33,638 nt of DNA from Giesbergeria sp. (GTDB taxonomy: Bacteria > Pseudomonadota > Gammaproteobacteria > Burkholderiales > Burkholderiaceae_C), in assembly GCA_023150295.1 (NCBI GenBank), contig JAKLLE010000040.1, forward strand, positions 1 to 33,638, in the 5' to 3' direction. Every line of letters begins with the position of its first letter. Within the stretch, counting starts at the first letter, position 1. The notes below the pieces were generated by a model that was not told the origin of the DNA, did no database searches, and worked only from the letters and a program-made list of their open reading frames with translations. Of this stretch, positions 1 through 33,638 are shown piece after piece. Both the position numbers and the translations under genes were made by a program.

Positions 1-87
1 GAGGGAGCACTGCGGGTCACCCACGGGGGAATCGATGCGATAGCGCTGCGCATTCTTCCTGACAACCGCAAAGTGCTCAAATATTGA
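1..87 (+). CDS. C-terminal tail of an unidentified protein (partial)
   Basis: Frame 1 is open from the window edge to a TGA at 85-87 and gives 28 residues ending in LPDNRKVLKY. The composition is ordinary for a folded protein, but no family is recognisable from so short a piece. It runs in the same direction as the exporter gene downstream, and the riboswitch promoter region follows about 80 bp later, so it is probably the end of an upstream gene. The open frame could also be chance. Confidence 0.3.
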   Translation, partial: EGALRVTHGGIDAIALRILPDNRKVLKY

Positions 88-166
88 GCACCGAAGTGTT
101 TCCGCCATGTTGCGGTTTTGAATTTTGCAAGTCCCTCTGCTGCCTGGATTTGTCGCCGTGCCCACC

Positions 167-198
167 TTGTCGGCGGGGGGCCTTGGGGTCGATACAAT
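167..198 (+). promoter_or_regulatory. candidate sigma70 promoter for the Mn riboswitch transcript
   Basis: TACAAT at 193-198 is a near-consensus -10 box whose expected start site (about 205) falls just before the riboswitch aptamer. TTGTCG at 167-172 is the best -35 candidate, but the 20-bp spacer is longer than usual. The -10 is the stronger half of this call. Confidence 0.4.
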
Positions 199-204
199 CC
201 GCAG

Positions 205-317
205 GTCTTTGGGGAGTAGCCGACCCTGGCAGCCCGTGCCAGGGAGCGCATGTCAACACACTTGGGGCCCCACGTCCCATGGCATGCGCAGTCTGCGGAC
301 AAGCGAGACCATTGACC
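205..317 (+). ncRNA. yybP-ykoY manganese riboswitch
   Basis: The two diagnostic loop sequences of the yybP-ykoY family are present and correctly ordered: GGGGAGTAGC at 211-220 and GCGAGACC at 303-310. The closing stem P1 can form between GGTC at 204-207 and GACC at 314-317. Between the loops are a perfect 8-bp hairpin (224-231 with 237-244) and a longer-range helix GCGCATG/CATGCGC (246-252 with 283-289). The family senses Mn2+ and typically controls Mn exporters, which fits the TMEM165-type gene starting at 396. Identification rests on conserved loops and helices; no covariance search was run. Confidence 0.85.
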
Positions 318-356
318 GCACGCCGTCCATGGAGCCGGGGTCGGTGCGTGGTCAAT
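311..356 (+). promoter_or_regulatory. hairpin overlapping the riboswitch P1 strand (candidate expression platform)
   Basis: ATTGACC at 311-317 is perfectly complementary to GGTCAAT at 350-356, and the arms can be extended inwards imperfectly (GCAC/GTGC). The 5' arm is the same sequence that forms the 3' strand of P1, so P1 and this hairpin exclude each other, as in a riboswitch expression platform. No T-run follows, so it is not a simple intrinsic terminator. Control of translation or of Rho access is more likely. Confidence 0.45.
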
Positions 357-395
357 GCATCCGTTCTGCGTCCGGCCGAAAACGATATCGCCCCC

Positions 396-956
396 ATGGA
401 AGCCTTCCTCGTCTCCACCTCCATCGTCGCCCTTGCCGAAATGGGCGACAAGACCCAGTTGCTCGCGCTCGTGCTGGCGGCGCGTTTCCGCAAGCCCTGG
501 CCCATTGTCTGGGGCATCTTCGTGGCCACCGTGTTCAACCACGCATTGGCTGGCGCCGCCGGGGCCTGGATCACCACCATGATCGGGCCGCAGGTGCTGC
601 GCTGGGTGCTTGGCGTGTCGTTCATCGCCATGGCGGTGTGGATGCTGATCCCCGACAAGCTCGACGACGGCGACACCGCCGAAGGCCCGCGCTGGGGCGT
701 CTTCGGCACCACGGTCGTGGCCTTCTTCCTGGCCGAGATGGGCGACAAGACGCAGATCGCCACCGTCATGCTGGCCGCGCAGTACAGCGGCTGGCTGTGG
801 GTGGTGGTGGGCACCACGCTGGGCATGATGCTGGCCAACGCCCCCGTGGTGTGGCTGGGCGAGCACATCACGCGGCGCATTCCGCTGCGCACCGTGCACG
901 TCGTGTCGGCTGGCATCTTCCTGGTGCTGGGCATCCTGGCATTGTGGGTACCCTGA
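396..956 (+). CDS. TMEM165/GDT1 (UPF0016) family manganese exporter
   Basis: This 186-residue, six-helix inner-membrane protein is made of two similar halves. Each half carries the family signature E-M-G-D-K-T-Q (about residues 12-18 and 118-124), which forms the cation path in the UPF0016/GDT1 family. Members export Mn2+ (some handle Ca2+), and bacterial members protect against manganese excess. The ATG at 396 is chosen because the protein then begins MEAFLVSTSIVALAEMG, as the family does; the open frame extends upstream through the riboswitch and is not coding there. The Shine-Dalgarno sequence is weak. The upstream Mn2+ riboswitch supports the transport substrate independently of the protein motifs. 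Confidence 0.9.
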   Translation: MEAFLVSTSIVALAEMGDKTQLLALVLAARFRKPWPIVWGIFVATVFNHALAGAAGAWITTMIGPQVLRWVLGVSFIAMAVWMLIPDKLDDGDTAEGPRWGVFGTTVVAFFLAEMGDKTQIATVMLAAQYSGWLWVVVGTTLGMMLANAPVVWLGEHITRRIPLRTVHVVSAGIFLVLGILALWVP

Positions 957-984
957 ACCTGCTCGTTTTGCTATAGTTACCAGA

Positions 985-1036
985 CGCGCCGATTTGCCAC
1001 AGCTTGCGGGCGCTTAATAAATTCAGCTAAAGACGT
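985..1036 (+). ncRNA. SAM-II (SAM-alpha) riboswitch upstream of metX
   Basis: The segment has the conserved SAM-II layout. Stem P1 is GCGCC (986-990) with GGCGC (1009-1013). GATTTG directly follows the 5' strand, GCTTGC (1002-1007) lies before the 3' strand, and a TTAATAAA stretch followed by AGCTAAAG (1025-1032) comes after P1. These match the invariant positions of the class as remembered from alphaproteobacterial metA/metX leaders. A -10-like TATAGT at 972-977 would start transcription at about 984, right at the aptamer. The class senses S-adenosylmethionine and represses methionine synthesis genes, here metX. The P2 pseudoknot pairing was not resolved by eye. Confidence 0.85.
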
Positions 1037-1046
1037 CCGACAGCCG

Positions 1047-1081
1047 ACCCGGTACCGTTTTTAGCGTTACCGGGTTTTTTT
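1047..1081 (+). terminator. hairpin plus T-run directly before the metX start codon
   Basis: ACCCGGTA (1047-1054) pairs with TACCGGGT (1068-1075), followed by seven T residues ending at 1081; metX begins at 1082. It has the form of an intrinsic terminator and lies 11 nt after the SAM-II aptamer, so it may act as an attenuator. It could also simply end the exporter transcript. The position leaves no recognisable ribosome binding site for metX. Confidence 0.7.
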
Positions 1082-2209
1082 ATGTCGTTCATTGCCACGC
1101 CCCAGTCGATGCACTTCGCGGATGCGCTTGCCCTGCAAAGCGGCGCCTCTATCCGCGACTACCACCTCGCCTTCGAAACCTACGGCCAGCTCAACGCCGA
1201 CCGCTCCAACGCCGTGCTGGTGTGCCACGCGCTCAACGCCTCGCACCATGTGGCGGGCAGGTACGAGGGCCAGGACAAGAGCGAGGGCTGGTGGGACAAC
1301 ATGATCGGCCCCGGCAAGCCCGTGGACACAAACCGCTTCTTCGTCATCGGCGTGAACAACCTGGGCTCGTGCTTCGGCTCCACCGGCCCCATGCACACGC
1401 ATCCCGACACCGGCGAGGTCTACGGAGCCGATTTCCCCGTGGTCACGGTGGAAGACTGGGTCAACGCCCAGGCACGCCTGCTGAACCGCCTGGGCATTGA
1501 CCGCCTGGCCGCCGTCTTGGGCGGCAGCCTGGGCGGCATGCAGGCGCTGTCGTGGACCCTGCAATACCCCGAGCGGGTGCGCCATGCTGTGGTCGTGGCC
1601 AGCGCACCCAATCTCACGGCCGAGAACATCGCCTTCAACGAGGTGGCGCGCCGCGCCATCGTCACCGACCCGGACTTTCACGGCGGCCACTTCTACCGCC
1701 ACGGCGTGATCCCCAAGCGCGGCCTGCGCATCGCGCGCATGATCGGCCACATCACGTACCTCTCCGACGACGTGATGAACGAGAAGTTCGGCCGCCAGCT
1801 CCGGGAGGGCATCGACCTCAAGTACAGCACCCAAGACGTCGAATTCCAGATCGAAAGCTACCTGCGCTACCAGGGCGACAAGTTCAGCGACTATTTCGAC
1901 GCCAACACCTACCTGCTGATCACGCGCGCGCTCGACTACTTCGACCCCGCGCGCGCCTTTGGCGGCAACCTCACCCAGGCCCTGGCGCGCGCCACGGCGA
2001 AGTTCCTGCTCGTGAGCTTCACCACCGACTGGCGCTTCTCGCCCAAGCGCTCGCGCGAAATCGTCAAGGCCCTGCTCGACAACCGCCGCGACGTGAGCTA
2101 CGCCGAGATCGACGCGCCCCACGGGCATGATGCCTTTTTGCTCGATGACGCCCGCTACATGAGCGTCATGAGCTCTTATTTCGATAGCATTGCAAAGGAG
2201 CTGGCATGA
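1082..2209 (+). CDS. metX: homoserine O-acyltransferase MetX
   Basis: This 375-residue cytoplasmic alpha/beta-hydrolase-fold enzyme acylates the hydroxyl of homoserine (acetyl-CoA or succinyl-CoA donor), the first committed step of methionine synthesis. The nucleophile elbow is GGSLGG with Ser149. The other triad members are probably Asp316 (TTDWRFS) and His349 (HGHDAF). The start at 1082 gives [12 protein letters not shown], the usual N-terminus of betaproteobacterial MetX. In proteobacteria with a metW partner many MetX enzymes use succinyl-CoA, so the acyl donor is left open. The stop overlaps the metW start by 4 bp (ATGA). Control by SAM through the upstream riboswitch is expected. Confidence 0.95.
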
Positions 2210-2793
2210 CCGAGAAAGCCACCATGCAAGCCCTGGCGCGCCTCGTGCCCGAAGGCTCGCGCGTGCTCGACCTGGGCTGCGGCGACGGCAGCATGCTCGA
2301 CTACCTGCAGCGCGAACGCGGCTGCAGCGGCTACGGCATCGAGATCAGTGACGCCAATGTGCTGGCCTGCGTGCGCCGGGGCGTGAACGTCATCCAGCTC
2401 AACCTCGACGAAGGCCTGGCCATGTTCGGCGATGCCTCGTTCGACGTGGTGCTGCAGATCGACACGCTGCAGCACCTGCGCAACGCCGAGGTCATGCTGC
2501 GCGAGACCGCGCGCGTGGGGCGCACCGGCATCGTCGCCTTCCCCAACTTCGCGCACTGGCCCAACCGCCTGTCCGTGCTGCGCGGGCGCATGCCGGTCAC
2601 GCGCCGCCTGCCCTACCAGTGGTACGACACGCCCAACATCCGCGTCGGCACCTACAAGGATTTCGAGGCGCTGGCCACCAAGAACCGGCTGCGCATTCTC
2701 GATTCCTTCGGCCTGCAGGAGGGCCAGGCCGTGCGCTTCCTGCCCAACGCGCGCGCGGGGACGGCGGTGTTCCATTTCGAGCGCTCTGCATAA
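2206..2793 (+). CDS. metW: methionine biosynthesis protein MetW
   Basis: This 195-residue protein has a class I SAM-dependent methyltransferase fold. The SAM-binding motif I is [12 protein letters not shown] near residues 20-31, and [13 protein letters not shown] forms the motif II region near residue 80. MetW accompanies MetX in many proteobacteria and is needed for full MetX function, though its exact chemistry is uncertain. Translational coupling to metX through ATGA supports the pairing. The length is normal for the family. Confidence 0.92.
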
Positions 2794-2802
2794 AATCGCC
2801 CC

Positions 2803-3633
2803 ATGACCTTCCTCGACATGCTGCGCGACGCGGCCACGCAGAACAACTCCATGCTGTGCGTGGGCCTGGACCCTGAACCCACGCGGTTTCCCGCGGGCAT
2901 GCAGGGCGACCCGCACAAGATCTACGACTTCTGCGCCGCCATCGTGGACGCCACGGCCGACCTGGTGTGCGCCTTCAAGCCGCAGATCGCCTACTTCGCC
3001 GCGCACGGCGCCGAGGACCAGCTCGAACGCCTGATGCAGCACATGCGCGCCAACGCGCCGCGCGTGCCCGTGATCCTGGACGCCAAGCGCGGCGACATCG
3101 GCTCCACCGCCGAGCAGTACGCGCGCGAGGCCTTCGAGCGCTACGGCGCCGACGCGGTCACGCTCTCGCCCTTCATGGGCTTCGATTCGGTCGAGCCCTA
3201 CCTGCGCTACCCCGGCAAGGGCGCCTTCCTGCTGTGCCGCACCTCCAACCCCGGCGGCGACGACTTCCAGAACCAGCGCCTGGCCAGCGTGGACGGCCAG
3301 CCGCTGCTGTACGAACACATCGCGCGCCTGGCGCAGGGCCCGTGGAACAAGAACGGCCAGCTCGGCCTGGTGGTGGGCGCCACCTACCCGGCCGAGATCG
3401 AGCGCGTGCGCGCCATCGCGCCGCAGGTGCCGCTGCTGATTCCCGGTGTGGGCGCCCAGGGCGGCGACGCCGCTGCCACGGTGCGCGCGGGCTGGCGGCA
3501 GGATGGGCCCATCATCGTCAACTCCTCGCGCGCCATCCTCTATGCCAGCAACGGCGCGGACTTTGCCACCGCCGCGCGCCACGAGGCGCAGCGCACGCGC
3601 AACCTGCTGCAGGCAGCGATCCCCTTACCCTGA
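2803..3633 (+). CDS. pyrF: orotidine 5'-phosphate decarboxylase (type 2)
   Basis: This 276-residue TIM-barrel enzyme decarboxylates OMP to UMP, the last step of de novo pyrimidine synthesis. The catalytic Lys/Asp block is seen as [11 protein letters not shown] near residues 89-99. VGLDPEP at the N-terminus (residues 21-27) and [11 protein letters not shown] with NSSRAI near the C-terminus form the phosphate-binding region. The length is that of the long, mycobacterial-like type 2 form common in betaproteobacteria. It starts 9 bp after metW in the same direction, so it may be co-transcribed, although pathway logic does not require it. A large hairpin follows the stop. Confidence 0.95.
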
Positions 3634-3646
3634 GATTCATCAAAAA

Positions 3647-3730
3647 CAGGAGCTGGCAGCGCTTGTGGATATTGGTTTTTAGCATCATTTCGTTCTGAAA
3701 ACCAATATAGGCAAGCGCGAGCAGCTCCTG
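3647..3730. repeat. 33-bp inverted repeat between convergent genes (likely bidirectional terminator)
   Basis: Arms 3647-3679 and 3698-3730 are complementary at 27 of 33 positions, with two 3-nt internal mismatch blocks and an 18-nt loop. The outer parts (CAGGAGCTG, GCGCTTG) and the inner part (ATATTGGTTTT) pair perfectly. It lies between the stops of pyrF (plus) and the DauA-like gene (minus), which ends 5 bp away, so it can terminate both. The GAGCTGCTCGCGCTT segment resembles the dispersed repeat seen elsewhere in the window, so this may be an inverted pair of diverged copies. Confidence 0.8.
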
Positions 3731-3735
3731 AATTG

Positions 3736-4863
3736 CTAGCGCAAGCGCCGGGGCGACAGCCCCTCGGCATCCACGCCTTCGGTCACCAGCGATGCGTCCA
3801 GCGGCTCGCCGAGCAGCAGGTTGCGCGCCAGCAGCGCGTAGCCCGGCGCGCTCTGGATGCCGTAGCCGCCCTGCGCGGCCACCCAGAAAAAGCCCTCGAC
3901 CTGGCCGTCCCAGCCGATCACCATGTCGCCGTCGGGCACGAAGGAGCGCAGCCCGGCCCAGGTGTGCGAGGGGCGCCGGATCTGTAGCTGCGTCATCTGC
4001 TCGATGTGCCAGATGCCCGTGGCCACGTCGATCTCCTCGGGCACCACGTCGTGCGGGTGCATGGGGTCGGCGTTGGCGGGCGAACCCAGCAGTTGGCGCG
4101 CGTCGGGCTTGATATAGAAGCTCTCGTCCACGGCGATGATGGCCGGCAGGCTGGGCAGGTCCAGCCCCTCGGGGGCGGGGAAGGTGAAGGCCGTGCGCCG
4201 GCACGGCGTGAGGCCAATAGGTGCGGCGCCGGCCAGCTGGCCCACCACGTCGGCCCAGGCGCCGGCGGCGTTGACCACCGTGCGCGCCTGCACGCTGCTG
4301 CCGTCCTGCAGCCGCACGGTCCACAGGCCGCCCTCGCGCGTGAGCGCCGTGACCTCGGCGTTCATGCGCACCGCGCCGCCGCGCTGGCGCAGGCCGTGCA
4401 GGTAGCCCTGGTGCAGGCCGTTCACGTCGATGTCGGCTGCGCCCGATTCACTCAGCCCGCCGCCCAGCGCCTCCAGCCGCAGGCAGGGCGCGCGCTGCAC
4501 CAGTTCTGCGGGGGTCAGGCGCCGCAGGCTGGGCGAGTGCGTGTGCAGTTCCTGCCAGGTGGCCTCCAGCAGGTCCATCTGGTCGGGCCCGGCAATGTAG
4601 AGCACGCCGCGCGGCGACAGGAGGGGGCTGTCGGCAAAGCCCGGCGGCGGCTGGTCGAAAAAGGCGCGGCTGGCGCGCGTGAGCGCGCGGATGCGCGGCG
4701 TGCCGTAGGTTTCCATATAGAGCGCGGCCGAGCGCCCGGTGGTGTGGTAGCCGGGCTGGGCTTCGCGCTCCAGCAGCAGCACGCGGCCTTTTTCGGCCAG
4801 CTGCCAGGCTACGCTGGCGCCGGCGATGCCCGCGCCGACGATGGCGAAATCAAAGGCTTCCAT
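3736..4863 (-). CDS. FAD-dependent D-amino-acid dehydrogenase, DauA-like
   Basis: This 375-residue flavoprotein of the DAO/DadA superfamily has the FAD-binding VGAGIAGAS motif at residues 9-17 and GLRSFVPDGD plus AAQGGYGIQ near the C-terminus. Its length and much of its sequence (REAQPGYH, ALTRASRAFFD, LLGSPANADP, RRPSHTWAGLRSF) follow Pseudomonas D-arginine dehydrogenase DauA. The carboxylate-binding arginines are kept (R222, R306), as is Tyr53. However, the positions matching DauA His48 and Glu87 are Leu48 and Val87, so D-arginine is unlikely to be the preferred substrate. The enzyme should oxidise a neutral or hydrophobic D-amino acid to the keto acid and ammonia. It follows dsdA by 16 bp with a good GGAG site, so both belong to one D-amino-acid catabolic operon. 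Confidence 0.88.
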   Translation of the reverse strand: MEAFDFAIVGAGIAGASVAWQLAEKGRVLLLEREAQPGYHTTGRSAALYMETYGTPRIRALTRASRAFFDQPPPGFADSPLLSPRGVLYIAGPDQMDLLEATWQELHTHSPSLRRLTPAELVQRAPCLRLEALGGGLSESGAADIDVNGLHQGYLHGLRQRGGAVRMNAEVTALTREGGLWTVRLQDGSSVQARTVVNAAGAWADVVGQLAGAAPIGLTPCRRTAFTFPAPEGLDLPSLPAIIAVDESFYIKPDARQLLGSPANADPMHPHDVVPEEIDVATGIWHIEQMTQLQIRRPSHTWAGLRSFVPDGDMVIGWDGQVEGFFWVAAQGGYGIQSAPGYALLARNLLLGEPLDASLVTEGVDAEGLSPRRLR

Positions 4864-4879
4864 GGTGAGGCTCCAGGTT

Positions 4880-6220
4880 TCAGGCGCTGGCGGCTTGTGG
4901 CTGCGCGCGCCCGCGTTGCAAAAACGGATGGTATTCGGCCTCGGGCACGAACAGCCCGCCGGTGGTCCAGGCCAGGTGCGTGGCGCGCGGCAGGTGCGCC
5001 TCAAGGCCCTGTGCGCGCAGCCAGGCGCGGCCCTCAGGCGTGCCGGTGAGCATGCCGGGGCCACTGAAGCCCGCTGCGGCCGAGGGCTCGATGCGCAGCC
5101 CCTCGGTGTCGTGCGCCCACGCCAGGTGCTGGAACAGCGTGGCGTCCTGCACCGTGAAAACGCCCGAAAGCAGCGGGTGCATCAGGCTGGCGGCCAGCAG
5201 CGAGGCGCGCGGCACGGCCAGGCCGTCGGCCTCGGTCTGGTTGGTCAGGCCCCAGTCGTACACACTGGGGTGGTCGTGCGGCCCGGCCAGCATCTGCGCC
5301 AGAAAGCAGGGCGACTGCACCGGCTCGGCAAAGAAGCAGTGCACCTGCGGCCCCAGCACCTGGCGCAGGCCGAAGCCGATGCCCGCGGGTGCGCCGCCCA
5401 CGCCGCAGGGCAGGTAGACGAACAGTGGGTGCGTGGCGTCCACGGTGATGCCGGCCTGGGCCAGTTGCCGTTGCAGCGCGGGCGCAGCGGCGCTGTAGCC
5501 CTGCAGGAGCGAGAGCGAGCGCTCGTCGTCGACAAAGTGGCAGAACGGGTCGCTCGCGGCCTGGGCGCGGCCCGCGGCCACGGCCTGCTCGTAGTCGCCC
5601 GTGTGCTCCACCACCTCCACGCCGCGCTGGCGCAGGCGTTCCTTCTTCCATTCCTTGGCGTCTGCCGACATGTGCACGGCGGCGCGAAAGCCCAGCGCGG
5701 ACGCCGCCACGCCGATCGACAGGCCCAGATTGCCCGTGGAGCCCACGGCCACCTGGTAGCGGCCCAGCAGCGTGCGCGCTGTGGGCGTGGCGAGCTGGCG
5801 GTAGTCGCCGCCCGGCGCCACCAGGCCGTGCTGCAGTGCGAGCTTCTCGGCGAATTCCAGCACTTCGTGGATACCGCCGCGCGCCTTGACCGAGCCTGCC
5901 ACGGGCAGCAGGTGGTCGCACTTGACCCAGAGCGCGCCCGCGTCGGCATCCATGCCCAGGGCCTGGCCCAGCGCGGGCGTGGGCAGAAGCGGTGATTCGA
6001 TCACGCCGCCGCTGGCCTGCAGTTCCGGGAACAGCTCGGCCAGCAACCCCGCGAAGCGGCCAAAGCGCGCCACGGCGGCCTGCATGTCCTCCACGCCCAC
6101 CGAGCCCGTGCCCACCGACAGCCGGGGCGGCACCTCGGCCTGGCGGCCCGGGTTGGTCCACAGGCAGGGCTGGGCGGCGCGCAGCCGGTCTTGTACGGGG
6201 GTGGGGCTACCGGGATGCAT
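4880..6220 (-). CDS. dsdA: D-serine ammonia-lyase DsdA
   Basis: This 446-residue PLP enzyme of fold type II converts D-serine to pyruvate and ammonia. The PLP lysine lies in [14 protein letters not shown]. Other blocks typical of E. coli DsdA are [35 protein letters not shown], and the C-terminal [11 protein letters not shown] and THLAWTTGG. The ATG at 6220 gives an N-terminus of normal length with the WTNPG motif near residue 22. A TTG at 6247 in the same frame lies inside the dispersed repeat and is less likely. It is the first gene of the operon with the DauA-like dehydrogenase. No dsdC-type regulator is visible next to it. Confidence 0.93.
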
Positions 6221-6236
6221 GCAGATCGCCTGGATA

Positions 6237-6292
6237 TTTGCTATCAAAATAATAGCTGCTGGCGCTTTATTGATAAGCGCAAGAGGCTAGTT
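6237..6292. repeat. dispersed intergenic repeat, copy A
   Basis: The copy contains GCTAT/ATAGC (hairpin 1), then GCGCTT/AAGCGC around TATTGAT (hairpin 2), then AAGAGGCTA. The same order is seen near 20687, 27119 and 31158. It lies between the thioesterase and dsdA, both on the minus strand. Confidence 0.75.
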
Positions 6293-6302
6293 TGACCTTG
6301 AA

Positions 6303-6743
6303 CTATGCGGCGCGTGCGTTCTGTACGTGGATGCGTACCTGCTCTGCCAGGGCCATGTCGCCGGGGGTCTCGGGGTTCCAGGTGTCCACGGTGCGCGGGC
6401 GGTTGGTGTCGTCCACGGCCACGTACACGCAGGCGCATTGCAGCACCTGTTCCAGCGCGTCGCCGGGCAGGCGGGTGCGGTACACCTCCACGGCAATGCC
6501 CATGCTGGTCTTGCCGGTGTAGGCCAGGCGGGCCTGCACTTCGATGAGGTCGCCTGCGAACACCGGGCGTTCAAAGCGTGCCCCGCTGATCAGTGCCGTC
6601 ACGCAATGCCCCTTGGCCCAGCCGGTGGCGCAGGCCAGGCCCGCTTCGTCCACCCAGTGCAGCACGCTGCCGCCGTTGATGCGTGTGCCCACGTGCAGGC
6701 CCGCGCTGTGGGATGCCAGAAAACGCAAGGTGAGGGAGTGCAT
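6303..6743 (-). CDS. acyl-CoA thioesterase, hotdog fold (YciA/BACH type)
   Basis: This 146-residue single hotdog domain has a short basic N-terminus, then RINGGSVLHWVDEAG (residues 21-35), the position where the family has its active-site Asn and Asp (here Asn23 and Asp32). VFAGDLIEVQARLAYTG and MGIAVEVYRTRL follow as core strands. The family hydrolyses acyl-CoA to free acid and CoA in the cytoplasm; chain-length preference cannot be read from the sequence. It lies 96 bp downstream of the acyl-CoA dehydrogenase on the same strand, which fits fatty-acid or aromatic-acid catabolism. Confidence 0.85.
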   Translation of the reverse strand: MHSLTLRFLASHSAGLHVGTRINGGSVLHWVDEAGLACATGWAKGHCVTALISGARFERPVFAGDLIEVQARLAYTGKTSMGIAVEVYRTRLPGDALEQVLQCACVYVAVDDTNRPRTVDTWNPETPGDMALAEQVRIHVQNARAA

Positions 6744-6839
6744 GGTGACGCAAGGGGCTCTGGGCCCCGGAGTTGGTGCTGCAGACCATTATTCCGCAAG
6801 CCCTGCCCTCACCCACCTGGGCAGGAGCAACGGCATGTT

Positions 6840-8141
6840 TCAGCGGATGCGTGGCGGTGCCAGCAGTTGTTCCGGGGTGGTGAACCATGCGCTGCTGGCC
6901 CCCATGCGGCTGCGGGCCTGGGCCAGTTCGTGGCGCGCCACGCTGCGCAGGTGCACTTCGTCGGGGCCGTCCATGAAGTGCAGCGCGCGGCCCCAGGTCC
7001 AGAACTGAGCCAGCGGGGTGTCGGGCGACAACCCCATGGCACCAAACACCTGGATGGCGCGGTCCACCACGCTGCTTTGGAGCTGCGCTGCCACCACCTT
7101 GATGGCGGCCACCTGGGCACGCACCTGCGCTGCGGGCAGGGCGTCGCCCTGGTCCAGCATCCACGCGGTTTGCAGCACCAGCAGCCGGGCCTGGTCGATG
7201 GCGATGCGTGATTGCGCCAGCCAGTCCTGCACGTTGGACTGCTCGCTCAGGTACTTGCCAAAAGTGCGCCGCTCCAGGGCGCGCTCTGCCGCCAGTTGCA
7301 GGGCCAGTTCGCACTGGCCAATGCTGCGCATGCAGTGGTGCACGCGCCCGGGCCCCAGCCGCGCCTGGGCCATGGCAAAGCCCGCGCCCCAGTCGCCCAG
7401 CAGGTGGCTGGCGGGCACACGCACCTGGTGCAGCAGGATCTCGCAGTGCCCTTCGGGCGTGTGCTGGTGCAGCACGCTGATGTTGCGCAGCACCTGCACG
7501 CCGGGGGCATCCAGCGGCACCAGAACCATGCTGTGCTGGTGGTGGGAGTCCGGCATGGGCTCGGCGCTGCCATCGTCGTCGGCATTGCGGCACAGCACGA
7601 TCAGCAGCCTGCAATGCGGGTGCGCCGCGCCGGTGATGAACCATTTGCGCCCCTGCACCACCAGCGTGTCGCCCTCGCGCCGCACGGTGGTCTGCAGGTT
7701 GGTGGGGTCAGACGAAGCCACGTCGGGCTCGGACATCGCAAAGGCCGAGCGGATGTGGCCCTGCAGCAGCGGCTCCAGCCATTGCTGGCGCTGTGCCGGG
7801 CTGGCAAAACGGTGCAGCAGCTCCATGTTGCCGGTGTCGGGCGCGCTGCAGTTGAACACCTCGGCCGCCCAGGGCAGGCGGCCCATGGATTCGGCCAGTG
7901 GCGCGTATTCCAGGTGCGTCAGGCGCGTGCCTGGTTCGTCATCGCGCAGGCCGGGCAGGAACAGGTTCCACAGGCCCTCCTCGCGCGCCAGGGCCTTGAG
8001 GTCTTCCATGAAGGGCGGCGGGTATGCGCCCTCCTGCACCGCACGGTGCCAGGCCGGGTTGTGGGGCAGCAGGTAGCGTTCGACAAAGGCGTCCATGCGC
8101 TCGCGCAGCGCCTGGGCCCGGGCAGAAGGGGCGAAATCCAT
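6840..8141 (-). CDS. acyl-CoA dehydrogenase family protein
   Basis: This 433-residue FAD flavoprotein has a helical N-terminus (about 1-130), then the FAD/substrate block AFAMSEPDVASSDPTNLQT near residues 134-152 and KWFITGAAHP near 166-175. The C-terminal helical domain carries RRTFGKYLSEQSNVQ and VFGAMGLSPDTPLAQFWTWGRAL. The order matches the ACAD10/11-like branch common in proteobacteria, slightly longer than short-chain ACADs. It introduces a 2,3-double bond into an acyl-CoA and passes electrons to ETF; the substrate is unknown. A dyad at 8170-8190 just upstream could be an operator. Confidence 0.9.
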   Translation of the reverse strand: MDFAPSARAQALRERMDAFVERYLLPHNPAWHRAVQEGAYPPPFMEDLKALAREEGLWNLFLPGLRDDEPGTRLTHLEYAPLAESMGRLPWAAEVFNCSAPDTGNMELLHRFASPAQRQQWLEPLLQGHIRSAFAMSEPDVASSDPTNLQTTVRREGDTLVVQGRKWFITGAAHPHCRLLIVLCRNADDDGSAEPMPDSHHQHSMVLVPLDAPGVQVLRNISVLHQHTPEGHCEILLHQVRVPASHLLGDWGAGFAMAQARLGPGRVHHCMRSIGQCELALQLAAERALERRTFGKYLSEQSNVQDWLAQSRIAIDQARLLVLQTAWMLDQGDALPAAQVRAQVAAIKVVAAQLQSSVVDRAIQVFGAMGLSPDTPLAQFWTWGRALHFMDGPDEVHLRSVARHELAQARSRMGASSAWFTTPEQLLAPPRIR

Positions 8142-8169
8142 GGCGCATTCTGTAAGAAGGCGCCTCGCA

Positions 8170-8190
8170 CTGTCACAACGCAGGTGACAG
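8170..8190. promoter_or_regulatory. perfect 7-bp dyad between ctaA and the acyl-CoA dehydrogenase
   Basis: CTGTCAC (8170-8176) and GTGACAG (8184-8190) are perfect inverted repeats with a 7-nt spacer, about 30 bp upstream of the acyl-CoA dehydrogenase start. It could be a repressor operator for that gene. It lacks a T-run, so it is a poor terminator for ctaA. Confidence 0.35.
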
Positions 8191-8211
8191 GGAGGGCATC
8201 AGAACAGGTTC

Positions 8212-9183
8212 TCAAGCCCTGCGTGGCACGGTCAGGCCCCACAGCAGGGCCAGCAGCAGGGCCGAGCCGGTGTTGTGCGCCAGCACCAGGGCCATCGGCA
8301 GGTTCCAGGCGACCGCCGCCAGGCCCAGGGCGGCCAGTGCGGCGGGAATCACTGCCAGCCCCAGCGCCACTGCGCCCAGGCCCAGGCGCCAACTGCGCCA
8401 GGCCAGCAGCCACAGCGCGGCGGTCAGCAGCAAGCCGCCTGCGCGGTGCAACAGGTGCACCCAGGCGCCTTCGGGCCGCGTGGGCAAGGCGCCTGTGGGG
8501 GGCTCCAGCCAGGGGTTCAGCGCCTGCCAGGAGCCCGCAGCCAGGTTGCAGTCGCCCCAGGTGGGGCAGCTCAGACCTGCGTGACCGGCACTCACCAGCC
8601 CGCCCAGGGCCACCTGGGCCAGCAGCAGCAGGCCTGCCAGCCAGGCCCAGGGGGCCAGGGGGGCGGCGCCAGGGCGTGCGCTGTGGGGTGCCGCAGCCAG
8701 CAGCGCCATACGCACGCTCAGGGCAAACATGGCAAAACCACCGAGCAGGTTGCCCAGCGTCACCGCAGGCAGCCGCGACTGCGCCGTCCAACGGCCCAGC
8801 ACGGCCAGAAAAAGGGCCAGTGCCAGCAGCGCCAGCGCCATGCGGCCCTCGGGCCACAGTGCCGGACGCGATGCCAGGGCGGTCATCAGCATCACCAGCA
8901 CCAGCAACAGGGCTGCCGATGCAATCACCCGGTGCGCCATGCGGGCGGCTGCGGTGGCGGTGGTTCCCTGCGCAGCTGCAGGCGTTTCGGCGTTGGCCTG
9001 CTGTGCCTGGGCGTAGCACTGGGGCCAGGGCTCGCAATCCAGTCCGGCCTTGGACAGGCGCAGGAAGGCACTGAGCCCGGTGATGAGCAGCACCATGACG
9101 GCGCACAGCCATGCCATGCGCTGCAACAACAGGCGCCGCCGCGCCAAAGGGGCGGGCGCGTGGCCAAAGTCAACAGAGTTCAT
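8212..9183 (-). CDS. ctaA: heme A synthase CtaA/COX15
   Basis: This 323-residue polytopic membrane protein has two homologous four-helix halves. Heme-ligand histidines are visible in RMAHRVIAS (His84), VHLLHRAGG and LAHNTGSAL. The extracytoplasmic Cys pairs are LDCEPWPQC (Cys50/Cys56) and LSCPTWGDC in the second half. The enzyme oxidises the C8 methyl of heme O to give heme A. The ATG at 9183 is used; a TTG 27 bp upstream is in frame but unnecessary. It diverges from the respiratory operon that carries heme O synthase, so the heme-copper enzyme there probably uses heme A or O rather than only b hemes. It could share the FNR-type control region. Confidence 0.9.
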   Translation of the reverse strand: MNSVDFGHAPAPLARRRLLLQRMAWLCAVMVLLITGLSAFLRLSKAGLDCEPWPQCYAQAQQANAETPAAAQGTTATAAARMAHRVIASAALLLVLVMLMTALASRPALWPEGRMALALLALALFLAVLGRWTAQSRLPAVTLGNLLGGFAMFALSVRMALLAAAPHSARPGAAPLAPWAWLAGLLLLAQVALGGLVSAGHAGLSCPTWGDCNLAAGSWQALNPWLEPPTGALPTRPEGAWVHLLHRAGGLLLTAALWLLAWRSWRLGLGAVALGLAVIPAALAALGLAAVAWNLPMALVLAHNTGSALLLALLWGLTVPRRA

Positions 9184-9359
9184 AGGGATTTGGTGGGGAA
9201 AGTGTTGCAAAAGTCACACGCCGTGACTGCTGGTGCGGGCGAGCGCCAGATATGCGCGCAAAGGGCCCAAAAGGTTCATCACACATGGATGAAACACACT
9301 TGGTGACCCCGGTTTTCGTCTTGTTACCAACAGTCGGGCCCGTGGCGGCATCCCAAGTA

Positions 9360-9401
9360 TTGATTCAGATCATGTTTAAGTCGACAGTAAGGGTCAAGAA
9401 T
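9360..9401 (+). promoter_or_regulatory. FNR/ANR/DNR-type box with class II promoter for the respiratory operon
   Basis: TTGATTCAGATCAT at 9360-9373 matches the consensus TTGAT-N4-ATCAA at 9 of 10 specified positions. Its centre (9366.5) is 41.5 bp from about 9408, the start site predicted by the -10-like AAGAAT at 9396-9401. That is the standard class II activation geometry. FNR/ANR (low O2) and DNR-type (NO) regulators share this half-site, so the signal cannot be told from the site alone. Confidence 0.75.
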
Positions 9402-9437
9402 CTAAGGTGCTGAAAAGCTTACCAAGGAGAAGTGACC

Positions 9438-9593
9438 GTGAACCACCATGACGATGAGAACGAAAAAGTTCCGTTCATGCAACAGCTGCTGGACAACCCA
9501 TTCCTGCTGCTGTTCCTGGGCGTGATGATTCCCATGATTGTGTACAACCTTTGGGGTGTCATAGACATTTTGACCATCCCCGCAGCCAAATAA
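9438..9593 (+). CDS. 51-residue single-helix peptide, likely small subunit of the heme-copper enzyme
   Basis: The start is GTG at 9438, chosen because AAGGAG (9424-9429) lies 8 nt upstream; the GTG at 9432 is too close to that site. The product has an acidic/His-rich N-terminus (NHHDDENEK), then one hydrophobic helix from about residue 19 to 44, and ends ILTIPAAK. It is the first gene of the operon, 12 bp before subunit II. B-family heme-copper oxidases such as Thermus ba3 contain a one-helix subunit IIa of about 34 residues. Size, topology and place suggest a counterpart, but sequence homology is not shown. Confidence 0.75.
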   Translation: MNHHDDENEKVPFMQQLLDNPFLLLFLGVMIPMIVYNLWGVIDILTIPAAK

Positions 9594-9605
9594 AGGAACA
9601 CAGCC

Positions 9606-10145
9606 ATGAGCGCAATTCTTCCCCCCTCAGAGCGGCTGTGGTGGAAACACCCGCTGGACCGCCTCGAAGCCGTCTGGATCGGCATTGCCTTCGTCTGGTG
9701 CATGGTCATGTTCTTCATGATGGTGTTCTGGCACATCTACGGCAAGCAGAACCTTGCCACCGAAACCTACAAGACCACGCCGGACAAGTTCTCCGCGCAG
9801 GCGCAAGCCGTGGTGGACAAGTACACCGTGCGCACCGAAACCGACCAGAACGTGCCCGTGGTCGCCCCTCCCGAGGGCAGCGACGTCTACATGATCGGCC
9901 GTCTGTGGAACTGGTGGCCCATTCTTGAGCTGCAAAAAGGCAAGACCTACAAGCTGCATCTGACCTCCATGGACTACAACCATGGCTTCTCCCTGCAGCC
10001 GACCAACATCAACATCCAGGTGGTGCCGGGCTACGAGCACGTGATCAAGGTCACGCCGAACGAGTCGGGCACCTTCTCCATCGTGTGCAACGAGTATTGC
10101 GGCATTGGCCACCACGAGATGGTGGGTCGTATGTACGTGAAGTAA
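9606..10145 (+). CDS. heme-copper enzyme subunit II with CuA centre (B-family-like)
   Basis: This 179-residue protein has one transmembrane helix (about 22-44) and a periplasmic cupredoxin domain. The dinuclear CuA ligands are all present: His126, Cys161, Glu163 (backbone), Cys165, His169 and Met172. The single helix and the segments NHGFSLQPTNINIQVVPG and CNEYCGIGHHEM resemble Thermus ba3 subunit II rather than the two-helix A-family subunit. It accepts electrons, probably from a cytochrome c or cupredoxin, and passes them to subunit I. AAGGA lies 8 nt before the ATG. Because its partner lacks the O2-reductase tyrosine, a NorS-like role (CuA subunit of an sNOR/eNOR-type NO reductase) is at least as likely as a cytochrome oxidase role. 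Confidence 0.9.
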   Translation: MSAILPPSERLWWKHPLDRLEAVWIGIAFVWCMVMFFMMVFWHIYGKQNLATETYKTTPDKFSAQAQAVVDKYTVRTETDQNVPVVAPPEGSDVYMIGRLWNWWPILELQKGKTYKLHLTSMDYNHGFSLQPTNINIQVVPGYEHVIKVTPNESGTFSIVCNEYCGIGHHEMVGRMYVK

Positions 10146-10158
10146 TGCGAGGACAGCC

Positions 10159-11859
10159 ATGACCGTACAAACCACATACCGTACCTGCCCGCGCTCGGGC
10201 CTGCAGTTCGAGGACCAGGCCGAGAAGCTCATGAAAATCAACGCCGTCACCGCTGTGGTGGCACTGCTCGTTGGTGGCCTGCTGGCCATCGGCGTGGTGC
10301 TGACCCGCTGGCCGGCGGTGCACTGGCTCGCGGCCGACACCTTCTACATGGTGCTCACGGCCCACGGCATCGACATGCTGATCTTCTGGATCATCTTCTT
10401 CGAAGTCGCTGTTCTGTACTTTGCCTCTTCCACCCTCTTGCGATGCCGATTGGCGACACCCAAGATCGCCTGGGCCGCCTATGCGCTCATGCTGGTGGGC
10501 GCCGTGATGAACAACGTCTCGGTGTTCCAGGGCGATTCGAGCGTGATGATGACTTCCTATGTGCCCATGATGGCGCACTGGTCGTTCTACCTCGGCCTGA
10601 TCCTGTTCGCTGTCGGCGCGCTGATTGCCTGCTTCGTGTTCTTCGGCACCCTGGTCGTGGCCAAGCGTGAGAAGACCTACAAAGGCTCTGTGCCCCTGGT
10701 GACCTTCGGCGCCATCACGGCCGCCATCATCGCGGTGTTCACCATCAGCTCGGGCGCCATCATCCTGATCCCGACCTTCATGATGGCCATCGGCCTCATC
10801 AACGAAGTCGATCCGCTGATCTACCGCACCATCTGGTGGGCCTTTGGTCACTCATCGCAACAGATCAACGTGGCTGCCCACATCTCGATCTGGTATGCCG
10901 TGGCCGCCATCGCTTTCGATGCCAAGCCCATGTCCGAGCGCGTCAGCCGTGGCGCCTTCCTGCTGTACATCCTGTTCCTGCAGCTTGCCAGTGCCCACCA
11001 CCTGCTGGCCGACCCCGGCATCAGCACCGAGTGGAAAGTGGTGAACACCAGCTACTTCATGTACTTTGCTGTGCTGGCGTCCATGATCCACGCCCTGTCC
11101 ATCCCTGGCGCCATGGAAGTGGCCCAGCGTGCACGTGGCTACAACAAGGGCCTGTTCGAGTGGCTGCGCAAGGCACCCTGGGGCAACCCGACGTTCTCCG
11201 GCGTGTTCATTGCGCTGGTGGGCTTTGGCTTCCTGGGCGGCATCACCGGCGTGATGATGGGTACCGAACAGCTCAACCTGCTGATCCACAACACCATCTA
11301 CGTGCCCGGCCACTTCCACGCCACCGTGGTGATCGGTACCACGCTGACCTTCATGGCCATGACCTACTTCCTGATTCCCGTGCTGTTCCGGCGCGAGATG
11401 ATTGCCCCTGGTCTGGCCAAGATCCAGCCGTACCTGTTCGGCTTCGCGATGTACTTCTTCTGCCTCGTGATGATGGGTGCAGGTACGCTGGGCGTGTCTC
11501 GCCGCCACTGGGACATGGCTTTCAGCGGCCATGCCCTGGCCTATGAATGGCCCGGCGCTGCCTACCTGATGATGGGTCTGGTGGGTATCAGCGGTATCGT
11601 TGCCATCGCTGGCGGCGCGATCTTTGTCTACGTGACCGTCATGTCCGTGTTCTTCGGCAAGAAGCTCGACGCTGGCGTGGTCAGCCCCAAGTTCACCCCG
11701 CTGATGCCTGCGGCTCCCACGGCTGCCGCCCAGACCTACGGTTCGGCTGGCTTCGTGGCGCCCGGCACCTTCGTGCTGGCGGTGTTCTTCCTCGTGACCT
11801 TCGTGTTGTACTACTTCGTGAACTGGAAGTACCTCGGCCAGTTGTGGGGTCTGAGCTGA
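10159..11859 (+). CDS. heme-copper subunit I lacking the active-site Tyr; putative NO reductase (sNOR/eNOR-type)
   Basis: This 566-residue protein has about 13 membrane helices. The six canonical histidines are present: His69 in helix II (TAHGIDM), His231 in helix VI, the His280-His281 pair in helix VII (SAHHLLAD), and His385 and His387 in helix X (PGHFHAT). After the helix VI His the sequence is S-S-Q-Q, so Gln235 occupies the position of the Tyr cross-linked to the CuB His in A- and B-family O2 reductases (H-x-x-x-Y). The alternative C-family Tyr, six residues before the helix VII pair, is also missing (Leu274). Tyr loss is the hallmark of NO-reducing members. The proteins proposed as eNOR and sNOR combine a CuA subunit with such a site. 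Annotation as a plain cytochrome c oxidase would therefore be doubtful. Confidence 0.88.
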   Translation: MTVQTTYRTCPRSGLQFEDQAEKLMKINAVTAVVALLVGGLLAIGVVLTRWPAVHWLAADTFYMVLTAHGIDMLIFWIIFFEVAVLYFASSTLLRCRLATPKIAWAAYALMLVGAVMNNVSVFQGDSSVMMTSYVPMMAHWSFYLGLILFAVGALIACFVFFGTLVVAKREKTYKGSVPLVTFGAITAAIIAVFTISSGAIILIPTFMMAIGLINEVDPLIYRTIWWAFGHSSQQINVAAHISIWYAVAAIAFDAKPMSERVSRGAFLLYILFLQLASAHHLLADPGISTEWKVVNTSYFMYFAVLASMIHALSIPGAMEVAQRARGYNKGLFEWLRKAPWGNPTFSGVFIALVGFGFLGGITGVMMGTEQLNLLIHNTIYVPGHFHATVVIGTTLTFMAMTYFLIPVLFRREMIAPGLAKIQPYLFGFAMYFFCLVMMGAGTLGVSRRHWDMAFSGHALAYEWPGAAYLMMGLVGISGIVAIAGGAIFVYVTVMSVFFGKKLDAGVVSPKFTPLMPAAPTAAAQTYGSAGFVAPGTFVLAVFFLVTFVLYYFVNWKYLGQLWGLS

Positions 11860-11875
11860 TCGAAAGCCCTGAGCG

Positions 11876-12775
11876 ATGCACACCACCACGCTCAAGCCCA
11901 CCGGGCGCGGCATGGGCCAGATGGCGCGCGACGTCATCTCGCTGTTCAAGCTGCGCATCGGTGTGCTGATCATGATCACCGCGCTTGTGGGCATGGCAGT
12001 CGCCCCAGGTCAGTCGCCCAGCTTCGTGCAGGTGCTGATCCTGGCCGTCTCCGTGCTCCTGGCGTCGGCAAGCGCGGGGGCGTTCAACCAGTATGTCGAG
12101 TACGAGAGCGACCGCCTCATGGCGCGTACGGCCAAGCGTGCCTTTGCCACCGGCGCGCTGCCCCACCACCCTGCCTGGCTCGTCCTGATGGCCGTGCTGC
12201 TGGCAGGGGCCGTGGGCGCGACCTGGGTCGCGCTCAATGGCGTTGCGGCGCTTCATGTGTTTCTCGGCGCCTTCTTCTACGGGGTGGTCTACACCCTGTG
12301 GCTGAAGCGGCGCACTTCCCTCAATATCGTCATTGGCGGTCTTGCGGGGAGTTTTGCCGTGCTGGCGGGCGCTGCCGCCGTGGATCCAGCGTTGGGGCCC
12401 CTGCCCTGGCTGCTGGCCCTGGTGCTGTTTCTGTGGACACCGCCCCATTTCTGGAGCCTGGCCATCGCCAACCGCGATGACTATGCCCAGGCAGGCGTGC
12501 CCATGCTTCCCGTTGTCGTGGGCCCCGAGCGTGCGGCCCGCACCGTGCTGGTGAGCACCGTGGCGCTGTTTGTGGCCTCGTTGCTGCCCTTGGCCTACGG
12601 TGCCGGGCCGGTGTACGCCGTGGGCGCTCTCGCGGGTGGCCTGCACTTTGTGCGCAAATCCTGGCAGCTCGCGCGCAAGCCCGAGCGTGCCACGGCCATG
12701 GGTTCCTTCTTTGCATCGCTGGTGCAGCTGAGCGTCCTGCTGGTCGCCGCCTGCATTGATGCCATGCTGCGCTGA
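11876..12775 (+). CDS. ctaB: protoheme IX farnesyltransferase (heme O synthase)
   Basis: This 299-residue UbiA-superfamily membrane prenyltransferase has the first polyprenyl-diphosphate motif as NQYVEYESDRLMARTAKR (residues 71-88) and the second region as FLWTPPHFWSLAI followed by NRDDYAQAGVPMLP. It adds a farnesyl group to heme B to make heme O, the precursor of heme A. The first motif is atypical (Tyr/Glu where many homologs have Asp) but keeps Asn71, Asp79 and the R-T-x-x-R tail. It sits 17 bp after subunit I. Together with the divergent ctaA it implies heme O or A in the operon's enzyme. Confidence 0.9.
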   Translation: MHTTTLKPTGRGMGQMARDVISLFKLRIGVLIMITALVGMAVAPGQSPSFVQVLILAVSVLLASASAGAFNQYVEYESDRLMARTAKRAFATGALPHHPAWLVLMAVLLAGAVGATWVALNGVAALHVFLGAFFYGVVYTLWLKRRTSLNIVIGGLAGSFAVLAGAAAVDPALGPLPWLLALVLFLWTPPHFWSLAIANRDDYAQAGVPMLPVVVGPERAARTVLVSTVALFVASLLPLAYGAGPVYAVGALAGGLHFVRKSWQLARKPERATAMGSFFASLVQLSVLLVAACIDAMLR

Positions 12776-12786
12776 AGGGGTATGCA

Positions 12787-13650
12787 GTGGCCCGATCCAT
12801 CCTGTCCCGCCTCCGCCAGGCCGCAGCATGCAGCGGCCTGGGCTGCGCGCTGGCCCTGTCCGGCGCAGCCTGGGGGCAGCAGGAACCCGCATCCGACCTG
12901 GGTCTGGACCGTGAGCAAGCCTTGCGCACGAGCCAGGCCGCCATCGGCCGCCAGATCGGTGACCACATCCTTCTGAACCGTGAGGGCCGCCCTGTGGCCC
13001 TCTCCTCATTCCGGGGCAAGCCTCTGCTGGTGAGTTTTATCTACACCGGCTGTTTTCAGGTGTGCCCCACCACCACCAAATCCTTGCAGGAGACGGTGGA
13101 AGGACTCCAGAAAAGCCTGGGGCCCAACCAGTTCAACGTGGTGAGCATCGGCTTCAACCAGCCGGCCGACTCTCCGCAGGCGCTCAAGGCCTTCGCTACC
13201 CAGTACGGCATCAAGCAGCCCAACTGGGATTTTCTGAGCCCGCCCGCTGCCATTGTTCCGGCGCTGGCCCAGGATTTCGGTTTTGTCTATACCGCCACTC
13301 CGGCCGGATTCGACCACGTGCTGCAGGTTTCCATCGTGGACGCCGAGGGACGCATCGTGCGCCAGGTGTATGGTGAATCTGTGGTTCCGGCCGAACTGGG
13401 CGAACCGATCAAGCTGCTGCTGGCGGGTGCGCCCGTTCAGTCCAACGAATTGTTGGACGACCTGATGGACAGGGTGCGCATCCTGTGCACGGTCTATGAC
13501 CCCAAGACGGGCGCCTACCGCGTGGACTACACGCTGCCCATCCAGATTGCCGGGGGCGTGACCTTCTTTGTCCTGATGCTGATGTTCTTCTTCAATGAAT
13601 GGCGCTCCAACCGGCAGAGCGCCCGCAACAAGGGGGTGCGCAGCGTCTGA
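12787..13650 (+). CDS. SCO1/SenC-family copper chaperone with C-terminal membrane anchor
   Basis: This 287-residue protein starts at GTG 12787, set 6 nt after AAGGGG. It has a signal-like N-terminus (about 1-30) and a thioredoxin-fold domain with the copper ligands Cys89 and Cys93 (YTGCFQVCPTT) and His177 (FDHVLQ). A final helix spans about 252-269. SCO proteins deliver copper to, or reduce, the CuA site of subunit II. The C-terminal anchor is unusual, since most SCO proteins are anchored at the N-terminus. SenC genes accompany the norSY genes of ammonia oxidisers, which agrees with the NO reductase reading of the operon. Confidence 0.9.
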   Translation: MARSILSRLRQAAACSGLGCALALSGAAWGQQEPASDLGLDREQALRTSQAAIGRQIGDHILLNREGRPVALSSFRGKPLLVSFIYTGCFQVCPTTTKSLQETVEGLQKSLGPNQFNVVSIGFNQPADSPQALKAFATQYGIKQPNWDFLSPPAAIVPALAQDFGFVYTATPAGFDHVLQVSIVDAEGRIVRQVYGESVVPAELGEPIKLLLAGAPVQSNELLDDLMDRVRILCTVYDPKTGAYRVDYTLPIQIAGGVTFFVLMLMFFFNEWRSNRQSARNKGVRSV

Positions 13651-13664
13651 CGCTCGCCAGTGCC

Positions 13665-15254
13665 ATGTCTCTGCCAGGTTCAGCCTTCTCCCCCGAAGGC
13701 TCCAGCACCTCTCCCTCGCTTTCGCCGGTTTCCCGCCTCGCCGCCATCTACCGGGCCTTGGAGCACGCGTTCGACGGACCTTTCGGCCCGGCGCTCAATC
13801 CGCTCAAACACCTGGGTGCGCTGGGATTCATGCTGCTGTGGCTGCTGGTGGTCAGTGGCACGGTGCTCTACATCGTGCTCGACACCTCGGCGGCGGGCGC
13901 CTACCGCTCGATCGAATCCCTGACCGAAGTGCCCTGGATGCTGGGCACGGCCCTGCGCGGCGTGCACCGCTATGCCGCCGATGCCTTTGTGCTGGTTATG
14001 GCCGCGCACATTGCGCGCGAATGGGTGCTGGGGCACTACCGGCACTATCGCACCGTGCCCTGGCTCACCGGCGTGCCATTGGTGGCATTGGCCTTTGTCT
14101 GCGCTGTGGGCGGCTTCTGGCTGAACTGGGACCGGCTGGGACAGTATTCGGTAGTGTCCACGGCAGAGTGGCTGGACGCCCTGCCCTTTCTGGCATCGCC
14201 CCTGGCACGCAACTTTCTGGGCGGCATGAGCCTGGGCGACCGTTTGTTCACGCTGTTCGTGTTCATCCACATCGGTGTTCCCCTGCTGCTGATCTTTGGC
14301 CTGTGGTTCCATATCCAGCGCATCAGCCTGGCCAAGGTCTTCCCACCGCGTGCGCTGGCTTGGGGCACGTTCGGCACGCTGCTGGCGCTGTCCTTCGTGG
14401 CGCCGGTGGTCAGCCAGGGCCCGGCAGACCTCGGAACGGTGCCCACGGTGCTGGCGATCGACTGGGTATTGCTGTTCATCCACCCGCTGATCGACGCCAC
14501 CTCGCCGCTGGTGGTGTGGGGGCTGTTGGCGCTGGCGTTCGTGTTGTTGTCGGTGCCGCCGTTCCTGCCCGCGCCGCCCCCGGCGCCGGTCGCCGTGGTG
14601 TACTCCGACCACTGCAGTGGCTGCGGGCGTTGCTTTGACGACTGCCCTTACTCTGCCATCACCATGGTGCCGCACCCCAACGGCCGCCGCGGAATGCAAC
14701 TGGCCGAGGTGAACGCCGACCTGTGTGCGGGCTGCGGCATTTGCGCGGGGGCCTGCCCATCGTCCACCCCTTTCCGCAGTGCCGAGGTACTGGTCACCGG
14801 TATCGACATGCCGCAATGGCCCGTGAACGACCTGCGCCAGCAGCTGGTGCAACGCCTGGCGGCCATGCCCGGCCCCCGGCGCCTGGTGGTGTTTGGCTGC
14901 GAGCAGGGCACCCGTGCCCGCCTGGATGCGCCCGACGTATTGCACTTCCCGCTGGTGTGTGCCGGTATGCTGCCGCCCTCCTTTGTGGAATACGCGTTGC
15001 GCGCGGGTGCCGATGGCGTACTGATCAACGGCTGCCGCGAAGGCGGCTGCGAATTCCGCCTGGGCCAGCGCTGGACCGCCCAGCGCCTGAGCGGCGAGCG
15101 CGAGCCCCATTTGCGCAGTTCGGTACCTGCCGAGCGCTGGCGCACCGCCTGGACCGACCCCGGCGACGAGCAAGCGCTGGCGGCTGCCGTGGACGAATTG
15201 CGCAGGCAATGCGATGCCTGCGCCCCCCCTGAACTTGAGGAGAAAAACCGATGA
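13665..15254 (+). CDS. cytochrome b / 2x[4Fe-4S] ferredoxin / MvhD-like fusion
   Basis: This 529-residue protein has three parts. Residues about 30-300 form a cytochrome b/b6-like membrane domain with two bis-His heme sites (His101/His115 and His202/His216). Residues about 312-370 form a 2x[4Fe-4S] ferredoxin: Cys317, 320, 323 and 327-Pro, then Cys354, 357, 360 and 364-Pro. Residues about 405-470 resemble the delta subunit of methyl-viologen-reducing hydrogenase (MvhD/FrhD), with Cys412, Cys432, Cys457 and Cys462 in GC, VCAGM and GCREGGCEFRLG. MvhD normally passes electrons to heterodisulfide-reductase-type flavoproteins. The membrane part is paralogous to the gene at 17204. The ATG at 13665 is preferred because upstream in-frame starts lie inside the SCO gene. 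No soluble partner for the MvhD part is encoded nearby. Confidence 0.88.
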   Translation: MSLPGSAFSPEGSSTSPSLSPVSRLAAIYRALEHAFDGPFGPALNPLKHLGALGFMLLWLLVVSGTVLYIVLDTSAAGAYRSIESLTEVPWMLGTALRGVHRYAADAFVLVMAAHIAREWVLGHYRHYRTVPWLTGVPLVALAFVCAVGGFWLNWDRLGQYSVVSTAEWLDALPFLASPLARNFLGGMSLGDRLFTLFVFIHIGVPLLLIFGLWFHIQRISLAKVFPPRALAWGTFGTLLALSFVAPVVSQGPADLGTVPTVLAIDWVLLFIHPLIDATSPLVVWGLLALAFVLLSVPPFLPAPPPAPVAVVYSDHCSGCGRCFDDCPYSAITMVPHPNGRRGMQLAEVNADLCAGCGICAGACPSSTPFRSAEVLVTGIDMPQWPVNDLRQQLVQRLAAMPGPRRLVVFGCEQGTRARLDAPDVLHFPLVCAGMLPPSFVEYALRAGADGVLINGCREGGCEFRLGQRWTAQRLSGEREPHLRSSVPAERWRTAWTDPGDEQALAAAVDELRRQCDACAPPELEEKNR

Positions 15255-15754
15255 ACCGCGTACTCAACTGGACCGGCCAGGCCCTGCTGTACGGTAGCTT
15301 TGCCGTGGCACTTGGGGTGTTTTCACGCTGGCCTGTGTACCACCCCCTGCCGCCGGACATGGCACAGGTCAAGGTCAGCTTCATCCACCATGGTGTGCGC
15401 ATTGCCGACTGCCGACCCTTCACCGCCGAAGAGCAGGCCAAGATGGCCAAGAACATGCGCCAGACCCAGAAATGCGAGCGCGAACGCTCACCGGTCAGCA
15501 TTGAGGTGGACATCGACGGCAAGTCGGTGCTGCGCCACACCTCGCCGCCTTCGGGCCTGTCGCGCGATGGCGCTTCCACCGTGTACCAGCGCCTCGACCT
15601 GCCGGCCGGTGAGCACCGCATCGCCGTCCGCTTTAAGGACAACAAGGCCGTGGAAGGCTTTACCCACCAGCGTGAGGAGACAGTCATCCTCAAGCCCGCG
15701 CAGGTCATGGTGATCGACTTCAACCTCGACAAGGGAGGCATCGTGCTGCTATGA
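15251..15754 (+). CDS. membrane-anchored periplasmic protein of unknown function
   Basis: This 167-residue protein has one N-terminal helix (about 7-25) and a soluble, probably periplasmic beta-rich domain. Two cysteines (in ADCRPF and QKCERERS) could form a disulfide around a short helical stretch. Later segments (SPVSIEVDIDG, LPAGEHRIAVRFKD, ILKPAQVMVIDF) look like the strands of an Ig-like fold. It overlaps both neighbours by 4 bp (ATGA at each end), so it is translationally locked into the operon and is probably a subunit or assembly factor of the complex. It might be compared with the Ig-like tail of FixG/CcoG, but no family is recognised with confidence. Confidence 0.8.
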   Translation: MNRVLNWTGQALLYGSFAVALGVFSRWPVYHPLPPDMAQVKVSFIHHGVRIADCRPFTAEEQAKMAKNMRQTQKCERERSPVSIEVDIDGKSVLRHTSPPSGLSRDGASTVYQRLDLPAGEHRIAVRFKDNKAVEGFTHQREETVILKPAQVMVIDFNLDKGGIVLL

Positions 15755-17190
15755 GCGCAGGAACCTCTCCCTTGTCAGGTGGGCGGCGCACGGCCACGGC
15801 GCCCTTGCCCACCGTGCGCGCGGGTGCGGACTACCAGTTGAGCATCCCGCAGGACGCCCGTCTGGCGCTGGCCCGCGGCTGGCTCTGGTTGGGTATGGCC
15901 GCGCTGATAGGCTCCGGGCTGTTCTCGGTGCTGTTGGTCGTGTCACGCACGCCTTACGTGAACCAGTGGCTCCCGGCCGCCAATTTCTTCCACATCTCGC
16001 TGGTGCTGCACGTGGACCTGTCGGTGCTGGTGTGGTTTGTGGCCATGGGCGGTTTGTTGTGGAGCCTGCATGGCAGCCAGCGTGCCCAGGGCGCAGGCTG
16101 GGTAGCGCTGTGGATCACTGCAGCGGGCACCCTGGCCATGGCGCTGGCACCCTTTCTGGCGCCCGGCGAACCCATCATGGCCAACTACATCCCGGTGCTG
16201 GAATCTCCGCTGTTCCTTGTCGGCTTGGTCGTGTTTGGCGTAGGCACTGCCGTTCTGGTGCTGCGCAGCCTGTGGGCGGCGCCCCGCTTGGGCCTGCAGT
16301 ACGACGGGCGCGGCGCGCTGGACTTCGGCCTGAGCTCTGCCGCGGTGGCCACGGCCGTGGCCTTGCTGTGCTTTGCCTGGTCCTGGGCGGTCCTGCCCAC
16401 CACCTTGCACGGAAAGGCGTATTACGAAATCCTGTTCTGGGGTGGTGGACACGCGCTGCAGTTCACCTGGACCTTGATGATGCTGGTGGCGTGGCTCTGG
16501 CTGGCCAGTGCCTGCGGTGCCCATTTGGTGCTGAGCCCGCGCGTCACGGTGCTGATGTTTCTGCTGGCGCTGCTGGGCGTCTTTGTGACGCCCTATGCCT
16601 ATCTGGCCCACGACGTCGCATCGGTGGAGCACCGCAACCTGCTCACCTGGGCCATGCGCATGGGCGGTGGTCCGGCCATCGTGCCGGTGGGCATGGCCGC
16701 CGTGCTGGGGGTGCTGATGCTGCGCAACCTGACGGCTGAAATGCGCCCACTGCGTGCGGCGCTGCTGTCCTCGGTGCTGCTGTTTGGTGCGGGTGGCGTC
16801 ATTGGCATTTTCATCCAGGGCAGCAACGTGCGCATCCCGGCGCACTACCACGGCTGCATCGTGGGTGTGACGCTGGCGCTCATGGGTGCGGTCTATCGCA
16901 TCCTGCCGTCCATGGGCTACCAGGCCCCGCAGGGCCGCATGGCCACCTGGCAGCCCTGGATGTACGGCATCGGCCAGCTCATGCACATCATCGGACTGGT
17001 CTGGTCCGGCGGCTACGGCGTGCAACGCAAGGTGGCGGGTAGCGACCAGGTGCTGCGCAGCACCGCCGAAGTGGCGGGCATGGGCCTCATGGGCCTGGGT
17101 GGGCTCATCGCCATCATCGGCGGGCTGCTGTTTGTGGTGGTGGTGATCCGCGCCATCCGTCAGCCACAACCCAGTGCCGCCCACGGCTGA
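15751..17190 (+). CDS. second, divergent heme-copper-like 12-helix membrane protein
   Basis: This 479-residue protein has about 12 predicted helices in the order of a heme-copper subunit I. Candidate ligands are His81 and His87 in helix II (HISLVLHVDLSVLVWF), His234 in helix VI (GGGHALQF), His287-Asp288 in helix VII (YLAHDVAS) and His365/His367 in helix X (PAHYHG). Both low-spin and high-spin heme ligands can be placed. The helix VII His pair that binds CuB is H-D instead, and there is no Tyr four residues after His234 (it is Phe238). It could be an NO reductase relative with an altered metal site, or a heme protein without CuB. Annotation pipelines would probably call it cbb3-type subunit I. 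It overlaps the upstream gene by 4 bp and is followed by the flavin-containing cytochrome b. Confidence 0.85.
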   Translation: MSAGTSPLSGGRRTATAPLPTVRAGADYQLSIPQDARLALARGWLWLGMAALIGSGLFSVLLVVSRTPYVNQWLPAANFFHISLVLHVDLSVLVWFVAMGGLLWSLHGSQRAQGAGWVALWITAAGTLAMALAPFLAPGEPIMANYIPVLESPLFLVGLVVFGVGTAVLVLRSLWAAPRLGLQYDGRGALDFGLSSAAVATAVALLCFAWSWAVLPTTLHGKAYYEILFWGGGHALQFTWTLMMLVAWLWLASACGAHLVLSPRVTVLMFLLALLGVFVTPYAYLAHDVASVEHRNLLTWAMRMGGGPAIVPVGMAAVLGVLMLRNLTAEMRPLRAALLSSVLLFGAGGVIGIFIQGSNVRIPAHYHGCIVGVTLALMGAVYRILPSMGYQAPQGRMATWQPWMYGIGQLMHIIGLVWSGGYGVQRKVAGSDQVLRSTAEVAGMGLMGLGGLIAIIGGLLFVVVVIRAIRQPQPSAAHG

Positions 17191-17203
17191 AGGAACTCGA
17201 ACA

Positions 17204-19129
17204 ATGATCAAACTATTCCAAAACATCCTGCAATGGCTCTTCCTCAAAGCCGAGGGCCTGTTCAATGCCGCCTTTGGTGACCGCATCAACCCCTTCTACC
17301 ATCTGGGCGCCATCACCTTCTTCCTGTTCTGGATCGTGGGCGCCAGCGGCCTGTACCTGTACGTGTTCTTCGAAACCGGGATTGCCGAGGCCTACTCGTC
17401 CGTGGTGGCGCTGACCGAGAACCAGTGGTGGGCCGGCGGCATCATGCGCAGCGTGCACCGCTATGCCTCGGATGCCATGGTGCTGACCATGGTGCTGCAC
17501 ATGCTGCGCTACTTCGCCTTCAACCTGTACCACGGGTTCCGCTGGTTCTCGTGGGTGACGGGCGTCATGCTGATCTGGATGGTCTACGCCTCTGGCATCA
17601 ACGGCTACATGCTCCCATGGGACCAGATGGCGCAGTACGTCACGGTCGCCAGCTTTGAGTGGCTGGACTGGCTGCCGATCTTCAACGGCACGCTGATGCG
17701 CAACTTCCTGTATTCCGATCACGTGGGCGACCGCTTCTTCACGCTGCTGTCCTTCATGCACCTGGGCATTCCGCTGGTAGTGCTCATGGTCATGTGGATC
17801 CACGTGCAGCGCGTGCCCAAGGCCCGCACCACGCCGCCGCGCCCCATCGTCGTTGGCCTGCTGCTGACCTTCCTGGTGGTCTCGCTGGTAGCACCGGTGC
17901 ACAGCCAGGGCGGTGTGAGCAACTTGGCCGTGGCCGTCACCGAGGTGAAGATGGACTGGTTCTACATGGCCGTGTTCCCCTTGATCACCGAATGGCCCCT
18001 GGGCCGCGTGTGGGCCCTGGTGGTGGGCGCTTCGGTGCTGCTGGCCCTGCTGCCCTGGTGGCCGCCGCAGTTCCGCCGTGGTGACAAGCGCACCCACCAG
18101 GTCGTGGTGCACGGTTCCAAGGGGATGAGCACCGAATTCAAGGTGCGCGAGGGCGAGACCATCCTCGACGCCGGTCTGCGCGAAGGCCTGGCCCTGCCCT
18201 ACGAGTGCCGCAACGGCGGCTGTGGGCTGTGCCTGTGCAGTGTCGAGCAAGGCAACGTCGAGCACCGCCCCTACCAGCGCAGTGCCCTGCCCGACGCCCA
18301 GAAGGCCCAGGGCAAGGCGCTGATGTGCTGCGCCGTGCCCAAGGGCGATGTGGTCATCGACGTGGAGGGCTTCACCGGCGACGCGCAAGTCCAGGCCGAA
18401 GTGCACACCGCTACCGTCGCCCAGATGGAACGCCTGGCCGACGACGTGATGCGCGTGCTGCTGCAACTGCCCGAAGGCAAGACGCTGGATTTCAGTGCAG
18501 GCCAGTACATCGACATCCTGCTGGAAGACGACCAGCGCCGCGCCTTCTCGTTTGCCAACCGCCCCGGCGAGAGCCGCCAGATCGAACTGCACGTGCGCCT
18601 GGTGCCCGGCGGGCGCTTCACCACCCACGTGTTCCAGGGCATGAAGGTGGGCGACACCCTGCGCTTTGAAGGCCCGCGCGGCAGTTTCACGCTGCGCGAA
18701 AGCCCGCACCCCATCCTCTTCGTGGCTGGTGCCACGGGCTTTGCCCCCATCAAGAGCATTGTCGAGGATGCCTTTGCGCGCGGCGTGCAGCGCCCCATGC
18801 GCCTGTACTGGGGCACGCGCAAGCCGCAAGACCTCTACATGCTGGAGCGCTGTGAGCAATGGCAGCGCGAGCATGCCAACTTCACCGTGGTGCCCGTGGT
18901 GTCCGACGCCAGCGAGGGCGACGGCTGGACCGGCCGCACCGGCCTGGTGCACGAAGCCATGCTGGCCGACTTTGCCGACCTCAGCGGCCACGAGGTGTAC
19001 CTGTGCGGTTCCGTCAAGATGGTGGAGACGGCCGTGCCCGCCTTCATCGCCCAGGGGCTGGACGAAAACTCCTGCTTCTCCGACGCCTTCCTGATGGCCG
19101 CCCCGGCTCCGGCCCCGGCACAGCACTGA
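17204..19129 (+). CDS. cytochrome b / [2Fe-2S] ferredoxin / FAD-NAD(P)H reductase fusion
   Basis: This 641-residue protein starts at ATG 17204, 9 nt after AAGGA. Residues about 1-290 form a cytochrome b membrane domain with His85/His99 and His186/His200 as heme ligands. Residues about 297-390 form a plant-type [2Fe-2S] ferredoxin with Cys335, Cys340, Cys343 and Cys375. Residues about 398-630 form a ferredoxin-NADP reductase-type flavoprotein, with RAFSFANRP (FAD), VAGATGFAPIKS (nucleotide loop) and CGSVKMVE near the C-terminus. The order permits NAD(P)H to FAD to [2Fe-2S] to b hemes in one chain, or the reverse. The flavoprotein part resembles CDP-6-deoxyglucoseen reductase and phenol hydroxylase reductases. 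It is the last gene before the terminator. Confidence 0.9.
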   Translation: MIKLFQNILQWLFLKAEGLFNAAFGDRINPFYHLGAITFFLFWIVGASGLYLYVFFETGIAEAYSSVVALTENQWWAGGIMRSVHRYASDAMVLTMVLHMLRYFAFNLYHGFRWFSWVTGVMLIWMVYASGINGYMLPWDQMAQYVTVASFEWLDWLPIFNGTLMRNFLYSDHVGDRFFTLLSFMHLGIPLVVLMVMWIHVQRVPKARTTPPRPIVVGLLLTFLVVSLVAPVHSQGGVSNLAVAVTEVKMDWFYMAVFPLITEWPLGRVWALVVGASVLLALLPWWPPQFRRGDKRTHQVVVHGSKGMSTEFKVREGETILDAGLREGLALPYECRNGGCGLCLCSVEQGNVEHRPYQRSALPDAQKAQGKALMCCAVPKGDVVIDVEGFTGDAQVQAEVHTATVAQMERLADDVMRVLLQLPEGKTLDFSAGQYIDILLEDDQRRAFSFANRPGESRQIELHVRLVPGGRFTTHVFQGMKVGDTLRFEGPRGSFTLRESPHPILFVAGATGFAPIKSIVEDAFARGVQRPMRLYWGTRKPQDLYMLERCEQWQREHANFTVVPVVSDASEGDGWTGRTGLVHEAMLADFADLSGHEVYLCGSVKMVETAVPAFIAQGLDENSCFSDAFLMAAPAPAPAQH

Positions 19130-19146
19130 ACGCCCCCCAAAGCAAA

Positions 19147-19184
19147 AGCGCCCGGCACCGCGAAGGTGCCGGGCGCTTTTTTTT
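19147..19184 (+). terminator. strong intrinsic terminator of the respiratory operon
   Basis: A perfect 13-bp stem (19147-19159 with 19165-19177), GC-rich, with a GCGAA loop, is followed by eight T residues. It starts 18 bp after the last stop of the operon. It also lies just beyond the ubiD stop on the other strand; the upstream A-run (19144-19147) could let it serve that gene too. Confidence 0.92.
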
Positions 19185-19193
19185 AATTGCTCG

Positions 19194-20678
19194 TCAAAGG
19201 CCGAGGGACTCGCACAGCGCGTTCATGCGCGCCGTCACCTCAGCATCCATGGTGATGGTGCGGCCCCACTCGCGCTGCGTCTCGCCGGGCCATTTGTTGG
19301 TGGCGTCCAGCCCCATCTTGCTGCCCAGGCCGCTCACGGGCGAGGCAAAGTCGAGGTAGTCGATGGGCGTGTGCTCAATGAACATGGTGTCGCGCTGCGG
19401 GTCCATGCGCGTGGTCATGGCCCAGATGACTTCCTTCCAGTCGCGCACGTCCACATCCTCGTCCACCACCACGATGAACTTGGTGTACATGAACTGGCGC
19501 AGGTGGCTCCACACGCCCATCATCACGCGGCGCGCGTGGCCTGGGTAGGCCTTCTTGATGCGCACCAGCGCCATGCGGTAACTGCAGCCCTCGGGCGGCA
19601 GGTAGAAGTCCACGATTTCCGGAAACTGGCGCTGCAGCAGCGGCACGAACAGCTCGTTCAGCGCCACGCCCAGCACGGCGGGCTCGTCGGGTGGTTTGCC
19701 GGTGTAGGTGGAGTGGTAGATGGCATCCTTGCGCAGCGTGATGCGGTCCACCGTGAACACCGGGAATTCGGCCTGCTCGTTGTAGTAGCCCGTGTGGTCG
19801 CCGTAGGGCCCTTCGAGCGCATGCTCCCAGCCGCTGGCGTGCGTGGCGTCGGGCTGGATATGGCCTTCGAGCACGATCTCGGCGCTGGCCGGCACACGCA
19901 GCGGCACGCCCAGCGCGGGCGCCACCTCGGTGCGCGCGCCGCGCAGCAGGCCGGCAAACTGGTATTCGCTCAAAGCGTCGGGCACGGGCGTCACGGCACC
20001 CAGGATGGTCGCCGGGTCAGCCCCCAGCGCCACCGCCACCGGGTAGGGCTTGCCAGGGTTGGCGACGCAGTGGTCGCGGAAGTCGAGCGCGCCGCCCCGG
20101 TGCGCCAGCCAGCGCATGATGAGTTTGTTGCGCCCCAGCACCTGCTGGCGGTAGATGCCCAGGTTCTGCCGCGCCTTGTGCGGCCCCTGCGTGATGACCA
20201 GGCCCCAGGTGACCAGCGGCGCCACGTCGCCGGGCCAGCAGTGCTGGATGGGCAGGCGCGCCAGGTCCACATCCGCACCCTCCCACACCACCTCCTGGCA
20301 CGGCGGGCTGCTGCGCTCCTTGGGCGCCATGTTCCACAGCGTCTTGAGCAGGCCGCCCATGCCCACCATCTCCTTGAAGCCCTTGGGCGCCTCGGGCTCC
20401 TTGAGCGAGGCCAGCAGTTCGCCAAACGGGCGCAGCCCGGCGATGCTCTCCACGCCCATGGCGCGCGCCACGCGCTCGGGCGTACCGAACAGGTTGCCCA
20501 GCACCGGCATGCTGTGGCCCGTGGGGTTCTCGAACAGGATGGCCGGGCCACCCGCGCGCAGCACGCGGTCGCACAGGGCTGTCATCTCCAGGTGGGGCGA
20601 CACGCTTTCGCGCACGCGGCGCAGTTCGCCGCGCTGTTCAAGCTGCTGGATGAAGTCGCGCAGGTCGTGGTAGTGCAT
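19194..20678 (-). CDS. ubiD: UbiD family 3-octaprenyl-4-hydroxybenzoate decarboxylase
   Basis: This 494-residue prenylated-FMN enzyme decarboxylates the polyprenyl-hydroxybenzoate ring in ubiquinone synthesis. It carries [14 protein letters not shown] (residues 171-184, prFMN/metal region), AVALGADPA, and the active-site block [13 protein letters not shown] with Glu289 and Asp294. The length equals E. coli UbiD (about 497). The ATG at 20678 gives [14 protein letters not shown], the normal family start; the longer open frame upstream crosses the dispersed repeat and is not coding. It depends on the UbiX cofactor synthase encoded 1.5 kb away, from which it is split by a nuclease island. Confidence 0.94.
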
Positions 20679-20686
20679 ATTTTTTA

Positions 20687-20744
20687 GGTCAAAAATGGCT
20701 CTGTCGCTTTTATTCAGGACGCCAGCAGCTATCAAATTGATAGC
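20687..20744. repeat. dispersed intergenic repeat, copy B
   Basis: Read on the minus strand it begins with the near-perfect palindrome GCTATCAATTTGATAGC (20728-20744), continues TGCTGGCG, and ends in CAGAGCCATTTTTGACC. This copies the order of the other elements, with a decayed second hairpin. It interrupts or follows the truncated DUF1016-like frame directly upstream of ubiD. Confidence 0.7.
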
Positions 20745-20838
20745 GCTTTGCTGCATGTTGGCGTGCGGCATCGATCAGGCCGCGCAGCTCGGTAAGGAGT
20801 GCGCCCGAGGCCAAAGCGTGTTCAGTTTTCTGCGCCAT
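20710..20838 (-). pseudogene. truncated N-terminus of a second DUF1016-type gene
   Basis: A 42-codon frame starts at ATG 20838 inside the end of the nuclease gene and reads MAQKTEHALASG, then [19 protein letters not shown], then leaves protein-like sequence and stops inside the dispersed repeat. The LL-x-x-LR-x-LI-x-x-A pattern is the start of DUF1016 (YhcG-type) proteins and resembles residues 14-33 of the upstream nuclease. The simplest reading is a tandem paralog cut off by deletion at, or insertion of, the repeat. A genuine 42-residue peptide is less likely. Confidence 0.55.
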
Positions 20839-21898
20839 CGTCCCCCTCCTGCGCATTGAGATCCATCGTCAGGCGGATCGCTTGCGCCTCGCGGGCCAGT
20901 TCGCTGCGCAACTCTTCTTCACTCGGCAAAACCAGTTGGTAGCGGCTGGCAAACAGTTGCTCGCTGCCATTGAGCACCGAATAGCGCACCACGGACTGGT
21001 CTTTGTCCTCGCACAGCAAAATGCCCACCGTGGGGTTGTCGCCATCGCCGCGCTTCAAGTCGTCGTACATGCGTACATACATATCCATCTGGCCGATGTC
21101 CTGGTGGGTCGACTCGGTGGTTTTCAGGTCGATCAGCACAAAGCACTTGAGCAGGTAGTTGTAGAACACCAGGTCGATATAGAAATCCTTGCTCTCGGTG
21201 CTCACCCGCTGCTGGCGGGCCACAAAGGCAAAGCCCTTGCCCAGCTCCAGCAAAAAGGCCTGCAATTTGTCCATCAAGCCCTGTTCCAAACTGGATTCCA
21301 GCAAAGCACGGTTGCCGGGCAGCCCCAGAAATTCCAGCATCACCGGGTCGCGCACAAAGGCGCGCGGGCTTTGCTCCAATGCGGCCAGATTTTTTCCGGC
21401 TTCAGCGGCAACGGCGGCCTTGTCCTGGCTGAGCAGCAGACGCTCGTAAAACAGCGTGCCGATCTGGCGCTGCAGGGCGCGGGTGCTCCAGTTCTGGGCA
21501 GCGGCCTCGGCCATGTACCACTGGCGGGCGTCGGTGCTTTTCACCTTGGCCAGCAGGCGGTAGTGTGTCCAGCTCAATTCGTGACGCAGCGCGTCACGTT
21601 TTGGAAACGCCTGATAAAACAAGCGCATATAGCGCAGGTTGGACGCATCAAAGCCGCTGCCAAACTCCCCCGTCAGTTGCTCGGCCAGCAGTGGCAGCAG
21701 CCGCTTGCCATAAACCGCCCGCGCCGCGCCGCCTTGCTCAAACTCCACAATGTGGTGGCCTACCTGCCAGCAGGTTTGTACCTGAATGACATCCACCGCG
21801 CGCAGCGCCCGGCTGTGTGCATCGCTGATGAGCTGGCGCAGCGTGTCCAGCAAGGGGGCAAGGTCAGCGCTGCCTGCCAAAGGCTTATTGCCCGCCAT
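20822..21898 (-). CDS. DUF1016/YhcG-type PDDEXK nuclease family protein
   Basis: This 358-residue protein has the N-terminal DUF1016 helical domain (about 10-170: QVGHHIVEFEQGG, LRYMRLFYQAFP, LSWTHYRLLAKV). The C-terminal PDDEXK nuclease fold shows DFYIDLVFYNYLLKCFVLIDLKT near residues 230-255, where Asp and the D-x-K pair would bind metal. Such genes are mobile, often sit beside type I restriction systems, and several are linked to defence; the exact role is unproven. ATG 21898 is chosen because GAGGAGG lies exactly 6 nt upstream, better than ATG 21904, which touches it. It overlaps the small frame upstream and the truncated paralog downstream. Confidence 0.88.
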   Translation of the reverse strand: MAGNKPLAGSADLAPLLDTLRQLISDAHSRALRAVDVIQVQTCWQVGHHIVEFEQGGAARAVYGKRLLPLLAEQLTGEFGSGFDASNLRYMRLFYQAFPKRDALRHELSWTHYRLLAKVKSTDARQWYMAEAAAQNWSTRALQRQIGTLFYERLLLSQDKAAVAAEAGKNLAALEQSPRAFVRDPVMLEFLGLPGNRALLESSLEQGLMDKLQAFLLELGKGFAFVARQQRVSTESKDFYIDLVFYNYLLKCFVLIDLKTTESTHQDIGQMDMYVRMYDDLKRGDGDNPTVGILLCEDKDQSVVRYSVLNGSEQLFASRYQLVLPSEEELRSELAREAQAIRLTMDLNAQEGDDGAEN

Positions 21899-22061
21899 CG
21901 CCATCCTCCTCTTCTGTCACGTTCTCTTGGCCATCGCCGAGTGCGGCCAGGGCCGCATCGTCCACCACGTCGTCCGGACCAGGCTGCCAGCCGCGCACTT
22001 CCACTTGGCCGGTGACCACATCGGCAAAGCGTCCAATGCGGGTTGGGGCATTATTGATCAT
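21885..22061 (-). CDS. 58-residue frame, possibly the C-terminal remnant of a larger gene
   Basis: The frame runs MINNAPTRIGRFADVVTG to an acidic tail rich in D and E (VTEEEDGDGGQ) and overlaps the nuclease start by 14 bp. The nuclease's Shine-Dalgarno sequence is embedded in its Glu codons, which is the layout of an operon pair. Its first codons lie next to or inside a partial copy of the dispersed repeat, and the upstream frame is closed by a TGA. It may therefore be the end of a lost upstream gene rather than a complete one. No family recognised. Confidence 0.45.
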   Translation of the reverse strand: MINNAPTRIGRFADVVTGQVEVRGWQPGPDDVVDDAALAALGDGQENVTEEEDGDGGQ

Positions 22062-22080
22062 GCGTCAGCAGCTATAAAAG
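22050..22080. repeat. partial copy of the dispersed repeat (copy C)
   Basis: On the minus strand TATAGCTGCTGACGC, followed by TGATCAATAATGCC, resembles TAGCTGCTGGCGCTTTATTGATAAGCGC of copy A. Similarity is limited to this part, so the assignment is tentative. It lies at the outer edge of the nuclease island, opposite copy B. Confidence 0.4.
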
Positions 22081-22159
22081 TTGAAGCATCCAACTGCCGA
22101 TTCAGGACACCAGGTTCAACGAGAAGTTTGTGCCTCCCCACGAAATGGGCTGCCCCAAT
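22062..22159. other. unassigned gap between the nuclease island and ubiX
   Basis: No credible gene or terminator was found in these 98 bp. On the minus strand short open stretches exist but have no start and no recognisable protein pattern. It may be debris of whatever gene preceded the 58-residue frame. Confidence 0.4.
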
Positions 22160-22798
22160 TCAATCCGTGCCTGGTGCCATGGAACCGGGATTTGCCCCCA
22201 ACCCCTGCCACCGCCCCCCCAGCCCATGGGCCAGGCCCAGCAGATCCAGCGTGCGCGCGACGGTGTGGTCCACGATGTCGTCCACGCTGCGCGGGTGCAG
22301 GTAGAACGCGGGCACCGGCGGGCAGACGATGGCGCCCATTTCGGTCACGCTGACCATGTTGCGCAGGTGGCCCAGGTGCAGCGGGGTTTCGCGGGCCAGC
22401 AGCACCAGGCGGCGGCGTTCCTTGAGCATGACGTCGGCGGCGCGGGTGAGCAGGCTGTCGGCCAGGCCGTGGGCCACGGCTGCCAGGGTGCGCATGGAGC
22501 AGGGGGCGATGACCATGCCTGCGCACTGGAACGAGCCGCTGGCGATGCTGGCGCCCACGTTGTCGGCGTCGTGCGCCACATGCGCCAGGGCGCGCACGGC
22601 GTCGGGCTCCAGGTTCATTTCGTGGCGCAGGGTGCGCCAGCCGGTGTCAGAGACGACGAGGTGCGACTCCACCCCAGGGCAGGTGCGCAGCGCCTGCAGC
22701 AGGCTCACGCCGTACACCGCGCCGCTGGCGCCGGAGATGCCCACGACCACGCGTTGCGGCGCCTGCCCGGCTGCTGGGGGCGTGGCCGCAGCGCTCAT
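22160..22798 (-). CDS. ubiX: flavin prenyltransferase UbiX
   Basis: This 212-residue Rossmann-like flavoprotein has the family start VVVGISGASGAVYGVSLL (residues about 17-34), the conserved IAPCSMRTLAAVAHG block, and RRLVLLARETPLHLGHLRNM with VTEMGAIVCPPVPAFY. It joins a dimethylallyl group to FMN to make the prenylated FMN used by UbiD. The ATG at 22798 overlaps the stop of the DGC gene by 4 bp. It is the last gene of the ubiU-ubiV-ubiT-DGC-ubiX string, so cofactor supply for UbiD is co-expressed with the O2-independent hydroxylation genes. Confidence 0.95.
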   Translation of the reverse strand: MSAAATPPAAGQAPQRVVVGISGASGAVYGVSLLQALRTCPGVESHLVVSDTGWRTLRHEMNLEPDAVRALAHVAHDADNVGASIASGSFQCAGMVIAPCSMRTLAAVAHGLADSLLTRAADVMLKERRRLVLLARETPLHLGHLRNMVSVTEMGAIVCPPVPAFYLHPRSVDDIVDHTVARTLDLLGLAHGLGGRWQGLGANPGSMAPGTD

Positions 22799-23214
22799 GC
22801 GGCCATCCGGGGGGCGGGTGCGGCAGTCGCCTCGTGTGCCGTGAGCGGGTGGGCGGCCAGGTCGGCCTGCACCTGGTCCAGCACGAGCTGGGCCTGCGCG
22901 GGGTCGAAGTCTTCGTGGCGGCGTTTTTTCACGCCGTACTGTTGCAATTGGTAGTGGCGCGCAGCTTGAATGCCGTGTCGCGAGAGGCAGCCCTGCACGC
23001 AGTTGAGCGGGCAGCCGTCCAGCGCGATGATGGGGCGGCCCGAGTGTGCCGTGCGCACCAGGCTGGGCACGTCGCCGCCCACGCCGGCGATGCACGACAT
23101 CTCGGCCACACCCGCGCGGTCCAGCCGCAGCGCCACATGGTTGGCCAACTGCGCGGCGCTGGAGCAGCCCGAGCAGGAATAGACCAGGGGCAGTGCAGCG
23201 CGCGTGTCTGTCAT
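22795..23214 (-). CDS. DGC-domain putative zinc-binding protein
   Basis: This 139-residue protein has six cysteines placed as in the DGC (putative zinc-binding) family: Cys14 and Cys17 (YSCSGCSSA), Cys41 (MSCIAG), then ALDGCPLNC with Cys68 and Cys72, and Cys76 (QGCL). The name-giving Asp-Gly-Cys is at 66-68. The C-terminal 40 residues are charged and then Ala/Pro-rich. The biochemical function of the family is not established. Here it is coupled by 4-bp ATGA overlaps to ubiT upstream and ubiX downstream, which suggests a part in anaerobic ubiquinone synthesis, metal or Fe-S supply, or redox sensing. Confidence 0.88.
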   Translation of the reverse strand: MTDTRAALPLVYSCSGCSSAAQLANHVALRLDRAGVAEMSCIAGVGGDVPSLVRTAHSGRPIIALDGCPLNCVQGCLSRHGIQAARHYQLQQYGVKKRRHEDFDPAQAQLVLDQVQADLAAHPLTAHEATAAPAPRMAA

Positions 23215-23753
23215 GGCCGCGCTCCGGGGAAGCCGTGGCCAGCGCTGGGGTTGCTGTTGCTGGGGCGCATGCCAGGGCGCAGGGCGGCCAGGCGTGCGAG
23301 CACCTGGCGCGGGCCCCATTGCTGCAGATCCAGCACGGGCAGTTCCAGCGCGTCCAGCGTGTTCTTGACGACCAGGCCCAGCTCGGTGTCGCCTTCCATG
23401 GAGAGGCGGCGGCTGAAGAACAGCGTGTCCGGGTCTTGCTGGCGCTGGGCCAGCAGCAGGAAGTCGTGTGCGCTGGCGCTGATGCACAGGTCGGTTTCGG
23501 CGAAGCGCGCACGCGGGGCAAAGGCGCCGCCGGTCCAGGTGTAGTCGAAGGTCACGCCCGCGTCGCGTACATGGATGCGCAGGCGCTTGTTCAGCAGCAT
23601 CTCGCCCACGTCGCGCGGCAGTTGGCGCGCCAGGCCCACATTGAGCGCGGTGACCAGCAGCACCGAGCCCGGAAACGCGGGTAGGCGCGAGGTGAGGGCC
23701 GCCACGGCAGACGGCAGAACGAAGGGGGTGGGGGGCGTGTGCGGGGCGTTCAT
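23211..23753 (-). CDS. ubiT: O2-independent ubiquinone accessory factor UbiT (SCP2 domain)
   Basis: This 180-residue protein has an SCP2 lipid-binding domain. A short N-terminal stretch leads to LTSRLPAFPGSVLLVTALNVGLARQLP, then LLNKRLRIHVRDAGVTFDYTW, CISASAHDFLLLAQRQQDPDTLFFSRRLSMEGDTELGLVVKN. The last segment, with LEGDTELGL-type wording, is characteristic of UbiT/YhbT. UbiT binds ubiquinone intermediates in the O2-independent pathway together with UbiU-UbiV. The ATG at 23753 is chosen by family length. It lies 55 bp after ubiV on the same strand. Confidence 0.9.
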   Translation of the reverse strand: MNAPHTPPTPFVLPSAVAALTSRLPAFPGSVLLVTALNVGLARQLPRDVGEMLLNKRLRIHVRDAGVTFDYTWTGGAFAPRARFAETDLCISASAHDFLLLAQRQQDPDTLFFSRRLSMEGDTELGLVVKNTLDALELPVLDLQQWGPRQVLARLAALRPGMRPSNSNPSAGHGFPGARP

Positions 23754-23808
23754 GGGGGGGACTCCAGAGCAGGCTTGTCTTGTGCAGTGGCGGCGGTGGG
23801 CAACCGGG

Positions 23809-24735
23809 TCAGGCGGGCACCAGGGCCGGGCTGTCCACCAGCTCCAGGCCGGGGCGGCCATGCCAGTAGCCGTTGCAGCTTTGGTCGGGCATGAGGGGCT
23901 GGAGCTGGGCGCGCGCCTCGGGGCCGCTGAGCTGGCCCTTGCGCACGGCGTCGAACAGCGCCACCACTTCCGTCATGTGCTGGGACTGGGGGCTGATGCG
24001 CGCCACGGCCACGCCCATGCGCTGCATGCGCGGCAGTTCGTCAATCAGGTTGTGCACGCGTGCCGACTGCGTCTGGATGCCGTTGAGCACGAGGAACTCC
24101 TCGCTCTCGCGCGTCTTGAGCATCAGGCCGTCGGGGTGGTCCAGGCAGCTGAACTGGCAGTCGTCCTTGGGCAGGTTGCGCTGGCGTGCGGTGAAGCAGC
24201 GCGCCGAAAACGCCAGCGGCATGCGGCCGTAGGCAAACACCTCGGTCTGCAGGGACTGCGGGCCGTTCTGGATCAGGGCGGCCAGGTCTTCGTGCTTCAT
24301 CTCCAGCGGGGCCACCCAGCGCGTGGCGCCCAGCGAGGCCAGCCACTGCAGCGTGGGCAGGTTGTAGATGTTGAGGTGCATGCCGCCGGTGAAGGGGCGC
24401 TTGCCCGCCACGCGCTGCACGGCGCCCATGTCGCCCGCTTCCACCGGCCAGTCGGTGTTGGCCGTGACCTTGTGCATGGTGCTCACTTCCACGCCCGATT
24501 CGAGCAGCACCTGCGTGGACAGCACGGCCTCCTTGCCCGATGAGCGCATCAGCTCGGCGATGTCGATCCAGTCCTGCAGGCGCAGCTCCTTGCGGCGCGA
24601 GCAGACGGTTTCGCCGAGGTAGACGATATCCACGGCCGTGGCGGCCATGGCCTCGTAGAAGTCGAAGTAGGTCTGGCGCGACCAGTAGTACTGCGGCGCG
24701 CCCAGGGACAGTTTCAGGGTGGGGGTGTTCATCAT
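23809..24735 (-). CDS. ubiV: O2-independent ubiquinone hydroxylase subunit UbiV (U32 family)
   Basis: This 308-residue U32-peptidase-like protein has [4Fe-4S] cysteines Cys45 (LGETVCSRR), Cys180, Cys193 and Cys197 (ARCFTARQRNLPKDDCQFSC). The last three have the spacing of E. coli UbiV. UbiU and UbiV form a complex that hydroxylates ubiquinone precursors without O2, using prephenate as oxygen donor in known cases. The start overlaps the ubiU stop by 4 bp (ATGA), which fits an obligate heterodimer. Gene order ubiU-ubiV-ubiT on one strand supports the assignment. Confidence 0.94.
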   Translation of the reverse strand: MMNTPTLKLSLGAPQYYWSRQTYFDFYEAMAATAVDIVYLGETVCSRRKELRLQDWIDIAELMRSSGKEAVLSTQVLLESGVEVSTMHKVTANTDWPVEAGDMGAVQRVAGKRPFTGGMHLNIYNLPTLQWLASLGATRWVAPLEMKHEDLAALIQNGPQSLQTEVFAYGRMPLAFSARCFTARQRNLPKDDCQFSCLDHPDGLMLKTRESEEFLVLNGIQTQSARVHNLIDELPRMQRMGVAVARISPQSQHMTEVVALFDAVRKGQLSGPEARAQLQPLMPDQSCNGYWHGRPGLELVDSPALVPA

Positions 24736-25784
24736 TTCCAGGGGCGGTGGTAGGCGCCCAGGGTGTGCTGCTGGCCTTCGGCCACCTGATCCAGGCTGGC
24801 CATCCAGGCGGTTTTGGGGGCGTAGCGCAGGCGGTCGGCCTGGCAGCTGTCGATGGCTTCGCGCCAGACCTTGGTGACCTGCGACACATAGGCCGGGCTG
24901 CGCTGGCGCCCCTCAATCTTGACGGCGCGCACGCCCATTTTCATGAGCTGGGGCAGCAGCTCCAGCGTGTTCAGGCTGGTGGGCTCCTCGATGGCGTAGT
25001 AGTTCTCGTCCTCGCCCACGTCAAAACGGCCCTTGCACAGCGTGGGGTAGCCCGCGTTCTCGCCGGGGCCGTAGCGGTCGATCAGCACGCCGCCCAGGCG
25101 CGACTCCAGGCCCTTGGGCGTTTCCTGCCAGCGCACCGCCTTGGCGGGCGAGCACACGCCGTGGGTGTTGGGCGACTCGCCCGTCACGTAGGACGAGAGC
25201 GCACAGCGGCCTTCGACCATCACGCACAGGCTGCCGAAGCCGAACACCTCGATCTCGACCGGGGTGTTGTCGATCACGCGCTGCACCTGCTCCACGGCCA
25301 GCACGCGCGGCAGCACGGCGCGCACGATGCCGAACTGCTCGCGGTAAAAGTTGATGGCGTCGGCGCTGGTGGCCGAGCCCTGCACCGACAGGTGCAGGCG
25401 CAGCTTGGGGTGGTGCTGCGCGCCGTACTGCATGAGGCCGGGGTCGGCCAGGATGACGGCGTCCATGCCCAGGTCCACCGCCTTGTCCATGGCGGCGCGC
25501 CAGGGCTCGGGGTTGGCGGCCTGCGGGTAGGTGTTGAGCGCCATGAACACCTTGCGCCCGCGCTGGTGCGCGTACTGGATGCCGTTGGCGATGGCGGCTT
25601 CGTCGAAATTGAGCCCGGCAAAGTTGCGCGCATTGGTGGCGTCGCGCAGGCCCAGGTACACGCAGCTGGCGCCCGCGTCCACGGCGGCCTTGAGCGCGGG
25701 CAGGCTGCCTGCGGGGCAGACCAGTTCGAACGGGGGCGCGGCCTCGGGGGCTGCGCCGTCGGTGGGGGAAGTGTGGGTTTGCAT
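24732..25784 (-). CDS. ubiU: O2-independent ubiquinone hydroxylase subunit UbiU (U32 family)
   Basis: This 350-residue protein carries the [4Fe-4S] cysteines Cys187, Cys194, Cys211 and Cys250. The spacing (7, 17, 39) is the same as that recalled for E. coli UbiU (169, 176, 193, 232). The U32 signature region is EVFGFGSLCVMVEGRCALSSY. The ATG at 25784 adds an 18-residue Pro/Ala-rich leader before FELVCPAGSLPALKAAVDAGA; the rest matches the usual length of about 331. Longer in-frame starts would run into the divergent MFS gene and are not used. An FNR/ANR-type box lies about 90 bp upstream. Confidence 0.94.
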   Translation of the reverse strand: MQTHTSPTDGAAPEAAPPFELVCPAGSLPALKAAVDAGASCVYLGLRDATNARNFAGLNFDEAAIANGIQYAHQRGRKVFMALNTYPQAANPEPWRAAMDKAVDLGMDAVILADPGLMQYGAQHHPKLRLHLSVQGSATSADAINFYREQFGIVRAVLPRVLAVEQVQRVIDNTPVEIEVFGFGSLCVMVEGRCALSSYVTGESPNTHGVCSPAKAVRWQETPKGLESRLGGVLIDRYGPGENAGYPTLCKGRFDVGEDENYYAIEEPTSLNTLELLPQLMKMGVRAVKIEGRQRSPAYVSQVTKVWREAIDSCQADRLRYAPKTAWMASLDQVAEGQQHTLGAYHRPWK

Positions 25785-25838
25785 GCGGTCGAAAAACACG
25801 GACGCGGGCGGCCCGGCAGGCACCATCGCGCAGGGTGA

Positions 25839-25880
25839 ACCATACGCCCCTTCGCCCAATAGGGGCATGATCCAGGTCAA
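25839..25880 (-). promoter_or_regulatory. FNR/ANR-type box with class II promoter for ubiU-ubiV-ubiT
   Basis: On the minus strand TTGACCTGGATCAT occupies 25880-25867, matching TTGAY-N4-RTCAA except at the last position. A -10-like TATGGT at 25844-25839 gives a start near 25832, placing the box centre (25873.5) 41.5 bp upstream. This is the same geometry as the site in front of the respiratory operon. The box also lies 75 bp upstream of the divergent MFS gene and could affect it. Confidence 0.7.
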
Positions 25881-25953
25881 GCAGTGCTGCGCCGCCGCAG
25901 GGGCGGGCAGGCGCACAATGCGCGATTGCCGCGCGTGCTCTCCGGACTCTCCC

Positions 25954-27117
25954 ATGAACAAGAACCTGTGGTTGCTGGCGCTGTGCCAGGGCCTTTTCCT
26001 GACCAACAACGTCGTCTTCATCGCCATCAACGGCCTGGTGGGCCTGCAACTGGCGCCCTATGGCTGGATGGCCACCCTGCCCGTGATGGGCTATGTGGTG
26101 GGCGGCGCGCTGGCCACCGGGTTGGTGGCGCGCACGCAGCAGCGCTGGGGGCGCCAGGTGTCGTTCCAGATCGGGCTGGCCGTGGCGCTGGTGTCGGCCC
26201 TGGCCGGGGCCTGGGCGGTGTTCAGCGGCAACTTCTGGCTGCTGTGTGCGGCCACGGTGGTGGCGGGCTACTACAGCGCCAACGGGCAGTTGTACCGCTT
26301 TGCCGCTGCCGAGCTGGCGGCGCCCGCCTTTCGCGACAAGGCCATCTCGCTGGTGCTGGCCGGGGGCCTGCTGGGCGCCGTGGCCGGGCCCAACCTGGCC
26401 AGCCACACGCGCACGCTGCTGGCCGTGCCTTTTGCCGGGGCCTATGTGGCGCTGGCGGCGGTGGCGCTGCTGTCCATGCTGTGCATGGCGGCCATCCGCT
26501 TTGACGCGCCGCCGCCGCGCACCGCTGCCAGCACGCGCGCCGGGCGCAGCGTGGGCCAGTTGATGCGCGAGCCCGCCTTTCTGGTGGCCACGCTGGGCGC
26601 CGCGCTGGGCTATGGGGTGATGAACCTGCTCATGGCCGCCACGCCGCTGGCCATGCAGGTGTGCGGCTACGCGTTCGACGACGCCGCGCTGGTGCTGGAG
26701 TGGCATGTGATCGGCATGTTCGCGCCGGGCTTCTTCACCGGCCACCTGATCCAGCGCCTGGGCGTGCTGCCGGTGATGGGGGCGGGCGTGCTGCTCAACC
26801 TGGCCTGCGTGGCCGTGGCGCTGATGGGCGTGGACCTGCACCACTTCGGCATTGCGCTGTTCCTGCTGGGCGTGGGCTGGAACTTCCTGTTCACCGGCAG
26901 CACCACGCTGTCGCTGCAGGCCTACCGCCCTGAAGAAAAAGACCGCGCGCAGGCGGCCATCAACTTTTTTGTGTTTGCCACCATGGCGCTCACGTCCTTT
27001 GCCTCGGGCGCGCTGGTCACCACGCAGGGCTGGACGCTGCTGAACTACGGTTCGCTGGTACCTATCGCCCTCACTGGCCTGGCCGTGCTGTGGCTGGCCT
27101 TGCGGCGCAAGGCCTAA
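25954..27117 (+). CDS. MFS transporter
   Basis: This 387-residue protein has about 12 transmembrane helices and little outside the membrane except the central loop (about 180-205: FDAPPPRTAASTRAGRS) joining the two six-helix halves. The start MNKNLWLLALCQGLFLTNNV is taken at ATG 25954. Substrate cannot be read; it lacks the nitrate/nitrite-porter signature, so NarK is not supported despite the respiratory setting. PEEKDRAQAAINFFVFATMALTSFASG near the C-terminus is a pattern often seen in YcaD/YfkF-like drug or metabolite exporters. It diverges from ubiU across the FNR-type box. Confidence 0.85.
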   Translation: MNKNLWLLALCQGLFLTNNVVFIAINGLVGLQLAPYGWMATLPVMGYVVGGALATGLVARTQQRWGRQVSFQIGLAVALVSALAGAWAVFSGNFWLLCAATVVAGYYSANGQLYRFAAAELAAPAFRDKAISLVLAGGLLGAVAGPNLASHTRTLLAVPFAGAYVALAAVALLSMLCMAAIRFDAPPPRTAASTRAGRSVGQLMREPAFLVATLGAALGYGVMNLLMAATPLAMQVCGYAFDDAALVLEWHVIGMFAPGFFTGHLIQRLGVLPVMGAGVLLNLACVAVALMGVDLHHFGIALFLLGVGWNFLFTGSTTLSLQAYRPEEKDRAQAAINFFVFATMALTSFASGALVTTQGWTLLNYGSLVPIALTGLAVLWLALRRKA

Positions 27118-27118
27118 T

Positions 27119-27172
27119 TGCTATTATTTTGATAGCTACTGGCGCTTGATGGACGGGCGCCAGAGGCTAAAA
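27119..27172. repeat. dispersed intergenic repeat, copy D (best preserved)
   Basis: The copy contains hairpin 1 GCTAT-N7-ATAGC, then hairpin 2 CTGGCGC-N11-GCGCCAG, then AGGCTAAAAAA. It fills the whole gap between the convergent MFS and hydrolase genes and could terminate transcription from both sides. Confidence 0.8.
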
Positions 27173-27176
27173 AACC

Positions 27177-28064
27177 TTAAACCTTTGCCCGGCACTGCTG
27201 CTGCAGCCACTGCCGCAGCAGCGCAAACACCGGCGCGGCCAATTCCGGGCTTTCGTTGAACAGCTCGTGGTACAGGCCGTCAAAGCACTGGCTGCGCACG
27301 CGCGCGCTGGGCGCGGCGGCGGCAAAGGCGCGGCTGCCTGCGGGCTGCACCAGGCGGTCGGCGCCGGCCCACATCAACAGCGTGGGCACGCTCCAGTGCG
27401 CGGCGCGGGCCAGGGTGGCCGGGCCACCCTCGGCAATGAACTGGGCCAGGCGCGCGCTGATGCGGTCGTGGCACAGCGGGTCGGCCACATAGGCATCAAC
27501 CACCGCGCGGTCGTGCGAGATGGCCTCCACCTGCAGCCCGTTGCCGATGCGCAGGTTGGGGGCAATGCGCGGCAGCGTGCCCAGCAGCAGCTTTTGCACG
27601 GCATTGAGTCCGGGGTCCAGCGCAGGGGAAGACAGCACCAGCGCATCCACCGGCCGCAGGTGCAGCGACACAAAGCGCGCCGCCACCAGCCCGCCCATGC
27701 TGTGGCCCAGCAGCACCAGCGGCAGGCCCTTGGGCGTGTGCGAGCGCGCGGCGTCCACCATGTCGGCCAGGTCTTCCAGCAGGCGCATGGGGTGGGTCAA
27801 GCCACCGCGCGGGCCGCCGGACTGGCCGTGGCCGTACTGGTCGAATGCGCGCACGGCAAAGCCCCACGCGTTCAGGCGCCGGGCCGTGGCGTCGTAGCGC
27901 CCCGCGTGCTCGCCCAGCCCGTGCACGATGAGCACCGTGCCGCGCTGGGGCTCGTCCTCGGCCAGGGGCCAGTCGTACACGGCGATGTTCTCGCCGTCGC
28001 TGGCGGTAAAGGCGCTCAGGGTGTAGGCGGGGGAGGTGGATTCGGTGTCGGTGGTCTCAACCAT
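27177..28064 (-). CDS. alpha/beta hydrolase, monoacylglycerol lipase / lysophospholipase type
   Basis: This 295-residue cytoplasmic enzyme has the oxyanion-hole motif VHGLGEHAGRY (residues 48-57), the nucleophile elbow GHSMGG with Ser122, the acid Asp236 (WAGADRLV) and the base His266 (GLYHELFNE). The HGxGEHxxRY and GLYHELFNE motifs are those of bacterial monoglyceride lipases and PldB-like proteins. The cap domain lies between residues 140 and 220. No partner gene is evident: the neighbours are a convergent transporter and, behind it, the tct/abrB operon on the same strand. Confidence 0.9.
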   Translation of the reverse strand: MVETTDTESTSPAYTLSAFTASDGENIAVYDWPLAEDEPQRGTVLIVHGLGEHAGRYDATARRLNAWGFAVRAFDQYGHGQSGGPRGGLTHPMRLLEDLADMVDAARSHTPKGLPLVLLGHSMGGLVAARFVSLHLRPVDALVLSSPALDPGLNAVQKLLLGTLPRIAPNLRIGNGLQVEAISHDRAVVDAYVADPLCHDRISARLAQFIAEGGPATLARAAHWSVPTLLMWAGADRLVQPAGSRAFAAAAPSARVRSQCFDGLYHELFNESPELAAPVFALLRQWLQQQCRAKV

Positions 28065-28097
28065 GGTGCGGCAGGGGCTGGGCGGTACTGAAGCGCA

Positions 28098-29162
28098 TCA
28101 TAGAGGAGGCTTGCCCACCCCGCGGCCATGTGCCAAGGCGCGGCTCACGGCAGGCCCCACCACCAGCACGATGAGAAAGCGCGCCAGCTGCATGGCCATG
28201 ACAAAGCCCGTGTCCACCGTGCTGGTGGCGGCGATCACAGCCATGGAGTCGGCCCCGCCGGGGCAGGTGGCCAAAAAGGCGCTCAGCGGGTCCATGCCCG
28301 TGCCCAGCACCAGCGCGGTGGCCGTGGCCAGGCCCACCAGCATCAACAGGGCGATGCACAGCAGCACCTGCGGCAGGGTGCGCAGCGCGTGCAGCGCAAT
28401 GGCGTGGGTAAAGCGCAGGCCCACGCTCCAGCCCAGCACGGCATAGGCCAGGCCCATGAGCGCGGGGGGCAGCGCAGGCTCCAGCCCCCACAGGCCCTGC
28501 ACCAGCGCCGTGCCCAGCAGCGGCAGCACCAGCGCGCCACCGGGCAGGGGCACGCGGGGTGCCAGCAGCACGCCGCCCAGCACCAGCGCCGCCGTGGTGG
28601 CCAGGCCGCTGGCGCTGGCACCGGCCCACAGCGCGGTGCTGGCCGTGCCCTCGGGCGCAGGCCCGAGCACGGCGCGCGCCACCAGGGCAGACACCAGGGT
28701 CACCACCAGCACGCGGGTGTACTGCATGAAGGCCACCAGCCGGGCGTCGGCGCCGTAGTCTTCGGCCATGACCACCATGGCGGTGGCGGCGCCGGGCGTC
28801 ATGCCCCACAAGGCGGTGGTGCCGGGCATGACCTGGCGGCGCATGAGCCACACGCCCAGTGCGGTGCTGACCCCGATGAGCAGCACGGTGGCACCCAGGA
28901 ACATCGGCCAGTCCTTCGCCACCGAACCCAGGTGCTGCGGCTGTAGGCTGTGGCCCATGAGGCAGCCCATGAGCCCCTGCGCAAGCGCAAACACCGGGCG
29001 CGGCACCGCCAGCGCCGTGCCACGCAGGGCCAGCGCCATGCCGACGATCATGCAACCCAGCAGCACGGCGGCGGGCACGTGCAGGGCCAGCAGCAGCGCC
29101 GCCAGCAGTGCACTGCCCAGGGCCAGCACGGCCCAGTGCGCCAGCGTGGAGCGCAGCGCCAT
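28098..29162 (-). CDS. AbrB-family (ammonia monooxygenase-like) membrane protein
   Basis: This 354-residue protein has about 10 helices in two related halves, each with a GMTPGAATAMVVMAEDYG- or CPGGADSMAVIAA-like loop (about residues 140-157 and 305-317). This is the PF05145-type family often mislabelled as a transcriptional regulator. Function is unproven; several members are predicted transporters. The ATG at 29162 overlaps the tctA stop by 4 bp, so it belongs to the tricarboxylate transporter operon as its last gene. Confidence 0.85.
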   Translation of the reverse strand: MALRSTLAHWAVLALGSALLAALLLALHVPAAVLLGCMIVGMALALRGTALAVPRPVFALAQGLMGCLMGHSLQPQHLGSVAKDWPMFLGATVLLIGVSTALGVWLMRRQVMPGTTALWGMTPGAATAMVVMAEDYGADARLVAFMQYTRVLVVTLVSALVARAVLGPAPEGTASTALWAGASASGLATTAALVLGGVLLAPRVPLPGGALVLPLLGTALVQGLWGLEPALPPALMGLAYAVLGWSVGLRFTHAIALHALRTLPQVLLCIALLMLVGLATATALVLGTGMDPLSAFLATCPGGADSMAVIAATSTVDTGFVMAMQLARFLIVLVVGPAVSRALAHGRGVGKPPL

Positions 29163-30673
29163 CAGGCTGCGGCCACGGCCACCGGGCTGCGCCGCCCAAA
29201 GCGCCGGTACAGCGGCGGCACCAGCAGCATGGCGGTCACGCCTACCCACAGGCCGATGGCTATGGGGCTGCCCCACAGAATGGACAGCTCGCCATTGGTG
29301 ATGGACAGGGCACGGCGCAGGTTCTGCTCCATCATGTCGCCCAGCACAAAGCCCAGAATCAGCGGCGCCATGGGCACCCCGGCCTTGCGCAGCAGGTAGC
29401 CCACCACGCCCAGCGCCACCATCAGCACCAGGTCAAAGGTGGTGGCGTGGATGGCATACACCCCCACCGCACTGATGGCCAGAATGCCCGGCACCAGAAT
29501 CCAGTTGGGCAGCGCCAGCATGCGCGTGAACAGGCCGATCATCGGAATGTTCATGATGAGCAGCAGCACATTGCACACCGCCATGGAGGCAATCAGCCCC
29601 CACACCAGCCCCGGCTGCTGGGTGAACAGCGCAGGTCCTGGCGTGATGTTGTAGAGCGACAGCGCCCCCACCATCACCGCCGTGGTACCCGAGCCCGGCA
29701 CGCCCAGCGTGAGCATGGGCACAAACGAGCCGTTGGCCGAAGAGTTGTTGGCCGCCTCGGGCGCGGCCACGCCGCGGATGTCGCCCTTGCCGAAGGTGCC
29801 CTCGGTGTCGGTCAGGCGCTTTTCCATGGTGTAGGCCATGGCGCTGGCAATGGTGGCGCCCGCGCCGGGCAGCACGCCCACAAAAAAGCCCAGCACCGAG
29901 GAGCGCACCGTGCCCCACCAGGTCAGCGCCAGCTCGGCGCGGTTGAACATATTGCGCCCCAGCGCGCGGATGGCGGGCACCTGGCCCAGGTGCTGCTCCA
30001 GCATGAGCAAAATCTCGCTCACCGAAAACAGGCCAATGACCACCGCCACAAACTGGATGCCGTCGGACAGGTGCACGCTGTCAAACGTGAAGCGGTACAC
30101 GCCCGAGTTGCTGTCCAGCCCCACGGTGGAGAGCGACAGGCCCAGCACGGCGGCCAGCACCGCCTTCATGGGCGCGTCGCCCATCAGCCCGGTGATGCAG
30201 GCAAAGGCAAAGCACATCAGCGCAAAGTACTCTGCCGGGCCAAAGGCCAACGCCCACTGCGCCAGCCAGGGCGCGGCAATCACGATGCCGATGAAGGCCA
30301 CGAAGGAGCCGATGAAGGACGACCACGCCGAGATCGACAGCGCCACCCCGGCCTGGCCCTTGACCGCCATGGGGTAGCCGTCCACCGCCGTCATGATGGC
30401 CCCGGCGTCGCCCGGCACGTTGATGAGGATGGACGAAATGCGCCCGCCAAACTCGCAGCCGATGTACACGGCGGTGAGCAAAATCAGCGCCGACTCGGGC
30501 GGCAGCTTGAGCGCAAACGCCAGCGGCATGAGGATGGCCACGCCGTTGATGGGCCCCAGCCCCGGCAGCATGCCCACCACCGTGCCGATGAAGGAGCCGA
30601 TCAGCCCCAGCAACAGGTTGACCGGCGCCAGCGCCACGCCAAAGCCCTGCAGCAGATGTTCCAGCGTATTCAT
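29162..30673 (-). CDS. tctA: tripartite tricarboxylate transporter, large permease TctA
   Basis: This 503-residue protein has about 11-12 helices. The N-terminal signature [18 protein letters not shown] (residues about 30-47) and its repeat [20 protein letters not shown] in the second half are typical of Tct[18 protein letters not shown] and [31 protein letters not shown] are family blocks near the C-terminus. It forms the membrane channel with TctB and takes substrate from TctC, probably driven by the proton or sodium gradient. It starts 1 bp after the tctB stop. Confidence 0.94.
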
Positions 30674-30674
30674 G

Positions 30675-31145
30675 TCAGCGCCCTCCCAATGCAAACGACA
30701 GCACGCCCGTGGGCAGGATCACGTCGAACAACTTGTCAAACAGGAAAAACAGCCCCAGCCCCAGGCTTAAGCCCGTGGCCAGCAGCGGCAGGGGCCGCCC
30801 GCCAAAGCAGCGGCCCACGGGCACCGTCATCAGCGCCGTGGCCAGCACAAAGCCCAGCCACTGGAACAGCAGGGCGTAGGCCAGCATGGCGCCCACCGTC
30901 AGCGCCAGCGGCAGGCCCATGCCGCCGTGGGTGGCGCCCTGCGCAGCGCCCGCCTCCGGCGCCGCAGCCCGCGTGGGGCGCAGCGCCAGCCACAGCCCGG
31001 CCAGCGCCAGCACCGCCGCCAGCAGCGTGGGAAAGGCGCGCGGCCCCACCGGCTCGTAAGAGATCTCGGCGGCATAGCCATGCGCGGCCCAGGCCATGGC
31101 GCCAGCCAGCAGCACGCACAGCACGCCCAGAATGCGGTCAGCCAT
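30675..31145 (-). CDS. tctB: tripartite tricarboxylate transporter, small permease TctB
   Basis: This 156-residue protein has four predicted helices, with the Gly/Pro-rich GPRAFPTLLAAVLALAGL segment after helix 1 (about residues 33-50). The fourth helix is GLGLFFLFDKLFDVILPTGVL. Its size and topology are those of TctB, the small membrane partner of TctA. The gene is separated from tctC by a 71-bp gap carrying a copy of the dispersed repeat, and touches tctA. Confidence 0.9.
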   Translation of the reverse strand: MADRILGVLCVLLAGAMAWAAHGYAAEISYEPVGPRAFPTLLAAVLALAGLWLALRPTRAAAPEAGAAQGATHGGMGLPLALTVGAMLAYALLFQWLGFVLATALMTVPVGRCFGGRPLPLLATGLSLGLGLFFLFDKLFDVILPTGVLSFALGGR

Positions 31146-31157
31146 GATGTACTCCTA

Positions 31158-31205
31158 AAGTGATAGCTATTTGCGCAATGAATACGCGGGCTAGAGGCAT
31201 ATTTG
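31158..31205. repeat. dispersed intergenic repeat, copy E
   Basis: TGATAGCTATTTGCGCAATG, followed by AATACGCGGGCTAGAGGCA, keeps the order of copy D (TGATAGCTACTGGCGCTTGA and then CGCCAGAGGCTA), with a weakened second hairpin. It lies inside the operon between tctC and tctB, so it is transcribed and may lower downstream expression. Confidence 0.65.
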
Positions 31206-31216
31206 GCATGTATTTT

Positions 31217-32203
31217 TTACTGCACTACGCGCAGGTTGAAGTCGGCAGCCAATTGGCGGTAGGCCACCATGCGCTCCTTGATGAAAGCGTCCAGCTCCTT
31301 GCCGGTGAGCGCAAACTTGAACAGCCCGCGCTCGCCACGCAGCTTGTCGAAGGCGGGCGTAGCCATCATCTTGGTAAAGCTGTCGCTCCACACCTTGAAG
31401 TCCGCATCGCTCACCTTGGGGCCCATGTAGAAGCCGCGCACAATGGGCCACTGCACGTCAAAGCCCAGCTCCTTCATGGTGGGCACGGCGGCCAGGGGGC
31501 CTTCCAGGCGCTTGTCGGCCATCACCGCCAGCACGCGAATCTTGGCGCCCGCCTTCATCTGCTCCTCGGCCTCGGCGGCATCGCCCGAATACACCTGCAC
31601 GTGGCCGCCCTGCAGCGCCGTCATGGCCTCGCCACCGCCCTCAAACGCCACAAAGCGCATGCCCTTGGGATCCAGCCCCGTGGCGCGTGCCGTGAGTGCG
31701 GCCTTCATCCAGTCCTGGCTGCCCACGCTGCCCCCCGCGCCAAATACCACCTTGGACGGGTCGGCCTTGATGGCAGCCACCAGATCCTTGATGGACTTGA
31801 GCGGCGAACCCTCGGCCACGATCACCGCGCCGTAGTCCGTGCCCACGGCGGCCAGCCAGCGCACATCGTTCTCGTTGTAGCGGCCAAACTTGCCCTGCGC
31901 CAGGTTGAGCAGCGACCCGCCCGAGAACGCCACGATGGTGTTGTTCTCTGCCGGGCGCTGCGCCACGATGGCGTTGTATGCCACCGCACCAATGCCGCCA
32001 GGCATGTAGCTCACGCGCATGGGGTCGGCAATGTACTTGCCCTCGTGCAGCGCACCTTGCGCCAGCTTGCAGGTCAAATCGAACCCGCCGCCGGGCTTGG
32101 CCGGTGCAATGCACTCGGTCTTGTCCAGCGGCCCAGCCTGGGCCATGGAAGCGAGCAAGGCCGCAGCGGCGCCAAGCAAAGCAAAGGAAGTACGCAGTGT
32201 CAT
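31217..32203 (-). CDS. tctC: tricarboxylate transporter periplasmic binding protein TctC (Bug family)
   Basis: This 328-residue protein has a signal peptide of about 23 residues (TSFALLGAAAALLASMAQA). The Bug/TctC-type N-terminal ligand loop reads CIAPAKPGGGFDLTCKLAQG, and FGAGGSVGSQDWMKA lies in the second lobe. It has AGGAGA 6 nt before ATG 32203. It binds a carboxylate in the periplasm (citrate-type acids in named members; here unknown) and delivers it to TctA/TctB. It is the first gene of the operon, with a well-separated 288-bp upstream region. Confidence 0.9.
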   Translation of the reverse strand: MTLRTSFALLGAAAALLASMAQAGPLDKTECIAPAKPGGGFDLTCKLAQGALHEGKYIADPMRVSYMPGGIGAVAYNAIVAQRPAENNTIVAFSGGSLLNLAQGKFGRYNENDVRWLAAVGTDYGAVIVAEGSPLKSIKDLVAAIKADPSKVVFGAGGSVGSQDWMKAALTARATGLDPKGMRFVAFEGGGEAMTALQGGHVQVYSGDAAEAEEQMKAGAKIRVLAVMADKRLEGPLAAVPTMKELGFDVQWPIVRGFYMGPKVSDADFKVWSDSFTKMMATPAFDKLRGERGLFKFALTGKELDAFIKERMVAYRQLAADFNLRVVQ

Positions 32204-32491
32204 GGGGGTCTCCTGATGTGGTTTGACAAACCCCACTGCGGCCACAGCGCGCACCGGGGAGTGAGCACACTGTAGAAAACGGCGGCTTTCGGGCGGCTTT
32301 CAGAAATGGCAGGGAAATTTGGGGGTTTACCCTGGGTTTGAAGGGTGCCACAGGGCACGGTGGCACGGCTTGCGGGGGGCGGAGGGCGAGTGGCCTTGGC
32401 GCGCGAATGGACGGGCCAGTGGCAGGTGCCGACTCTGGCGTGGCGCAGAGGTTGCGCTGCCCAATGGCGGGAGGGCAGCGGAAGCGGTCAT
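32204..32491. other. intergenic region between tctC and the integron integrase
   Basis: This 288-bp stretch contains no credible gene. It should hold the tctC promoter, but no convincing -35/-10 pair stands out. No integron recombination core (GTTRRRY) or attC-like palindrome is visible. The strand next to intI is its 3' side. Confidence 0.5.
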
Positions 32492-33562
32492 TCATTGCGC
32501 CAATCTACTGAGTGCATCCAACGGGCTGGCTGTGCCGCCTGCCGCCACCTTGAGCACGTGGGTGTAAATCATGGTGGTGCTGACATCCGAGTGACCCAGC
32601 AACTCCTGCACCGTGCGAATATCGGTGCCCGCTTGCAGCAAGTGCGTGGCAAATGAATGACGTAAGGTGTGAACCGAAACAGGCTTGTGAACCTGCGATG
32701 CTGCGCAAGCCAGCTTGATGGCGCGCTGCAAACGTTCTTCGTACAAGTGGTGTCGGCGCTCAATGCGTGAGCGTGGATCAATCGACAACTTGGGAGATGG
32801 AAACACCCAGAACCATCCCCAGCGCTGGCCCAAACCGGGGTATTTGGTCGCCAGTGCATCGGGCACCTCAACACCCGCTCGCTGCTGTTGCCGGTCCAGT
32901 TCCCACAGTGCGCGTGACTGCGCCATTTGCGAGCGCAGCGCGGCATCCAGCGATTGCGGCAACATCACCACCCGGTCTTTTCCGCCTTTACCGTCGCGCA
33001 CCACCAGCACACGCTGATCAAAGTCCATATCTTTGACCCGAAGGCGCAACCCTTCATTGAGCCGCATGCCGGTGCCGTACAACAGTTTGGCCAGCAACAG
33101 CTCAATCCCCGTCATCGCCCCAAGCAGGCCAGCCACCTCTGCCACGGTCAATACCGACGGAATGCGCCGAGGCCGCGTCGGACGCTGCACATCGTCAAGC
33201 CACGGCAGCTTCACACCCAGCACTTCGCGGTACAAAAAAAGCAAGGCACTGAGCGCCTGGTTGTGGGTGGACACGGAGACGTTGCGCTCGGTGGTCAGCA
33301 TGGACAGAAATTGCTGAACCTCTGCGGCACCCATGTCACGCGGATGCCGCACTTGCCCGCTACGCCCATGCCAACGCACGAAAAACTTCACCCAGTACAG
33401 GTAAGCTTCTTCAGTGCGCAAGCTATAGTGTTTGTACCGCAGTACCTCGCGCAACTGATCCAGCAAGCGGACTGACTGGGGGATATAGGAGGCGGGTTTG
33501 TTGGCTCTATGCCGTTTTGTGTGGAACTTGACAACCTCAAAGACACCGATGCACCCATCCAT
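32492..33562 (-). CDS. intI: integron integrase IntI
   Basis: This 356-residue tyrosine recombinase has the full catalytic set: Arg167 (GTGMRLNEGL), Lys195 (KGGKDR), His298 and Arg301 (HTLRHSFATHLL), His324 (LGHSDVSTT) and Tyr333 (MIYTHVLK). It also has the insert that separates IntI from XerC/XerD, at about 234-272 (DALATKYPGLGQRWGWFWVF through DPRSRIERRHHLYE). The overall wording is close to IntI1. A few extra residues (RSGQ) lie before RHPRDMG, and the N-terminus is about 10 longer. It looks intact. Cassettes normally lie on the 5' side, which here is beyond the window end. Confidence 0.95.
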   Translation of the reverse strand: MDGCIGVFEVVKFHTKRHRANKPASYIPQSVRLLDQLREVLRYKHYSLRTEEAYLYWVKFFVRWHGRSGQVRHPRDMGAAEVQQFLSMLTTERNVSVSTHNQALSALLFLYREVLGVKLPWLDDVQRPTRPRRIPSVLTVAEVAGLLGAMTGIELLLAKLLYGTGMRLNEGLRLRVKDMDFDQRVLVVRDGKGGKDRVVMLPQSLDAALRSQMAQSRALWELDRQQQRAGVEVPDALATKYPGLGQRWGWFWVFPSPKLSIDPRSRIERRHHLYEERLQRAIKLACAASQVHKPVSVHTLRHSFATHLLQAGTDIRTVQELLGHSDVSTTMIYTHVLKVAAGGTASPLDALSRLAQ

Positions 33563-33638
33563 CAGCCTGCGGCAATGCTGGTTGCAGCGGATTGAGCGGC
33601 AAATGCTTGAGCCTGGACATGCGCAAGTACGCGATGGC
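33549..33638 (+). other. region upstream of intI, open plus-strand frame to the window edge
   Basis: An ATG at 33549 opens a 30-codon frame to the window end (MHPSISLRQCWLQRIERQ and on), overlapping the start of intI. It resembles no known family and may be chance. The 76 bp beyond the intI start show neither a GTTRRRY core nor a LexA box. Confidence 0.2.

Follow-up and report, generated by a model that had tools for sequence, protein, structure and literature searches.

A four-gene module with two cytochromes b conserved beside an eNOR-type nitric oxide reductase in Burkholderiales, and its possible role in electron input

The window, a stretch of 33,638 nucleotides from Giesbergeria sp. (contig JAKLLE010000040.1), carries a cluster of eight genes in which the two subunits of a predicted eNOR-type nitric oxide (NO) reductase, CtaB and an SCO protein are followed by a module of four genes (Table 1). 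The association of these genes is far beyond chance, as it recurs in relatives from the family and from elsewhere in Burkholderiales, and partly also in additional lineages of this phylum. The four genes are proposed to be the electron-input part of the reductase, a reading of the sequences to which we give about an even chance. The NO reductases, which make the N2O of denitrification, are commonly presented as terminal enzymes that receive their electrons from cytochrome c or quinol.

Table 1. Features of the cluster and its upstream region (positions in the window)
Feature	Position	Strand	Evidence or remark
CtaA/COX15 heme A synthase-like gene	8212..9210	-	PF02628 E 4.4e-31; divergent from cluster
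FNR/Dnr-like site TTGATTCAGATCAT	9360..9373		1 mismatch to TTGN8CAA; 246 bp before cox2-like start
51-aa single-helix protein, GTG start	9438..9593	+	same small ORF before cox2 in relatives
eNOR subunit II, cupredoxin with CuA ligands	9606..10145	+	PF00116
eNOR subunit I, heme-copper, GHSSQQ at Tyr site	10159..11859	+	PF00115 E 4.6e-62
Heme O synthase CtaB/CyoE	11876..12775	+	TIGR01473, 272.9 bits, above cut-off
SCO1/SenC copper chaperone-like protein	12787..13650	+	PF02630 E 7.5e-14
Cytochrome b-2[4Fe-4S]-FlpD/MvhD [2Fe-2S]	13665..15254	+	PF00033 + 2x[4Fe-4S] + PF02662
Membrane-anchored periplasmic beta-sandwich protein	15251..15754	+	without Pfam family; orphan family
12-helix heme-copper-like protein	15751..17190	+	PF00115 E 2.9e-15
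Cytochrome b-[2Fe-2S]-FAD/NAD(P)H reductase (BenC-like)	~17204..19129	+	PF00033 + Fer2 + FAD, NAD domains

The four ORFs at 13665-19129 were confirmed as genuine, with the domains that a preliminary description of the region had assigned to them. Most junctions had been described as 4-bp overlaps, and this applied to two of the three within the module (15251-15254 and 15751-15754); at the third, a start of the last gene at ATG 17204 leaves a gap of 13 bp, and a start at GTG 17174 an overlap. The 51-aa gene is a ninth member of the cluster. A crude pattern placed the same ORF ahead of cox2 in 90 of 104 loci, with one false case (L060) among the 90. Its product, for which no NCBIfam family match was obtained, is a probable small eNOR subunit.

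The eNOR family comprises NO reductases reportedly treated by Hemp and Gennis in 2008 and by Murali et al. in 2024 (PNAS), and the characterised enzyme presumably comes from R. marinus. In PMC8756737, Gln at the position of the active-site Tyr is the published criterion for eNOR, and Asn that for sNOR (Table A4). In subunit I, the six His metal ligands and the Gln were invariant in all 16 rows aligned, and this residue (Q235, within GHSSQQ) was present in 68/76 and 17/17 rows of further alignments. Since the remaining eight of the 76 rows lacked both TM7 His and came from loci without a cox1 gene, they were regarded as spurious matches to the 12-helix gene; four of them were seen to coincide with it in position. 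H69 fell in a gap in one of the 76 rows. In subunit II, the CuA ligands C161, C165, H169 and M172 were kept in 66/66 and 17/17 rows, the window's own included; the first CuA His (H126) was assigned by visual inspection alone. By its Gln site and metal ligands the core is thus a predicted eNOR-type NO reductase, sharing with that family a CuA-type subunit II and, in subunit I, the replacement of Tyr by Gln. The norSY-senC layout had given sNOR as the first lead, which was dropped as the active site has Gln where sNOR has Asn. For another heme-copper gene of the genome (L004), an NCBIfam check gave no match.

All eight genes were found together in 16 of the 17 genomes of the family besides the window's, in one case over two contigs. 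A second set comprised 80 named loci that were selected for the 12-helix gene and partly overlap with the 17 genomes; 58 of these had all eight genes, four lacked only ctaB, four lacked the gene for the cytochrome b with Fe-S and FlpD domains (the Fe-S type), and 14 were shorter, most of them starting at a contig end. The culturable environmental strain Ramlibacter lithotrophicus RBP-1 (L098) carries all eight genes, and Castellaniella defragrans DSM 12141 (L066) is a natural case lacking the Fe-S type. The 12-helix protein was also present in 22/22 further genomes of the order that have core subunit I; all Burkholderiales genomes checked for the core and the module had them together. The expectation that a neighbourhood survey would find the four genes conserved together was therefore upheld, while the idea of a module separate from the upstream core oxidase found no support in the Burkholderiales, the core being of the eNOR type and travelling with it.

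Outside Burkholderiales, a simpler unit of eNOR, Fe-S-type cytochrome b and anchored protein was observed. Of the 28 genomes with eNOR in these lineages, 27 had the Fe-S-type gene, G217 being the exception, compared with 5 of 29 genomes that have only a relative of the 12-helix protein (p 4e-10). It lay together with the anchored protein gene beside the eNOR core in 12 of 20 regions of other lineages (18 genomes), as the only cytochrome b type there; neither the FNR-type cytochrome b gene nor the 12-helix gene was found beside eNOR in the 20 regions. Four genomes have the FNR type only, the Fe-S type being altogether missing, and at least three carry two Fe-S-type genes in tandem. Because such FNR-only, Fe-S-only and tandem arrangements exist, the earlier notion of a required heterodimer of the two cytochromes b is not supported. 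From the FNR-only genomes and the Fe-S-only lineages it also follows that the anchored protein is the only part of the module constant in all complete clusters seen.

The two cytochrome b domains share the order and motifs previously noted, with 37% identity over 310 residues, and all four heme-ligand His were invariant in alignments of 57 and 61 rows. A fold match to the cytochrome b of the bc1 complex was obtained, and sequence homology to it extends through the ef loop and helix F (E 2.8e-18 and 3.4e-18, probability 99). Like those of bc1/b6f, each domain has helices A-F with two bis-His b hemes; in contrast to them, the membrane part stops after helix F, the cluster is without a Rieske protein or cytochrome c1/f, and the PEWY of the bc1 ef loop aligns to DW. 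The Asp of this DW site was invariant (57/57 and 61/61 rows), as was the Trp in the Fe-S type and nearly so in the FNR type. The modules fused behind helix F, Fe-S in one protein and [2Fe-2S]/FAD/NAD(P)H in the other, retain their ligands and by bc1 topology would be cytoplasmic. The first resembles MvhD/FlpD-HdrA modules in its FlpD [2Fe-2S] and ferredoxin domains; here, however, these are fused to a cytochrome b, and neither HdrA nor a Rieske domain was detected among the eight cluster proteins by Pfam scan. The FNR module of the second was closest to dioxygenase reductases (BenC), which run from NADH. In the tree the two proteins are placed as paralogues, and the FNR type seems to have arisen by duplication and a swap of the module. 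Two paralogous b-type cytochromes with different cytoplasmic modules, conserved together, were thus recovered by both neighbourhoods and tree, as had been proposed.

The anchored protein, whose gene adjoins the Fe-S-type gene in other lineages too, was modelled with a pLDDT of 92.5. No confident PDB match was found for its fold (best E 0.011), and no Pfam family for its members, one of 63 matching a family at E 0.0062. Two Cys (C54 and C75) were invariant.

The 12-helix protein belongs to the same family as heme-copper subunit I (PF00115) and has the heme His on TM2 and TM10. It retains H87, H234, H365 and H367; of the three CuB His ligands only H234 is kept, the adjacent TM7 pair being absent in 35 relatives and in 80 aligned rows. 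The heme-copper-like centre of the preliminary description is therefore not an ordinary one, and an ordinary catalytic oxidase was rejected, two CuB ligands being missing in all aligned relatives. From the His that are kept, the protein probably binds two hemes but no CuB of the usual kind. H294 (76/80 rows) and H287 (43/80 rows) lie close to the missing pair, near which there may be a metal site of unusual kind. NnrS was also considered and rejected, the Pfam match being to PF00115 alone at E up to 0.1. A PLSDB search for plasmid carriage of the 12-helix gene gave no match. Distant relatives (~30-45% identity) were also found without eNOR nearby, where their neighbours were CtaA, ABC-transporter or multiheme/NHL genes; in L202 a CtaA gene adjoins such a relative, and the same CtaA family lies beside relatives in other loci.

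The genomic context is linked to NO. A NirS candidate was present in 17 of 18 cluster genomes compared with 26 of 132 others (p 6e-10), and the eighteenth has NirK. As PF02239 presumably also matches NirF/NirN, the term was restricted to strong cd1-domain matches, which scored at least ~480 bits in each of the 43 genomes; in five genomes such a match lay within ~10 kb on the cluster's contig. NosZ (TIGR04244) was found in just 9 of 18. Upstream of the cluster (420 bp), an exact TTGN8CAA occurred in 67 of 95 non-redundant sequences, against a Markov expectation of 11.8 and 7/95 in a control inside cox1. The window has no exact copy; its upstream region holds TTGATTCAGATCAT and three further one-mismatch copies.

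In the preferred reading, with the module as electron input to eNOR, quinol would bind at the periplasmic-side DW site of cytochrome b, NAD(P)H would donate via the FNR module, and a ferredoxin- or Hdr-like partner via FlpD. Quinol and the low-potential cytoplasmic donors would exchange electrons via the b hemes. The electrons would leave on the periplasmic side, probably via the 12-helix protein, as a di-heme protein lacking CuB, and via the anchored protein. They would enter CuA of subunit II and continue to the heme-CuB centre in subunit I for the reduction of 2 NO to N2O. Neither a Rieske/bc1 complex nor soluble cytochrome c would then be needed to feed NO reduction. Because none of the eight proteins has a Rieske domain, the step from cytochrome b to CuA is conjecture. 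Speaking for this reading are the linkage of module and core, the Gln site and metal ligands of eNOR, the NirS association and FNR/Dnr-like sites, and the bc1 homology and fold match with the invariant Asp of the DW site. The genomes without an Fe-S-type cytochrome b (four), the lack of that gene in G217, the absence of the FNR type and the 12-helix gene beside eNOR in the regions of other lineages and the low count of NosZ all weigh against it.

The same components could be run in another direction, which we regard as possible but rather unlikely: quinol-based bifurcation driven by NO, with one electron passing to eNOR and the other up the b hemes to NAD(P)H or reduced ferredoxin. The bc1-like site with its conserved acid, the low-potential Fe-S/flavin modules behind helix F and their exchangeability between lineages are in its favour; it lacks, however, a Rieske protein as acceptor of the first electron, and the kinship of the FNR module to NADH-driven reductases of the BenC type speaks for the opposite flow. 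A precedent exists in PMC12954380, where cytochrome b complexes that include NAD(P) oxidoreductase subunits are proposed as makers of NAD(P)H, and bifurcation here would be a Rieske-less counterpart of these anammox Rieske/cytochrome b complexes. As described there, Kuste4569-4574 and Kustd1480-1485 share with the present cluster a link to N-oxide chemistry and a b-type cytochrome joined to a cytoplasmic NAD(P)/Fe-S module, but have Rieske, subunit IV-like and multiheme c proteins, none of which is in the cluster; here a single chain holds helices A-D as well as E-F and has its module fused to it, with a CuA heme-copper NO reductase as partner. The fuller version, a self-contained NO reductase with Rieske-less bifurcation at the DW site and interchangeable FlpD/ferredoxin or FAD/NAD(P) modules, seems a shade more doubtful.

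That the cytochromes b instead supply reductant for copper or heme insertion into eNOR, alongside CtaB and SCO, appears quite improbable. The presence of both these genes in the cluster, the divergent CtaA-like gene and the CtaA neighbours of 12-helix relatives in L202 and elsewhere would fit; against it stand the Fe-S-type gene in nearly all eNOR genomes of other lineages and the nature of the proteins, two bulky multi-cofactor chains with the quinol-site acid kept. We know of no assembly factor that resembles them. Least credible is a core acting mainly as an O2 reductase with the module as its microaerobic feed, since the cross-linked Tyr is replaced by Gln, the cluster genomes are associated with NirS and eNOR is counted among the biochemically characterised NO reductases (PMC11388526), even if a case has been made for sNOR, a related B-type enzyme, as a high-affinity oxidase in Nitrosomonas (PMC6967387).

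No description of the four-gene module and no characterised equivalent was found in the open PMC literature among the matches listed, in agreement with the preliminary description, and the orphan anchored protein and one-helix peptide are likewise unmentioned there as part of the eNOR family; Murali et al. 2024 lies outside this coverage. The Fe-S-type cytochrome b together with the anchored protein provides a marker for eNOR clusters, whose subunit I is easily mistaken for a cytochrome c oxidase. If eNOR were supplied by built-in partners from the quinone pool and from NADH or other cytoplasmic fuels, N2O formation would be powered in a novel manner. If true, it would change the view of the electron route to NO, with an NO reductase having its own bc1-like cytochromes and drawing on NAD(P)H and low-potential Fe-S donors, and it could explain denitrification that bypasses bc1. 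If bifurcation were true, NO respiration would directly yield NAD(P)H or reduced ferredoxin, and the system offers a direct test of NO reduction as a driver of electron bifurcation.

The four reading frames of the module downstream of the core genes were inspected by an ORF check and a domain scan. All were genuine and carried the domains given in the preliminary description; 4-bp overlaps join the genes at two of the three junctions. In the first gene (cytb-FeS), eight [4Fe-4S] and four FlpD cysteines lie behind the cytochrome b domain and are invariant in 57 rows. In the last (cytb-FNR), behind cytochrome b come a plant-type [2Fe-2S] site, whose Cys are invariant in 61 rows, and BenC-like FAD and NAD domains. 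Among the matches listed, the closest named relative of the window was Acidovorax sp. 210-6, whose 12-helix protein is 99-100% identical. Single in-frame stops were seen in two of the compared loci (table).

Coordinates of the features discussed, in the window unless a compared locus (L) is named
Feature	Location	Positions	Strand	Remark
CtaA/COX15 heme A synthase-like gene	window	8212-9210	-	divergent from the cluster
One-helix 51-aa protein	window	9438-9593		5' of cox2
cytb-FeS	window	13665-15254
Anchored beta-sandwich protein	window	15251-15754
12-helix heme-copper-like protein	window	15751-17190
cytb-FNR	window	~17204-19129
YhcG/DUF1016 PDDEXK nuclease gene	window	20822-21904	-	PF06250
Tyrosine-recombinase-like integrase	window	32492-33562	-	right end; read by eye
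Second, more distant 12-helix-like gene	L050	7278-8699	+
FNR-type cytochrome b gene	L049	9767-11674	+	genome G027; single in-frame stop
12-helix gene	L043	3254-4636	-	genome G118; single in-frame TGA

The 12-helix protein was present in 18 of 150 sampled family genomes, that of the window included. All eight genes (cox2, cox1, ctaB, sco, cytb-FeS, anchored protein, 12-helix, cytb-FNR) occurred together in 16 of the other 17, in one of these across two contigs; the remaining genome, G027, had the cluster without ctaB at that place. Eighty named loci, the best 80 of at least 570 confirmed candidates, were picked for presence of the 12-helix gene, and several come from the same genomes as the 17; 58 held all eight genes, four lacked ctaB only, four lacked cytb-FeS and 14 were shorter, most starting at a contig end. 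In the reverse test, core subunit I was found in 23 of 300 genomes of the order, the window's counted, and each of the other 22 also had the 12-helix protein, on the same contig in most cases. The idea that the module is conserved apart from the upstream core was therefore not borne out in the Burkholderiales. The order or strand of the last four genes varies among lineages, yet they stay together, which speaks for function and not for recent common descent alone. Upstream of cox2, the 51-aa ORF was detected with a crude pattern in 90 of 104 loci (one of the 90 false). It matched no NCBIfam family; its position is like that of the small subunit in ba3-type oxidases.

Subunit I of the core has six His ligands and a Gln at the Tyr site in 16/16 rows. 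The ligands, bar a gap at H69 in one row, and the Gln recurred in 68/76 and 17/17 rows of wider sets, the remaining eight of the 76 being taken as stray matches on the 12-helix gene. In subunit II, the CuA Cys, His and Met were kept in 66/66 rows. According to the part of PMC8756737 consulted, Gln at this site marks eNOR, Asn sNOR and Tyr the oxygen reductases; judged by these residues, the core is an eNOR. The divergent CtaA/COX15-like gene may indicate a modified heme in eNOR. In locus L202, a CtaA gene adjoins a relative of the 12-helix gene.

When profiles were aligned with 13 cytochromes b of bc1, both cytochromes of the module matched with a probability of 99 (E 2.8e-18 for the FNR type, 3.4e-18 for the Fe-S type); the alignment spanned 259 columns through helix F and placed a DW pair on the PEWY position. 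The 13 sequences were chosen for the motif, so the target motif was given but the alignment was not. The Asp is invariant in the 57 Fe-S-type and 61 FNR-type rows, the Trp invariant in the former and nearly so in the latter, and both are conserved in other lineages. In Foldseek, the AlphaFold2 model of cytb-FeS (pLDDT 85.2, pTM 0.85) matched chains of bc1 cytochrome b over about 280-350 columns (best E 5.6e-8), with a TM-score of about 0.4 of the whole query, high rmsd in some matches and no residue map. In bc1, the end of helix F faces the cytoplasm; the Fe-S and flavin modules behind it would thus be cytoplasmic.

The 12-helix protein is a PF00115 member. In the alignments it retained H87, H234, H365 and H367, but the CuB-binding His-His pair of TM7 was missing from 35 distant relatives (the group had 38 members, the others being two eNOR-I and a fragment) and from an 80-row set, which argues against an ordinary heme-copper centre. 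A di-heme protein without CuB is the simplest reading of these sequences. Speaking against it, H294 (76/80 rows) and H287 (43/80) are found in the vicinity, so a different type of metal site may be present. An additional His six residues past H234 is kept in most distant relatives and is Trp in the window. Some eNOR-unit genomes bear a second, more distant 12-helix-like gene elsewhere (L050; contigs G653:C9, G689:C264 and G546:C19). In L178, a distant relative with C-terminal TPR repeats shares its cluster with multiheme cytochromes c, NHL proteins and ResB- and CcsA-like genes (Pfam scan); L169-L172, L174, L175 and L179 have similar sets, judged by shared gene clusters.

Of the 398 genomes sampled across the phylum, 30 had eNOR-I. 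Outside the family, cytb-FeS was present in 27 of 28 eNOR-I genomes, not always on the same contig, and in 5 of 29 genomes with a 12-helix relative only (four of the five 69-82% complete, one in 730 contigs). Among 20 fetched regions from 18 genomes, 12 had cytb-FeS and the anchored protein beside the core, with no 12-helix or FNR gene seen in those 12; the others were split, more spread out or cut. G240 has a 41% relative of the 12-helix protein ~5 kb farther on. Three genomes had a tandem pair of cytb-FeS genes with the anchored and 12-helix proteins. The FNR type occurred alone in two Castellaniella, one Ramlibacter MAG and one Thermomonas MAG, with no full-length cytb-FeS match anywhere in these four genomes. 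A 53-row tree placed the window group's FNR and Fe-S cytochromes as sisters inside the Fe-S family (support 94/88, below the starred level), which suggests a duplication after which the cytoplasmic module was exchanged. What stays constant is therefore eNOR, a DW-type cytochrome b carrying a low-potential cytoplasmic module of one kind or another, and the anchored protein.

The window also carries UbiD-like and UbiX-like genes flanking the YhcG/DUF1016 gene, and tripartite tricarboxylate-type transporter genes not far from the integrase (all read by eye).

Based on the observed ligands, homology, linkage and context, the module was taken as the electron-input module of eNOR. The b hemes would draw electrons from quinol at the DW site and from donors in the cytoplasm, and CuA would receive them on the periplasmic side; we infer every interface, the quinol binding, the electron direction and what the 12-helix and anchored proteins do. 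Reverse use, in which quinol electrons would be bifurcated towards NO and NAD(P)+/ferredoxin, has two attractions. NO is a very strong oxidant, and such a mechanism is proposed, in the part of PMC12954380 consulted, for the anammox NAD(P)-linked Rieske/cytochrome b complexes. Those complexes have a Rieske protein, whereas none was seen among the eight proteins of the eNOR cluster, and this is the main obstacle. Alternatively, electrons would simply be injected from NADH. Murali et al. 2024 may describe parts of the module. The module was not described in titles and abstracts among the matches listed from the open PMC literature, nor in the excerpts consulted of PMC6967387, PMC11388526, PMC8756737, PMC6094997, PMC8114936, PMC10734462, PMC12569097, PMC10390337, PMC6349771 and PMC12954380. 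A table in the excerpt of PMC8756737 gives RME88945.1 cytochrome b6, Fe-S and FlpD domains, not tied there to eNOR.

Across the 150 family genomes, relatedness uncorrected, a NirS candidate was found in 17 of 18 cluster genomes versus 26 of 132 others (Fisher p 6e-10), and NosZ (TIGR04244) in 9 of 18 versus 21 of 132 (p 0.002). The eighteenth cluster genome carries NirK, and the window's own genome encodes a NirS candidate and NosZ, both away from the window's contig. Five genomes (G042, G094, G098, G123, G143) had strong cd1 matches within ~10 kb on the contig that holds the cluster, and G027 and G061 had weaker or partial ones there. The motif TTGN8CAA was present within 420 bp upstream of the cox2-like gene in 67 of 95 non-redundant cases, against a Markov expectation of 11.8 (maximum 21 in 100 runs) and 7/95 in a control inside cox1; in the window, it is present only with one mismatch. 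The denitrification genes, the neighbouring cd1 matches and these sites indicate that the cluster belongs to NO/anoxia biology.
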